Position numbers and translations under genes: made by a program
Assembly (NCBI RefSeq): GCF_900115475.1
Contig: NZ_FOWP01000005.1
Span: forward strand, 124,001 to 188,000
Source: Ectopseudomonas composti
GTDB lineage: Bacteria; Pseudomonadota; Gammaproteobacteria; Pseudomonadales; Pseudomonadaceae
Reading direction: 5' to 3'
DNA: 64,000 nucleotides
The notes under the pieces: generated by a model
The model's input: the letters and a program-made list of their open reading frames with translations, nothing else
What the model was told of the DNA's origin: nothing
The model's database searches: none
Part shown: positions 1-64,000 of the stretch, piece by piece
Layout: every line of letters begins with the position of its first letter
Position numbering within the stretch: the first letter of the stretch is position 1

Positions 1-7
1 GTGGCTG

Positions 8-195
8 GTCTGTCGAGGCAGGTCTCCTGGCTCACGGTCTGCACGCTGTGCGTCCTTCACCTTCCCGCTGGAAGCAGTGGTGTATCGAAGGAGTTGCGAC
101 CGTTTACAGTTGCGGGGGCAGCCAGGGCATCGGACCCTGTTCCCTCTTAGCTCCCCGGCGGCGTGCCGGGAAGAACCTCGAAAGCGAGAAGGCTA
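8..195 (-). ncRNA. Cobalamin (B12) riboswitch
   Basis: Read on the minus strand the stretch contains the conserved B12-box elements in the right order: AGAGGGAA, then GCTGCCCCCGCAACTGTAA, then CCACTG and GGGAAGG, and finally GCCAGGAGACCTGCC closing the P1 stem. This is the class seen upstream of cobalamin synthesis and cobalt/B12 transport genes. It points leftwards, so it controls a gene outside the window and not cobE-cobM, which diverge from it. Ends are approximate because P1 was placed by eye. Confidence 0.93.
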
Positions 196-281
196 CGCAG
201 GCCGCGGCGGCCGGTCAATCGCGGTTGACCGCTGGCAGGTGCCATGATGAGCTACGTCACCCACCGACACGAATACCGCTC

Positions 282-716
282 ATGACCGCCAGCCATCTCG
301 ATCACCCTGCCGCCGCCCCCAAGGTGGTTGCTGGCCTGGGTTGTCGACGCGGTTGTGCACAGGATGAGCTACTCGCCCTGCTGACCCACAGCTTGGCGCA
401 ACATGATCTGACTGTGGATAACCTCGCCGGATTGGCCAGCATCGCGCACAAACACGACGAGCCGGGTCTGCATGAGCTGGCCACGCGCTTGAAGCTGGAG
501 CTGAGCTTCTTCAGCCCCGACGACCTCACACCCTACCAGTTGGTAGACACCGCCAGCCTGCTCACGCGAGCCGCCACCGGCAGCCCAGCCGTGGCCGAAC
601 CCTGTGCCCTGGCACTGGCCACCCGCCTGGGCGGCAGCGCGCAGCTGCTCGGCATGAAGAACCGCAGCGACAGCGCCACCTGTGCGCTGGCCACATTCGA
701 TAGAGAACCCGCATGA
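282..716 (+). CDS. cobE: Cobalamin biosynthesis protein CobE (CbiG C-terminal type)
   Basis: A 144-residue protein starting MTASHLDH, with the VVAGLGCRRGC N-terminal strand-turn typical of the CobE/CbiG C-terminal domain family, which assists ring contraction in anaerobic or aerobic corrinoid synthesis. Its length fits a single-domain CobE. The stop overlaps the cobM start by four bases (ATGA), so the two are translationally coupled. The start at 282 was chosen because sequence further upstream runs into the riboswitch on the other strand. The exact biochemical role of CobE is still unsettled in the family. Confidence 0.85.
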   Translation: MTASHLDHPAAAPKVVAGLGCRRGCAQDELLALLTHSLAQHDLTVDNLAGLASIAHKHDEPGLHELATRLKLELSFFSPDDLTPYQLVDTASLLTRAATGSPAVAEPCALALATRLGGSAQLLGMKNRSDSATCALATFDREPA

Positions 717-1468
717 CCGTCTACTTTATCGGCGCCGGCCCCGGCGACCCCGAGCTGATCACCGTCAAGGGCCAGCGCCTGATTCGTAGTTGTCCGGTGA
801 TCCTCTACGCCGGCTCGCTGGTGCCCGGGGCGGTGCTGCAGGGCCACAGTGCTGAACAGGTGGTGAACACCGCCGAGCTGAACCTGGGCGAGATCATCAC
901 ATTGCTGCAGGAGGCCCATGAGCGTGGCCTGGACGTGGCCCGCGTGCATTCCGGTGACCCGTCGCTGTACGGTGCCATTGGCGAGCAGATTCGCGAGTTG
1001 AGGGCGCTCGGCATCCCCTTCGAGATCATTCCCGGCGTTACCGCCACCGCTGCCTGCGCGGCGTTGCTGGAATCCGAGCTAACCCTGCCGGGCATCGCCC
1101 AGACGGTGATTCTTACCCGCTACGGCACCACTTCGCCGATGCCCGAGGGCGAGCAATTGCATGACCTGGCCCGGCACCGAGCAACCCTGGCCATCCACCT
1201 CGGCGTGCGCCATCTGCCAGCCATCGTTGACGAACTGCTGCCACACTATGGCGCCAACTGCCCCATCGCGGTTATCCATAGAGCGAGCTGGCCAGATCAG
1301 GACTGGGTGCTGGGCACACTGACCGATATCGAAGAAAGGGTCGCCGCCAAGGACTTCCGCCGCACGGCGCTGATCCTCGTCGGCCATGTGCTCGATCCGG
1401 GCGCCTTCGCCGATTCGGCGCTGTACGACGCCACACATCGGCATCTCTACCGCCCCGGTCACGACTGA
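713..1468 (+). CDS. cobM: Precorrin-4 C(11)-methyltransferase
   Basis: A 251-residue SAM-dependent tetrapyrrole methylase. It opens with VYFIGAGPGDPELITVKG, the glycine-rich SAM motif of CobA/CobM/CbiF enzymes, and carries YAGSLVP, HSGDPSLYGAIGEQ and PGVTATAACAA, which are diagnostic of precorrin-4 C11-methyltransferases. It methylates C-11 of precorrin-4 in the aerobic cobalamin pathway in the cytoplasm. It overlaps cobE by four bases and forms a two-gene unit divergent from the B12 riboswitch. Length is normal. Confidence 0.95.
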   Translation: MTVYFIGAGPGDPELITVKGQRLIRSCPVILYAGSLVPGAVLQGHSAEQVVNTAELNLGEIITLLQEAHERGLDVARVHSGDPSLYGAIGEQIRELRALGIPFEIIPGVTATAACAALLESELTLPGIAQTVILTRYGTTSPMPEGEQLHDLARHRATLAIHLGVRHLPAIVDELLPHYGANCPIAVIHRASWPDQDWVLGTLTDIEERVAAKDFRRTALILVGHVLDPGAFADSALYDATHRHLYRPGHD

Positions 1469-1519
1469 CCTGGCGATGAACTGCACAAATCGTTGAAAGC
1501 CCCGTGGCCATTGGCTTTC

Positions 1520-1695
1520 AATAACTTATCAACAAGAAAGTACTGGAGTTATCCCAGCCTACTGTGGATAGCCATTCACAGAGGGTCAGTTTTTGTACAA
1601 CTAGCTATAAGTCCCTGAATTAAAGGGTTGTAGCCAGGTATCACGAGGATATCCACAAGATGATCCACGCCAATTGTTAGCAACTGTGGATCAGA
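1520..1695. other. Intergenic cluster of imperfect DnaA-box-like 9-mers
   Basis: The gap after cobM is AT-richer than its surroundings and holds TTATCAACA (1526), TGTGGATAG (1563), ATATCCACA (1649) and TGTGGATCA (1685). Each differs from the DnaA box TTATCCACA or its complement at one position. The last overlaps the 3' end of the next gene. Whether DnaA binds here is not known; nothing else was recognised in the gap. Confidence 0.4.
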
Positions 1696-1921
1696 GCTGT
1701 ACTTCGACTCGCTTGATGCCCAATGTCCGCAATTCCACCATCAGCTCGTTCAGGTCGGAGAAGGTCTCCACTTGCTCGGCCTCGTCCACCAGAAAGAAGC
1801 TGCGCCCAGCGTCTTTCTTGAAGAACACGATCCACTCCGCCGTATTGGCCGGATTGACCATGACCTGGGTGTCGAACAGCACCCCTTCGTCCGTTCTCTG
1901 TTTCACATCTGCGCGCTTCAT
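1691..1921 (-). CDS. Small hypothetical protein (76 aa)
   Basis: A 76-residue soluble, acidic protein starting MKRADVKQRT and ending LGIKRVEVQL. The start is supported by a purine-rich GGAGAGAGG immediately before the ATG on the minus strand. A longer frame upstream lacks codon support and runs through the map gene on the opposite strand. No signal peptide or membrane segment is visible and the family is not recognised. The sequence looks like a small alpha/beta fold (TAEWIVFFKKDAGRSFFLVD). It converges with cobM across the DnaA-box-like gap. Confidence 0.7.
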   Translation of the reverse strand: MKRADVKQRTDEGVLFDTQVMVNPANTAEWIVFFKKDAGRSFFLVDEAEQVETFSDLNELMVELRTLGIKRVEVQL

Positions 1922-2077
1922 CCTCTCTCCTCTCGCATAACTCCTGCGCCCCGCCGGCCTGACCGAGTCAGTCAGCGGATTCGCCGACCATTTTAAGGGA
2001 TCGGAGCACTCACAGGCGCTGACCACCATCAGACTTCGCCAGGGCACAGGTGAAATTACCGAATAAATTCTATACGA

Positions 2078-2089
2078 TTCATATATGAA
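2078..2089. promoter_or_regulatory. Palindrome before the ParD-like antitoxin, possible autoregulatory operator
   Basis: TTCATATATGAA is a perfect 12-bp palindrome 19 bases upstream of the antitoxin start, in an AT-rich promoter region (TATACGATTCATATATG). Ribbon-helix-helix antitoxins usually repress their own operon through such sites. Function is inferred from position and symmetry only. Confidence 0.45.
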
Positions 2090-2108
2090 ACATATAAACG
2101 GAGGCCCC

Positions 2109-2321
2109 ATGGGCATCGTCAACATCGATGATGAGCTACACGACCAGATCCGCAGGGCGAGCAGCGTGTCGGGCCGCTCGATCAATGCCCAGGCGGGTTT
2201 CTGGATTCGCATCGGCATGCTCTGCGAGATGAACCCGACCCTGAGCTTCAACGAGGTCATGGCTGCCGAGCTGCGTGCAGCCGGTGTCGTGGTTCCGCCG
2301 CGCATGGCGGATGCCTCATGA
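2109..2321 (+). CDS. ParD-like antitoxin (ribbon-helix-helix type)
   Basis: A 70-residue protein starting MGIVNIDDELHDQIRRAS, with the beta-strand plus two-helix pattern of RHH DNA-binding proteins followed by SGRSINAQAGFWIRIG, which resembles the ParD_like family of type II antitoxins. The start at 2109 is preferred over 2085 because GGAGG lies five bases before it. The stop overlaps the start of the methionine aminopeptidase gene by four bases (ATGA). The pairing of this antitoxin-like gene with a map paralogue recurs in Pseudomonas as far as I recall. Whether a toxin-antitoxin relationship exists here is unproven. Confidence 0.75.
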   Translation: MGIVNIDDELHDQIRRASSVSGRSINAQAGFWIRIGMLCEMNPTLSFNEVMAAELRAAGVVVPPRMADAS

Positions 2322-3097
2322 GCAAGACACCTGCAGAAATCGCCCTGATGGCGGAAGCCGGCAGATTGCTGGCGAGCGTATTCGGCTACCTGGATCGGCT
2401 GGAGCTGCTCGGCATGTCGACCCTGCAGGTCAACGACCTTGTGGATAACTACATCGTCAGCGAACTCAAGGCGCGGCCGGCGAGCAAGGGTCAGTATGGT
2501 TTCGCCTACTCGATGAACACCTCGCGCAACGAGGTGGTCTGTCATGGCGTGCCCAGCGCCAGTGAGATCCTGTGCAGTGGCGACCTGGTGAACTTCGACA
2601 TCACCCTGGAAAAGAACGGCTACATCGCCGACTCGAGCAAGACCTATCTGATCGGCGAGGTTTCGCAGCAGGCGCGCCAGCTCGTCCAGGTCACTTACGA
2701 GGCGATGTGCAAGGGCATCGAGGCGGTGCGGCCCGGCGCTCGACTCGGCGATATCGGCCACGCCATCGAACAGCATGCCCGCACCCACCGCTACTCGGTG
2801 GTTCGGGAATACTGCGGCCACGGCATCGGCCGGGAAATGCACGAACCTCCCGAGGTGCTGCACTGGGGTAAACCCGGAACCGGCCTGCCCCTGCGCGAAG
2901 GCATGACCTTCACCATCGAACCCATGCTCAACCAGGGAACGGCGGACGTACGCACCTTGCGCGACGGCTGGACGGTGGTGACCCGCGATGGCCAACTCTC
3001 GGCGCAGTTCGAACACACCGTGGCCGTCACCGGAGACGGTGTTCGCGTGCTTACGCTGCGCCCCGAAGAGCTGCAGCTGAGCAAGATTTCGGCTTGA
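2318..3097 (+). CDS. map: Type I methionine aminopeptidase (second copy type)
   Basis: A 259-residue M24 family enzyme that removes N-terminal methionine from new proteins. All five metal ligands are visible: D94 in VNFDI, D105 in ADSSKTY, H168 in YCGHGIG, E201 in FTIEPML and E232 in AQFEHT; H76 in VVCHGVP is the substrate-site histidine. It overlaps the ParD-like gene by four bases, so the two are co-expressed. The housekeeping map of pseudomonads normally sits beside rpsB, so this is probably a paralogue with a special role. A shared terminator with glmS follows. Confidence 0.9.
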   Translation: MSKTPAEIALMAEAGRLLASVFGYLDRLELLGMSTLQVNDLVDNYIVSELKARPASKGQYGFAYSMNTSRNEVVCHGVPSASEILCSGDLVNFDITLEKNGYIADSSKTYLIGEVSQQARQLVQVTYEAMCKGIEAVRPGARLGDIGHAIEQHARTHRYSVVREYCGHGIGREMHEPPEVLHWGKPGTGLPLREGMTFTIEPMLNQGTADVRTLRDGWTVVTRDGQLSAQFEHTVAVTGDGVRVLTLRPEELQLSKISA

Positions 3098-3106
3098 TAG
3101 AAACGT

Positions 3107-3137
3107 AAAAGCCCGTCCAGATGGACGGGCTTTTTTC
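3107..3137. terminator. Bidirectional intrinsic terminator between map and glmS
   Basis: AAAAGCCCGTCC and GGACGGGCTTTTTT form an 11-bp stem with a four-base AGAT loop and T-runs on both strands, so it can end transcription from map and from the convergent glmS. Confidence 0.9.
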
Positions 3138-3185
3138 GCCAGCTGCCTTATTCGACCGTGACGCTTTTCGCCAGGTTACGCGGCT
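3118..3185 (-). other. attTn7 site (unoccupied)
   Basis: The last 36 or so bases of glmS, including CAGGTTACGCGGCTGGTC on the plus strand, match the conserved TnsD recognition region of Tn7-like elements as known from E. coli. Insertion would fall about 25 bp past the glmS stop, near position 3123, within the shared terminator. No Tn7 end or transposase gene is present, so the site is empty. Confidence 0.75.
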
Positions 3186-4998
3186 GGTCCACGTCGGTGC
3201 CTTTGAGCACGGCGACGTAGTACGACAGCAGCTGCAGCGGCACGGTGTAGAGGATCGGCGCGAGCAGGTCGTGGATGTGCGGCATGGCCACCACATGAGT
3301 GCCCTCGCCATTGCGCATGCCCGCCTGCTGATCGGCGAAAACGATCAGCTCACCGCCACGGGCGCGTACTTCCTGCAGGTTGGATTTGAGCTTCTCCAGC
3401 AACTCATTGTTTGGCGCCACGGTAACCACCGGCATGTCGGCGTCGACCAAGGCAAGCGGGCCGTGCTTGAGCTCGCCAGCTGGGTAGGCCTCGGCGTGGA
3501 TGTAGGAAATTTCCTTGAGCTTGAGCGCGCCTTCCATCGCCACTGGGTACTGCGCGCCACGGCCGAGGAACAGGCTGTGGTGCTTCTCGGCGAACAGTTC
3601 GGAGATTTTCTCCACGGTCTTGTCCATGGCCAGCGCTTCGCCCAGGCGGGTCGGCAGACGGCGCAGCTCCTCGACCAGTTGCGCTTCCAGCGCCTTGTCC
3701 AGGCTGCCATGCACCTGGCCGAGGGCCAGGGTCAGCAACATCAGGCCGACCAGTTGGGTGGTGAAGGCCTTGGTCGAAGCCACGCCGATTTCCGGGCCGG
3801 CCTGAGTCAGCAGGCACAGGTCGGATTCACGCACCAGCGAGCTGGTGCCGACGTTGCAGATCACCAGGCTGGCCAGGTAGCCGCCCTGCCCCGGTGCCTT
3901 TTCCTTGGCATTGCGCAGCGCGGCCAGGGTGTCGGCGGTTTCGCCGGACTGCGAGACGCTGACGAACAGGGTGTCCGGCTGCACCACCACCTTGCGGTAG
4001 CGGAATTCGCTGGCCACTTCGACCTGGCAGGGAATACCCGCCAGCTCTTCCAGCCAGTAACGGGCGACCATACCAGCGTGGTAGCTGGTGCCGCAGGCGA
4101 CGATCTGTACGTTCTTCACCTTGGTGAACAGCTCGGCAGCCTGCGGGCCAAAGGCCTGCACCAGTACGTGATCACTGCCCAGGCGGCCTTCAAGGGTGCG
4201 CTGCACCACCTTGGGCTGCTCGTGAATTTCCTTGAGCATGAAATGGCGGTACTCGCCTTTGTCTGCCGCCTCGGCACCTTCGTGATACTGCACGGCTTCG
4301 CGCTGCACGGAATTACCGGCGGCGTCCCAGATTTGCACGCCGTCACGACGGATTTCGGCGATATCGCCCTCTTCCAGGTACATGAAACGGTCGGTGACCT
4401 GGCGCAGGGCCAACTGGTCGGAGGCAAGGAAGTTCTCGCCCAGGCCCAGGCCGATCACCAGCGGGCTGCCGCTGCGGGCGGCGAGCAGACGATCCGGCTG
4501 CTTGGCGCTGATCACGGCCAGACCATAGGCGCCGTGCAGTTCCGGAATGGCGGCCTTGAGCGCGGCCGCGAGGTCGCCGAACTGCTGCAGCTTGTGGTCG
4601 AGCAGGTGGACGATGGTTTCGGTATCGGTATCGGAAGTGAAGACGTAGCCCAGGCTCTTGAGGCGCTCACGCAGTTCTTCGTGGTTCTCGATGATGCCGT
4701 TGTGCACCACGGCCAGTTCATGGCCAGAGAAGTGGGGGTGAGCGTTGCGCTCGCTCGGTGCACCGTGGGTGGCCCAGCGGGTGTGGGCGATGCCCAGACG
4801 CCCGGCCAACGGTTCAGCCTGCAGGGCGGCTTGCAGCTCGCTGACCTTGCCGACACGGCGACGGCGATCCAGGGCACCCTGCTCGGTCAGCAGCGCTACG
4901 CCAGCGCTGTCGTAGCCGCGGTATTCCAGGCGCTTGAGGCCTTCGACCAGTACCGGGGTGATGTTGCGTTCAGCAATGGCGCCTACGATTCCACACAT
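3148..4998 (-). CDS. glmS: Glutamine-fructose-6-phosphate aminotransferase (isomerizing)
   Basis: A 616-residue enzyme making glucosamine-6-phosphate for peptidoglycan and LPS. The N-terminal class II glutaminase domain starts MCGIVGAI with the catalytic Cys2 and carries RGYDSAG and HTRWATHG. Two SIS isomerase domains follow, with [17 protein letters not shown] and the conserved C-terminus [11 protein letters not shown]. The gene lies 10 bases after glmR and probably shares its transcript. Its 3' end forms attTn7. Length is normal for the family. Confidence 0.98.
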
Positions 4999-5008
4999 GT
5001 CTAAGTCC

Positions 5009-5779
5009 TCAGTCTTGCAGCGGCGCGATGATCAGCTGGATGCCACGCGCGCTCAGGTGTTCACGGGCCTCGTTGGCGAGGCGCTCGTCAGTGATCAGGG
5101 TATGGACGCTGCCCCAGGGCAGTTCCAAGTTGGGGATACGTCGGCCGATCTTGTCACTCTCGACCATGACGATGACTTCGCGGGCAACTTCGGCCATCAC
5201 CCGCGACAGGCCGAGCAGTTCGTTGAAGGTGGTGGTGCCACGCTCCAGGTCGATACCGTCGGCGCCGATGAACAGTTGGTCGAAGTCATAGGAACGCAGC
5301 ACCTGTTCGGCCACCTGACCCTGAAAGGACTCCGAATGCGGATCCCAGGTGCCACCAGTCATCAACAACACCGGCTCGTGCTCGATATCGCGCAATGCAT
5401 TGGCCACGTTCAGCGAGTTGGTCATCACCACCAGACCAGGTTTGTAGCCAAGCTGCGGGATCATCGCTGCCGTGGTGGTGCCGCTGTCGATGATGATCCG
5501 TGCGTGCTCACGAATGCGCGCCACACCGGCGCGAGCAATCGCCTGCTTGTGCGGAGAAATGGGCTGCGTCGGCTCGCTGATCAATTCCTGCGGCACCGGC
5601 ACGGCACCGCCATAACGGCGCAGCAGCAGGCCATTCTTCTCCAGGGCGGCGAGGTCCTTGCGAATGGTCACTTCGCTGGTGGCGAAGTGCTGAGCCAGGG
5701 CATCCACCGATACCTCGCCCTGCTCGGCGAGCAAGGCAAGGATGGTGTGACGACGCTGCGGCGTGTTGCGCTTCGACAT
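5009..5779 (-). CDS. glmR: DeoR/GlpR-family regulator next to glmS (GlmR)
   Basis: A 256-residue DeoR-family repressor. The N-terminal helix-turn-helix is [39 protein letters not shown], shown here in family terms, followed by a DeoRC sugar-phosphate sensing domain with [28 protein letters not shown] and FIGADGID. The start MSKRNTPQ at 5779 matches the usual beginning of the family; a longer reading adds 17 unsupported residues. It lies directly upstream of glmS, so it probably regulates glmS in response to an amino-sugar phosphate, as the PAO1 homologue of this position is named. Confidence 0.88.
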
Positions 5780-5852
5780 GCTTAAGTTTCGATTCGAAAG
5801 ATAATGGCGCGAATCAAAACATATGATCAAAAAGCCCGCAAGCGTTCGCCGA

Positions 5853-6464
5853 TCAGTTCAGCGTCAGCTTGACCCCGAAGCCGACCAGGCACAGCCCCGC
5901 CAGTTTCTCCAGGCCCCTCGCAATACGCGGGTTGGCGCGCATGCGCTCGGCGAGAAAGTGTGTCAGCAGCACGATCAGCAAGCCGTAGAGAAAGGTCAAG
6001 GCCATGATGGTCACAGCCATGAAACCGAAAGTAATCAGGCCTTGATGCCGATGCGGATCGATGAACAGCGGGAAGAAGGCCATGTAGAAGATGATGGCCT
6101 TGGGGTTGAAGACGGTGATCACCAGGGTTTGCCACAGGTACTGGCGCGGCTTGATGTCCAGCGTCGGTGCTGCGCCAGGCTTGGCCAGGATCATGCGCAG
6201 GCCGAGGTAGACCAGGTAGGCCGCGCCGAGCCACTGCACCATGTGAAAAGCTGCCGGGTAGGCCTTGAGCAGCGCGGCGACGCCAGCGACTGCCAACCAC
6301 AACAGCACCTGGTCACCGAAGATGATGCCGAAGGTCGAGGCCAGCCCGCCGCGAATGCCGCCTTTGCCGGTGGACAGGATCAACGCCAGGTTACCCGGCC
6401 CGGGAATGGCCAGCAGGATGATGAAGGCCACCACGAAGGCGGCGTAATCCGTCACACCGAACAT
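5853..6464 (-). CDS. LysE/RhtB-family amino-acid exporter
   Basis: A 203-residue inner-membrane protein with about six hydrophobic segments. IPGPGNLALILSTG near the N-terminus and FNPKAIIFYMAFFPLF in the middle are signatures of LysE/RhtB translocators, which export amino acids or their analogues by proton exchange. The substrate cannot be read from sequence. It sits between glmR and glmU on the same strand with gaps of 73 and 56 bases. A perfect DnaA box (6485) lies just upstream. Confidence 0.88.
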   Translation of the reverse strand: MFGVTDYAAFVVAFIILLAIPGPGNLALILSTGKGGIRGGLASTFGIIFGDQVLLWLAVAGVAALLKAYPAAFHMVQWLGAAYLVYLGLRMILAKPGAAPTLDIKPRQYLWQTLVITVFNPKAIIFYMAFFPLFIDPHRHQGLITFGFMAVTIMALTFLYGLLIVLLTHFLAERMRANPRIARGLEKLAGLCLVGFGVKLTLN

Positions 6465-6520
6465 AAAGGACTGCCTCCGGCAGGTTATCCACAGGCCTGG
6501 TCGCCCAGGCTAGATCGGGT

Positions 6521-7879
6521 TCACTTCTTGGTCGGGCGCTTCCAGCCTTCGATATTGCGCTGCTTGGCGCGGCCAACGGCCAGGGTATCGGCCGGCACAT
6601 CGCTGGTCACGACCGAACCTGCGCCCGTGGTAGCACGGTCACCCAGGTTCACCGGCGCCACCAGCGCGCTGTTGGAGCCGATGAACACGTCTTCACCCAT
6701 GACGGTGCGCCACTTGTTGGCACCGTCATAGTTGCAGGTGATGGTGCCGGCACCGATGTTGGTACGGGCGCCGATCTCGGCATCACCCAGGTAGCTCAGG
6801 TGACCGGCCTTGGCGCCCTCGCCCAGCACGGCGTTCTTCAGTTCGACGAAGTTACCCACATGGGCCTTTGCACCCAGTTTGGTCCCCGGGCGCAGGCGAG
6901 CGAACGGACCGCAATCGGCGCCCTCACCCATTTCGGCGCCGTCCAGGTGGCTGTTGGCCTTGACGATGGCGCCCTTGCGCAGAACCGAGTCCTTGATCAC
7001 GCAGTTCGGACCGATCTGCACATCGTCCTCGATGATCACGCGGCCTTCGAGGATGACGTTGACGTCGATGGTCACGTCGCGGCCAACGCTGACGTCACCA
7101 CGCACGTCAAAGCGATGCGGGTCACGCAGGGTCACGCCCTGGGCCATCAGACGACGTGCCATGCGCTGCTGGTAATGGCATTCGAGCTGCGACAACTGGA
7201 TACGATCGTTGGCACCGAGCACCTCCATCTCGTCGGCCGCACGCTCGGTGGCCACGATCAGGCCATCGGCCACAGCCATGGCGATCACGTCAGTCAGGTA
7301 GTACTCGCCCTGTGCATTGCTGTTGGACAGGCGGCCCAGCCAGTCGGCCAGGCGCTTGCCCGGTACGGCGAGGATGCCAGTGTTGCCTTCGCGGATCTGG
7401 CGCTGCGCTTCGCTAGCGTCCTTGTGCTCGACGATGGCCTGCACCACGCCACTGCCATCACGGACGATACGGCCGTAACCCGTCGGGTCGGCCAGCTCGA
7501 CGGTGAGCAGGCCCAGTTGATCGTCACTGACCAAGGCCAGCAGGCGCTGCAGGGTCGCGGCTTCGATCAGTGGTACGTCGCCGTAGAGAATCAACACGGT
7601 ATCGGCGCTGAGCTGCGGCAAAGCCTGGGCCACGGCGTGGCCGGTGCCAAGCTGCTCGGCCTGGATAACGAAGTTCAGGTCATCAGCGGCCAGACGCTCG
7701 CGCACCTTGTCGGCGCCGTGCCCGATCACCACCTGGATGCTGCTCGGCTGCAGGCTGCGCGCAGTGTCGATGACATGACCGAGCATGGGCTTGTCGGCGA
7801 CCGGGTGCAGCACCTTGGGCAGAGCGGAACGCATGCGGGTGCCTTGCCCAGCAGCGAGGATGACGATATCGAGCGACAT
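6521..7879 (-). CDS. glmU: Bifunctional UDP-GlcNAc pyrophosphorylase / glucosamine-1-phosphate acetyltransferase
   Basis: A 452-residue enzyme catalysing the last two steps to UDP-N-acetylglucosamine. The N-terminal uridyltransferase domain has LAAGQGTRM and [13 protein letters not shown]. The C-terminal left-handed beta helix shows hexapeptide repeats ([28 protein letters not shown]) and the acetyltransferase residues around GNFVELKN and GTITCNYDG. The start at 7879 ([11 protein letters not shown]) follows AAGGAATCG; ten extra residues upstream are not needed. It works in the same pathway as glmS 1.5 kb downstream. Confidence 0.98.
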
Positions 7880-7938
7880 GAACGGCGATTCCTTGGCAGC
7901 CTCCGGCACAGGGCGCCGGAGTATGAAACGGCAGAAAT

Positions 7939-7968
7939 GAAAAAGGGTAGCCTAGGCTACCCTTTCTC
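7939..7968 (-). terminator. Intrinsic terminator of the atp operon
   Basis: Read on the minus strand, AAAGGGTAGCC and GGCTACCCTTT form an 11-bp stem with a two-base loop followed by a T-rich tail, 25 bases after the atpC stop. Confidence 0.9.
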
Positions 7969-7992
7969 GAACAACGGTTGAAGCCGACGGGA

Positions 7993-8418
7993 TTAACCGC
8001 CGAACTTCTTGCGCAGCTGCTGGACGGTACGCAGCTGGGCTGCGACTTCGGCCAGGTGAGCGGCGGCGGAACTGTAGTTGAACTCAGAACCCTGCTCGCT
8101 CAGCGCTTTCTCGGCGGCCTTGAGGGCCTCCTGAGCAGCAGCTTCATCGATGTCGGCGGCGCGTTGCACAGTGTCGGCGAGAACCTTGACCATGTTCGGC
8201 TGCACTTCGAGGAAACCACCGGAGATGTAGAACACCTCGGCTTCGCCACCCTGCTTGATCAGGCGGATCGGACCCGGTTTCAGGTCAGTGATCAGCGGCG
8301 CGTGGCCCGGAGCGATACCCAGATCACCCAGGTTGCCGTGCGCAATCACCATCTCGACCAGGCCGGAGAAGATCTCCGCTTCCGCGCTGACGATATCGCA
8401 ATGGACTGTCATAGCCAT
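7993..8418 (-). CDS. atpC: ATP synthase F1 epsilon subunit
   Basis: A 141-residue central-stalk subunit of F1. The N-terminal beta-sandwich ([27 protein letters not shown]) and the C-terminal helical hairpin rich in alanine and glutamate are both present. It is last in the atp operon. Its ribosome-binding region (TGAGG) lies directly after a strong hairpin in the atpD-atpC gap, which might tune its expression or mRNA stability. Confidence 0.97.
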
Positions 8419-8435
8419 ACGCTTGCCTCAGGTTA

Positions 8436-8470
8436 CAGATTGTGGACAACCGAAGTTATCCACAATTCTG
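8436..8470 (-). promoter_or_regulatory. Stable UUCG-capped hairpin between atpD and atpC
   Basis: On the minus-strand RNA, AUUGUGGAUAAC and GUUGUCCACAAU pair over 12 bases (one U-G) around a UUCG loop closed by C-G, and the outer CAGA/UCUG extends the stem past a single bulge. There is no T-tract after it, so it is more likely an mRNA stability or translation element than a terminator. The arms are also DnaA-box-like in DNA form (TGTGGACAA at 8441, TTATCCACA at 8456). Confidence 0.65.
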
Positions 8471-8498
8471 ATGCGCCCGTTGCCAGGCGCATGTGTGA

Positions 8499-9896
<1,398 letters not shown>

Positions 9897-9924
9897 TCAA
9901 CCGTTCTAACAGTTGAACCGTTCT

Positions 9925-10785
9925 TTAAACCGCGGCAGCGCCGCCGACGATTTCCGAAATTTCCTGGGTGATCGCTGCCTGACGCGCCTTGTTGTAAATC
10001 AGCTGCAGGTCTTTGATGAGATCGCCAGCGTTGTCGGTGGCGTTCTTCATCGCAATCATCCGCGCAGCTTGTTCAGCCGCGTTGTTCTCGACCACCGCTT
10101 GGTACACCTGCGATTCGACATAGCGAACCATCAGGCCGTCGAGCAGCTCTTTGGCATCGGGCTCATACAGATAGTCCCAGTGATGCTTGAGCTGTTGATC
10201 CGGATCGGCCACCAGCGGAACCAACTGCTCCACTGTAGGCTTCTGCGTCATGGTATTGATGAACTTGTTCGAGACCACGGACAGACGGTCGATGCGACCT
10301 TCGAGGTAGGCGTCGAGCATGACCTTGACACTACCGATCAGGTCGTTGATCGACGGCTCTTCGCCGAGGTGGCTGATCGCAGCGACGACATTGCCACCAA
10401 AGTTGCGGAAGAATGCCGCACCCTTGGAGCCAATCACGCAGAGATCGATCTCCACGCCTTGCTCGCGATCTTTCGCCATGTCCTTGACCAGGGCCTTGAA
10501 CAGGTTGGTATTCAGACCACCGCACAGACCACGGTCACTGCTCACCACTACATAACCGGCACGCTTTACTTCGCGCTCGATCATGAAGGGATGGCGGTAT
10601 TCCGGGTTGGCGTTGGCCAGATGACCAATTACCTGGCGGATACGCTCCGCGTAGGGACGGCTAGCTGTCATGCGCTGTTGAGCCTTGCGCATTTTGCTGA
10701 CCGCCACTTTTTCCATGGCGCTGGTGATCTTCTGCGTGCTTTTGATGCTCGCAATCTTGCTGCGAATCTCTTTTGCGCCTGCCAT
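9925..10785 (-). CDS. atpG: ATP synthase F1 gamma subunit
   Basis: A 286-residue central rotor shaft. It starts [20 protein letters not shown] and ends with the conserved helix [21 protein letters not shown], the two terminal helices that form the coiled coil inside the alpha3beta3 ring. [10 protein letters not shown] is the family signature. It lies between atpA and atpD with short gaps. Confidence 0.98.
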
Positions 10786-10835
10786 TTCACACCTATCGGG
10801 TTAGCAGGCGGGCGTCTCGCGACGCCCGCTGCGGC

Positions 10836-12380
10836 TTACCAGGTTTGGGTGGCTTTGAACTTCTCGATACCGGCCTTGATAGCGGCGTCGATTTCGTCGT
10901 TGAAGTCACCTTTGACGTTGATCTTGGCCATCAGATCGGCCAGGTCACGGTTGAAGTAGCTCAGCAGAGCTGCTTCGAAGGCGCCAACCTTGTTCACTTC
11001 CACGTCGGTCAGGAAGCCGCGCTCGGCAGCGTACAGGGACACGGACATGTCGGCGATCGACATGGGCGCGTACTGCTTCTGCTTCATCAGTTCGGTAACA
11101 CGTTGACCGTGCTCGAGCTGCTTGCGGGTGGCTTCGTCCAGGTCAGAGGCGAACTGGGCGAATGCTGCCAGTTCACGGTACTGAGCCAGAGCGGTACGGA
11201 TACCACCGGAGAGCTTCTTGATGATCTTGGTCTGAGCTGCACCACCCACACGGGATACCGAGATACCGGCGTTGACGGCCGGACGGATACCCGAGTTGAA
11301 CATGGCCGATTCCAGGAAGATCTGACCGTCAGTGATCGAGATCACGTTGGTCGGAACGAACGCAGAAACGTCGCCAGCCTGGGTTTCGATGATCGGCAGA
11401 GCGGTCAGGGAACCAGTCTTGCCAGTCACGGCGCCATTGGTGAACTTCTCGACATACTCTTCGGAAACGCGGGAAGCACGCTCCAGCAGACGGCTGTGGA
11501 GATAGAACACGTCGCCCGGGTAGGCTTCACGGCCTGGCGGACGGCGCAGCAGCAGGGAGATCTGACGGTAAGCCACGGCCTGCTTGGACAGGTCGTCGTA
11601 CACGATCAGGGCGTCTTCACCGCGGTCGCGGAAGTATTCGCCCATGGTGCAACCGGCGTACGGAGCCAGGAACTGCAGTGCGGCAGATTCCGAAGCCGAG
11701 GCGGCAACAACGATGGTGTTGGCCAGGGCGCCGGATTCTTCCAGCTTGCGTACCACGTTGGCGATGGTCGATTGCTTCTGACCGATGGCAACGTAGACGC
11801 AGAAGATACCGCTGTTCTTCTGGTTGATGATGGCGTCGACTGCCAGGGCAGTCTTACCGATCTGACGGTCACCAATGATCAGCTCACGCTGGCCACGGCC
11901 TACCGGGATCATGGCATCGACCGACTTGTAACCGGTTTGCACCGGCTGGTCGACCGACTTACGCCAGATCACGCCCGGTGCCACTTTCTCGACAGCGTCG
12001 GTAGCGGCGGCGTTGATCGGGCCTTTGCCATCGATCGGGTTACCCAGGGCGTCGACGACGCGGCCCAGCAGTTCCGGACCAACCGGAACCTCCAGGATGC
12101 GACCGGTGCACTTGGCGCTCATGCCTTCTGCAAGGCTGGTGTAAGCACCCAGTACTACAGCACCAACGGAGTCTTGCTCCAGGTTCAGCGCCATACCGTA
12201 GACGCCGTCCGGGAACTCGATCATCTCGCCGTACATGACGTCGGCCAGACCATAGATGCGCACGATGCCGTCGGAAACGGAGACGATAGTGCCTTCGTTG
12301 CGGGCTTGGGAGGCGACGTCGAGTTTCTCGATGCGCCCCTTGATGATTTCACTAATTTCGGAAGGATTGAGTTGCTGCAT
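10836..12380 (-). CDS. atpA: ATP synthase F1 alpha subunit
   Basis: A 514-residue regulatory nucleotide-binding subunit. The Walker A motif GDRQIGKT, the alpha-subunit signature around [14 protein letters not shown] and the N-terminal [12 protein letters not shown] are all present. It is sixth in the operon, 21 bases after atpH. Length is standard for gammaproteobacteria. Confidence 0.99.
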
Positions 12381-12401
12381 AGCTCTGCTGCCCCTTCAAA
12401 C

Positions 12402-12938
12402 TCAAGATTTCAATGCTTCGGCCAGCTTCGCGAGTTTGCCGCGAACTGAGCCATCGATAACCAGGTCGCCGGCGCGAATCAGTACACCACCAATTAAGGT
12501 GGCATCTTCCGCGGCGTGCAGACGCACTTCTCGGCCGAGCCGTGCACTGAGAACCTTGGCGAGTTTGTCTTGCTGTTCATCGCTCAATGCGAAGGCACTT
12601 GTTACATCCACGTCGATCGACTTCTCCTGCTCGGCCTTGTACAGCTCGAACTGGGCGAAGATGTCCGGCAACAAGGCCAGACGGTCGTTCTCGGCGAGAA
12701 CGTGAATGAAGTTCTGTGCCTGGGCGTCGAACTTGTCACCACACACCTCGATGAAGGTGGTGGCCTTTTCTGTACTCGTCAGACGCGGGGCCTTGAGCAC
12801 GCGCTGCATGGTGTCGTCGATAGACACTGCCGCAGCCAGGCCGAGCATGGCTGACCAATTGGCCAGTTGCTGGTGGGCCTGGGCGTGCTCGAAGGCAGCC
12901 TTAGCGTAAGGTCGGGCCAGCGTGGTCAGTTCTGCCAT
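12402..12938 (-). CDS. atpH: ATP synthase F1 delta subunit
   Basis: A 178-residue peripheral-stalk subunit linking F1 to the b subunits. The N-terminal helical bundle begins [17 protein letters not shown] and the C-terminal signature [22 protein letters not shown] is clear. It is 14 bases after atpF and 21 before atpA. Confidence 0.98.
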
Positions 12939-12952
12939 GATCGCGCCCTCGC

Positions 12953-13423
12953 TTAAATTTCGGCTGCCAGTTTGTTAACCAGCTCCGCATGCGCGTTTTG
13001 GTCGATGGATACGCCCAGGATCTTCTCGGCGCCGCTGACGGCCAGGCTACCCACTTGGGTGCGCAGGGCGTCTTTGATGCCGTTGATTTCCTGTTCGATC
13101 TCGGCCTGAGCCTGAGCCTTCACACGTTCAGCTTCGCCACGGGCCTGATCACGGGCTTCGTCGACGATCTGAGTAGCACGCTTCTTGGCTTGCTCGATGA
13201 TTTCGGCGGCCTGACCTTTGGCTTCGCGCAGTTGCTGGGCCACTTTTTCGTGGGCCAGCTCCAGATCACGAGCCGCGCGGTTGGCAGCGTCCAAGCCGTC
13301 TGCGATCTTCTTCTGACGTTCCTGCAAAGCCGTAATGACCGGAGGCCATACGAACTTCATGCAGAACAGCACGAAGATGAAGAAGGCAACGGACTGGCCA
13401 ATCAGGGTTGCATTAATGTTCAC
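12953..13423 (-). CDS. atpF: ATP synthase F0 subunit b
   Basis: A 156-residue protein with one N-terminal membrane helix ([20 protein letters not shown]) followed by a long charged coiled coil rich in Ala, Glu, Lys and Gln, the dimeric outer stalk. It starts [10 protein letters not shown] as in related species. It lies 56 bases after atpE, and a hairpin at the atpE stop lies in that gap. Confidence 0.98.
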
Positions 13424-13457
13424 GCCAACACCTCGCTCGTTCGTTGTCCGTCACACC

Positions 13458-13479
13458 AATTCACTCGAAAAGGAGTGAA

Positions 13480-13481
<2 letters not shown>
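13458..13481. promoter_or_regulatory. Hairpin at the atpE stop codon
   Basis: AATTCACTC and GAGTGAATT form a perfect 9-bp stem with a six-base loop that includes part of the atpE stop codon, in the atpE-atpF gap. It has no U-tract. A role in mRNA processing or in keeping atpE mRNA abundant relative to atpF is an inference. Confidence 0.5.
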
Positions 13482-13818
<337 letters not shown>

Positions 13819-13872
13819 TTACAGGGATTGTCCCGGCGGCGTCACGGATGATGCCGCGGAACGTCATGCGCC

Positions 13873-15161
<1,289 letters not shown>

Positions 15162-15236
15162 CAACTGCTGTCCTCGACTATCGAACGCTTTAACTCAATG
15201 AATTGGCATAAAAAGTGCCAACAAAATTGCGCGCAG

Positions 15237-15265
15237 AGTATAGGGGGCCTATCCCCCCCATTCAA
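15237..15265 (-). promoter_or_regulatory. Sigma-70 promoter of the atp operon
   Basis: On the minus strand TTGAAT and TATACT are separated by exactly 17 bases, 76 bases before the atpI start. The spacer is an unusual G-run/C-run (GGGGGGG then CCCCC). The motif match is good, but transcription start data are not available. Confidence 0.75.
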
Positions 15266-15320
15266 CTGCCGGGTAGTGATTTCCGACCATGCGCTACATG
15301 ATCAGATGTGCCGAATTGTT

Positions 15321-16190
15321 TCAGCGGATATGGGCGAGTACGCCCTGCAATTCGTCGAGGGAGTTATAGCGGATTACCAACTGACCTTTGCCCTTGGAGC
15401 CGTGCTTTATCTGCACTGGCGAGCCCAGACGCTCTGCCAGGCGCTGTTCCAGGCGGCTGATGTCAGGGTCGGCCTTGGCTTTAGCTGGAGCGGGTTTGGC
15501 GGACAGCCACTGGCGAACCAGGGCTTCGGTCTGGCGAACCGTGAGGCCGCGTGCGACAACGTGTCGCGCAGCTTCCACCTGCTGTTCGAGGGGCAAACCG
15601 AGCAATGCACGGGCGTGTCCCATTTCCAGATCACCATGGGAGAGCAGGGTCTTGATCTCCTCTGGCAGGGCGATCAGGCGCAGCAGGTTGGTGATGGTGA
15701 CGCGAGATTTACCAACGGCATCGGCAACCTGTTGCTGGGTCAGCTCGAACTCCTGCTGCAAGCGCTGCAGGGCAACGGCTTCCTCGATCGGGTTGAGGTC
15801 TTCACGCTGGATGTTCTCGATCAGGGCCATGGCAATCGCGGCTTCATCTGGCAGCTCACGCACCATGGCCGGAATCTTATCCTGGCCGGCCAGCTGGCTC
15901 GCGCGCCAGCGACGCTCACCGGCGACGATCTCGAAACGACCATCGCCGATGGGGCGCAGGACGATAGGTTGCATCACGCCCTGGGCGCGGATCGAGGCGG
16001 CGAGTTCTTCCAGTGCGGTCTGATCCATGTCGCGACGCGGCTGGTACTTGCCACGCTGGATCAGTTCCAGGGGCACGTATTGCAGTTCACGCGTGTCGAC
16101 CTGGGCAGCCTCTTCCTGCAGGGCGTTGACGGTGTTGCCACCGAGCAGTGCGTCCAGACCTCGACCCAGACCTCGTTTCTTCGCAGCCAT
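15321..16190 (-). CDS. parB: Chromosome partitioning protein ParB
   Basis: A 289-residue DNA-binding CTPase. The N-terminal KKRGLGRGLDALLG is the ParA-interacting segment; GERRW at residues 91-95 is the CTP-binding arginine patch; the central helix-turn-helix LTQQQVADAVGKSRVTITN reads parS; the C-terminal region dimerises. Two perfect 16-bp parS sites lie in recF in this window. It follows parA by 11 bases in an mnmG-rsmG-parA-parB unit. Confidence 0.98.
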   Translation of the reverse strand: MAAKKRGLGRGLDALLGGNTVNALQEEAAQVDTRELQYVPLELIQRGKYQPRRDMDQTALEELAASIRAQGVMQPIVLRPIGDGRFEIVAGERRWRASQLAGQDKIPAMVRELPDEAAIAMALIENIQREDLNPIEEAVALQRLQQEFELTQQQVADAVGKSRVTITNLLRLIALPEEIKTLLSHGDLEMGHARALLGLPLEQQVEAARHVVARGLTVRQTEALVRQWLSAKPAPAKAKADPDISRLEQRLAERLGSPVQIKHGSKGKGQLVIRYNSLDELQGVLAHIR

Positions 16191-16201
16191 GCGGATGTTC
16201 C

Positions 16202-16990
16202 TTAAGCGGTAGCGGTTTTCGCGGCGGCGCGCTGACGGCGCACCAGCTCGCCGGCCAAGGCCAGATAGGCAATGGCACCACGGGATTGTTTGTCGTAGAC
16301 CAGCGCCGGCATACCGAAACTCGGCGCCTCGGCCAGGCGCACATTGCGCGGGATCACGGCGTCGTACAGCTTGTCACCGAAATGCTGTTTGAGCTGTGCG
16401 GTGACATCGTTGGTCAGGCTGATGCGCGGGTCGTACATGGTGCGCAACAGGCCTTCGATCTGCAGCTTGGGATTGAGCAATTGGCCGATGCGCTGAATGC
16501 TGTTGACCAGGTCGCTCAAACCCTCGAGCGCGTAATACTCGCACTGCATAGGGATGATCACGCCATCGGCAGCGACCAGGGCGTTGATGGTCAGCATGCT
16601 CAGCGACGGCGGGCAATCGATGAGGATGTAGTCGTAGTTCTCACGGATAGGCGCCAGTGCATAACGCAGGCGGCTTTCCTTCATCTTCATTTCCAGCAGG
16701 GCGACTTCCGCGGCGGTCAGGTCGCGGTTGGCCGGCAGCAACTGGTAGCCGCCATGCTCGGAGAACTGCATGGCCTGGCTTAGATCGCATTCGCCGATCA
16801 GTACGTCGTAGATCGAGTACTCGAGGCCATGCTTGTCGACGCCGCTCCCCATGGTCGCGTTGCCCTGTGGGTCGAGGTCGATCAGCAGCACGCGGCGCTT
16901 GGTCGCCACCAGTGAAGCAGCCAGGTTGATACACGTCGTGGTTTTGCCCACGCCGCCTTTCTGATTGGCGATCGCGAATACCTTGGCCAT
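16202..16990 (-). CDS. parA: Chromosome partitioning ATPase ParA (Soj)
   Basis: A 262-residue Walker-type ATPase that drives segregation of ParB-parS complexes over the nucleoid. The deviant Walker A KGGVGKTTT is at residues 11-19, followed by LLIDLDPQGNATMGSG and IDCPPSLSMLTINAL. The start MAKVFAIANQ at 16990 has GGGGAAAGAAG before it; a longer upstream reading overlaps rsmG and is not supported. Confidence 0.98.
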   Translation of the reverse strand: MAKVFAIANQKGGVGKTTTCINLAASLVATKRRVLLIDLDPQGNATMGSGVDKHGLEYSIYDVLIGECDLSQAMQFSEHGGYQLLPANRDLTAAEVALLEMKMKESRLRYALAPIRENYDYILIDCPPSLSMLTINALVAADGVIIPMQCEYYALEGLSDLVNSIQRIGQLLNPKLQIEGLLRTMYDPRISLTNDVTAQLKQHFGDKLYDAVIPRNVRLAEAPSFGMPALVYDKQSRGAIAYLALAGELVRRQRAAAKTATA

Positions 16991-17001
16991 CTTCTTTCCC
17001 C

Positions 17002-17646
17002 TTAGACCGAGCGACGCAGTATCAACAGATGGCGTTGGCCTTGGCAACCGGGAACCCGCAGCACATGCGTGGCACTGAGACGGAAGTCCGCCGGCAGCGC
17101 CTGCAGCTCGTCATCCGGGTGCACGCCCTTCATCGCCAGCCAGTGGGTGTCGGCATTACCGAGGTGGCGCGTCCAGTTGCTGAAGTCTTCCAGACTGCTG
17201 AAAGCCCGCGAGCTGATGCCATCGAAGGGTTGCTCTGGTCGATACGCTTCGACCCGGTTGTGGACAACCTCGAGGTTGGCGAGTTTCAGCTCCAGCTTCA
17301 CCTGGACGAGAAAACGGGTCTTCTTGCCGTTGGAATCGAGCAGGGTGAAGTGGCGCTCAGGGAACATGATCGCCAGCGGAACGCCAGGCATGCCGCCACC
17401 ACTGCCGACGTCCAGCCAGTTATCCCCAAGCTCGGCCACGAACGGCACCACCGACAGGCTGTCGAGCAGATGGCGCGACACCATCTCGTCGGGGTCACGC
17501 ACGGCGGTGAGGTTGTAGGCCTTGTTCCACTTGATCAGCAGGCCCAGATAGGCAAGTAGCTGTTCCTGCTGCTGCGCGCTGAGCTCGATGCCGAGTTCGC
17601 GGGCGCCCTGGATCAGTTCTTCGGCGTGACGCTGAGTAACCGACAT
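17002..17646 (-). CDS. rsmG: 16S rRNA (guanine527-N7)-methyltransferase
   Basis: A 214-residue SAM-dependent methyltransferase (GidB). The SAM motif [16 protein letters not shown], the preceding [16 protein letters not shown] and HLLDSL, and the catalytic-region [11 protein letters not shown] are all present. It modifies G527 in the 530 loop of 16S rRNA. Its start codon overlaps the mnmG stop by one base (TGATG), and parA follows after 11 bases. Confidence 0.98.
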
Positions 17647-19541
17647 CAGGCGCTCTGCTCCAGCTTTTGACCGGCACTACGCTTCTTCAGGTGAATCAGC
17701 AGCAGGGAAATGGCCGCAGGCGTCACGCCAGGGATACGCCCAGCCTGGCCGAGCGTGGCCGGGCGGGTGTTGCCCAGCTTGAACTGGATCTCCTTGGACA
17801 GGCCGGAAATACCGTTGTAGTCCAGATCCTCTGGCAGCTTGGTGTCCTCGCTGGCACGCAGCTTGGCGATCTCGTCCTGTTGGCGGTCGATGTAACCGGC
17901 GTACTTGGTCTTGATCTCGACCTGTTCGGCCACCTGGTTATCCACAGCCGGCGCCTCGGTCAGTTCGGCCAGGGTGGCGTAGTCGATCTCTGGACGGGCC
18001 AGCAGATTGAGCAGGTTGTATTCGTGAGCCAACGGCGTGCCGAAGCGCGCCGCAATGGCATCTCCCTGCGGCGTACCCGGGCGCACCCAGGTGCTCTTCA
18101 GACGCTGTTCTTCCTGCACGATACCTTCACGCTTGGCCTCGAAGGCGGCCCAGCGCTCGTCATCGATCAGGCCCAGCTCACGACCCTTCGCGGTCAGGCG
18201 CAGGTCGGCGTTGTCCTCACGCAGGATCAGCCGGTATTCGGCGCGCGAGGTGAACATGCGGTACGGCTCCTGGGTACCCAGAGTAATCAGGTCGTCGACC
18301 AGTACGCCGATGTAGGCCTCGTCACGACGTGGGCACCAGGCCTCTTTGCCTTGCGCACGCAGTGCGGCGTTGCAGCCCGCCAGCAAGCCCTGGGCACCGG
18401 CTTCTTCGTAGCCGGTGGTGCCGTTGATCTGGCCGGCGAAGAACAGGCCGCCGATGACCTTGGTCTCGAGGCTGTATTTCAGGTCGCGCGGGTCGAAGTA
18501 GTCGTATTCGATGGCATAGCCAGGACGCACGATATGGGCGTTCTCCATGCCGCGAATGCTGCGCACGATCTGCAACTGCACGTCGAATGGCAGCGAGGTG
18601 GAAATGCCGTTGGGGTACAGCTCATGCGTCGTGAGCCCTTCAGGCTCGATGAACACCTGGTGGCTGTCCTTGTCGGCGAAGCGGTGGATCTTGTCCTCGA
18701 TCGACGGGCAGTAGCGCGGGCCAACGCCTTCGATCACCCCGGAGTACATCGGCGAGCGGTCGAGGTTAGCGGCAATGATTTCGTGAGTGCGCGCGTTGGT
18801 GTGGGTGATCCAGCAGCTGATCTGCTTCGGCTGCTGCTCACGCTTGCCGAGAAAGGACATCAGCGGCGTTGGGGTGTCGCCTGGTTGCTCGGTCATCACC
18901 GAGAAATCCACGGAACGGCCATCGATACGCGGCGGCGTGCCGGTTTTCAGGCGACCGACGCGCAGCGGCAGCTCGCGCAGACGATGAGCCAGAGCGATGG
19001 AGGGTGGATCACCGGCGCGGCCACCGGAGTAGTTCTGCAGGCCGATGTGGATAAGTCCACCAAGGAAGGTGCCTGTGGTCAACACCACGGAGTCCGCGTG
19101 GAATCTGAGCCCCATCTGGGTAACCACGCCCTTGACCTGATCGTTTTCCACAATCAGGTCATCGGCTGACTGTTGAAAAATCCACAGGTTGGCCTGGTTT
19201 TCCAGAATCTCGCGCACCGCAGCTTTGTACAGCACGCGGTCTGCCTGTGCACGGGTGGCACGAACGGCTGGGCCCTTGCGGCTGTTGAGGATACGGAACT
19301 GGATGCCGCCCTTGTCGGTGGCGGTGGCCATGGCGCCGCCGAGTGCATCGATTTCCTTGACCAGGTGACTCTTGCCGATCCCACCGATGGCCGGGTTGCA
19401 GCTCATCTGGCCAAGGGTCTCGACATTGTGAGTGAGCAGCAGGGTCTTCACGCCCATGCGTGCTGCAGCCAGGGCTGCTTCGGTACCGGCATGACCGCCA
19501 CCGATCACGATCACGTCAAAACGGGAAGGGAAATCCACCAC
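17646..19541 (-). CDS. mnmG: tRNA uridine-5-carboxymethylaminomethyl modification enzyme MnmG
   Basis: A 631-residue FAD protein (GidA) that with MnmE modifies wobble U34 of several tRNAs. The FAD motif [16 protein letters not shown] is at the N-terminus, followed by [19 protein letters not shown] and the signature [12 protein letters not shown]. The start is a GTG at 19541 (read MVDFPSRF) with GAGGTGC just before it, matching the Pseudomonas form; an ATG further upstream would add 32 residues with no homology. A TATACT -10-like hexamer lies at 19585-19590. Confidence 0.97.
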
Positions 19542-19679
19542 GCACCTCGTGCCTGTTGAGAAGGGGTCTGAAAGAAAGGCGGCAAGTATAGGGACTTCAG
19601 CCTGCTGAATGAAGCCTTCTGCACAAAAAATAGCCAACCGGTTGCTGATGTTTCTTCCGCGGAGTGCCGTTACCTGATC

Positions 19680-20010
19680 GCCTGTCTGCCCATGAGAAAG
19701 TCGATCAGGCTTATAAAGAATAGAAAGAGAGAATTTTTATAAAGCTTGTTCTTTATGTTTATGTATAGAGACACGCATTTCTGTGGATAAGGTTCTGTAG
19801 GCCTTGCCATATCTGCTGTACAGCGAATGATAAGCCTGTGTCGATCCTGCTCGGTTCCACTGAGAAAGCTGCTGAACCACTGTGGATGGAAGTGCCAGTT
19901 ACCCACAGGGGGATTTACGCCCAGCTTTGTCATAGGGTTATGGGCAGGGTTCATGGGCGGTTTTCCACAGGGTTTATTGGCTCTGAATCCGCCTGTGGAT
20001 TATCAATAGA
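19680..20010 (+). other. oriC-like region upstream of mnmG (second origin-type sequence)
   Basis: The 487-base gap between mnmG and the LysR gene holds an AT-rich, A/G-tract stretch (about 19700-19770), then TGTGGATAA at 19782, ATGATAAGCCTGT at 19827, TGTGGATGG at 19881, TTACCCACA at 19899, TTTTCCACA at 19961 and TGTGGATTA at 19994. The first five occur at offsets 0, 45, 99, 117 and 179. The oriC next to dnaA shows the same motifs or degenerate forms at exactly these offsets. This looks like a diverged duplicate of the origin. Activity is unknown, and no coding sequence was seen. Confidence 0.7.
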
Positions 20011-20028
20011 AAGGTGCAGTTCAGCGCT

Positions 20029-20925
20029 TCAGATGTCGCTGGCGAACACCCTGGCATTGAGGAAATCGACCAGTGCACGCACCTTGGGCGATGGATGTTT
20101 GCTCGCTGGCCAGAGGATATTGAAGACATTGCTGCGTTTAGCGTGCATGGGCAGCACTCGACAGAGCTCGCCATTGGCCAGATAGGTATTGACCGAGAAG
20201 TCTGGCAGGCAGGCAATTCCACGGCCTTGGCGGGTGAAGCAGACCCGCGTCTCGATGTTATTGCAGATCATTGATGTTGGAAGCTGAACCTCGGGTTCAT
20301 CAGCGTTCAGCTGTAGCGGCCAAGTTTCCAGTTTGCCGCTGTGGGGAAGCCGGTAGTGCAGGCAGGTGTGTTGCCTCAGGTCGCGCGGTATCTCGGGTGT
20401 ACCGCACCGTTTTAGATACTCCGGCGAGGCAACCAGCATCAGCTCGAAAGTGCCCAGTCGCCGAGCCGATAGCCGGGAATCGCTCGGGTCACCGGTGCGA
20501 ACCACGGCATCGAAACCTTCCTCGATGACATCGACCAGGCGATCGCTGAAGTCCAGATCCAGCTCTATGTCCGGATAGGTCGCCATGAACTCGCCGAGCA
20601 CCGGCAGAACCAGAGAGCTGACCAGTGGCAGGCTGACCCGAAGACGGCCGCGGGGTGCGCTGGAGGCCTGTGAGAGTTCCTGCTCGGCTGCTTCTATTTC
20701 GGCCAGAATGCGTCGGCTTCGCTCCAGGAATAGCGTGCCTTCCGCGGTCAAGGTGACGCTGCGCGTGCTGCGGTGGAACAGGCGCACGCCAAGTTTTTCC
20801 TCGAGCCTGGCTACGCTCTTGCCGACTGCCGAAGCCGACACCCCGAGCAGTCGACCGGCGGCCACGAAGCTGCGGGTTTCGGCGACCTGCACGAACACCA
20901 TGAAGCCGTTCAGGCTGTCCATCAT
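20029..20925 (-). CDS. LysR-family transcriptional regulator
   Basis: A 298-residue LTTR. The N-terminal winged helix-turn-helix reads NGFMVFVQVAETRSFVAAGRLLGVSASAVGKSVARLE in family pattern, with the linker helix RSVTLTAEG and a C-terminal periplasmic-binding-like effector domain. GAGGTGA precedes two successive ATG codons (20925 and 20922), either of which could be used. It is divergent from the MFS gene at 21158 and two perfect inverted repeats lie between them, so it probably controls that transporter. The inducer cannot be inferred. PAO1, as I recall it, lacks this pair between gidA and trmE. Confidence 0.9.
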   Translation of the reverse strand: MMDSLNGFMVFVQVAETRSFVAAGRLLGVSASAVGKSVARLEEKLGVRLFHRSTRSVTLTAEGTLFLERSRRILAEIEAAEQELSQASSAPRGRLRVSLPLVSSLVLPVLGEFMATYPDIELDLDFSDRLVDVIEEGFDAVVRTGDPSDSRLSARRLGTFELMLVASPEYLKRCGTPEIPRDLRQHTCLHYRLPHSGKLETWPLQLNADEPEVQLPTSMICNNIETRVCFTRQGRGIACLPDFSVNTYLANGELCRVLPMHAKRSNVFNILWPASKHPSPKVRALVDFLNARVFASDI

Positions 20926-20946
20926 TCACCTCAATTGCGGACTTAT

Positions 20947-20995
20947 ATTTCCGTACTGATCGGAAATCTATCCCACTTTTTCTCTAATTAGAGAA
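20947..20995. promoter_or_regulatory. Two inverted repeats in the LysR-MFS intergenic region
   Basis: ATTTCCG (20947-20953), seven bases, then CGGAAAT (20961-20967) is a perfect interrupted palindrome of the size LysR proteins bind. TTCTCTAATTAGAGAA (20980-20995) is a perfect 16-bp palindrome 12 bases further on. Both lie just upstream of the regulator and ahead of the divergent transporter gene, so they are candidate operators. A perfect DnaA box (21128) lies nearer the MFS start. Confidence 0.55.
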
Positions 20996-21157
20996 TTCTT
21001 ATCGTCGCAGTGGTTATCTATGAACAAGGTGATTCGCTGTGATTCCGACTTTCGACTCTGCACTACCGCATCTTTGGCGACCTTCGGTTGTCAGCCTGTT
21101 ACCAGGTAGCTCGGGCTTTCTGCATGGTTATCCACAGGGTGAGATGGAGATTTCCCA

Positions 21158-22312
21158 ATGAGCTGTGCAGAGCGCCTTCCTCTGGGCGCGCTACTCGCAT
21201 TGGCCATGGGCGGATTCGTCACCATTCTTACTGAGGCGCTACCTGCCGGATTATTGCCGCAAATGGCGGAAAACCTGGTGGTTTCCGAGGTCTGGGTCGG
21301 TCAGACGGTTACGGTCTATGCTCTCGGCTCGCTGCTGGCGGCGATTCCATTGATCATTCTCACGCAGGGCATACGCCGAAGGCCTTTGTTGCTGACCGCC
21401 ATTGCTGGCTTCGCCCTGGCCAATACCGTTACGGCGTTATCCACAAGTTTCGTGCTGACGCTACTGGCACGGTTTATTGCCGGCGTTTCGGCGGGACTGC
21501 TGTGGGCGCTGGTGGCAGGTTATGCTGCGCGAATGGTGCCGGAGCATCTGAAGGGTCGCGCTATTGCGGTAGCCATGGTGGGTACGCCCTTGGCACTGTC
21601 GCTTGGTGTGCCAGCCGGTACCTGGCTGGGTGCGCTGGTGGGCTGGCGTATGTGCTTCGGCATAATGAGTGCACTTGCCTTGCTGCTGATGATCTGGGTG
21701 CGCTGGCAGGTTCCAGATTTCTCGGGGCAGGCCCACAGCAGGCGGCTGCAACTTGGCGCCGTATTGCGCCTGCCCGGTATTCGCCCGGTGCTTTTCGTGG
21801 TGCTGGCCTTCGTCCTGGCCCACAACATTCTCTATACCTATATTGCGCCGTTTCTAGCGGAGGCAGGGATGCTCGAACGCACCGACCTGGTGTTGCTGAT
21901 ATTCGGTCTGGCATCGCTGTTGGGGATCTGGATCGTCGGGGTATTGATCGACCGACATCTACGACGCATGACACTGGCCTGCATCTGGTTGTTCGCCATT
22001 GCGGCCACTGCCTTGGCGCTCGGGGGCGAGAGTCCACTGGTGATCTATATCGCCGTCGGCATCTGGGGCCTGGCTTTCGGTGGCGTGCCCACGTTGTTCC
22101 AAACCGCGCTGGCTAAGAGTACAGGGGAGTCCGCAGATGTCGCTCAGGCGATGCTGGTAACCGCCTGGAATATGGCGATCGCCGGTGGCGGTATTTTCGG
22201 CGGGGTTCTGCTCGAACGCTTGGGTGTTGGCGCTTTTTCACCCGCTCTGCTGGTCTTGCTGCTGGCAACGCTGCTGGTTGTCACTTGCTCCAGGCGACAT
22301 GGCTTCGTCTGA
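21158..22312 (+). CDS. MFS efflux transporter (sugar/drug exporter type)
   Basis: A 384-residue major facilitator protein with about twelve hydrophobic segments. TEALPAGLLPQMAENL near the first helix and the antiporter-like segment ARFIAGVSAGLLWALVAGYAARMVPEHLKGRAIA are typical of the AraJ/Bcr-like DHA1 exporters. The substrate is unknown. The divergent LysR gene is probably its regulator. A perfect DnaA box lies in the coding sequence at 21437. Length is normal for the family. Confidence 0.87.
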   Translation: MSCAERLPLGALLALAMGGFVTILTEALPAGLLPQMAENLVVSEVWVGQTVTVYALGSLLAAIPLIILTQGIRRRPLLLTAIAGFALANTVTALSTSFVLTLLARFIAGVSAGLLWALVAGYAARMVPEHLKGRAIAVAMVGTPLALSLGVPAGTWLGALVGWRMCFGIMSALALLLMIWVRWQVPDFSGQAHSRRLQLGAVLRLPGIRPVLFVVLAFVLAHNILYTYIAPFLAEAGMLERTDLVLLIFGLASLLGIWIVGVLIDRHLRRMTLACIWLFAIAATALALGGESPLVIYIAVGIWGLAFGGVPTLFQTALAKSTGESADVAQAMLVTAWNMAIAGGGIFGGVLLERLGVGAFSPALLVLLLATLLVVTCSRRHGFV

Positions 22313-22329
22313 TGCACTGATACGCGCGG

Positions 22330-23697
22330 CTATTTACCGATGCAGAAGCTGGAGAAGATGCGACCCAGCAGGTCGTCGCTGCTGAAGGCGCCAGTGATCT
22401 CGCCCAGGGCTTGCTGGGCCATGCGCAGGTCTTCAGCCAGCAGTTCGCCAGCGCCCATCAGGGTGAGCTGGTTGCGGCCGTGCTCGAGATGCTGCTCGGC
22501 CTGGTGCAGCGCTTCGAGGTGGCGACGACGGGCGCTGAAACCGCTTTCAGCGGTCTGTTGATAACCCATGCAGGCTTTCAGGTGTTCGCGCAGCAGCTCG
22601 AGACCTTCGGCGGATTTGGCCGACAGACTGAGGGTGACGTGGCCATCGGTACTGGTTTGCAGCGCCACCGCTTCGTCGGAGAGGTCGGCCTTGTTGCGAA
22701 TCAGGGTGATCCGTGCCGGATCTGGGCGTTGCTCGAGGAACTCGGGCCACAGGGCGAAGGGATCGGCTGCCTCTGGGGCGGTGGAGTCCACCACCAGCAG
22801 CACACGGTCTGCCTCGCCGATGGCCTTGAGTGCACGTTCTACGCCGATGCGTTCCACCTGGTCATCGGTGTCGCGCAGGCCAGCGGTGTCGACCACGTGC
22901 AAGGGCATACCGTCGATGTGGATATGTTCGCGCAGCACGTCGCGCGTGGTGCCGGCGATATCGGTGACGATGGCGGCTTCACGGCCGGCCAGCGCGTTGA
23001 GCAGGCTGGACTTGCCGGCGTTGGGCCGCCCGGCGATGACCACGGTCATGCCGTCGCGCAGCAGAGCGCCTTGACCCGCTTCGCGCAGCACTGTGGATAA
23101 GTCGGCACGCACGCCGTCGAGCTGGTTCAGCACGTGGCCATCGGCGAGGAAATCGATCTCTTCCTCGGGAAAGTCGATGGCGGCCTCGACGTAGATGCGC
23201 AGCTGGATCAGTGACTCGGTCAGTGCATGCACGCGTTTGGAGAATTCGCCCTGCAGTGAACGCAGCGCATTGCGTGCGGCCTGCTCGGAGCTGGCTTCGA
23301 TCAGATCGGCGATGGCTTCGGCCTGGGCCAGGTCGAGCTTGTCGTTGAGGAAGGCACGCTCGCTGAACTCACCAGGGCGCGCCAGGCGTGCACCCAACGT
23401 GAGGCAGCGGCGCAGCAGCAGGTCGAGTACCACTGGGCCGCCATGGCCCTGCAGTTCGAGCACGTCTTCACCGGTGAAGGAGTGCGGGCCAGGGAAGTAG
23501 ATCGCGAGGCCTTCGTCCAGGGTCAGTTCCTGTTCGCCGAAGAAGGGTCCGTGATGGGCGAAGCGTGGCTTGAGCTCTCGTCGGCAAATGGCCTGCGCGA
23601 GCGTCCCGGCAAGCGGGCCAGAGACGCGCACGATACCCACACCACCACGACCTTGGGCGGTGGCGACGGCGGCGATGGTGTCTCGTGCGTGATTCAT
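22330..23697 (-). CDS. mnmE: tRNA modification GTPase MnmE
   Basis: A 455-residue GTPase (TrmE) partner of MnmG in wobble-uridine modification. The folate-binding N-terminal domain begins [20 protein letters not shown]. The inserted G domain has [25 protein letters not shown] and NKAD. The C-terminus ends CIGK, with the catalytic cysteine. It lies downstream of yidC but an intrinsic terminator and a REP-like repeat separate them, so it probably has its own promoter. A perfect DnaA box (23092) is inside it. Confidence 0.98.
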
Positions 23698-23724
23698 GGC
23701 GTTTACTCGATATTTGCGGCGAAT

Positions 23725-23803
23725 GTAGGGGCGAGGTGGGACGCCTGGTTCTCTGCTCGCAAGCGTACGGATACAGAGATTCGCGAGCAGAGCCCGCTCC
23801 TAC
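23725..23803. repeat. REP/REPIN-type palindromic repeat
   Basis: It opens with GTAGGGGCG and ends with CGCTCCTAC. Inside, CTCTGCTCGC and GCGAGCAGAG pair. The right end read on the minus strand starts GTAGGAGCGGGCTCTGCTCG, the common Pseudomonas extragenic REP form. It sits between mnmE and the yidC terminator. Confidence 0.7.
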
Positions 23804-23821
23804 GATAAATGGTCGGATAGC

Positions 23822-23848
23822 AAAACGCCCCAATCATGGGGCGTTTGC
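23822..23848 (-). terminator. Intrinsic terminator downstream of yidC
   Basis: AAACGCCCC and GGGGCGTTT form a 9-bp stem around a six-base loop, 25 bases after the yidC stop. On the minus strand the stem is followed by TTTTGC. It separates the rpmH-rnpA-yidD-yidC transcript from mnmE. Confidence 0.85.
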
Positions 23849-23872
23849 TTGATGCTTGGAAGCCTTGGCGAA

Positions 23873-25618
23873 TCAGGCGTTGGCCGCTTTCGTTGCTGCT
23901 TCGATCTTGCGCGTAATGTACCACTGCTGGGCGATGGACAGGCAGTTGTTGACCACCCAGTACAGCACCAGACCGGCAGGGAACCACAGGAAGAAGAAGG
24001 TGAAGATGATCGGCATCAGCTTCAGCACGCGGGCCTGCATGGGGTCCGGCGGCGTCGGGTTGAGCTGCTGCTGGATGAACATGGTCGCGCCCATGATGAT
24101 CGGCAGGATGAAGAACGGATCCTTGATCGACAGGTCGGTAATCCAGAACATCCACGGGGCCTGACGCATCTCGACCGACTCCAGCAGCACCCAGTACAGT
24201 GCGAGGAATACCGGCATCTGCACCAGGATCGGCAAGCAGCCGCCCAGCGGGTTGATCTTCTCTTTCTTGTACAGCTCCATCATCGCCTGGGACATCTTCT
24301 GGCGATCGTCACCGTGCTGCTCTTTCAGCGCCTGCAGTTTCGGCGATACGGCACGCATGCGCGCCATCGAGCGGTAGCTGGCAGCAGACAGCGGGAAGAA
24401 GATCAGCTTGATGATGATGGTCAGGACGATGATCGACCAGCCCCAGTTACCGAGTACGCCGTGGATCACTTCCAGCAGCCAGAAGATCGGCTGTGCCAGG
24501 AACCACAGGAAACCATAGTCGACCGTCAGCTCCAGGCCTGGCGACAGAGTGCCGAGGTGCTCCTGCAGCTTGGGACCGGCGTAGAGGATCGCGCCAGTTT
24601 CACCTTGAGCGCCGGCAGCGACCTGTACGGACGGGCCGGTGAAGCCGACGATGTAGTTACCCTGGCTGTCCTTGCGGGTCTGAATCAGGTTGGTGCTGTC
24701 CTTGTTCGGCACCCAGGCGGTGACGAAGTAGTGCTGCAGCCAGGCAACCCAGCCGCCCTGCACGGTTTCCTTGAAGGACTGCTTGTCGATATCTTTCATC
24801 GACACTTTCTTGTACGGCTCTTCGCTGGTCCACAGCGCAGCACCCAGGTAGGTGGCGGTGCCGGTAGCGGTGGTCGAGGACGGGTCGCCGCTGTTGTCGC
24901 GCTTGAGCTGGGCGAACAGGTTGCCGCTCCAGGCCTGGTCGCTCTGGTTGTCGATCAGGTAACGCACATCGACCTGATAGGCCGACGGATCGATGCAGCC
25001 AGGCTTCTTCAGTTGCTGCTCACGTGCGGAGCATTGCGGGTTGAGACCGCGTTTGAAGCTGTAGCGCTTGATGTAGTTGACGCCGTTCTCGCTGAACGTG
25101 AGATCGACCACCAGGCTGTCCTGGCCTTCGGCCAGTTGGTAGCTCTGCTTCTCGCTGGACCACAAGGAACGGCCGCTGGATTTGTCCGGAGCGTTCTGAC
25201 CGATCAGGCCGCTTTGCGCCAGGTAGGTGCGCTCGTTGCCATTGTCGAACAACTGGAACGGCACGTCCGGGCGATCCTGACGACGCGGATATTGCGGCAG
25301 ACGCAGTTGCACGACATCACCACCACGCGGGTCGATGGCCAGCTCGAGTACATCGGTCTTGACGCGAATCAGCTCGTCGCTGACCGCAGCGGTCGGCGCA
25401 ACGGCAGCTGCACTGGGCTCAGCCACTGCAGTTGGAATGTCGTCGCCGCCGGTATTTGCGGTTGCAGCAGGGGTGTCGGGCAGGGCGGGCGTCGCAGCGG
25501 TCGAGGTACTAACCTCGGCTGGCAGGGCAGCCTGGCCATAGTCCTCGTTCCATTGCAGGACCATGAGGTAGGACACGACTGCCAGGGCGACGATCAGGAT
25601 CGAACGTTGGATATCCAT
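23873..25618 (-). CDS. yidC: Membrane protein insertase YidC
   Basis: A 581-residue inner-membrane insertase/chaperone that works alone or with Sec. The N-terminal helix MDIQRSILIVALAVVSYLMVL is followed by a large periplasmic beta domain and then the conserved five-helix core with LKEQHGDDRQKMSQAMMELYKKEKINPLGGCLP-type cytoplasmic loop and the C-terminal IFTFFFLWFPAGLVLYWVVNN helix. Length fits gammaproteobacteria. It lies two bases downstream of yidD in the rpmH operon. Confidence 0.98.
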   Translation of the reverse strand: MDIQRSILIVALAVVSYLMVLQWNEDYGQAALPAEVSTSTAATPALPDTPAATANTGGDDIPTAVAEPSAAAVAPTAAVSDELIRVKTDVLELAIDPRGGDVVQLRLPQYPRRQDRPDVPFQLFDNGNERTYLAQSGLIGQNAPDKSSGRSLWSSEKQSYQLAEGQDSLVVDLTFSENGVNYIKRYSFKRGLNPQCSAREQQLKKPGCIDPSAYQVDVRYLIDNQSDQAWSGNLFAQLKRDNSGDPSSTTATGTATYLGAALWTSEEPYKKVSMKDIDKQSFKETVQGGWVAWLQHYFVTAWVPNKDSTNLIQTRKDSQGNYIVGFTGPSVQVAAGAQGETGAILYAGPKLQEHLGTLSPGLELTVDYGFLWFLAQPIFWLLEVIHGVLGNWGWSIIVLTIIIKLIFFPLSAASYRSMARMRAVSPKLQALKEQHGDDRQKMSQAMMELYKKEKINPLGGCLPILVQMPVFLALYWVLLESVEMRQAPWMFWITDLSIKDPFFILPIIMGATMFIQQQLNPTPPDPMQARVLKLMPIIFTFFFLWFPAGLVLYWVVNNCLSIAQQWYITRKIEAATKAANA

Positions 25619-25620
25619 GA

Positions 25621-25866
25621 TTATTCGGCCATCGAAGGGGATCGGGATGTTTTAACGGGTGGAACCGGATCGAAACCGCCGGCATTCCAGGGGTGGCAGC
25701 GGCCAAGACGGCGAGCTGCCAGCCAGCCACCACGCACAAAGCCATGTTGCTCGATGGCTTCGTATGCATAGCAGGAACAGCTGGGATAGAAGCGACAGTG
25801 ACTGGCCATCAGCGGGCTGATGGCGTAGCGATAAACCTGGATACAGGCGAGAGCCGCTTTACGCAT
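25621..25866 (-). CDS. yidD: Membrane protein insertion efficiency factor YidD
   Basis: An 81-residue protein with the hallmark [23 protein letters not shown] and [23 protein letters not shown], including the conserved cysteines. The family helps membrane-protein insertion and is peripheral to the inner membrane. It overlaps the 3' end of rnpA by eight bases and precedes yidC by two, the standard arrangement. Confidence 0.97.
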
Positions 25867-26263
25867 GGGGATTGTCGCTTGTCCCGGGGGATAAGTCTGC
25901 GTCGCGACTGGGCCGGCTTCGGGCCAAGCGTTTCAAGAGTTTGCCGAACTGCTGAGCGAGCTCGCCATTCTCCAGATCACCTAGCCCTTTGCGGGCGACC
26001 ACCACGATGTCCCAGCCTGTCAGGTTGTCCTGATTGAGGCGAAAGGACTCGCGGATTTGACGCTTGATGCGGTTGCGCTCGACGGCGAGCTTGACGCTCT
26101 TTTTGCCGATCACCAGACCTAGGCGGGGATGATCAAGCTGGTTATCGCGCGCTAGCAACAGGACACTTTTGCCCGGAGCTTTACCGCTTGGGGAGTCGAA
26201 GACTGCCTTGAATTGCCGGGGAGTCAGCAGTCGCTTTTCCCGGCCGAAGCCTCGACTCACCAC
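25859..26263 (-). CDS. rnpA: Ribonuclease P protein component
   Basis: A 134-residue basic protein that binds the RNase P RNA for tRNA 5' maturation. The start is GTG at 26263 ([18 protein letters not shown]), matching other pseudomonads, and the RNR motif is present in [18 protein letters not shown]. It follows rpmH by 13 bases and overlaps yidD by eight. Confidence 0.97.
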
Positions 26264-26276
26264 CTGTCTGGATTAA

Positions 26277-26411
26277 TTAGACAGCAAGACGCTTGCGGCC
26301 CTTGGCGCGACGACGCGACAGGACGGCACGGCCGTTCTTGGTGGCCATGCGGGCACGGAAACCGTGGGTACGAGCGCGCTTGATAGTGCTGGGTTGGAAA
26401 GTGCGTTTCAT
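26277..26411 (-). CDS. rpmH: 50S ribosomal protein L34
   Basis: A 44-residue, very basic protein beginning [18 protein letters not shown] and ending KGRKRLAV. Identity is unambiguous. It is the first gene of the rpmH-rnpA-yidD-yidC operon and lies 60 bases downstream of a consensus sigma-70 promoter. It faces away from dnaA across oriC. Confidence 0.99.
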
Positions 26412-26470
26412 GGTGCGTTACCTGGGTGATCGACTAGGGTCGGAATGACCCTGGTTTTAAGAGACCGGCA

Positions 26471-26499
26471 ATTCTAGAGAAAGCCGCGCGGTAGGTCAA
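26471..26499 (-). promoter_or_regulatory. Sigma-70 promoter of rpmH-rnpA-yidDC
   Basis: On the minus strand TTGACC and TAGAAT are spaced by exactly 17 bases, 60 bases before the rpmH start codon. This is one of the best promoter matches in the window. Confidence 0.85.
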
Positions 26500-26504
26500 T
26501 TTCC

Positions 26505-26932
26505 AACCAACCTTATTCTCCAGATAGAAATAGAAAGAAGGAAAAGGGTTTAAGGCTCTTTTTCTATGTTTATGTTGATTAGCAAGGCCGGCAGCTGTGG
26601 ACAACCCTCTGTTAGCCGCGCACTGATTGCTTGAGCGGTGATGATAAGCCTGTCCAAAAGACGTGTGGCGGCTGTGTACCTCCTGGATACAGTCTGAGGA
26701 TGAAACGCGGGGTTACCCACAGCCTGGTTATCCGCCCATTCGTCCCCAGGCTTTTGCAGAGGCTTATCGGGCGCTTATCCACAAGGTTTATGGTTTGCCT
26801 GATAAGCCTGATGAATGTAACTAAGGCTTTGATTTTACTTGGCCATCTAACCGCTGTTGTGTGGATAACTCGGTCGTTGACCGTTACAATGGCGGCTGTT
26901 TTTTGCATCGCCGCCTGGATAGGGGATAGTCA
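26505..26932 (+). other. oriC: Chromosomal replication origin oriC
   Basis: The gap between rpmH and dnaA starts with an AT-rich A/G-tract and T-rich stretch (26510-26590), a likely unwinding element, then TGTGGACAA (26596), ATGATAAGCCTGT (26641), TGAGGATGA (26695), TTACCCACA (26713), a perfect TTATCCACA (26775) and a perfect TGTGGATAA (26860). The last lies just ahead of dnaA and may serve autoregulation. The location is the standard Pseudomonas oriC. No gene is seen in it. Confidence 0.93.
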
Positions 26933-28423
26933 GTGTCAGTGGAACTATGGCAGCAATGCGTCGAGCTTCTGCGCGATGAGTTGCCGGCCCAGCAATTCAA
27001 CACCTGGATCCGTCCTCTGCAGGTCGAAGCCGAAGGCGACGAGCTGCGCGTGTATGCGCCGAATCGTTTTGTACTCGATTGGGTCAACGAGAAATACCTG
27101 AGCCGTTTGCTCGAGTTGCTCGGTGAGCGCGCCGGCGGCCTGGTCCCTGCGCTTTCCTTATTAATAGGCAGCAAACGTGCAGCGACTGCCCGTGTTGCGC
27201 CAACGGCGCCGCTGCCTGCTGCTGCACGCGCTGCTCAGGTTCAGGCTGCAGCTTCTGTCAGCAAACCGCTTCCGCCACCAGTACAGGAAGAACCGTCGCG
27301 AGCCAGCTTCGACTCCATGGCCGGCTCCGCACCGCAAGCACCGACTCCAGCCGTAGCGCCACGCACCGAACGTACCGTGCAGGTCGAAGGTGGCCTCAAG
27401 CACACCAGCTACCTCAATCGCACCTTTACCTTCGACAACTTTGTCGAGGGCAAGTCGAACCAGTTGGCCCGCGCAGCGGCCTGGCAGGTAGCCGACAATC
27501 CCAAGCACGGTTACAACCCGCTGTTCCTTTATGGTGGCGTCGGCCTGGGCAAGACCCACTTGATGCATGCAGTGGGTAACCACCTGCTGGCGAAGAATCC
27601 CAACGCCAAGGTGGTCTATCTGCACTCCGAGCGTTTCGTCGCCGACATGGTCAAGGCACTGCAGCTCAACGCCATCAACGAGTTCAAGCGCTTCTATCGT
27701 TCAGTAGACGCGCTGCTGATCGACGATATCCAGTTCTTCGCCAAGAAGGAGCGCTCCCAGGAGGAGTTTTTCCACACCTTCAACGCGCTGCTCGAAGGCG
27801 GCCAGCAGGTGATTCTTACCAGCGACCGCTATCCTAAGGAGATCGAAGGCCTGGAAGAGCGCCTGAAGTCGCGCTTCGGCTGGGGCTTGACCGTTGCAGT
27901 CGAGCCGCCGGAGCTGGAAACCCGTGTGGCGATCCTGATGAAGAAGGCCGATCAGGCCAAGGTCGATCTGCCGCACGATGCTGCGTTCTTCATCGCCCAG
28001 CGTATTCGCTCCAACGTGCGTGAGTTGGAGGGGGCGCTGAAACGGGTGATCGCTCACTCGCACTTCATGGGCCGCGATATCACCATCGAGCTGATTCGCG
28101 AATCGCTCAAGGACCTGCTGGCTCTGCAGGATAAGTTGGTCAGCATCGATAATATTCAGCGCACCACCGCTGAGTACTACAAGATCAAGATCACCGATCT
28201 GCTGTCCAAGCGTCGCTCCCGTTCGATTGCCAGGCCGCGTCAGGTGGCCATGGCATTGTCGAAGGAATTGACCAACCACAGCCTGCCGGAAATCGGTGTG
28301 GCCTTCGGCGGGCGCGATCACACCACGGTGTTGCACGCTTGCCGTAAGATTGCTGAACTTAGGGGATCCGACGCGGACATCCGCGAGGACTATAAGAACC
28401 TGCTGCGCACCCTGACTACCTGA
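26933..28423 (+). CDS. dnaA: Chromosomal replication initiator protein DnaA
   Basis: A 496-residue initiator. Domain I ([20 protein letters not shown]) is followed by a proline/alanine-rich linker at about 85-145, an AAA+ domain with Walker A GGVGLGKT at 201-208 and Walker [10 protein letters not shown], and a C-terminal helix-turn-helix with [15 protein letters not shown]. The start is GTG at 26933, with GGGGA upstream, as in other pseudomonads. It opens dnaA-dnaN-recF-gyrB. Confidence 0.99.
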
Positions 28424-28461
28424 TCAAATCAATGCAGCTCCACGAGGCAAGGGACTAGACC

Positions 28462-29564
28462 ATGCATTTCACTATTCAACGCGAAGCCCTGTTGAAACCC
28501 CTGCAACTGGTCGCCGGTGTCGTGGAACGACGCCAGACGCTGCCGGTTCTGTCCAACGTCCTGCTGGTGGTCGAAGGCCAGCAGCTGTCGCTCATCGGTA
28601 CCGACCTCGAGGTCGAACTGGTTGGCCGCGTCACGCTGGAAGATGCCGCTGAACCCGGTGAAATCACCGTACCGGCACGCAAGTTGATGGACATCTGCAA
28701 AAGCCTGCCGAGCGACGCGCTGATCGATATTCGTGTCGATGATCAGAAGCTTCTGGTCAAGGCTGGTCGCAGCCGCTTCACGCTGTCGACGCTGCCAGCC
28801 AATGACTTCCCCACCGTCGAGGAAGGCCCAGGCTCGCTCACCTTCAACCTGCCGCAGGCCAAGCTGCGTCGTTTGATCGAGCGCACCAGCTTCGCCATGG
28901 CCCAGCAGGATGTACGCTACTACCTCAACGGCATGCTGCTGGAAGTTCAGAGCGGCCTGCTGCGTGCGGTGGCCACCGACGGTCACCGTCTGGCCATGTG
29001 CTCGATGGAAGCGATCATCCAGCAGGACGGCAAGCACCAGGTAATCGTGCCGCGCAAAGGTATTCTCGAGCTGGCGCGTCTGCTCACCGAGCAGGACGCC
29101 GAAGTCGCCATTGTTCTGGGTCAGCACCACATTCGTGCCAACACCGGCGAGTTCACCTTCACCTCGAAGCTGGTAGACGGCAAGTTCCCGGATTACGAGC
29201 GTGTGCTGCCGCGTGGTGGTGACAAGCTGGTGCTGGCGGACCGTCAGGGCCTGCGTGAAGCGTTCAGCCGTACGGCGATTCTGTCCAACGAGAAGTACCG
29301 TGGCATTCGCCTGACCCTGGCGGCTGGTCTGCTGAAAATTCAGGCCAACAACCCGGAGCAGGAAGAGGCTGAAGAAGAGATCGTGGTCGACTATAACGGC
29401 AGCGGCCTGGAAATCGGTTTCAACGTTAGCTATCTGCTGGATGTGTTGGGTGTGATGGGCACCGAGCAGGTGCGCCTGATCCTCTCCGACTCCAACAGCA
29501 GTGCCCTGCTGCAGGAATCCGACAACGACGACTCTGCCTACGTTGTCATGCCGATGCGTCTTTA

Positions 29565-29565
<1 letters not shown>
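28462..29565 (+). CDS. dnaN: DNA polymerase III beta sliding clamp
   Basis: A 367-residue clamp with three repeated domains. It starts [32 protein letters not shown] and ends with the conserved YVVMPMRL. It tethers polymerase III and other partners to DNA. It lies 38 bases after dnaA, and its stop overlaps the recF start by one base (TAATG). Confidence 0.99.
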
Positions 29566-33093
<3,528 letters not shown>

Positions 33094-33132
33094 TGCTGTG
33101 GACAGATGGGCAGGATTACCTGCTCATCAAAG

Positions 33133-33171
33133 AAAAGCCCCTGCCGATGCGAGTCGACAGGGGCTTTTTAA
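33133..33171 (+). terminator. Intrinsic terminator after gyrB
   Basis: AAAGCCCCTG and CAGGGGCTTTTT form a 10-bp stem with a larger loop, followed by TTAATTT, 40 bases after the gyrB stop. It may also serve the convergent gene at 33211. Confidence 0.85.
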
Positions 33172-33210
33172 TTTGAGTAGAGCTCTTTGTGGGATGTAGC
33201 GCTGGCCTTC

Positions 33211-33693
33211 TTACTTGAAGCGCTTGCGCCACGCTGCGCGTTGGCCTCGTATTTCCACCATGGCCACTAGCATCGCGCGATAGCGCTTGCTGTTGAGCGT
33301 CAGCAGAGCAGCCAGTGGCAGTAGCAGGCCGATGGAATACATCACGTCTGGCGCGCGCCTACCCCAGTGGACGAGCACTACCAGCATGCAGACGGCCATG
33401 GCTGCCACGACCAGCCATACCGCCCAGGGGCGGCCGCGAATCACCAGAAGGTTGGCGCCACACAGGTACAAGGATATGCCGCAGCTGCCCAGCATCATGT
33501 AGATGCCATAGTCATCCAGGCTGGGCGGATAGAACTCCAGCAGCAGAATCTGACTGACCGCCAGGGAAAAAAGCGCCAGAAAAAACGCAGCAATGAATAC
33601 CGGGAAGTGCCGACGCAGAATTGTTAAGAAGTCTAAAGACTGATTCACCTCTTTGTGAGCTCCATTCAAGAATAGTCCTAATATCTGTTGCAT
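33211..33693 (-). CDS. Hypothetical inner-membrane protein (160 aa)
   Basis: A 160-residue protein with four clear hydrophobic segments (around HFPVFIAAFFLALFSLAVSQ, YMMLGSCGISLYLCGANLL, AVWLVVAAMAVCMLVVLVH and YSIGLLLPLAALLTL) and a basic C-terminal tail (RAAWRKRFK). No known domain was recognised. The start is uncertain, and a methionine further in is possible. It converges with gyrB, at the left edge of the accessory block. Confidence 0.6.
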   Translation of the reverse strand: MQQILGLFLNGAHKEVNQSLDFLTILRRHFPVFIAAFFLALFSLAVSQILLLEFYPPSLDDYGIYMMLGSCGISLYLCGANLLVIRGRPWAVWLVVAAMAVCMLVVLVHWGRRAPDVMYSIGLLLPLAALLTLNSKRYRAMLVAMVEIRGQRAAWRKRFK

Positions 33694-34166
33694 AGTTTGC
33701 GCTTATTGCCGTTCATCTACCTGGATGGTGGACAACCTAGCAAATAGTAACGAACCTAAAGATGGAGATCATTTCAGCTATTGTTGATTGGAGGTTCTCA
33801 ATATTGAGGTTTATAGCCAGTTTTCATCTTTGTCTGGATTTTAACATTCGCCACAGGAAAACCGATGGCTAGTAATGAAAAATGCGGGGCCGTTCAGGTT
33901 CAGAGTAGTCAGGTGTTTAAAATGTCTAATCAATAGGGAGAGATAGCCATAACGCCTGAAATACATAAGTGCTTTTCAAGGTGACTGATATGAAATAAGG
34001 ATGGGTAGATATTTGTTTCTGGCCAAAGAGTTTCAGGTAACTATTTCCTCCTTTTGTTTTAATTAAGTTTTTGATGGAAAGGCAGCCTTTCTTCTAGATC
34101 AATCGATTAACGTGTAAATTAAGTGCTGTTCGAGACAGATTTTTCCGTCTAGTTCAAGGAGCCGGC
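33694..34166. other. AT-rich gene-free stretch at the edge of the accessory block
   Basis: 473 bases, clearly richer in A+T than the rest of the window. It holds no convincing gene; a 23-codon frame at 33865 is too short to support. AGACAGATTTTTCCGTCT at the end forms a short hairpin just before the next gene. The base composition suggests foreign DNA or an insertion scar. Confidence 0.6.
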
Positions 34167-34619
34167 ATGAGCAAGCGTCTTCGTACACTTTTACTGATGC
34201 TCGGTATGCTGACCAGTTTTTGTGTATGCGCCGAATCGACACCACCGCTTGCCTCAGACAAATCTAGCTACCCGGAGCAAGTAGCTTTGGCAGGGCAGAC
34301 TTATATACTGGAGAGCACCAGGCGGGCCTGCATATTGCGCAAGCCAGACCAGAGCGTACTGACGCTGGACATTCCCTCGCCATGTCATTTCAGTGTTGGT
34401 AAGGATGGTCAGGCACATGTAGAAACTTTTAAGAATGTGCCGATTGTCATGGTGCTGCATGTAATCCCCGTGGCGGATCACAAGCTGGAGTGTCGTTCGC
34501 AATACAAGGCCATTCGACTGATCAAGGGCCAGCTGGAGCCATCAGTGCTGGCTCAGAGCGCCAGTTGCCTGCGCGGTGTCGGCGATCAGAAGAGCTACAC
34601 CGCGATGTTCGACTGGTAA
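34167..34619 (+). CDS. Small secreted hypothetical protein (150 aa)
   Basis: A 150-residue protein with a clear signal peptide: basic MSKRLRT, hydrophobic LLLMLGMLTSFCVCA, and cleavage probably after CAES or CVCA. The start has AAGGAGCCGGC before it. The mature part has four or more cysteines that could form disulfides and no recognised domain. It ends just before the Rhs fragment. Codon use is less GC-rich than that of core genes, in keeping with transfer. A role linked to the Rhs cassette is possible but unproven. Confidence 0.65.
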   Translation: MSKRLRTLLLMLGMLTSFCVCAESTPPLASDKSSYPEQVALAGQTYILESTRRACILRKPDQSVLTLDIPSPCHFSVGKDGQAHVETFKNVPIVMVLHVIPVADHKLECRSQYKAIRLIKGQLEPSVLAQSASCLRGVGDQKSYTAMFDW

Positions 34620-35523
34620 ACCTGCGCATGCCTATCCGATAGCTTGGAGCGGCCTGCGCCTGCTCAGCGAGACCCGCAACGGCCGGCGCAGCCTCTACCT
34701 CTACGACGAAGGCAGCTACGACCCGCTGGCGCGCATCGATGGCCAGGGCGAACACGCGCGCCTGCGCTACTACCACAACGATCCTAACGGCTTACCGCAG
34801 CAACTCACCGAAGACGACGGCCGCTGCATCTGGCAGGCGCGCTACCAGGTGTGGGGCAACACCCTGGCCGAAACACAGGAAAGCTTCTTCGTCGAAGAGC
34901 AGAACCTGCGCTTCCAGGGCCAGTACCTAGACCGCGAAACCGGGCTGCACTACAACACCTTCAGGTTCTACGATCCGGATATCGGACGCTTTATCAGCCC
35001 GGATCCGATTGGGTTAGCGGGTGGCCTCAATGCGTATCAGTATGCGGAGAATCCGATCAAGTGGGTCGATCCGTTTGGACTAATGAAATGCTCGACGCCT
35101 CCAGCTGGTAGGCGGGTCAGCCGTACCGTGTACCGCTTCGAGGAGCCAGGCCGGATCAGTACGACATGGACGGCGCACAAATGGAGCGTAGCCTCGACTC
35201 AGCGGTATACCAAACCGGGGCTCGGCGGCGTATATGGGGCTAACTCTAAGAAGACGGCGATGGCCGAGGTCACGCACTGGAAAGTCGATTTATCCACTCG
35301 AGTGCTAGTCAGCAAGAAGGTCAGTCTGAACAATGTTCTAGATCTGACCAACCCTAAGGTCAGATCTCAACTTGGTGTTTCCCTGAGAGACATTACCGGT
35401 TCAAAGTACAATGTCACCCACAAAATAGGCGACTGGGCCAAGAGCAACGGCTACGACGGCATATTGGCTCCTTCGGCGCGAAACCCCACAGGTGCCAACC
35501 TCATTTCCTTTGGAGGCTTCTAA
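34576..35523 (+). CDS. Orphan Rhs C-terminal fragment with a RES-type toxin tip
   Basis: Residues from about 24 (WSGLRLLSETRNGRRSLYLYDE) are the last part of an Rhs core, ending in the conserved RFYDPDIGRFISPDPIGLAGG and YQYAENPIKWVDPFGL. The whole upstream Rhs shell, several hundred residues or more, is missing. After the core comes a tip of about 145 residues with VYRF (R187), GGVYGA, AEV (E231) and GILAPSARNPTGANLISF, which resembles the RES domain of NAD+-degrading toxins. The only in-frame start before the core is a GTG inside the previous gene with no clear ribosome site; an ATG at 35083 would make the tip alone. It may be a silent donor cassette for a full rhs gene elsewhere. RES assignment is by eye. 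Confidence 0.7.
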   Translation: MSAIRRATPRCSTGKPAHAYPIAWSGLRLLSETRNGRRSLYLYDEGSYDPLARIDGQGEHARLRYYHNDPNGLPQQLTEDDGRCIWQARYQVWGNTLAETQESFFVEEQNLRFQGQYLDRETGLHYNTFRFYDPDIGRFISPDPIGLAGGLNAYQYAENPIKWVDPFGLMKCSTPPAGRRVSRTVYRFEEPGRISTTWTAHKWSVASTQRYTKPGLGGVYGANSKKTAMAEVTHWKVDLSTRVLVSKKVSLNNVLDLTNPKVRSQLGVSLRDITGSKYNVTHKIGDWAKSNGYDGILAPSARNPTGANLISFGGF

Positions 35524-35804
35524 TGGAACTACTGGAGCACGATTATCCTGGCGACGAGACCTGGGACAACTATGTTGACCTCTACCGAGAGGATTACAAC
35601 GATGCCAAGGCTAGCATCCTAGCTCAGCGCCTTGATGGTCATGATGACATCGCGGTGGTCATCTATGGGAAAAGGGGCCTAGAAGAAGGGCTATGGTGGG
35701 TCGAGCAGCAGGTGCCGGCGCTCGATGGCCTACGTCCTGACGCGTGTCTCACCGATCCGATCTTGCTGAAGCGCCTAAAGACCGCGCTAATGCGCATGCC
35801 CTAG
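35523..35804 (+). CDS. Putative immunity protein for the Rhs/RES tip (MbcA/ParS/Xre C-terminal-like)
   Basis: A 93-residue acidic protein whose ATG overlaps the stop of the Rhs fragment (TAATG), the usual position of an immunity gene. The C-terminal part, GLEEGLWWVEQQVPALDGL followed by RPDACLTDPILLKRLKTALMRM, resembles the toxin-binding domain (DUF2384) of the antitoxins paired with RES toxins: a tryptophan, P-ALGG-like turn and a terminal L-x-R-I/M helix. No DNA-binding Xre domain is present. If this reading is right, the RES-antitoxin pair has been reused as a toxin-immunity pair in an Rhs system. Confidence 0.6.
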   Translation: MELLEHDYPGDETWDNYVDLYREDYNDAKASILAQRLDGHDDIAVVIYGKRGLEEGLWWVEQQVPALDGLRPDACLTDPILLKRLKTALMRMP

Positions 35805-35823
35805 CGAAGAGTAAAAAATGGGA

Positions 35824-35880
35824 AAAGGGGCAGATTTAATTTCTTCACACCTGTTGTGGGTAAATAAATCTGTCTGTGTT
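35824..35880. repeat. Short inverted repeat (CAGATTTA type)
   Basis: GGGGCAGATTTAATTTC and AAATAAATCTGTCTG face each other across about 26 bases; CAGATTTA (35831) and TAAATCTG (35865) are exact complements. The motif resembles the GGGGACAGATTTATTT sequences often found near REP-associated transposases in gammaproteobacteria, so this may be a remnant of a mobile repeat. Confidence 0.45.
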
Positions 35881-35894
35881 TTTATTAAGGAATC

Positions 35895-36254
35895 ATGAGT
35901 AATCCTGTTAAAAAACGACTATTCGATGGGACTGAAAGTGATTTCTATGTGTTCAGCTCAATGTTGGATACGACAGATTTCGGACCAGTGCTCTTCGACA
36001 ACCGGCAGGTCCAGTATTTATGGGAACTGGGTGAACGGCAGGCAGATGCGCTGGTATGCCTGATTCCTGGCGCAAGAAAGCATCTGGATTTTCTAGGCGA
36101 TACGCCCGCGTATAAGCAAGGAAATCTTGCGCTCTACGTGCAGCGCGTTACGGGTCGAGACGCCAATCATTCGGTGTTCATCGTCGTAGCTGCAGGCGAA
36201 GCGCAACCTGCGCGCTTCGTGATCGATCTGTGTGGCGTGTTTGTGGACGAGTAA
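35895..36254 (+). CDS. Hypothetical protein downstream of the Rhs cassette (119 aa)
   Basis: A 119-residue soluble protein starting MSNPVKKRLFDGTESDFYVF, with AAGGAATC before the ATG. No signal peptide or membrane segment is visible and no family is recognised. Its position after an Rhs tip and its small size are those of an orphan immunity gene, but this is inference. It lies between a short inverted repeat and a gene-free stretch. Confidence 0.6.
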   Translation: MSNPVKKRLFDGTESDFYVFSSMLDTTDFGPVLFDNRQVQYLWELGERQADALVCLIPGARKHLDFLGDTPAYKQGNLALYVQRVTGRDANHSVFIVVAAGEAQPARFVIDLCGVFVDE

Positions 36255-36601
36255 AGCTGCCATCTGATTAGCGTCAGGCTTCAAGTCAGGGTCTTTTGCG
36301 ATTGCCCCTATGGCAAAAGGCTTACACGTCGAAGCGCAACAGACCTCTCCCGCCGCTTCCGTGGGCTGGTTAATCTACTCACACATACCGGGAACTGGAT
36401 GTCCCGAGTCACGGAAGACAGACCGCGCCAGGACGGCAAACGACAGGATGTCGGAAGGTCTTAAAAACCCCGCTTCGGCGGGTTTTTTGTTGCCTGAAAA
36501 AAGTCAGGCGCCGCTGAGCGTTGGTAGCCAAGCATGATTCAGGTCGCCAGAAGAAAGCTGTTGGCCTTCCAGAGATCACCAGTAAATCCGAGCCCGTTCC
36601 C
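36255..36601. other. Gene-free stretch with possible small RNA
   Basis: 347 bases between the last Rhs-linked gene and the diguanylate cyclase. No supported protein gene is seen. A strong intrinsic terminator at 36463-36488 has no coding sequence directly upstream within 200 bases on the plus strand, so the segment 36260-36488 might be a small RNA. GGGAACTGGATGTCCC at about 36390 can form a small hairpin. Confidence 0.3.
36463..36488. terminator. Intrinsic terminator (bidirectional)
   Basis: AAAAACCCCGC and GCGGGTTTTTT around a short TTCG loop form an excellent terminator with T-runs on both strands. It may end a plus-strand small RNA, or the minus-strand operon that finishes with the diguanylate cyclase 114 bases away. 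Confidence 0.85.
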
Positions 36602-37753
36602 TCAGTCCGCCGTGGCCAGAACCTGCGTATTACGCCCGGCATGCTTGGCGCGATAGAGCGCGGTGTCGGCCTTGAGCAGCATGCCGGTGATGTCCTCGGC
36701 GACGGGGCTGGTGCTGCCGTAAACACCGGCGCTGAAGCTCAAGGTGATGGTCTTGTCGTCGACCTGCGCCGGTTGCTGGGTCAGGGATTGGCGAAGCTGA
36801 TCGACCAGCTCCAGCGCGCCGTTGGCGTCGGTGCCGGGCAGGATCAGCAGAAATTCCTCACCACCATAACGGCCGATGCTGTCGTTACGCCGCAGGCGCT
36901 GCTGAAGATGGTCGGCGCAGTGCCTGAGCACGTCATCGCCGACTAGATGGCCGTGGCTGTCGTTGATCAGCTTGAAGTGATCCAGATCGAGCATGGCGAT
37001 GGACAGCGGGGTGTGTTGGCGGCGAGCGCGCTCCAGCTCGTCGGTGAGTCGTTCGAGTATCGCCAGGCGATTGGGCAGCCTGGTAAGCGTGTCGCGCAGG
37101 GCGGTCTGGCGCAGCTCCGATTCGATGCGCTCGCGCGACAGCAATACCAGGCCAAAGGAGAACATGATGATGGTGGCGGCGCCGAGGGCGACCGATACCG
37201 TCTGCTTGAGGTTGCTGACGTCGTAGTGCATCTCCGCCGGGGCACCGCTGAGGATGACCGCCACGCGAATGCCCAGGCCGAACAGGCTGATGCCTGCACC
37301 TATCATCAGGATGCGATGGGCGCGCCCACCCTGCACGGCATGGAGACGGCTCAAACGCAGGATCACCAGGCATTGAGTGAACAGCAGCAGGCAGGCCACC
37401 AATTGGCGGGGTTCTTCGGTGGCGATCAGCAGGCTGAGCAACGCGCCTAGCAGCAGCGGGAAGGCAAAGGCCAGCCGCCAGGGCGGACGGCGGCCGTGGA
37501 TCAGCGGCAGGCTGACCGTATAGAACGCCAGCGCGGTGGACAGCAAGGTGTTGGCCAGCACGTAGGTCAGCCACATCGAGGCCTGCCCGAACAGGGTGAA
37601 GCCGATGTAGGCCAGTGCATGGGAGAGCATGCCCAGCCCGGTGGTGAGCATGCCGTCGCGATGACGAAGCTGGCCGACCAGGATCAGACAGCTGCCCATG
37701 ATCACGGCGACCAGCGCGACGGCTCCGAACAGTGTCTGGGTGTGGGCGACCAT
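36602..37753 (-). CDS. Membrane diguanylate cyclase (GGDEF)
   Basis: A 383-residue protein with about six hydrophobic segments in the first 210 residues (an uncharacterised membrane sensor), then a GGDEF domain. RDTLTRLPNRLAILERL opens the domain and GGEEF is the intact active-site loop, so it should make cyclic di-GMP from GTP. RRND five residues before GGEEF is an intact RxxD inhibitory I-site, so product feedback is likely. No EAL domain is present. It lies 68 bases after the last gene of the phospholipid-like operon and could be co-transcribed. Confidence 0.92.
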   Translation of the reverse strand: MVAHTQTLFGAVALVAVIMGSCLILVGQLRHRDGMLTTGLGMLSHALAYIGFTLFGQASMWLTYVLANTLLSTALAFYTVSLPLIHGRRPPWRLAFAFPLLLGALLSLLIATEEPRQLVACLLLFTQCLVILRLSRLHAVQGGRAHRILMIGAGISLFGLGIRVAVILSGAPAEMHYDVSNLKQTVSVALGAATIIMFSFGLVLLSRERIESELRQTALRDTLTRLPNRLAILERLTDELERARRQHTPLSIAMLDLDHFKLINDSHGHLVGDDVLRHCADHLQQRLRRNDSIGRYGGEEFLLILPGTDANGALELVDQLRQSLTQQPAQVDDKTITLSFSAGVYGSTSPVAEDITGMLLKADTALYRAKHAGRNTQVLATAD

Positions 37754-37821
37754 ATCGGCCTTCTGGTTCTTGGGGGTTGCTTAACTCTAGTGCAATCCCC
37801 TGCCCCATTGCTTGTATTAGA

Positions 37822-38754
37822 TCAGGCCCACCAGTAGCGCACCATGTGGAAGAACACCGGGGCGGCGAAGCACACGGAGTCCAGGCGGTCGAGCATGCCG
37901 CCGTGGCCTTCGATCATGTGGCCCCAATCCTTCACCCCGCGGTCGCGTTTGATCGCCGACATCACCAGGCCGCCGGCGAAGCCGAGGATGCACACCAGCA
38001 GGGCGAACAGCGCGGCCTGCCAGAAGGCGAACGGCGTGATCCAGCACAGCATGGCGCCGATCAACGTGGCCAGGGCTACGCCACCGACAAAGCCTTCCAC
38101 GGTTTTCGAGGGCGAGAGATTCGGTGCGATCTTGTGCTTGCCGGCCAGCTTGCCGCAGACGTACTGCAGCACGTCGGAGAGCTGCACGACGATGATCAGC
38201 CAGGCGATCAGCAGCAGGTTGCGCCCCTCGTAGCCGGGGATGTCCAGGGTCAGCAGCGCCGGTACCGAAGAGATGCAGTACACGGCGATCATCAACCCCC
38301 ACTGCACTTTGGCCGCGCGCTCCAGATAGCGCGTGGTGTCGCCGCCCAGCGAGGCGAGGATTGGCAGCAGCAGGAACAGGTAGACCGGGATGAAGATAGC
38401 GAACAGGCCATACCAGCCCAGGGCGATCAGCAGGTATTGCATCGGCAGGGCGAAGTAGAAGGCGGCTACCAGTGCCGGGTAGTCGCTGCGCCGGGTCGGC
38501 GTCAGCGTCATGAACTCGCGCAGCGCATAGAACGACACGAAGTAGAACAGCACGACGACGCCGACGTTGCCGAACAGGAAGGCGATGCCGATTACCAGCA
38601 CCATCACCCACCAGGCGTTGATCCGCGCGTTGAGGTTGTCGATCACCGGGTTGGGCTGATCGCCACTGCGCCGCTTGAGGACGAAGCCGACCAGGCTGGC
38701 CAGCAACAGCAGAGCACCGATACCGGCGAACAGCAGCAAAGTGTTGTTATCCAT
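37822..38754 (-). CDS. CDP-diacylglycerol synthase-like protein (YnbB type)
   Basis: A 310-residue integral membrane cytidylyltransferase with about eight hydrophobic segments. The family signature is near the C-terminus: SPSKTVEGFVGG, then KRDRGVKDWGHMIEGHGGMLDRLDS. It should make CDP-diacylglycerol from CTP and phosphatidate. The start MDNNTLLLF at 38754 is chosen because the longer reading overlaps the acyltransferase. It is not the housekeeping cdsA, which normally lies by uppS and dxr, and it matches the ynbB position in the E. coli ynbABCD operon. Confidence 0.88.
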   Translation of the reverse strand: MDNNTLLLFAGIGALLLLASLVGFVLKRRSGDQPNPVIDNLNARINAWWVMVLVIGIAFLFGNVGVVVLFYFVSFYALREFMTLTPTRRSDYPALVAAFYFALPMQYLLIALGWYGLFAIFIPVYLFLLLPILASLGGDTTRYLERAAKVQWGLMIAVYCISSVPALLTLDIPGYEGRNLLLIAWLIIVVQLSDVLQYVCGKLAGKHKIAPNLSPSKTVEGFVGGVALATLIGAMLCWITPFAFWQAALFALLVCILGFAGGLVMSAIKRDRGVKDWGHMIEGHGGMLDRLDSVCFAAPVFFHMVRYWWA

Positions 38755-38755
38755 C

Positions 38756-39379
38756 TCAGGCCTCCTCGGGTGCCAGTGCCAGCAGGGCGTTACGCGCGCG
38801 TTCCAGGAAGGCATCTTTGCCCTCCCCCTCGATGGGCTCCAGTGCCGCACCGAAGCTCAGGGTGCACAGCAGCGGCAGCGGCAGCGCCCTGCCCTTGGGC
38901 ATCACCCGGTTGAGGTTGGCGATCCACACTGGCACCAGCTCCACGTCCGGCCGCGCCTGAGCCAGGTGATAAAGGCCGCTCTTGAACGGCAGCAACGGCT
39001 CATCGCCGAGGTTGCGCGTGCCCTCGGGGAAGATGATCAGCGAGTCACCGCCGTCCAGCGCATCGAGCATCGCCTGCAGCGGGTTGACCCCTTCCTCCTT
39101 GCGCTCGCGGTCAACCAGCACACCGTTGAACACCTTGTTGATCAGAAAGCTGCGCACCCCTGGCTTCTGCCAGTAGTCGGCGCCGGCTACCGGCCGGGTG
39201 CGCTTGCGCAGCTCCGGTGGCAGCGACGCCCAGAGCAGGACGAAATCGCCATGACTGCTGTGGTTGGCGTAGTACAGCCGTTGTGTCGCCTGCGCGGTGC
39301 TGCCGAGCCACAGGGCTCGGGCACCGGTCAGCAGGCGAGCTGCCGAGGTGATGGCGAAAGCGGTCAATGCAGCGAGCAT
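38756..39379 (-). CDS. PlsC-family acyltransferase
   Basis: A 207-residue acyltransferase with the HX4D motif in YYANHSSHGD and the FPEGTRN block. The N-terminus is a short hydrophobic anchor. AAGGAG precedes the ATG. It lies one base before the CDP-diacylglycerol synthase-like gene and 9 bases after the small membrane protein gene. By family it would acylate a lysophospholipid or glycerol phosphate at the inner membrane; E. coli ynbABCD has no such member, so it extends the operon. Confidence 0.85.
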   Translation of the reverse strand: MLAALTAFAITSAARLLTGARALWLGSTAQATQRLYYANHSSHGDFVLLWASLPPELRKRTRPVAGADYWQKPGVRSFLINKVFNGVLVDRERKEEGVNPLQAMLDALDGGDSLIIFPEGTRNLGDEPLLPFKSGLYHLAQARPDVELVPVWIANLNRVMPKGRALPLPLLCTLSFGAALEPIEGEGKDAFLERARNALLALAPEEA

Positions 39380-39388
39380 GGCGACTCC

Positions 39389-39823
39389 TTAAGCGAAAAC
39401 GATGAAGAACCCGAGTACGACGATGACGATCTGTAGCAGCAGACACAGCGCCTGTTTGCGTAGCAGGCCGAGTGCGCCCTGAGAGCGAAGGCTCCAGGCG
39501 CGGCCAGCCTGCTGCGCATTTTGCAGGCCCAGATTCTGTAGCGCCTGATCCAGCGCATGAGTCTGGCTGTCGAGTTGGTCGCCAGCCTCGGCCAGGCGCT
39601 GGAACAGTTCGGCATCCAGGGCCACACGTAGCGCCCAGTATTTTTCGGCCAGGCCAGCGCTCAGCAGCGCGGCGCAGATCAGCGCCAGGATCAGGCTCGC
39701 GGCGGCGCCAAGCCATGGCGCCAGGCCGAAGACCACGGCGACCAGGCTCAGCGCGCTGGAGCAATGATCGAGGCTGCGACCACGTCGTAACAGCGCCGCG
39801 ACCAGCAGCAGATCAGCCTGCAT
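39389..39823 (-). CDS. Hypothetical membrane protein in the phospholipid-like operon (144 aa)
   Basis: A 144-residue protein with two adjacent hydrophobic segments at the N-terminus (ALSLVAVVFGLAPWLGAAASLILALICAALLSAGL), a glutamine/leucine-rich helical middle likely to form a coiled coil (around EAGDQLDSQTHALDQALQNL) and a C-terminal membrane helix (LLLQIVIVVLGFFIVFA). The start at 39823 has GGAGG upstream; it overlaps the previous gene by 11 bases. No domain is recognised. Position suggests a scaffold or partner of the lipid enzymes. Confidence 0.7.
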   Translation of the reverse strand: MQADLLLVAALLRRGRSLDHCSSALSLVAVVFGLAPWLGAAASLILALICAALLSAGLAEKYWALRVALDAELFQRLAEAGDQLDSQTHALDQALQNLGLQNAQQAGRAWSLRSQGALGLLRKQALCLLLQIVIVVLGFFIVFA

Positions 39824-41150
39824 GAGCGACCTCCAGCCCCGCTTGCGCATCGATCATGGATTGCAGCGCGACCAGATGCTGCGGGCCGAGCACGACCTGC
39901 GGCCGCGCTTGGCGGATCAGTTCTACGGCGGACTCGACGTTGTGGCAGCGGCCACTGTGCAGCAGCCAGGCCGCCACGGCAGTGGCACTGCGCGAATAAC
40001 CCAGGGCACAGCACACCAGCAGCGGGCCGTGATGACGCAGGTGTTCGATGGCCTCGGCGGCGCGTAGACAGGTCAGCGCATCCGGCGCCACCAGGTCCAG
40101 CGATGGCAGGCTGCAATAGTGGGGTGGCGTGCGCTGCAGCGGCAGTTCGGCGCACAGGTCGACCAGGGCTGCGTAGCCATCGAGATCGCCCGTGCCCGGC
40201 AGGCGGCCGAGGTAAATGCCCTCTACCACCTGGCTGGGCGACGGCTGGCGAAACGTCCACAACCGCGAATTGATCCAGGCGCCGAGCAGATAGGGTGCGA
40301 GCAAGACCGTAGCGGCCGGACTGAGGCGACCGTCGGCTTGCTTCTGGAAGCCGCCAGCACCGAACAGCAGGTAGTTGAGCGTGACCATCGTCAGGGCAAC
40401 GGCCGGCCAGAACAGCCACAGCCAGGCACCACCCAGGTTGACGGCCAGCGCCGTGCACGCCAGTGCACCGAGGCTGTAGCGCAGCGCCAGGCGCCAACGC
40501 CGTGGATCGCTGCTCAGGCGCATTTGATTCAGCGGCGTATCGCCCTGCAGCGGCAGCAGCCACAGGCAGAAGAAGCCGGCCAGCGCCCCGGTGGGCACGT
40601 CGATGAAATGGTGCTGCCAGGTGGTCAGCACGGACATGCCGATCAGCGCCATCCAAAGATGCAGCAGGCCACGCCAGAACAGCCCGCGGGTGTGATTGGC
40701 GAACATCGCCCAGATGATCACCAGCAGGGTGATATGCAGCGAGGGCGCCTGGTTGAAGGGTTTGTCGAAGCCCATCAGCACGTCGAACATCAGGCCGAAG
40801 GTGCCATCCAGTGGCGGCCGCTCGAAGGTGAAGCGCAGTGGCCAGAGCAGGAAGCAGGCGACGCAGATCACCTGCGCGGCAAGCAGGCGCAAGGCGTGGC
40901 GATCCATTTCGCGGCGGCAGGCCGGCAACAGGAAGGACAGGCCATAGAGCAGGTCGATCGACCAGTACGGCACGATAGTCCAGGGCCACAACGGTATCTG
41001 CGGCTCCCAGGCGAAGACCAGGCTGTCGACGTCAGCGCGCTGCCCAGTGAACCAGTTGGCGAAGCCGTAGCTGGCGAAGAACAGCGGGCCGAGCAGCAGC
41101 AGCCAGAGTACGCCGCGCTTCCACAATCCTTGTTCGCGGGCGTGCTCCAT
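39813..41150 (-). CDS. PAP2-like phosphatase fused to a dual-specificity phosphatase domain (YnbD type)
   Basis: A 445-residue protein. The N-terminal half has several membrane helices with a PAP2_3-like site: APSLHI and TTWQHHFIDVP supply the PSxH and H-x3-D histidines. The C-terminal domain is a cysteine phosphatase with CALGYSRSA (CX5R) and an upstream VEGIYLGRLP strand. E. coli YnbD has the same pairing. It starts at 41150, overlapping the previous stop by one base (TGATG). It would dephosphorylate a lipid phosphate head group; the actual substrate is unknown. Confidence 0.85.
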   Translation of the reverse strand: MEHAREQGLWKRGVLWLLLLGPLFFASYGFANWFTGQRADVDSLVFAWEPQIPLWPWTIVPYWSIDLLYGLSFLLPACRREMDRHALRLLAAQVICVACFLLWPLRFTFERPPLDGTFGLMFDVLMGFDKPFNQAPSLHITLLVIIWAMFANHTRGLFWRGLLHLWMALIGMSVLTTWQHHFIDVPTGALAGFFCLWLLPLQGDTPLNQMRLSSDPRRWRLALRYSLGALACTALAVNLGGAWLWLFWPAVALTMVTLNYLLFGAGGFQKQADGRLSPAATVLLAPYLLGAWINSRLWTFRQPSPSQVVEGIYLGRLPGTGDLDGYAALVDLCAELPLQRTPPHYCSLPSLDLVAPDALTCLRAAEAIEHLRHHGPLLVCCALGYSRSATAVAAWLLHSGRCHNVESAVELIRQARPQVVLGPQHLVALQSMIDAQAGLEVAHAG

Positions 41151-42904
41151 CACTTCACCCGTTGGGCCAGGGACACGCTGAAGATGCCCCATTGGTCGAT
41201 GCGCTGCGCGACCTTGCGAAAGCCTGCGGCCTCGACCAACTGATCCATTTCCGCCTGGCTGCGCCGGCGCATGACCCAGGCCTGACCGTCACGGTGGCTG
41301 GTCAGAGCACGGGCGATCAGCTCCAGCTGCGGGTGCCAGGGTTGGCCGGTGTAGACCAGATAACCGCCCTCCTCGACCGCAGCTGCCAGGCCGGCCAGCG
41401 AGTCGCCGACCATCTGGTTGCTGCCGAACAGTTCATACAGGCCGGAGACCACCGCCAGGGTCGGTTTAGGGTCGAGCGTGGCGAGATCCTCGCGGTCGAA
41501 GGCATCGCCTTTAACTAAGCGGGCGATGTCGCCCAGGCCCTTCTGCTGGATCAGGGCATTGCCGTCGCGCACGTTGATGTCGCTGTAGTCGCGCAGCAGG
41601 ATCGCGTCGGGGCGCTGCTCCTGGCCTTCCAGTGATTCGAGGATGTAGCGGCCATGGCCGGCGGCGATATCGACGATGCGCACCGACCTGTTCGCTTCAC
41701 GCAGTTTGCTCATGGCCAGGCGCAGCAGCTCTTCGGCATGCAGTTTGCGCTGACGAATGCCGCGCCAGCCGATGGAGTCCAGGTAGTTCTGGTCGATCAG
41801 GCGGCCCAGCGCGCCCTTGCCGGTCGGCTGGTTGCGGTAGACGTAATCGAGGGTGCTGCCGGAGTCGAAGCCGGTATCGAAGCCCAGCTTGACCCCGGCC
41901 GACAGGCTACTGCCCAGGCGCATGCTGGCACGGGTGGCGCGCCAGTAGAGGTCGCGCAGCGAGTTCCGTGGCAGCGGCGCGGCCAGCTCTTCGGCTTCGG
42001 CACAGGTGGCGCCCAGGCGATCGGCATCGAGCAGCGACGGCCGCGTTACCGGCTCTTCGAAGTTGCGCAGGATGAAGCGTCGCGCGCGGCTCAGCGCGTG
42101 AGCGCGGTCACGTTCACCGAGGGTGTCGTGGAAGAAGCCGGGCAGCAGGTGCTTTTCCTTGCGCAGGCTGCCGAGGCGTTCGAAGAAGTCTTCCTGCGGT
42201 TTGCGATGGACGACGAAGTCGGCACCGGAGATCAGCAATTGCGTCGGCACCTGGATCGCCTGGGCGTCGGCGACGACACGGTCGGCCGCTTCGTACAGGC
42301 CGAGCAGCATGGTCACCGAAATCGGCCGGGCGATCAGCGAGTCGTTCTCGAACGAGGCGATACGCTCGGGATCGTGGCTGAGGAAGCGCGCCTTGACGTA
42401 ACTGTTGACGAAGAAATTGCCGCGCCAGGCGTGCAGCAGCTTCAAGCCGGGGCGGGCGAAGGGCACGTAGAGCTTGACCTTGAACGCCGGCGAGGCGAGC
42501 ACCAGGCAGCGCACCTTGGGCGCGTAGTCGTGGGCCCAGGTGGAGATGATCACCGCACCGACGCTTTGCGCCACCACCGCCAGGTTCTCCTCGGCGATGG
42601 CGTGCTGGCTGCCGATGTGCTCGATAAAGGTCTGCACATCGCGCACGCTGGTGGCGAAGCTCGGGCTGTCGCCACGCGCACCGGGCGACAGGCCATGGCC
42701 ACGGGCGTCCCAGGCGAAGAAGTCGCAATGCGGCAGGTCCAGCTCATCCACCAGGTGGGCCATGCGTCCGCCATGCTCGTGGCCGCGATGAAACAGCAGC
42801 AAAGCCTGGCGTGGGCCATTGGTAGGCGCCGTCGCCGGCCAGTGGCGGTAGCTCAGCTCGACGCCGTCATGGGTGCTGAAGGTGTGCAGTTGTACGGGGC
42901 GCAT
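41150..42904 (-). CDS. Bifunctional alpha/beta hydrolase and SAM methyltransferase (YnbC type)
   Basis: A 584-residue two-domain protein. Residues 1-290 are a monoacylglycerol-lipase-like hydrolase: LFHRGHEHGGR forms the oxyanion region, the nucleophile elbow is VAQSVGA instead of GxSxG, acid in SGADFVVH and base in FFHDTLGE. Residues 330-584 are a class I methyltransferase with VDIAAGHGRYILE as the SAM motif and FGSNQMVGDSL. E. coli YnbC is similar. It lies 26 bases after the phosphatidyltransferase gene. The methyl acceptor is unknown; a lipid is likely from context. Confidence 0.87.
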   Translation of the reverse strand: MRPVQLHTFSTHDGVELSYRHWPATAPTNGPRQALLLFHRGHEHGGRMAHLVDELDLPHCDFFAWDARGHGLSPGARGDSPSFATSVRDVQTFIEHIGSQHAIAEENLAVVAQSVGAVIISTWAHDYAPKVRCLVLASPAFKVKLYVPFARPGLKLLHAWRGNFFVNSYVKARFLSHDPERIASFENDSLIARPISVTMLLGLYEAADRVVADAQAIQVPTQLLISGADFVVHRKPQEDFFERLGSLRKEKHLLPGFFHDTLGERDRAHALSRARRFILRNFEEPVTRPSLLDADRLGATCAEAEELAAPLPRNSLRDLYWRATRASMRLGSSLSAGVKLGFDTGFDSGSTLDYVYRNQPTGKGALGRLIDQNYLDSIGWRGIRQRKLHAEELLRLAMSKLREANRSVRIVDIAAGHGRYILESLEGQEQRPDAILLRDYSDINVRDGNALIQQKGLGDIARLVKGDAFDREDLATLDPKPTLAVVSGLYELFGSNQMVGDSLAGLAAAVEEGGYLVYTGQPWHPQLELIARALTSHRDGQAWVMRRRSQAEMDQLVEAAGFRKVAQRIDQWGIFSVSLAQRVK

Positions 42905-42930
42905 GGAATCTCCTTATTCCGTAGGACAGG

Positions 42931-43536
42931 TCAGGCCACTTCGGCCAGGCCATGGCGAACGCGGTTATAGAGGGTGTAGAGCAACAGGGCGAGGATCAGG
43001 CTCAGCAGCAGATTGATCCACAAGGCAGGCAGCAGGCCTGTGGCGACGCCTGCGCCGATCACGCCGAAGCAGAAGGCGCGGTCGCTCTTGCCCATGGGCC
43101 CGTCATAGCGCCGTGAGGCGCCGACCATGGGCCCGAGCACGCCGGCGTATTCGCTGATCACCGCCAGCAGCACCACGACGATCACCAGCAGCGGTGAGAC
43201 GCCTGTCAGCAGGGCGAAAGGCAGATACAGGGCGCTGTCGGCGATCACGTCGCAGAGTTCGTTGAGGTAGGCGCCAAGTTTCGACTGCTGGCCGAATTCA
43301 CGGGCGAGCATGCCGTCGACGGCATTCAAGGCCATGCGCAGCAGCATCCACACGGGGATCAGGGCGAACAGCCAGGTGATGTGGCTGAACGCAGCGAGCA
43401 GGGCGCCGAGCAGCACGGAGACCACGGCCGCGGCCAGGGTCACCTGGTTGGCGGTGACGCCACGGGCATGCAGGCGTTCGACGCCGGGGCGCAGCAGGTT
43501 CTGGAAGGCCGGTTTGAGCTGGTAGATCGACGGCAT
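42931..43536 (-). CDS. CDP-alcohol phosphatidyltransferase-like protein (YnbA type)
   Basis: A 201-residue membrane enzyme with about five hydrophobic segments. The CDP-alcohol phosphotransferase signature is visible as NAVDGMLAREFGQQSKL then GAYLNELCD. Against D-x2-D-G-x2-A-R-x8-G-x3-D-x3-D, the first and third aspartates are Asn here. This may be a trait of the YnbA family or may change the chemistry. The start MPSIYQLKP at 43536 is preferred; 43563 is an alternative. First gene of the operon. Confidence 0.85.
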   Translation of the reverse strand: MPSIYQLKPAFQNLLRPGVERLHARGVTANQVTLAAAVVSVLLGALLAAFSHITWLFALIPVWMLLRMALNAVDGMLAREFGQQSKLGAYLNELCDVIADSALYLPFALLTGVSPLLVIVVVLLAVISEYAGVLGPMVGASRRYDGPMGKSDRAFCFGVIGAGVATGLLPALWINLLLSLILALLLYTLYNRVRHGLAEVA

Positions 43537-43770
43537 GGCAGCGAATTCCCTTTCTTGTCCCATCTTCGGCCAATGCCGCGGGCGAGACTGTGAACCCGTC
43601 GTGGTCGAAGCGGATTTATCGGCGGCGACTGGCAGCCGCAAGGCCAATGGCAGTTACGCGTGAGCCACAACTTATACCCTGTTACGGGATTTTCCTAGCG
43701 CAGTGGATTCGCCAGGAAAATCAGCTAGATGCGAGCAGTGATGGCGCTTTGCTTGCATTTGACGCACAGC

Positions 43771-43779
43771 TTATCCACA
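43771..43779 (+). promoter_or_regulatory. Perfect DnaA box between lptA and the YnbA-like gene
   Basis: TTATCCACA, at the downstream end of lptA, is the only perfect DnaA box noticed to the right of dnaA in this window. The rest of the 245-base gap shows no gene. Confidence 0.6.
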
Positions 43780-43781
43780 GA

Positions 43782-44549
43782 TCAGGCGGTTTCGCCCAGT
43801 CGGCTCAGCTGCGGCTCTTCGCCGCGCAGTTCGGTCTGTTGCTGGCGTACCCACTGAAAAGCACGTTCGTTGAGCTCGGCGATGGCGCGTGGGCCTTCGC
43901 CCTCGGCGTACATCGGTGCGCCGATGATCACCTGAACCGTTCCCGAGCGCTTCGACCAACCGACCTTGGGCCAGAACTCGCCGGCGTTGTGCGCGATGGG
44001 CAGCACCGGCAAGCCGGCGTTCACTGCCAGGGCGGTGCCGCCGCGGGAGAACTTGCCGATCTGCCCCGGCGGAATTCGCGTGCCTTCGGGGAATACCAAT
44101 ACCCAGGCGCCCTGCTTGAGGCGCTCATCGCCCTGCTTGGCCAGCTGCTTGAGCGCTGCCTTGGGGTTGCTGCGGTCGATGGCGATGGGCTTGAGCAACG
44201 CCATGCCCCAGCCGAAGAACGGCACGCGCAGCAGCTCGCGCTTGACCACCTGCGACAGTGGCTCGAAGAAGCCGCAGAGGAAGAAGGTTTCCCAGGTGCT
44301 TTGGTGGTTGGAGAGGATCACGCAGGGGCGCTCGGGGATGTTCTCCACACCGCGCACTTCATAGCGGATACCGACGATCACCTTGGCCAGCCACACCCCG
44401 CAGTTGCACCAGGCCTGGACGACGAAACGGTAGCGCTGGCGGAACGGCAGCAGCGGTGCGACCACCAGGCTGATCAGGCACCAGAAGAACGAGCTGGACG
44501 ACAGCAGCAGGTAGAAAAGCGTGACTCTGAATGCCTGCACTAGCGCCAT
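43782..44549 (-). CDS. lptA: 1-acyl-sn-glycerol-3-phosphate acyltransferase
   Basis: A 255-residue PlsC-family enzyme that makes phosphatidate from lysophosphatidate. The active site is ILSNHQSTWETFF, a His-x4-Glu form of HX4D common in this branch, with IAIDRSN and VFPEGTRIPPG as later blocks. Two N-terminal hydrophobic segments anchor it in the inner membrane. It corresponds to PA0005 in the gyrB-lptA-gmhB order of P. aeruginosa; here 10.7 kb separate it from gyrB. Confidence 0.93.
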   Translation of the reverse strand: MALVQAFRVTLFYLLLSSSSFFWCLISLVVAPLLPFRQRYRFVVQAWCNCGVWLAKVIVGIRYEVRGVENIPERPCVILSNHQSTWETFFLCGFFEPLSQVVKRELLRVPFFGWGMALLKPIAIDRSNPKAALKQLAKQGDERLKQGAWVLVFPEGTRIPPGQIGKFSRGGTALAVNAGLPVLPIAHNAGEFWPKVGWSKRSGTVQVIIGAPMYAEGEGPRAIAELNERAFQWVRQQQTELRGEEPQLSRLGETA

Positions 44550-44562
44550 GAACCTTCACACC

Positions 44563-45093
44563 TTATGAGAGCAGTTGATCGGCGACAGCCGCCAGATCAT
44601 CGAATACCAGGGTTCCTGGCGGCAGGGGCTTGGCCAGGGTTCGCTCGCCCTTGCCGGTTTTCACCAGCACAGGCTGACAATCGACGGCCAGCGCCGCCTG
44701 CAGGTCACCGCCGGTATCGCCGACGAACCAGATTCCTGCCAGTTCCGTGGCGTAGTGCGCGGCGATCTGTTTGAGCATGCCCGGTTTCGGTTTGCGGCAG
44801 TCGCAACCGTCGTCCGGCCCGTGCGGACAATGCACGATCAGGCCGACCTCACCACCCTGCTCTGCCACCAGCTCGCGCAGGCGTGCGTGCATCGACTCCA
44901 GGGTCGCCAGGTCGTAATAACCACGGGCGATGCCGGACTGATTGGTGGCCACGGCCACTGTCCAGCCGGCCTTCGACAGGCGTGCGATAGCAGCGATCGA
45001 CGAGGGGATCGGCAGCCACTCGTCGAGCGTCTTGATATAGGCGTCGGAGTCATGGTTGATGACACCGTCGCGGTCGAGGATCAGCAATTTCAT
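44563..45093 (-). CDS. gmhB: D-glycero-beta-D-manno-heptose 1,7-bisphosphate 7-phosphatase
   Basis: A 176-residue HAD phosphatase for the LPS inner-core heptose pathway. LLILDRDGVINHD holds the nucleophile; VATNQSGIARGYY is motif II; CPHGPDDGCDCRKPKPGM is the zinc-binding loop with its cysteines and His; GDTGGDLQAA is the last motif. The start MKLLILD at 45093 is chosen over an extension of five residues. It lies 13 bases before lptA. Confidence 0.95.
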   Translation of the reverse strand: MKLLILDRDGVINHDSDAYIKTLDEWLPIPSSIAAIARLSKAGWTVAVATNQSGIARGYYDLATLESMHARLRELVAEQGGEVGLIVHCPHGPDDGCDCRKPKPGMLKQIAAHYATELAGIWFVGDTGGDLQAALAVDCQPVLVKTGKGERTLAKPLPPGTLVFDDLAAVADQLLS

Positions 45094-45168
45094 AGCTGCA
45101 AGCTCCAAGCCGCAAGCTACAAGTCAGCAGCGGCCTGTGTGCCGCATGAAGCCTGTAGCTTGCCGCCG
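45094..45168. repeat. Imperfect palindromic repeat between glyS and gmhB
   Basis: GCCGCAAGCTACA and TGTAGCTTGCCGC pair across about 35 bases, and GCTGCAAGCTCCAAGC repeats the same theme before them. Sequences of the form GCAAGCTACAAGCTGCAAG are common extragenic repeats in pseudomonads. It could also act as a transcript-stabilising hairpin after glyS. Confidence 0.5.
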
Positions 45169-45175
45169 CTGGGCG

Positions 45176-47230
45176 TTAGCCCAGCAACGAGATATCCGCC
45201 ACGCCGAGGAACAGCCCGCGCAAGCGGGCCAGCAGGGCGTAACGGTTGGCGCGCACACGGGCGTCCTCGGCATTGACCAGCACCGCCTCGAAGAAGGCAT
45301 CCACCGGCTCGCGAAGGCTGGCCAGCTTGGCCAGGGCCTCGCTGTACTGCCGGGCCGCGGCCAGTGGCTGCACCGCCTGGTCGGCCTGCTGGATGGCGGC
45401 GTGCAGGGCGAATTCGCTGGGGTTATCGAAGTAGTGCGCTTCGACCTGGGCGGCGACGCCGCCTTCGGCCTTGCTCAGCAGGTTCGACACGCGCTTGTTG
45501 GCAGCGGCCAGGGCAGCGGCCTGCGGCAGCTTGCGGAAGGTCTGCACGGCCTGCACGCGCTGGTCGAAGTCCAGCGGCGAGGTCGGGTTGACTGCGCGCA
45601 CGGCCTGGTAAACGGCCACTTCGATGCCTTCGTCTTCGTAGCGCGCGCGCAGGCGGTCGAAGATGAATTCCAGCACCTGGGCAGCCAGGCCATCGGTCTT
45701 GATCTTGCCGGCGTACTGGGCGACGGCGAAGTCGACCGCAGCGGCCAGGTCCAGATCCAGGCCCTTCTCGATCAGGATGCGCAGCACGCCGAGGGCAGCG
45801 CGACGCAGGGCATAGGGGTCTTTCGAGCCGGTCGGCAGCATGCCGATACCGAAGATGCCGACCAGGGTGTCGAGCTTGTCGGCCACGGCCACGGCGGCAC
45901 CGGTCAGGGTGCTTGGCAGTTCGGCACCGGCACCGCGTGGCATGTACTGCTCGTTCAGGGCCAGGGCGACGTCCTGCGGCTCACCGTCGTTGAGCGCGTA
46001 GTAGTAACCGGCGATGCCCTGCATCTCGGGGAACTCGCCGACCATCTCGGTGGCCAGGTCGCACTTGCTCAGCAGGCCGGCACGGGCGGCGCGCTGGGCG
46101 TCGCCACCGACTGCGCGGGCGATGAAACCGGCAAGCGCCGATACCCGTTGGGCCTTGTCGAACACCGAGCCGAGCTGGGCCTGGAATACCACGTTGGCCA
46201 GGCGCTGGTTGAAACCTTCGAGCTTCTGCTTCTTGTCCTGCTTGAAGAAGAACTCGGCGTCGGTCAGGCGCGGGCGCACCACCTTCTCGTTGCCCGAGAC
46301 GATCTGTGCCGGGTCCTTGGACTCGACGTTGGCCACGGTGATGAAGCGCGGCAGCAGCTTGCCGTTCGCATCGAGCAGGCAGAAGTACTTCTGGTTGTCC
46401 TGCATGGTGCTGATCAGCGCCTCCTGCGGCACCTCGAGGAAGCGTTCCTCGAAGGAGCAGACCAGCGGCACCGGCCATTCGACCAGGGCGGTGACTTCGT
46501 CCATCAGCGCCGGCGGCACGATGGCGCTGCCCTGCTCGGCAGCGGCCAGCTCGTCGACGCGACGGGCGATGAGCTCGCGGCGCTCGGTGAAGTCGGCCAG
46601 CACGAAGGCGCTGCGCAGGTCTTCAGCGTAGCTCGCCGGGCTGCTGATGCGCACGTCACGGTTGGCGTGGAAGCGGTGGCCACGGGACACGCGACCGGCC
46701 TTCTGCGCGAGGATCTCGCAGTCGACCACGGCGTCGCCGAAGAGCATCACCAGCCACTGGGTCGGGCGCACGAATTCGTCGCGGCGGGCGGCCCAGCGCA
46801 TGCGTTTGGGGATCGGCAGGTCGTTCAGCGAGTCCTGCACGATGGTCGGCAGCAGGTTCACCGCCGGCTGGCCGGGGATGTGCTGGGCGAAACGCAGTTT
46901 TGCGCCGCTGCGGTCGATATCGGCGATGTTCACACCGCACTTACGGGCGAAGCCGAGGGCGGCCTGGGTCGCATTGCCGTCGGCGTCGAAGGCGGCCTGA
47001 ATGGGCGGGCCATCGAGGTTCATGCTGCGGTCGGCCTGCTGCTCTTCGAGCTGCTCGACCAACACCGCGAGGCGGCGCGGCGCGGCATACACGCGGCTGG
47101 CGGTGTAGCCCAGGCCAGCGCTCTTGAGGCCTTTCTCGATACCGGCGAGGAAGGCGTCACCGAGGCTTTTCAGGGCTTTCGGTGGCAGCTCTTCGGTGCC
47201 CAGTTCGACCAGGAAATCGTGTGCACTCAT
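45176..47230 (-). CDS. glyS: Glycine-tRNA ligase beta subunit
   Basis: A 684-residue beta subunit of the alpha2beta2 bacterial glycyl-tRNA synthetase. It begins [23 protein letters not shown] and contains GHRFHANRD and TRYE-like core segments, with a C-terminal DALR-like anticodon-binding region ([19 protein letters not shown]). Its start overlaps the glyQ stop by four bases. Confidence 0.98.
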
Positions 47231-48174
47231 GCTTGCGCCTCCAGCTTGGCCAGTACTTCGTCACGCAGTTCGGGGGTGGCCATGGGGAAGCCGAGCTTGG
47301 CGCGCGCCTGCAGATAGCTCTGCGCCACGGCGCGGGCCAGGGTGCGCACGCGCAGGATGTACTGCTGACGCGCGGTTACCGAGATGGCGCGGCGGGCGTC
47401 GAGCAGGTTGAAGGTGTGCGAGGCCTTGAGCACCATCTCGTAGGTCGGCAGCGGCAACTGAAGCTCGATCAGGCGGTTGGCTTCGCTCTCGTAGAAATCG
47501 AACAGCTCGAACAGCTTCTCGACGTTGGCATGCTCGAAGTTGTAGGTGGACTGCTCCACCTCATTCTGGTGGAACACGTCGCCGTAGGTCACGGTGCCGA
47601 ACGGGCCGTCGGTCCAGATCAGGTCGTAGACCGAGTCGACGCCCTGCAGGTACATGGCCAGGCGCTCCAGGCCGTAGGTGATCTCGCCGGTCACCGGGTA
47701 GCACTCGATGCCACCGACCTGCTGGAAGTAGGTGAACTGGGTGACTTCCATGCCGTTGAGCCAGATTTCCCAGCCCAGGCCCCAGGCGCCGAGGGTCGGC
47801 GATTCCCAGTTGTCCTCGACGAAGCGGATGTCATGCACTTCCGGGTCGAGGCCGATGGCCTTAAGCGAACCCAGGTACAGCTCCTGGAAGTTCTCCGGGT
47901 TGGGCTTCAAGACCACCTGGAACTGGTAGTAGTGCTGCAGGCGGTTGGGGTTTTCGCCGTAGCGGCCGTCGGTCGGGCGACGCGAAGGCTGCACGTAGGC
48001 GGCGTTCCAGGTCTCCGGGCCGATGGCGCGCAGGAAGGTGGCGGTGTGGAAGGTGCCGGCGCCTACTTCCATGTCGTAGGGTTGCAGCACCACGCAGCCC
48101 TGCTCGGCCCAGTAGTTCTGCAGGGCCAGGATCAGGTCCTGGAAGGTGCGCACGGCAGGCTTGGTCTGGCTCAC
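47227..48174 (-). CDS. glyQ: Glycine-tRNA ligase alpha subunit
   Basis: A 315-residue catalytic subunit. [19 protein letters not shown] and [18 protein letters not shown] lead to the class II core with [19 protein letters not shown]. The start is GTG at 48174 (read [11 protein letters not shown]), with AGGTGA about 12 bases upstream; longer readings from 48264 are not homologous. It is translated just ahead of glyS. Confidence 0.97.
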
Positions 48175-48345
48175 GAAAAAATCACCTGTGGAGGCTTGCG
48201 AGGGAAAGCCGGGGAGTATATCGAAACTCGACGCAGGCCGCAGGCTACGGCACATCGGCATCATTCATGACGCATAAGGCTGTATTTATATCCAGTTATT
48301 TTGCCGCTATAGTCGTCGCTTCGACCCTTACTGAGGCCTGCCGCC

Positions 48346-48900
48346 ATGCCCCGTTGCTTCTGGTGTACCGACGATCCGCTCTACCAGGCCTACCACGACG
48401 AGGAATGGGGTGTGCCGCAGCGCGATGCCGGTCACCTGTTCGAGATGCTGCTGCTAGAAGGCGCCCAGGCTGGCCTGTCGTGGATCACCGTGCTGAAGAA
48501 GCGCGAGCGTTATCGCCAGGTGCTGCATGGCTTCGATGCCGAGCGTTTGGCGCGCTTGAGCGACGAAGAGATCGAGGTGCTGATGCAGGACCCCGGGATC
48601 ATCCGCAACCGCCTCAAGCTCAAGGCCGTGCGGCAGAACGCCCAGGCCTGGCTGAAGCTTGAGGACCCGGTAACCTGGCTCTGGTCGTTCGTCGGCGGTG
48701 TACCGAAGATCAACCATTTCAGTGACCGCAGCCAGATGCTGGCAGTGACGCCTGAAGCCGAGGCGATGAGCAAGGCGCTGAAGAAGGCGGGCTTCAACTT
48801 CGTCGGGCCGACCATCTGCTATGCCTTCATGCAGGCCACGGGTATGGTGATGGACCACACCACCGACTGCGACCGCTATGCGCAACTGAAGGGCTCATGA
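48346..48900 (+). CDS. tag: DNA-3-methyladenine glycosylase I
   Basis: A 184-residue base-excision enzyme removing 3-methyladenine. The N-terminus MPRCFWCTDDPLYQAYHDEEWG carries zinc ligands Cys4 and His17, and DHTTDCDRY near the C-terminus supplies the other His/Cys pair. The helix-hairpin-helix core is around LSWITVLKKRERYRQ. It diverges from glyQ and overlaps the next gene by four bases. Confidence 0.96.
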   Translation: MPRCFWCTDDPLYQAYHDEEWGVPQRDAGHLFEMLLLEGAQAGLSWITVLKKRERYRQVLHGFDAERLARLSDEEIEVLMQDPGIIRNRLKLKAVRQNAQAWLKLEDPVTWLWSFVGGVPKINHFSDRSQMLAVTPEAEAMSKALKKAGFNFVGPTICYAFMQATGMVMDHTTDCDRYAQLKGS

Positions 48901-49505
48901 CTACCATCACTACCCTCGACGAACTGCAGGCCATTTACGGCGACAGCCACGAGCGCTCGCGGCGCAAGGAGTTGCCGCGACTGATCGAACCCTACCGCGC
49001 ACTGATCCAGGCCTCGCCCTTTGTGGTACTGGCCAGCGTTGGCCCGGATGGCCTGGATTGCTCACCGCGGGGCGATGCGCCGGGTTTCGTGCAGATTCTC
49101 GATGACCAAACCTTGCTACTGCCGGATCGCCCCGGCAACAACCGCATCGACAGCCTGCGCAACATCGTGCACAACCCGCAGATAGCGCTGCTGTTCCTGA
49201 TTCCGGGCGTCGGTGAGAGCCTGCGGGTCAATGGCCGCGCCGAAATCTCCCTCGACCCCGGGCTGCTCGAACTGGGCCGTGCGCAGGGCAAGCTGCCGCG
49301 CAGCGTGCTGCGCATTCATATCGACAGTTGCTACTTCCAGTGCTCCAAGGCGGTGGTGCGTTCGGGTCTGTGGGATGCCTCGCGTCAGGTCGAACGCGCC
49401 AGCCTGCCGAGCGCCGGCGATATCTTCCGCTGCATCTATGAGGAGTTCGATATCGAGGCCTACGAACGCGATCTGCAGCAGAGGCTTAGGACGAGCCTTT
49501 ACTGA
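48897..49505 (+). CDS. PPOX-class FMN-dependent flavoprotein
   Basis: A 202-residue pyridoxamine-phosphate-oxidase-fold protein. VVLASVGPDGLDCSPRGD and LLLPDRPGNNRIDSLRNI match the FMN-binding core of the MSMEG_1061-like subgroup, and GRAEISLDP the following strand. The substrate is unknown. It is translationally coupled to tag (ATGA overlap), which suggests co-expression but not a shared function. Confidence 0.85.
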   Translation: MTTITTLDELQAIYGDSHERSRRKELPRLIEPYRALIQASPFVVLASVGPDGLDCSPRGDAPGFVQILDDQTLLLPDRPGNNRIDSLRNIVHNPQIALLFLIPGVGESLRVNGRAEISLDPGLLELGRAQGKLPRSVLRIHIDSCYFQCSKAVVRSGLWDASRQVERASLPSAGDIFRCIYEEFDIEAYERDLQQRLRTSLY

Positions 49506-49560
49506 CTGCGCGGTCCCTGGCCGCTACAATTGGCGCTTTTCTGAGCGGTTGGAGTCTGTC

Positions 49561-50448
49561 GTGGAAAAACTCAAGGGCGCCCTGGTGGTGGGTTTCCTGC
49601 GCCTGTTCGCACTGCTGCCCTGGCGCGCCGTGCAGGCCGTGGGCAATGCCATCGGCTGGCTGATGTGGAAGCTGCCGAACGGGTCGCGTGACGTGGTGCG
49701 CATCAACCTGGCCAAGTGCTTCCCCGAGCTCAGCGAGGCCGAGCGTGAGCGCTTGGTCGGGCAGAGCCTCAAGGACATCGGCAAGACCCTGACCGAAAGC
49801 GCCTGCGCCTGGATCTGGCCGGCGCAGAAATCGCTCAAGCTGGTGCGCGAAGTCGAAGGCCTGGACGTGCTGCAGCAGGCGCTGGCCTCGGGCAAGGGCG
49901 TGGTCGGCATCACCAGTCATCTGGGCAACTGGGAAGTGCTCAACCACTTCTACTGCAACCAGTGCAAACCGATCATTTTCTACCGCCCGCCCAAGCTCAA
50001 GGCAGTCGACGACCTGCTGCGCGAGCAGCGCGTGCAGATGGGTAACCGCGTCGCGCCCTCGACCAAGGAAGGTATCCTCAGCGTCATCAAGGAGGTGCGC
50101 AAAGGTGGCGCCGTGGGCATTCCTGCCGACCCGGAACCGAGCCGTTCGTCGGGCGTGTTCGTGCCCTTCCTCGGCACCACTGCGCTGACCAGCAAGTTCG
50201 TTCCCGGCATGCTCACTGGCGGCAAGGCGGTCGGTGTGTTCCTGCACGCACTACGCCTGCCAGATGGCAGCGGCTACAAGGTTATCCTCGAAGCGGCGCC
50301 GGAAGGCATGTACAGCGAGAGCGTGGAAGAAGGCGTGGCGGCGATGAGCGAGGTGGTGTCGCGCTACGTGCGCAACTATCCGAGCCAGTACATGTGGAGC
50401 ATGAAGCGCTTCAAGAAACGCCCAGAAGGCGAGGCCAAGTGGTACTGA
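49561..50448 (+). CDS. LpxL/HtrB-family lipid acyltransferase
   Basis: A 295-residue membrane-anchored acyltransferase of the late lipid A acylation family. The HX4E motif is SHLGNWEVLNHF, followed by YRPPKLKAVDDLLREQR and the C-terminal YPSQYMWSMKRFKKRP. The start is GTG at 49561 with TTGGAG upstream; the frame is open further left but that part overlaps the flavoprotein gene. It corresponds in position to PA0011. Which acyl chain and position it serves cannot be read here. Confidence 0.92.
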   Translation: MEKLKGALVVGFLRLFALLPWRAVQAVGNAIGWLMWKLPNGSRDVVRINLAKCFPELSEAERERLVGQSLKDIGKTLTESACAWIWPAQKSLKLVREVEGLDVLQQALASGKGVVGITSHLGNWEVLNHFYCNQCKPIIFYRPPKLKAVDDLLREQRVQMGNRVAPSTKEGILSVIKEVRKGGAVGIPADPEPSRSSGVFVPFLGTTALTSKFVPGMLTGGKAVGVFLHALRLPDGSGYKVILEAAPEGMYSESVEEGVAAMSEVVSRYVRNYPSQYMWSMKRFKKRPEGEAKWY

Positions 50449-50478
50449 TGTACTGTCAGCGAACACGATGACGAACGA

Positions 50479-50502
50479 AGGCGCCTTGATGGCGCCTTTT
50501 TT
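50479..50502 (+). terminator. Intrinsic terminator after the LpxL-family gene
   Basis: AAGGCGCC and GGCGCCTT form an 8-bp stem with a five-base TTGAT loop and a TTTTTT tail, 30 bases after the stop. Confidence 0.85.
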
Positions 50503-50575
50503 CCGCCACATGCTGGGCGCCTGCGCGCTAATGCGCTATTAAAGGCGACATCGCTCGTCCATTTATGGAGCCGTC

Positions 50576-50842
50576 ATGCCGAACCAGCGTCAGCAGGTGC
50601 GTACCCCGATGAAGTGCCGGATCAAGATCAGCCACCCCAGTTTCGGTGAGCTGCTGGCACAGACCCGTGACCTGTCCGATAGCGGCGTCTACGTGAAGCA
50701 CCCGGACATCACCGGCCTCTCGGTCGGCACCGAAGTGACTGGCCAAGTGCAGGATCTGCCTTTCCCTGCGCCGGTACTGAAGATGGAAGTGATGCGTGTG
50801 GATGCCGAAGGGGCGGGCCTGCGTTTCCTCGGCGAGGCCTAA
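50576..50842 (+). CDS. PilZ-domain protein
   Basis: An 88-residue single PilZ domain. RQQVR near the N-terminus is the RxxxR motif and DLSDSG is the D/N-x-S-x-x-G motif, so both cyclic di-GMP-binding elements are intact. It is a candidate c-di-GMP receptor, and the diguanylate cyclase of this window lies 13 kb away. It corresponds to PA0012 by position. It stands alone, after a terminator. Confidence 0.9.
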   Translation: MPNQRQQVRTPMKCRIKISHPSFGELLAQTRDLSDSGVYVKHPDITGLSVGTEVTGQVQDLPFPAPVLKMEVMRVDAEGAGLRFLGEA

Positions 50843-50962
50843 GCGGCTGCGGCCAGCCTGAATATTCGCGACGAATGTTTCGGATAAATGGAACATTTTG
50901 TTACATCTACACTCTGATCAAAACCTCACTCCGAGGCTGCGTCCATCAGAGGCGTTTTCGAC

Positions 50963-53599
50963 ATGAGTCGAGCGGTACCCGAACTTCCCGCCCAGGGCGC
51001 TGATGCGCCTGATCTTCTTCCCTCTTCACAACCCGGCTGGCTGCAACGCAACCGTCACTTGATCGGCCTCGGTCTGTCGCTGCTGTTGTTCGGCCTGGCG
51101 CTGGTCGCCTGCTGGCACCTGGTACGCGAGATCAATCCGGATCAGGTGCGTGAATCGCTGGCCGCGGTACCGCCGCAAGCCCTGCTCGGCGCACTGCTGG
51201 CCACCGTGCTGGGTTTTCTGGTGATGCTCGCCTACGAGTGGTCGGCCAGCCGCTATGCCAACGTCGACCTGCCGCCGCCGACCCTGGCGCTCGGCGGTTT
51301 CTGCGCCTTCGCCATTGGCAATGCCGTGGGCCTGTCGGCGTTGTCCGGCGGTTCGGTGCGTTATCGCTTGTATGGGCGCAACGGTCTTGGCGCGGGCGAT
51401 GTGGCGCGCATGAGCCTGTTCGCCAGCCTGTCGCTCGGCGTCAGCTTGCCGATTCTTGCGGCGCTGGCGGCCCTGTTCGATCTGCAAGATGCCTCGGCCG
51501 CGCTGCGCTTGTCCGAGCCTGTGCTGACGGTAGTGGCTGTTGCCGTGCTGGTCGCCGCCACGGCGGTGGCGCTGCTGGTCAGCCGCAAACGCCTGGCCGA
51601 GCGCCCTGCTCCCGGTTGCTGGCAGGTCGACCTGGGCCGTTTCAGCCTGCGTCTGCCGGGCCTGCGCATGAGCCTGACGCAGCTGTTGATCAGCAGCCTC
51701 GACGTGCTGATCGCCGCCAGCGTGCTGTACCTGCTGTTGCCCGAGGCGCCGCCTTTCTCTTCCTTCGTACTGATCTACATGCTGGCGCTGGCAGCCGGTG
51801 TGCTCAGCCATGTGCCGGGCGGCGTCGGGGTGTTCGAGGCGGTGCTGCTGGCGGCCTTTTCCTCACGCATCGATCCGGCCGGGCTGGTTGCGGCGATGCT
51901 GCTCTATCGCCTGCTTTACGTGATCCTGCCATTGGTCGCCGCAGGCCTGCTGCTGCTGGCTGCCGAGGCGCGCCGCCTGTGGTTCCCGCGGCAGATGGCG
52001 CGCATGGCCAGCGGCATGGCAGCGCCACTGCTGGCGCTGCTGGTGTTCTGCGCCGGCGCGGTACTGCTGTTCTCTGGGGTGACGCCGACCATGGACGAAC
52101 GCCTGGAGGCGCTGGGTTTCCTCATGCCGCCGCAACTGGTGGCGGCCTCGCACCTGGCGGCCAGCCTGGTCGGCACGCTCTGCCTGCTGCTGGCGCAAGG
52201 GCTGCGCCGGCGCCTGTCAGCGGCTTGGGCACTGACCCTGGTGCTGCTTTGCCTGGGCGTGGTGCTGTCGCTGCTCAAGGGCTTCGACTGGCCGGAGGCT
52301 TTGGCGCTGGCGGCCATCGCTGGCCTGCTGGCGCTGTTTCGCCGCGAGTTCTACCGGCGTAGCCGGCTGATGGATGTACCGGCATCCGGCCTGGTCCTGG
52401 CGGCCACCGCCGGAGTGATCGCGGCCTCGGTGTGGCTGCTGTTGTTCGCCTATCAGGACGTCGCATACAGCCATCAGCTGTGGTGGCAGTTCGAGCTGGA
52501 TGCCAATGCCCCGCGCGGTCTGCGGGCGGCACTGGGCAGTGCCCTGGTGCTGCTGGCGGTCGGCCTGACTTGGTTGCTGCGCGCCACGCCGCCGAGTATC
52601 AGCTTGCCCGACAAGGAGACGCTGCTGCGTGCGCGCGCCATCGTCCAGGCCTCGCGCCAGCCGGAGGGTAGCCTGGCGCTGAGCGGCGACAAAGCCCTGC
52701 TGTTCCACCCCGACGGCGATGCCTTCCTCATGTACGCCCTGCGTGGGCGCAGCCTGGTGGCGCTGTTCGACCCTATTGGCCCGCCAGCGGCGCGTGCCGA
52801 GCTGATCTGGCAGTTCCGCGACCTGTGCGATCGCCACCATGCGCGGCCGGTGTTCTATCAGGTGCGCGCGGAAAACCTGCCCGGCTATATCGATATCGGC
52901 CTGACCGCGCTGAAGCTCGGCGAAGAAGCGCTGGTCGACCTGAAGACTTTCGACCTGGCCAGCAACGGCAAGGAGATGAAGGCCCTGCGCTACACCTGGA
53001 ACCGCGGCCAGCGCGATGGTCTGAGTCTGGAATTCCATGCGCCTGGCCAGGTGCCGATGGACGAGCTGCATGCCATTTCCGATGCCTGGCTGCAGGGCAA
53101 GAGCGTGCGCGAGAAGGGCTTCTCCCTGGGCCGTTTCAGTCCTGAATACCTGGCGCATTTTCGCGTCGTGGTGGTGCGTTTCGAGGGGCGTGCGGTGGCC
53201 TTCGCCAACCTGCTGGAATGCGAGACGCGCGCGGTGGCCAGCCTCGACCTCATGCGTGTGCTGCCGGATGCGCCGAAGTCGACCATGGAGTTCCTCATGC
53301 TCGGCCTGATTCAGCAGTTCCAGAGCGAGGGCTATGCCCGTTTCAGCCTCGGCATGGTGCCGCTGGCCGGCCTGCAGACACGCAAGGGCGCGCCACTGCC
53401 GCTGCGCCTCGGTGCCCTGGTGTTCGACCGTGGCGAGAGTTTCTACAACTTCCAGGGCCTGCGCCGCTTCAAGGACAAGTTCCTGCCGCAGTGGGAGCCG
53501 CGCTACCTGGCCGTACCGGCCGGGCTCGACCCCTGGGTGGCATTGGCCGACACCGCAACGTTGATCGCGGGCGGCCTGGGTGGATTGGTGAGGCGTTGA
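50963..53599 (+). CDS. mprF: Bifunctional aminoacyl-phosphatidylglycerol synthase/flippase MprF
   Basis: An 878-residue protein. Residues to about 550 hold about 14 membrane helices (the flippase part), with the family signature around LSGGSVRYRLYGRNG and HVPGGVGVFEAVLLAAFS. The C-terminal cytoplasmic domain (DUF2156 fold) has KALLFHPDGDAFLMY, FYQVRAENLPGYIDIG, KLGEEALVDL and ARFSLGMVPLAG, which transfers an amino acid from tRNA to phosphatidylglycerol. In P. aeruginosa the amino acid is alanine. It gives resistance to cationic peptides. A VirJ-type hydrolase gene follows one base later. Confidence 0.95.
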   Translation: MSRAVPELPAQGADAPDLLPSSQPGWLQRNRHLIGLGLSLLLFGLALVACWHLVREINPDQVRESLAAVPPQALLGALLATVLGFLVMLAYEWSASRYANVDLPPPTLALGGFCAFAIGNAVGLSALSGGSVRYRLYGRNGLGAGDVARMSLFASLSLGVSLPILAALAALFDLQDASAALRLSEPVLTVVAVAVLVAATAVALLVSRKRLAERPAPGCWQVDLGRFSLRLPGLRMSLTQLLISSLDVLIAASVLYLLLPEAPPFSSFVLIYMLALAAGVLSHVPGGVGVFEAVLLAAFSSRIDPAGLVAAMLLYRLLYVILPLVAAGLLLLAAEARRLWFPRQMARMASGMAAPLLALLVFCAGAVLLFSGVTPTMDERLEALGFLMPPQLVAASHLAASLVGTLCLLLAQGLRRRLSAAWALTLVLLCLGVVLSLLKGFDWPEALALAAIAGLLALFRREFYRRSRLMDVPASGLVLAATAGVIAASVWLLLFAYQDVAYSHQLWWQFELDANAPRGLRAALGSALVLLAVGLTWLLRATPPSISLPDKETLLRARAIVQASRQPEGSLALSGDKALLFHPDGDAFLMYALRGRSLVALFDPIGPPAARAELIWQFRDLCDRHHARPVFYQVRAENLPGYIDIGLTALKLGEEALVDLKTFDLASNGKEMKALRYTWNRGQRDGLSLEFHAPGQVPMDELHAISDAWLQGKSVREKGFSLGRFSPEYLAHFRVVVVRFEGRAVAFANLLECETRAVASLDLMRVLPDAPKSTMEFLMLGLIQQFQSEGYARFSLGMVPLAGLQTRKGAPLPLRLGALVFDRGESFYNFQGLRRFKDKFLPQWEPRYLAVPAGLDPWVALADTATLIAGGLGGLVRR

Positions 53600-53600
53600 A

Positions 53601-54854
53601 ATGAGCAGGACGACAAGGACGCTGGGTGGGTTGTTACTGGTTACCGCCCTGGCTGCAGGCGCGGTGGGTTGGTGGTGGTCGATGCATGCGGTAGCGCATC
53701 TGCAGACAGTGCAGATACAGGGCGCCTCGGCGCAACTGCTGAGCCAGGGTGAGGCGCGTCAGCGTGTGCTACTGCTTGCACCGGCTGACCAGGCGCTGGA
53801 CGAAAGCACGCTACGGCGCTTTGCCGAAGTGGGTGATATGCGCCTGCTGCAATTGCCCTTCGTCGCGGGCGACTGCAAGGCGCAGCAGCAGATGCTCAGC
53901 CAGGCCAGCGAGCGTCTCGGCGGCGCGCCGACCCTGGTGGCCGGTATTGGCCCGGCAGCGGCCTCGGCCTGGCGCTGGCTGGCGGCGCAGCGCGACGATC
54001 AGGCCCAGGCGCTGTCGGTCGGCTTCGACCTGGCCAAGCCCGATTGCGCCGAGCCCTTGCCGAACAAGGCCGAGCACGGCCATTGGATCGCCCTGTGGAA
54101 CGACAATCCAGGTGATGACAACGCGCGCTTCCTGCGCGAGCAGGGTAACGGTGAGCCGCGTATTGGCGCGCTGGGCACGCCGCTGCCGACGCTGCTGGCC
54201 GAGCAGCTGCAGCACCTGCTCGCCGGCCAGGGCGCGGCGATGCCGGTGATCGAGCACCCTTCGGCGCAAGCGGCCGATACCCTGACCCTGTTTTATTCAG
54301 GTGACGGCGGTTGGCGTGACCTCGACCGCGCTTCGGCCGAGCACATGGCCGCTGCCGGTTATCCGGTGGTGGGCATCGACACCTTGCGCTACTACTGGCA
54401 GCACAAGAGCCCGGAGCAGAGCGCCGCCGACCTGTCGCGGCTGATGCAGCAGTACCGCGACAAGTGGCATGTGCAGCGCTTTGTGCTGGCTGGCTATTCC
54501 TTCGGTGCCGATGTGCTGCCGGCGATCTACAACCGCCTGCCGGCCAGTGATCAGCAGCAGGTCGATGCCATGCTGCTGCTGGCCTTCGCCCGCAGCGGCA
54601 GTTTCGAGATCGCCGTCAGTGGCTGGCTCGGCAAGGATGGCGCGGAAGCACCGACTGGGCCGGAATTGCGCAAGGTGCCGGCGGCCAAGGTGTACTGCAT
54701 CTACGGTAGCGAGGAAGCACCCGAGAGTGGCTGCACCGAAGCCGGTGCTCCGGGGGAGCACCTGATGATCAAGGGTGGGCACCACTTCGATGGTGATTAC
54801 GCCGCGCTAGCGCAGAAGATGCTGGCGGCGATCAAGGCGCGGCAGCAGCGATAG
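53601..54854 (+). CDS. VirJ/AcvB-like hydrolase, probable alanyl-phosphatidylglycerol hydrolase
   Basis: A 417-residue protein with an N-terminal membrane anchor or signal (LLLVTALAAGAVGWWWSMHAVA), so it acts in the periplasm. Two VirJ-like parts are visible; the second carries the alpha/beta hydrolase elements LFYSGDGGWRDLD, VLAGYSFGADVLP (the G-x-S-x-G nucleophile) and IKGGHHFDGD. It starts one base after mprF stops. The PA0919 homologue in the same position hydrolyses alanyl-PG, so this is probably a synthesis-turnover pair. Confidence 0.88.
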   Translation: MSRTTRTLGGLLLVTALAAGAVGWWWSMHAVAHLQTVQIQGASAQLLSQGEARQRVLLLAPADQALDESTLRRFAEVGDMRLLQLPFVAGDCKAQQQMLSQASERLGGAPTLVAGIGPAAASAWRWLAAQRDDQAQALSVGFDLAKPDCAEPLPNKAEHGHWIALWNDNPGDDNARFLREQGNGEPRIGALGTPLPTLLAEQLQHLLAGQGAAMPVIEHPSAQAADTLTLFYSGDGGWRDLDRASAEHMAAAGYPVVGIDTLRYYWQHKSPEQSAADLSRLMQQYRDKWHVQRFVLAGYSFGADVLPAIYNRLPASDQQQVDAMLLLAFARSGSFEIAVSGWLGKDGAEAPTGPELRKVPAAKVYCIYGSEEAPESGCTEAGAPGEHLMIKGGHHFDGDYAALAQKMLAAIKARQQR

Positions 54855-54890
54855 TCTCGCTGGCGCATGCCAATGGATTGCCGTGATTCT

Positions 54891-54938
54891 GTAGGAGCGG
54901 ATTCATCCGCGAAAAATCGCGGCTAAAGCCGCTCCTAC
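54891..54938. repeat. REPIN-type palindromic repeat
   Basis: GTAGGAGCGG at one end and GCCGCTCCTAC at the other enclose TCCGCG and CGCGGC arms: a symmetric pair of Pseudomonas REP sequences after the mprF unit. Confidence 0.8.
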
Positions 54939-54973
54939 GAAACGTCAGAGAGAATTGCTGTGGCGGTCGCTTT

Positions 54974-55077
54974 TGTGGGAGGGGTTGTCGGCTCGGGCAT
55001 ACTGCTTCGCTCTACCTCCTGCATCCATGCAGTCGTAGCCGCGACCGACCTGTCGCCGCTGAAGCGCCTCCCACAGT
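54974..55077. repeat. Second REP-like inverted repeat before ehuA
   Basis: TTTGTGGGAGG at the left and CGCCTCCCACAG at the right are inverted copies separated by about 80 bases containing GTAGCCGCGACC. It fills most of the gap between the VirJ-like gene and ehuA, which converge here. Confidence 0.55.
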
Positions 55078-55082
55078 GCGCC

Positions 55083-55862
55083 TCAGCTCGCCTCGTTTAC
55101 CGCGCTCAGAAAGGCCTTGGTTCGCTCCTGCTGCGGGTTGCCGAACAGCTGGTCCGGCGAACCCTGTTCATGGATGCAGCCCTGATGGAAGAAGCACACG
55201 CGGTCGGCGAATTCTCGGGCGAAGCCCATCTGGTGGGTGACCATCAGCATGGTCAGGTTGTGTTCACTGCCGAGACGGCGGATGACGTTGAGCACTTCGC
55301 CGCACAGCTCCGGGTCGAGTGCCGAGGTCACCTCGTCGAACAGCATCACCTTGGGTCGCATCGCCAACGCACGGGCGATGGCCACGCGTTGCTGCTGGCC
55401 GCCGGAGAGCTGCGAGGGGAAATGGCGCAGCTTCTCGCCCAGGCCGACCATCGCCAGCAGGTCCTCGGCGCGTTCGGTGGCTTCCTTCTTGCCCATGCCG
55501 AGCACCTGCATTGGTGCCTCGATCACGTTCTGCAGCGCACACATGTGCGGGAACAGGTTGAAGCTCTGGAACACCATGCCGATCTTGCCGCGCACCTTGC
55601 GCTGGTGGCTGGCGCTGGCCGGCACCAGACGCCCGTCGCGGGCGGGCATGTGGGTCAGTGGCTCGTCATCGACGGCGATCACACCTTCATCGATGCTCTC
55701 CAGGGTCATCAGCGCGCGCAACAGGGTCGACTTGCCCGAGCCGCTGGGGCCGATGATCGCCACCTTCTCGCCGGGGGCGACTTCCAGGTTGAGCTTGTTG
55801 AGCACGGTGAGATTGCCGTAACGCTTGGTCACGTCGGTGAAGCGGACGATGGGCTGGGTCAT
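55083..55862 (-). CDS. ehuA: Ectoine/hydroxyectoine ABC transporter ATPase EhuA
   Basis: A 259-residue ABC ATPase with Walker A GPSGSGKS, Q-loop MVFQSFNLFPH, signature LSGGQQQR, Walker B VMLFDEVTSALD and the H-loop VTHQMGFA. GGAG precedes the ATG at 55862; an ATG at 55907 overlapping the ehuD stop (ATGA) would add 15 residues. It powers the importer formed with EhuC and EhuD. Confidence 0.92.
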   Translation of the reverse strand: MTQPIVRFTDVTKRYGNLTVLNKLNLEVAPGEKVAIIGPSGSGKSTLLRALMTLESIDEGVIAVDDEPLTHMPARDGRLVPASASHQRKVRGKIGMVFQSFNLFPHMCALQNVIEAPMQVLGMGKKEATERAEDLLAMVGLGEKLRHFPSQLSGGQQQRVAIARALAMRPKVMLFDEVTSALDPELCGEVLNVIRRLGSEHNLTMLMVTHQMGFAREFADRVCFFHQGCIHEQGSPDQLFGNPQQERTKAFLSAVNEAS

Positions 55863-55903
55863 GGAGGAACTCCCTGCGGCGTCTGTAGAGTTTAGAAAAG
55901 CAG

Positions 55904-56566
55904 TCATCGGGCAGTGACCTCCAGGCGATCTTCCACGCGCCGCACGCACCAGGCCAGGGCCAGGCTGAGCAGCAGGAAGAAAAGACCAACCATGGTGATG
56001 GGCTCGAGGTAGCGGAAGCTCTCCGAGCCGATGTTCTTGGCTTGTTGCATGATTTCCACCACGGTGATCGCCGACAGCACCGGGGTATCCTTGAGCATGG
56101 CCACCAGGTAGTTGCCCAGTGCCGGCAGGATCGGCCGCAGCGCCTGCGGCAGGATAATCTGCCGGTAGGCCGACAGCGGTGACATGTTCAGTGCCGTCAC
56201 CGCCTCCCACTGGCCACGCGGCACCGCGTCGAGGCCGGCGCGGTACACCTCGGCGGTGTAGCAGGCGTAGTGCAGGGCGATGCCGAGAATGCCTGCCTGC
56301 AGCGCGGTGAGATTGAGCCCGTAGTTGGGGAACACGTAGAACAGGAAGTACACCTGGATCAGCAACGGTGTGCTGCGGATGAACTCGATCAGCCCGGCCA
56401 CCGGCCAGGACAGCCACAGATGCTTGCTACGGCGGGCGATGGCCAGCAGCAGGCCGAGCACGATGGCGATGGCAAAACCGGCGAAGGTGATCAGCAGGGT
56501 ATTGAGCGAGGCCTTGAGCAGATCCGGGAGGATGCTCAGGGCGAAATCCCAGTCAAAGAAATTCAT
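55904..56566 (-). CDS. ehuD: Ectoine/hydroxyectoine ABC transporter permease EhuD
   Basis: A 220-residue polar-amino-acid-type permease (His/Glu/Gln family) with about five membrane helices. The cytoplasmic EAA-like loop is around GQWEAVTALNMSPLSAYRQIILPQALR, preceded by FIRSTPLLIQVYFLFYV. It overlaps ehuC by four bases and ends at the ehuA start. Assignment as EhuD rather than another amino-acid permease rests on the neighbouring ehuB, enuR and eut/doe genes. Confidence 0.92.
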   Translation of the reverse strand: MNFFDWDFALSILPDLLKASLNTLLITFAGFAIAIVLGLLLAIARRSKHLWLSWPVAGLIEFIRSTPLLIQVYFLFYVFPNYGLNLTALQAGILGIALHYACYTAEVYRAGLDAVPRGQWEAVTALNMSPLSAYRQIILPQALRPILPALGNYLVAMLKDTPVLSAITVVEIMQQAKNIGSESFRYLEPITMVGLFFLLLSLALAWCVRRVEDRLEVTAR

Positions 56567-57222
56567 TGCAGGCCTCCGCGCATCCGGCCACGGCTCAGGC
56601 GTTTTTCCAGCAGGCGCATGCCGAGGTTGATCACCTGGGCCATGAGGAAATACAGCAGCAGCGCCAGGGCGAAGATCTCCAGGGTCATGAAGGTCGCCTG
56701 GTCCAGCTGGCGAGCACGGAAGGCCAGGTCGGACAGGGTGATCAGCGACACCAGCGAGGTGTTCTTCAGCAGCTCGATCAGCAGGTTGGTACCCGGTGGA
56801 ATCGCCGCCAGCAGCGCCTGCGGCAGGATGATGCGCAGGAAGCGCTTCGAGGGTCGCATGTTCAGCGCGGTGCAGGCCTCGTATTGACCTTTGGCCACCG
56901 AACGAATGGCGCCGCGCATCACTTCCGCGCCATAGGCGCCGATGTGCAGGCCAAGGCCGACGATTGCCACGGTGAAGGCGCTCATCTCGACGTTGAACGG
57001 CGGCATTGGCAGCACGAAGTACAGCCAGAACAGCTGCACCAGCAGCGAGGTGCCGCGGAAGATCTCGATATAGGTGATCGCCAGCCAGCGTAGCGGGCCG
57101 ATGGGCGACAGCCGGCCCAGGGCGGCGATTACTGCCGAGACGATGGCCAGCAGCGAGCCCCAGAAGGTGACTTGCACGGTGACCCAGGCGCCTTGCAGCA
57201 GCAGGGGAAGAAGATCGGTCAT
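56563..57222 (-). CDS. ehuC: Ectoine/hydroxyectoine ABC transporter permease EhuC
   Basis: A 219-residue permease paralogous to EhuD, with about five membrane helices. EIFRGTSLLVQLFWLYFVLP and AKGQYEACTALNMRPSKRFLRIILPQAL are the conserved blocks. It lies 64 bases after ehuB and overlaps ehuD by four bases. With EhuD it forms the heterodimeric inner-membrane channel. Confidence 0.92.
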   Translation of the reverse strand: MTDLLPLLLQGAWVTVQVTFWGSLLAIVSAVIAALGRLSPIGPLRWLAITYIEIFRGTSLLVQLFWLYFVLPMPPFNVEMSAFTVAIVGLGLHIGAYGAEVMRGAIRSVAKGQYEACTALNMRPSKRFLRIILPQALLAAIPPGTNLLIELLKNTSLVSLITLSDLAFRARQLDQATFMTLEIFALALLLYFLMAQVINLGMRLLEKRLSRGRMRGGLQ

Positions 57223-57286
57223 GAATGTCTACCGCTCTATGCTCGAAAACGCGCCACGCACCTGAGTGCGCGGCGTGATTCGCTCA

Positions 57287-58132
57287 TTACTGGCCGCAGA
57301 GTTCGGCGGCGGTCTTGTCGGTGATGTTGGACTGGTCGAAACCGAAGGGCTTGACCGTGGCCAGGTGCTCTTCGCTGCCGATCCATTCCTTCAATTGGGC
57401 ATTCACCGCATCGCGCAGGTCCTTGTCTTCCGGGCGGAAGGCCAGGGCGCCGTAGCCGGTGTGGGCCGGGTCGTCCTTGAATTCGGCGATGGCTTCGACG
57501 CTGTCGCCACCCTTGTCGGCCAGGCCCTTCATGGTCAGCTGGGTACCGACGGCGGCATCGGCGCGACCGGCGCGCACGGCTTGCAGCTGTGCGGTGGTAT
57601 CCGGCACCTGGAGGATCTGGTCATCGGTGATGCCGGCGCTGCGGGCATAGCCCAGGTTCACCGTGCCGGACATGATCGCCACCTTGGCGCCGCTCTTGGC
57701 GATGTCTTCGTAGCTGTGCAGGGCCTTCGGGTTACCGGTTTTCACCAGCAGGGTATCGGGCAGTTGGTAGTGCGGGTCGGTGAACAGCACCTGCTTGCAG
57801 CGCTCGGGGGTGATGTACATGCCGGCGGCGATCAGGTCGAAGCGGCTGGCGCGCAGGCCGGGGATCAGCGAACCCCATTCGGTGAGCACCGGGTTGATCT
57901 TCTCCACGCCCATGCGCTCGAAGATCTTCTTGACGATCTCTGGCGACTCGCCGGTGACGCTGCCATCGAGGGCGGTGTAGGCGAATGGCGTTTCATTGGC
58001 GTAGCCGATACGCACGCTACTGCTGTCCTTGACCTTGTCCAGGGTCGAGGCCTGGGCACCGGCAGCGAGACCGGTGAGCAGGGCGCAGGCCAGTGCGAGG
58101 CGGCCGAAGCGGGAGGGGATAACGCTACTCAT
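57287..58132 (-). CDS. ehuB: Ectoine/hydroxyectoine-binding protein EhuB
   Basis: A 281-residue periplasmic solute-binding protein. The signal peptide is residues 1-28 (FGRLALACALLTGLAAGAQA). The mature protein has the SBP_bac_3 core with VRIGYANETPFAYTALDGSVTGE, FDLIAAGMYITPERCKQVLFT and GTQLTMKGLADK, as in EhuB proteins, and aromatic residues that line the ectoine site in the family. It is the first gene of the importer operon and diverges from enuR. Confidence 0.93.
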   Translation of the reverse strand: MSSVIPSRFGRLALACALLTGLAAGAQASTLDKVKDSSSVRIGYANETPFAYTALDGSVTGESPEIVKKIFERMGVEKINPVLTEWGSLIPGLRASRFDLIAAGMYITPERCKQVLFTDPHYQLPDTLLVKTGNPKALHSYEDIAKSGAKVAIMSGTVNLGYARSAGITDDQILQVPDTTAQLQAVRAGRADAAVGTQLTMKGLADKGGDSVEAIAEFKDDPAHTGYGALAFRPEDKDLRDAVNAQLKEWIGSEEHLATVKPFGFDQSNITDKTAAELCGQ

Positions 58133-58377
58133 CTTGGTGTTCTCCTGTTTCTTGTAGTCCGCCAGCGGCGGCGTGCTGTGTTAGGAGGCAGGTAAATCAA
58201 GAGCGTTGGTGCACAGGAGGCCTGCGCCGGGTGGTGTTTTTCTGAGTTGCCGAGGCACTGTTTTCCACCCTTGGCCCGAGCATACAAAGGCTTTTTTCGC
58301 TGCGGTATTGCACTAGGACAATTGAATCGTAATGCCTCACGCGGGATGCTTGAACGCAGTCGCCGGAGGAGCCATCG

Positions 58378-59775
58378 ATGCACAACTGGAAGAAGGCCCT
58401 GGCCAACGCTCGCCCGGGCGAGTCGAAGTACAAGCTGCTGGTCCAGGCGGTCGCCGCCGATATCGAACAGGGTAGCCTGATCGACGGCCAGCGACTGCCA
58501 CCGCAACGCCAGGTGTCCGATGCACTCGGCATCAGCGTGCAGACCGTGACCAACGCCTACAAGGAACTGGAGCGCCAGGGCCGCGTGCGCTGCGAGGTGG
58601 GTCGTGGCAGCTTTGTCTCACGGCGCACCAGCGAGCGCGTGGCCACCAGCATGCTCGATCGCAGCGAGCAGGCGCTGATGGACTTTTCCAATGCGCGCAT
58701 CCTGCACACCGATGCCCACGACCGCCTGTGGCGACAGACCTGCCTGGAGCTGGCGCAGGAGCCGCACCAGCCCTGGATTCACGCCTTTCGTCCTATTGCC
58801 GGCATGCAGCACCAGCGCGAGTCGGCAGTGCGCTGGCTGGCGCGTCTGGGCATGGACGTGGGTATCGAGGACGTGCTGCTGACCAGCGGCGCTGCCCACG
58901 GCATTTTCCTCGCCCTGGCCACCCTGGCCGGCCCGGACGACGTGGTGCTCTGCGAAGGCCTGACCGATCACGGTGCCATTGGCAGCTCGCAGGTGCTCGG
59001 CTTTACCCTCAAGGGGCTGGAGATGGATCGCTACGGGCTGAACCCCGAGCACTTCGAGGACATGTGCGGCAACGAGCGCATCACCGCGCTGGTCTGCACG
59101 CCCAACCTGAACAACCCCACCAGCGCGCTGATGCCCGACGAGCGCCGCCGCGAGATCGCCGAGATCGCCCGCCGCTATGGCGTGTACATCATCGAGGACG
59201 ATGTCTACGGCCCGCTGCTGGCCGGCCAGCAGAGCACGCGGCCGCTCAGCCATTACGCGCCGGAACTGTCGTTTTACTGCACCAGCATGACCAAGTCGGT
59301 GCTCACCGGTCTGCGCATCGGCTACCTGGTGATGCCCAAGCGCCTGGCCCTGCGTACCGAGAGCATCTTGCGGGTCAACAGCTGGATGGCGCCGTCGCTG
59401 CTCGGTGAGATTGCCACGCGCTGGATCGACTCCGGCGAGGCCGAGGACCTGGTGCAGCTGCAGCGGCAATTGCTGGCCAACCGGCAGGCTTTGGTGGAGC
59501 AGGAACTGGGCGAGCACCTGATCGGCGCTCATCCCTATTCGCTCAACAGTTGGTTGCGGGTGCCCGACGGCTGGGAGATCGACGGCCTGTTACGCGAGTT
59601 GCGTCGGCGCAACGTGGCGTTGACTTTGCCCGACCCCTTCGTTCCGCCCGGCATGCCGCGGCCACGCGCGGTGCGCCTGTGCGTCGGCGCCGAATGCAGC
59701 GAAGCGAAGATGCGTCAGGGCGTGCAGATCGTGCGTGACGTCTTCGAGCAGTACCCGAAGGTGCATGATTTCTGA
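58378..59775 (+). CDS. enuR: MocR-type regulator of ectoine catabolism EnuR
   Basis: A 465-residue GntR/MocR regulator. The N-terminal winged helix (residues 1-80, RLPPQRQVSDALGISVQTV) is joined to an aminotransferase-like domain with the PLP lysine K306 in CTSMTKSVLTGLRIGY and NNPTSALMPDERR. The family binds PLP and senses an ectoine breakdown intermediate to relieve repression. It lies between the divergent ehu importer genes and the eut/doe genes it should control. The 245-base gap to ehuB presumably holds both promoters; no operator was assigned. Confidence 0.92.
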   Translation: MHNWKKALANARPGESKYKLLVQAVAADIEQGSLIDGQRLPPQRQVSDALGISVQTVTNAYKELERQGRVRCEVGRGSFVSRRTSERVATSMLDRSEQALMDFSNARILHTDAHDRLWRQTCLELAQEPHQPWIHAFRPIAGMQHQRESAVRWLARLGMDVGIEDVLLTSGAAHGIFLALATLAGPDDVVLCEGLTDHGAIGSSQVLGFTLKGLEMDRYGLNPEHFEDMCGNERITALVCTPNLNNPTSALMPDERRREIAEIARRYGVYIIEDDVYGPLLAGQQSTRPLSHYAPELSFYCTSMTKSVLTGLRIGYLVMPKRLALRTESILRVNSWMAPSLLGEIATRWIDSGEAEDLVQLQRQLLANRQALVEQELGEHLIGAHPYSLNSWLRVPDGWEIDGLLRELRRRNVALTLPDPFVPPGMPRPRAVRLCVGAECSEAKMRQGVQIVRDVFEQYPKVHDF

Positions 59776-60118
59776 GAGCCGTAGGGTGGACGTCGCTTTT
59801 CACGTCCACCGCAGCGGTGGCTCGAAGGTTCGGTGGATCGATAAAGCGTGATCCACCCTACGGACTCGACGGCGAGCGGATTAGGCCCCCTCTCCCGCTT
59901 GCGGGAGAGGGCTGGGGAGAGGGCTCTTGTAGCCCGGATGAAATCCGGGAGTGGTTTGCACCGGTGCTTCCGCGTTGCATCGGTGCGCACGGCGCACCCT
60001 ATGCAAACGCACCGATGTCCACCTCTTGAAGCCCACCAGTAAAAAATCGTCCTAGTACATTCAGCCACTCAATTTCCCGCTCATACACTCGGCCGTACAC
60101 CTTCACGGAACGTGCGCT
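59776..60118. repeat. Gene-free stretch filled with extragenic palindromes (enuR-eutB gap)
   Basis: 343 bases hold three inverted repeats and no gene. CCGTAGGGTGGA (59779) faces TCCACCCTACGG (59852). CCCTCTCCCG and CGGGAGAGGG form a perfect 10-bp stem around CTTG at 59888-59911. CCCGGAT and ATCCGGG form a short stem at 59933-59949. All are common pseudomonad extragenic repeat types. The second could also act as a transcript end after enuR, giving eutB its own promoter. Confidence 0.65.
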
Positions 60119-61090
60119 ATGTCTTCCATCTCCGCCGATGATCTACTCAAGGCTCGCCAGTGTATCGCCGGCCTGGTGCGCCAGACGCCGCTGGAGCACT
60201 CGCCCAGCCTGAGTCGCCTGGCCGGTGTGCCGGTGTGGCTGAAGCTGGAATCGCAGCAGGCTACCGGCAGCTTCAAACTGCGTGGTGCCAGCAACGCGGT
60301 GGCGCAGCTGGATGCCGAGCAGAAGCGTCTCGGCGTGGTCACCGCCTCCACCGGCAATCATGGCCGCGCCCTGGCCTTCGCTGCCTCGCAGCAGGGCGTG
60401 AAGGCCATCGTCTGCCTCTCCGAGCTGGTGCCGCAGAACAAGGTGCGCGCCATTCGTGAGCTGGGCGCCGAGGTGGTGATCAGTGGCCGCAGCCAGGACG
60501 ATGCCCAGCTCGAAGCCTTGCGCATCGCCCGCGAGCAGGGCGCCGCGTTCATCCCGCCCTTCGATCACCCGCATGTGATCGCCGGCCAGGGTAGCCTGGG
60601 CCTGGAGATTCTCGAACAGTGCCCGGACGTCTGCGAAGTGCTGGTGCCGCTGTCTGGTGGCGGCCTGTTCGCCGGCGTGGCGCTGGCGATCAAGGCGGCC
60701 AGCCCGGCGATTCGTACCCACGGCATCAGCATGCAACTGGGCGCCGCCATGCACGCCAGCCTCGGGGCTGGTGAGCCGGTCGAGGTGGAGGAGCTGCCAA
60801 CCCTGGCCGATTCGCTCGGCGGCGGTATCGGCCTGGACAACCGCTTCACCTATTCCATCACTCGCGAGCTGTGCGACCAGGTTCACCTGCTCGACGAAGC
60901 CGCCATCGCCCGCGGCATTCGCCACGCCTATCGCGAGGAGCGACTGGTAATCGAGGGTGCCGCAGCGGTCGGTATTGCCGCCCTGCTCGATGGCCTGATC
61001 GAACCCCGTGGCCCGGTGGTGGTAGTCATCAGCGGCCGCAATATCGACATCGACCAGCACCTGCGCGTGCTCAACGGCGCCGACGCCTGA
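60119..61090 (+). CDS. eutB: Hydroxyectoine dehydratase EutB (threonine dehydratase family)
   Basis: A 323-residue fold-type II PLP enzyme. K53 in ATGSFKLRGA binds PLP, TASTGNHGRA is the substrate/phosphate loop and VPLSGGGLFAGVA the glycine-rich phosphate cup. The family serine/threonine dehydratase core is used in hydroxyectoine breakdown when found with eutC and doeA. It starts the eutB-eutC-doeA-doeB run. Confidence 0.9.
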   Translation: MSSISADDLLKARQCIAGLVRQTPLEHSPSLSRLAGVPVWLKLESQQATGSFKLRGASNAVAQLDAEQKRLGVVTASTGNHGRALAFAASQQGVKAIVCLSELVPQNKVRAIRELGAEVVISGRSQDDAQLEALRIAREQGAAFIPPFDHPHVIAGQGSLGLEILEQCPDVCEVLVPLSGGGLFAGVALAIKAASPAIRTHGISMQLGAAMHASLGAGEPVEVEELPTLADSLGGGIGLDNRFTYSITRELCDQVHLLDEAAIARGIRHAYREERLVIEGAAAVGIAALLDGLIEPRGPVVVVISGRNIDIDQHLRVLNGADA

Positions 61091-61099
61091 GGAGTCCCC

Positions 61100-62077
61100 A
61101 TGGCCAAGACCCTGATTCTCAACCAGGCCGACCTGCGCGACTGCGTCGGCCTCGACACCGACAGCCTTGCCGTAGTGGAAAACGCCTTCCGCCTGCTTGC
61201 CACCGCTGCCGTAGCGATGCCGCCGATCCTGCGTCTGGACGTGCCCGAACATAACGGCGAGGTGGATGTGAAGACGGCCTACCTGCCCGGCGTGGCGCAC
61301 TTCGCGATCAAGGTCAGCCCCGGCTTCTTCGACAATCCCAAGCTTGGTCTACCCAGCCTCAATGGGTTGATGATGCTGTTCTCGGCGCAGACTGGCCTGG
61401 CCGATGCTCTGCTGCTGGACAACGGCTACCTCACCGCCGTACGTACTGCTGCCGCTGGCGCCATCGCCGCCAAATGGCTAGCCCGTGAAGACGCCAAGGT
61501 GGTCGCCATCCTCGGTGCTGGCGAGCAGGCGCGCCTACAGCTGCAGGCGCTGCGCCTGGTGCGTGAGGTGCGCGAGGTGCGTATCTGGGCGCGTGATCCC
61601 GCCAAGGCCCAGGCCATGGCTGCCGAGCTGGACGATGCGCGCGCCGTGGACAGCGTCGACGCGGCGCTGGATAGCGCCGATATCGCCATCACCACCACGC
61701 CCAGTCGCGAGCCGCTGATCCAGCCGCAACACCTGCGCCCCGGCCTGCATATCACTGCCATGGGCTCGGATGCCGAGCACAAGAACGAAATCGCCCCGGC
61801 CGTGCTGGCGCGGGTCGATGCCTATGTCGCCGATCGCTTGAGCCAGACCCGCGTGCTCGGTGAGCTCAATCACGCCATCGCCGCCGGCCTGGTGGCTGCT
61901 GACGCCGATTTCGCCGAGCTCGGCCAGGTCATCGCCGGCCAGCGTCCGGGGCGTAGCGGGCCCGAGCAGATCACCCTGTGCGACCTCACCGGCACCGGGG
62001 CACAAGATACCGCCATCGCCAGCCTTGCCTATCAGCGCGCCGTCGCGGCCGGCAAAGGCCTCAGTTTCGATTCCTGA
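61100..62077 (+). CDS. eutC: Ectoine utilization protein EutC (ornithine cyclodeaminase family)
   Basis: A 325-residue NAD-dependent enzyme of the ornithine cyclodeaminase/mu-crystallin family. VVAILGAGEQARLQLQAL is the Rossmann motif, and GHHITAMGSDAEHKNEI-like GLHITAMGSDAEHKNE and LTAVRTAAAGAIAAKWLA are family blocks. With EutB it converts hydroxyectoine towards ectoine. It lies nine bases after eutB. Confidence 0.9.
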   Translation: MAKTLILNQADLRDCVGLDTDSLAVVENAFRLLATAAVAMPPILRLDVPEHNGEVDVKTAYLPGVAHFAIKVSPGFFDNPKLGLPSLNGLMMLFSAQTGLADALLLDNGYLTAVRTAAAGAIAAKWLAREDAKVVAILGAGEQARLQLQALRLVREVREVRIWARDPAKAQAMAAELDDARAVDSVDAALDSADIAITTTPSREPLIQPQHLRPGLHITAMGSDAEHKNEIAPAVLARVDAYVADRLSQTRVLGELNHAIAAGLVAADADFAELGQVIAGQRPGRSGPEQITLCDLTGTGAQDTAIASLAYQRAVAAGKGLSFDS

Positions 62078-62134
62078 AACCTGCGGGCGCGGCACGCCGC
62101 GCCTGAATAACCGTTCCATCACGAGGGCAACGCA

Positions 62135-63325
62135 ATGTCCGAAATCGTCGTCAACCTCCCCTTCAGCCGGGAGGAATATGCCCAGCGCCTGGCCAAGGCC
62201 CGCACGGCCATGCAGGCCAAGGGCATCGAGCTGCTGATCGTCACCGATCCGTCCAACATGGCTTGGCTCACCGGCTATGACGGCTGGTCGTTCTACGTGC
62301 ACCAGTGTGTGCTGCTGGCGCTCGATGGTGAGCCGGTGTGGTATGGCCGTGGCCAGGATGCCAACGGTGCCAAGCGCACAGTGTTCATGCAGCAGAGCAA
62401 CATCGTCGGCTACCCCGATCACTACGTGCAGTCCACCGAGCGCCACCCGATGGACTACCTGTCCAAGGAGGTCATCGTCGCCCGTGGCTGGGACAAGCTC
62501 ACTATCGGTGTCGAGCTGGACAACTACTACTTCAGCGCCGCCGCCTATGGCTCGCTGCAGCGCAATCTGCCCAACGCGCGCTTCGTCGATTCGACTGCGC
62601 TGGTCAACTGGCAGCGGGCGATCAAGTCGCCCACCGAGATTGGTTACATGCGCGTTGCGGCGAAGATTGTCGAGAAGATGCACGCGGCGATCTTCGACAA
62701 GATCGAACCGGGCCTGCGCAAGAACGAGCTGGTCGCCGAGATCTACCGCACCGGCATCCTCGGTGCCGACGGCCATGGCGGCGACTACCCGGCCATCGTG
62801 CCGCTGCTGCCCACCGGCGCTGACGCCAGCGCGCCGCACCTGACCTGGGACGACTCACCAATGGTCAGTGGCGCCGGCACCTTCTTCGAGATCGCCGGCT
62901 GCTACAAGCGCTACCACTGCCCGCTGTCGCGCACTATTTACCTGGGCAAGCCGCCGCAGCATTTCCTCGACGGAGAGAAGGCCGTGGTTGAAGGCATCGC
63001 CGCCGGTCTGGAGGCTGCAAAACCGGGCAATACCACCGGCGATATCGCCCGCGCCTTCTTCAAGGTGCTGGAGAAGTTCGGCATCCACAAGGACAGCCGC
63101 TGCGGCTACCCCATCGGTATCAGTTACCCGCCGGACTGGGGCGAGCGCACCATGAGCCTGCGCCCAAGCGACGAAAGCGTGCTGCAACCGGGCATGACCT
63201 TTCACTTCATGCCGGGCCTGTGGCTGGACGACTGGGGCCTGGAGATCACCGAGTCGATCCTGATCACCGACAGCGGTGTTGAAACCTTCTGCGACGTGCC
63301 GCGCAAGCTGTTCGTGAAGGACTGA
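62135..63325 (+). CDS. doeA: Ectoine hydrolase DoeA
   Basis: A 396-residue M24 (creatinase/prolidase-like) hydrolase that opens the ectoine ring. The N-terminal creatinase domain has MAWLTGYDGWSFYVHQ and the catalytic domain contains HGGDYPAI, EIAGCYKRYHCPLSRT and MTFHFMPGLWLDDWGLEITES. The usual five M24 metal ligands are only partly conserved, as known for DoeA. It lies 57 bases after eutC and four before doeB. Confidence 0.93.
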   Translation: MSEIVVNLPFSREEYAQRLAKARTAMQAKGIELLIVTDPSNMAWLTGYDGWSFYVHQCVLLALDGEPVWYGRGQDANGAKRTVFMQQSNIVGYPDHYVQSTERHPMDYLSKEVIVARGWDKLTIGVELDNYYFSAAAYGSLQRNLPNARFVDSTALVNWQRAIKSPTEIGYMRVAAKIVEKMHAAIFDKIEPGLRKNELVAEIYRTGILGADGHGGDYPAIVPLLPTGADASAPHLTWDDSPMVSGAGTFFEIAGCYKRYHCPLSRTIYLGKPPQHFLDGEKAVVEGIAAGLEAAKPGNTTGDIARAFFKVLEKFGIHKDSRCGYPIGISYPPDWGERTMSLRPSDESVLQPGMTFHFMPGLWLDDWGLEITESILITDSGVETFCDVPRKLFVKD

Positions 63326-63329
63326 CGCC

Positions 63330-64000
63330 ATGACCGACGTTCTGCGCGACAACCCCATCAGCCCCACGGTCGATTTCGACCGTGACGGTGTGCAACACGG
63401 CTTTCTCAAGCTGCCCTATTCCCGTGACGATTCGGCCTGGGGCGCGGTGATGATCCCGGTTACCGTGGTGAAGAACGGCAGCGGCCCCACCGCGCTGCTT
63501 ACCGGCGGCAACCATGGCGACGAGTACGAAGGCCCGTTGGCGTTGAGCAAGCTGGCCCAGCGCCTGCGCGCCGAGGATGTCACTGGCCGGGTGATCATCG
63601 TGCCGTTCATGAACACCCCGGCTGTGCAGGCTGGCACTCGCACCTCGCCGATCGACAAGGGCAATCTCAACCGCAGCTTTCCCGGCAAGCCGGACGGCAC
63701 GGTGACGCAGAAGATCGCCGACTATTTCCAGCGCACGCTGTTGCCGCTGGCCGACGTGGTGCTGGACATTCACTCCGGTGGCAAGACCCTGGATTTCCTG
63801 CCCTTCGCCGCCTGCCACATGCTGCCGGACAAAGCCCAGGACGCCGCCTGCGCCGCCGGCATGCGGGCTTTCGCCGCGCCCTACTGTATGCGCATGCTGG
63901 AGCTGGACGCGGTGGGCATGTACGACACCGCGGCCGAGGAGCTGGGCAAGGTGTTCGTCACCACCGAGCTGGGTGGCGGTGGCAGCAGCACGGCGCAAAG
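63330..64000 (+). CDS. doeB: N(2)-acetyl-L-2,4-diaminobutanoate deacetylase DoeB (partial)
   Basis: The first 223 residues of a zinc deacetylase (succinylglutamate desuccinylase/aspartoacylase family); the gene runs off the right edge. Zinc ligands are H62 and E65 in TGGNHGDEYEG, and the third histidine is in VVLDIHSGG. It removes acetate from the product of DoeA, giving 2,4-diaminobutyrate. It starts four bases after doeA. Confidence 0.93.
   Translation, partial: MTDVLRDNPISPTVDFDRDGVQHGFLKLPYSRDDSAWGAVMIPVTVVKNGSGPTALLTGGNHGDEYEGPLALSKLAQRLRAEDVTGRVIIVPFMNTPAVQAGTRTSPIDKGNLNRSFPGKPDGTVTQKIADYFQRTLLPLADVVLDIHSGGKTLDFLPFAACHMLPDKAQDAACAAGMRAFAAPYCMRMLELDAVGMYDTAAEELGKVFVTTELGGGGSSTAQ

What the first reader, a model, noticed from the sequence alone, without database searches (positions are those of the whole stretch)
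19680..20010. Second oriC-like region upstream of mnmG with spacing identical to the dnaA-proximal oriC
Five motifs occur at offsets 0, 45, 99, 117 and 179 in both regions: TGTGGATAA/TGTGGACAA, ATGATAAGCCTGT in both, TGTGGATGG/TGAGGATGA, TTACCCACA in both, TTTTCCACA/TTATCCACA. Both are preceded by a similar AT-rich tract with GAATAGAAAG-like purines and TATGTTTATG 28-31 bases before the first box. The exact spacing of degenerate motifs argues for a duplication under constraint for DnaA-DNA geometry, not chance. I recall that two autonomously replicating origin fragments have been described in Pseudomonas, so it may be known for the genus; the single-base spacing match is what I see here.
Basis: partly seen in the sequence, partly recalled or inferred. 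Interest (0 to 1): 0.75.

Follow-up and report, generated by a model that had tools for sequence, protein, structure and literature searches.

The report
Two paired replication origins in Pseudomonas
This bacterium's chromosome carries two copies of the DNA signal where chromosome copying starts, 7 kb apart with binding sites in exactly the same spacing, and in this species group the copy usually regarded as the spare looks the better preserved.

Summary
The mnmG-side element (A, first box 19782) and the dnaA-side element (B, 26596) share boxes at 0/99/117/179 and 103/188 identical bases in register. In 57 of 59 genus genomes both copies keep this spacing with at most 3/27 box mismatches. Non-box columns match at 44% versus 25±4% when slid. 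In the family, A is found in 27 of 30 genomes and B in 21 of 24 with enough upstream DNA. A tree mostly separates A from B, so the duplication is old.

E. coli keeps oriC at the mnmG position. The profile of Pseudomonas B copies detects E. coli oriC (23.6 bits); the A profile does not. In the window's P. mendocina-type clade B drifts faster than A (one pair excepted), and strand skews lean weakly towards A as start site (grouping chosen after seeing raw skews). That hand-over is suggestive, not shown.

Two P. aeruginosa origin fragments are already in print (citations seen). DnaA binding and origin activity are untested. Verdict: new variant of a known kind.

The parts
19707..19781 (+). Copy A, AT-rich tract (putative unwinding element) between mnmG and the first box
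   Evidence: 72% AT against 38% for the window; the most AT-rich 60-mer of the window starts at 19712 (78%); conserved across the genus
19782..19790 (-). Copy A, box at 0 (R1-like), perfect TTATCCACA on the minus strand
19827..19839 (+). Copy A, ATGATAAGCCTGT at +45, not a DnaA box
   Evidence: form special to the window's lineage
19881..19889 (-). Copy A, box-like site at +99 (TGTGGATGG)
   Evidence: genus consensus
19899..19907 (+). Copy A, box at +117 (TTACCCACA)
19961..19969 (+). Copy A, box at +179 (TTTTCCACA, R4-like)
26521..26595 (+). Copy B, AT-rich tract on the rpmH side of the first box
   Evidence: 61% AT; 60-mer from 26522 is 72% AT, third in the window
26596..26604 (-). Copy B, box at 0 (TGTGGACAA, one mismatch)
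26641..26653 (+). Copy B, ATGATAAGCCTGT at +45
26695..26703 (-). Copy B, box-like site at +99 (TGAGGATGA)
26713..26721 (+). Copy B, box at +117 (TTACCCACA)
26775..26783 (+). Copy B, box at +179 (perfect TTATCCACA)
26860..26868 (-). Further perfect DnaA box between copy B and dnaA
   Evidence: a perfect box at about this place is listed for the genus genomes
17646..19541 (-). mnmG (gidA)
   Evidence: NCBIfam TIGR00136, 925.8 bits, cut-off 524.85
26933..28423 (+). dnaA
   Evidence: NCBIfam TIGR00362, 624.7 bits, cut-off 343.9

Best explanation
19.68-20.01 kb is a complete oriC-type element and a paralogue of the dnaA-side oriC. Both descend from an old duplication near the base of Pseudomonadaceae, most likely of an mnmG-side origin like that of other gammaproteobacteria. 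Shown: homology, identical register, conservation of both copies over the family, an AT-rich tract beside the first box in both. Inferred: DnaA binds the 0 and +99 sites in one orientation and the +117 and +179 sites in the other, the complex needs this geometry, and it melts the AT-rich tract on the mnmG side for helicase loading. In most of the genus sample B holds the cleaner boxes. In the window's clade A is mostly the better preserved copy and may be the main start site (weakly supported).
For: Register and non-box identity; 57 of 59 genus genomes hold both in register, best triples in reversed regions 9-15 mismatches; family 27 of 30 for A, 21 of 24 for B, reversed controls none below E 0.01; separate A and B groups in the tree; mnmG-side relatives in 17 of 67 non-Pseudomonas loci, 4 of 4 Enterobacterales, 0 of 25 betaproteobacteria; B profile finds E. 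coli oriC, 23.6 bits; first-to-last box distance 180 in E. coli, 179 here; AT-rich tract of A.
Against: No binding or replication data. The A profile does not find E. coli oriC (6.8 bits, wrong strand) and the Enterobacterales hits come from the B or joint profile only. Class sample: 3 of 80 stretches match, two on the expected mnmG side, and 2 of these were too short. Three family genomes lack A and three lack B. Some family copies fall outside the two main groups of the tree, and two A copies group with a B copy. A carries 1-3 box mismatches in all 59 genus genomes while B is perfect in 42. On main-start-site: G012 with L341 has B as conserved as A, and a bias of one KOPS word between the copies points to B in most genomes.
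Confidence: 0.75

Rival explanations
1. A is no longer an origin. It is kept as a DnaA-titration or DnaA-reactivation locus (datA or DARS type, recalled) or as a regulator of mnmG, and B alone starts replication.
For: A has imperfect boxes in all 59 genus genomes while B is perfect in 42. DnaA boxes are dense around both copies. Held papers place the characterised P. aeruginosa and P. putida oriC at the dnaA side (passages).
Against: A keeps the AT-rich tract in register and highly conserved, which mere titration should not need. In the window's clade A drifts more slowly than B.
Confidence: 0.3
2. A and B act together as one bipartite origin, looped by DnaA, as in B. subtilis or H. pylori.
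For: Two box clusters near dnaA in the same genome, both kept in 57 of 59 genomes; bipartite origins are described in PMC4403523 (passage).
Against: Each copy has its own AT-rich tract and full box set. The distance between the copies varies, spans from 4.9 to 13.5 kb in 59 genomes.
Confidence: 0.1
3. The shared spacing is chance or convergence on DnaA geometry without common descent.
For: DnaA boxes are common in this region: 16 TTWTNCACA in the window, 1.55 expected.
Against: Shuffles, slid controls and reversed controls fall far short, and non-box columns match too.
Confidence: 0.02

Closest known systems
Two putative chromosomal origins of Pseudomonas aeruginosa (Yee and Smith 1990; Smith et al. 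1991; Jiang et al. 2006; seen only as citations in PMC4403523 and PMC3642087)
   Same: Two origin-like fragments in one Pseudomonas chromosome, described there as autonomously replicating elements (passage).
   Different: The papers are not held, so whether their second element is the mnmG-side copy was not verified. The shared register, its spread over the genus and a hand-over between copies are not stated in the passages I saw.
Escherichia coli oriC (between mioC and mnmG)
   Same: Same position and orientation as copy A: mnmG, AT-rich tract, first box, last box 180 bases on (179 here). The Pseudomonas B profile aligns to it over model positions 14-264.
   Different: Inner boxes differ (+55 and +106 in E. 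coli, +99 and +117 here). The A profile does not find it. E. coli was examined in one record only.
Bipartite origins of Bacillus subtilis and Helicobacter pylori
   Same: Two DnaA-box clusters near dnaA.
   Different: Those are parts of one origin flanking dnaA (recalled, and PMC8203912 passage); here two full copies, one upstream of mnmG.
DoriC 10.0 remark on double predictions (PMC6323995)
   Different: Only the one next to gidA was kept there; no statement on paralogy or spacing in the passage seen.

Membership tests
Gammaproteobacterial oriC (applied to copy A) | Cluster of DnaA boxes with first and last boxes in opposite orientation at a fixed distance | tested here: met
   0/99/117/179 in 57 of 59 genus genomes at both copies; E. 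coli 0/106/180
Gammaproteobacterial oriC (applied to copy A) | AT-rich unwinding tract beside the first box | tested here: met
   72% AT, most AT-rich 60-mer of the window; melting itself not tested
Gammaproteobacterial oriC (applied to copy A) | Position beside mnmG or dnaA | tested here: met
   upstream of mnmG
Gammaproteobacterial oriC (applied to copy A) | Sequence homology to an established oriC | tested here: inconclusive
   A is homologous to B, and the B profile finds E. coli oriC (23.6 bits), but the A profile does not
Gammaproteobacterial oriC (applied to copy A) | DnaA binding, autonomous replication and initiation in the cell | not testable with these tools
   needs experiments
Gammaproteobacterial oriC (applied to copy A) | Strand-composition switch at the site | tested here: inconclusive
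   change-point best at window 2354, A fits better than B but the curve is shallow; cumulative skew minimum 17 kb left of A
Bipartite oriC (B. subtilis, H. pylori type) | Two box clusters sharing one unwinding tract (recalled) | tested here: not met
   both copies have their own AT-rich tract
datA/DARS-type DnaA-binding locus | DnaA boxes without an origin-type unwinding tract (definition recalled) | tested here: not met
   A has an AT-rich tract in register with that of B; a titration role in addition is not excluded

The most novel reading that the evidence does not exclude
Pseudomonads carry two homologous, geometry-locked origins: one at the enteric oriC position beside mnmG and a duplicate beside dnaA. 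Lineages can hand initiation from one to the other, and in the P. mendocina-type clade the start has moved to (or stayed at) the mnmG copy while the dnaA-side 'textbook' oriC decays. That would be a natural, stepwise route for oriC relocation between the mnmG and dnaA positions in gammaproteobacteria.
Probability: 0.25. Interest if true: 0.85.

Novelty: new variant of a known kind. Interest (0 to 1): 0.6.

Why it matters
Why oriC sits beside mnmG in E. coli but beside dnaA in Pseudomonas is an old question (recalled). Two paralogous origins kept in register within one genus offer a concrete path, duplication followed by differential decay, and a set of sister species in which it can be tested. 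It also warns that naming 'the' oriC by closeness to dnaA may choose the wrong copy in some Pseudomonas, which matters for growth-rate estimates from origin/terminus ratios and for origin-based vectors.

Tried and rejected
Concerted evolution of the two copies across the genus: not seen; within-genome A-B identity (100.4/189) is about the same as cross-genome (99.5/189). A local conversion at TATGTTTATG in the window's lineage was noticed but not tested.

Skew as an origin locator: of limited use. The cumulative GC-skew minimum of the 425-kb contig is 17 kb left of A, and the change-point fit is shallow (best at window 2354, residual 800.4; A 812.7; B 821.0). KOPS-like GGGCAGGG (motif recalled): 0 plus and 12 minus left of A, 2 plus and 0 minus between (one of them inside A), 6 plus and 7 minus right of B: not decisive. 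Between the copies in 59 genomes it is 38 minus to 4 plus, which points to B; about one site per genome, so perhaps one orthologous site. Interval skew over 70 spans is confounded by GC content (0.82 against 0.72 at fourfold sites) and Pseudomonas jinjuensis, outside the clade, looks the same (-0.197). The group of seven genomes was chosen after raw interval skews and B boxes had been seen, so its p value (5e-4) is not an independent test; the group of twelve includes G014, whose B has two mismatches, and G001, G043, G045 with one.

A primer printed in PMC5109545 was sought in the held loci to place the published P. aeruginosa open complex; no match, so that paper could not be tied to A or B.

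Class sample: 58 genomes were searched, 80 stretches from part of them fetched. The first scan used 44 mnmG-side and 5 dnaA-side regions, as its motif test missed the rest; the rescan of all 80 gave 3 with E<0.01, one of them weak.

Full report
Check of the observation. The five motifs are at the stated positions in both regions. In register 103 of 188 bases are identical; of the other diagonals within 40 bases either way only three exceed 62, the highest 65. The gapped local score is 46 against 10.6 +- 1.4 (maximum 17) for 1000 dinucleotide shuffles. The two regions lie in the same orientation, 6.8 kb apart: A between mnmG and a LysR-type gene, B between the rnpA/rpmH end and dnaA (rpmH named by position).

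Genus. I located mnmG and dnaA in 59 genomes of the genus, the window's own included, and took the span between them. Scoring the triple 0, +117, +179 against TTATCCACA, 57 of 59 have both copies with at most 3 of 27 mismatches. In the other two, G028 and G054, A fits and the B boxes are shifted by one to three bases or not all found. Reversed regions give best triples with 9-15 mismatches. B has 0 mismatches in 42 of 59; A has 1-3 in all 59. For the 57 in-register pairs, A-B identity is 100.4/189 within and 99.5/189 between genomes, slid controls 48 +- 7 (maximum 73); A-A is 130.6, B-B 127.1. So the copies are homologous, long separated and not homogenised.

Whole-region DNA searches show an asymmetry for this genome: A of the window finds matches in 53 of 59 genomes, B in 6 of 59, self included. 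Some A matches lie in other genomes' B copies, since several genomes gave two places.

Family and beyond. Profiles built from 57 genus pairs find A in 27 of 30 family genomes (19 genera) and B in 21 of the 24 whose dnaA upstream was long enough (6 truncated; L210 among the 21 is weak, E about 0.002). The family sample includes three members of the genus. In the order, of 25 further genomes, 7 of 25 mnmG-side and 7 of 24 dnaA-side regions match at E<0.01, some weakly; G166 and G149 have both. Reversed controls: none below 0.01. Class: 3 of 80 fetched stretches. A tree of 94 copies (53 A, 41 B) has a pure B group of 33 (support 0.84) and a pure A group of 36 (support 0.92); several family copies lie outside these, two A copies group with a B copy, and the two copies of G166 are neighbours. 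The last suggests a second duplication or a conversion there.

Link to the enteric origin. By recalled taxonomy of the titles: 4 of 4 Enterobacterales (best Lonsdalea, 7e-10, B profile), 2 of 5 Vibrionales, also Pseudidiomarina, Halomonas, Amphritea, Porticoccus; 0 of 25 betaproteobacteria; reversed controls none below 0.1. Two non-Pseudomonas loci have a match away from mnmG (L382, and L354 weakly). In E. coli the first box faces mnmG across an AT-rich tract, and first and last box are 180 bases apart. The B profile aligns to E. coli oriC over model positions 14-264 with 23.6 bits; the A profile does not. The mnmG position thus looks like the widespread one and the dnaA-side copy like the pseudomonad addition; the direction of copying is an inference from distribution.

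The window's clade. The nearest named relatives are Pseudomonas mendocina EF27 and Pseudomonas sp. 8O, 98% in MnmG; NCBI now calls P. mendocina Ectopseudomonas mendocina. In the trios G000/G008/G012 and G013/G028/G054, A identity is 0.84-0.92 and B 0.62-0.73, with B of G028 and G054 anchored on their last box; in 400 sampled pairs of 50 other genomes A and B track each other (0.736 and 0.727 overall; where A is 0.85-0.95, B is 0.86 on average). With the two named relatives, 9 of 10 pairs among five genomes show A above B; G012 with L341 does not (0.89, 0.91). Fourfold-site GC skew of the genes between the copies, minus that of flanking genes, averages -0.056 in seven clade genomes and +0.036 in twelve others; G027, in the seven, has +0.015. 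This grouping was made after raw skews had been seen. On the window's contig leading-strand genes have TA skew about 0.42 and lagging ones about 0.125; the minus-strand genes between the copies have 0.22 (yidC alone 0.42), and the inserted plus-strand gene has 0.10, which is against A as start unless that gene is a recent arrival. These facts lean towards A in this clade but rest on one or two evolutionary events and are partly confounded.

What it does. I take A to be a DnaA-dependent origin element. Shown: homology, register, conserved AT-rich tract, persistence over the family. Inferred from oriC biology: DnaA binding, melting, initiation. In most Pseudomonas it probably serves as a secondary origin or DnaA-binding reserve; in this clade it may be the main one.

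What is known. PMC4403523 (passages) says two autonomously replicating elements from P. aeruginosa were characterised in vitro, citing Yee and Smith 1990 and Smith et al. 1991, and lists Jiang et al. [quoted passage not shown] PMC3642087 (passages) places the characterised P. aeruginosa oriC next to dnaA and dnaN. PMC3056050 (passages) puts P. putida oriC between rpmH and dnaA. [quoted passage not shown] PMC7174414 (passages) lists TATAAAGCTTAWTA as a Pseudomonadaceae origin motif; its first ten bases occur in copy A and not in copy B of this window. In the listings of searches and the passages read I saw no statement of the shared register or of a hand-over; the three key papers are not held, so precedence is open.

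Verdict. Real, old and conserved; a new variant of a known kind, with an origin hand-over as the bold, testable reading.

Noticed in passing
G000 contig C7 89371-167771 (window 1-43779 and about 35 kb to its left): 23 of the 62 perfect TTATCCACA boxes of the 5.39-Mb genome lie in these 78 kb; the pattern read backwards gives 12 in the whole genome. Far denser than chance, perhaps a titration zone around the origin.
   Followed up: partly
spans of genomes G017, G036, G042, G051 and others: Several genomes with 7-10 kb between the copies hold 14-25 further boxes (at most one mismatch) there.
   Followed up: no
20029-22312: A LysR-type regulator gene and an MFS transporter gene sit directly right of copy A; the span is 7.5 kb here and 5.3 kb in the near relative G012. 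Span lengths of 4.9-13.5 kb in 59 genomes suggest an insertion hot spot beside A.
   Followed up: no
L221 and L243 (genome G166): A genome of another family in the order has both copies, and they group together in the tree: an independent duplication or a conversion.
   Followed up: no
29987-30000 and 30617-30630: Two parS-like palindromes GTTCCACGTGGAAC (motif recalled) right of copy B, a third on the contig left of the window.
   Followed up: no
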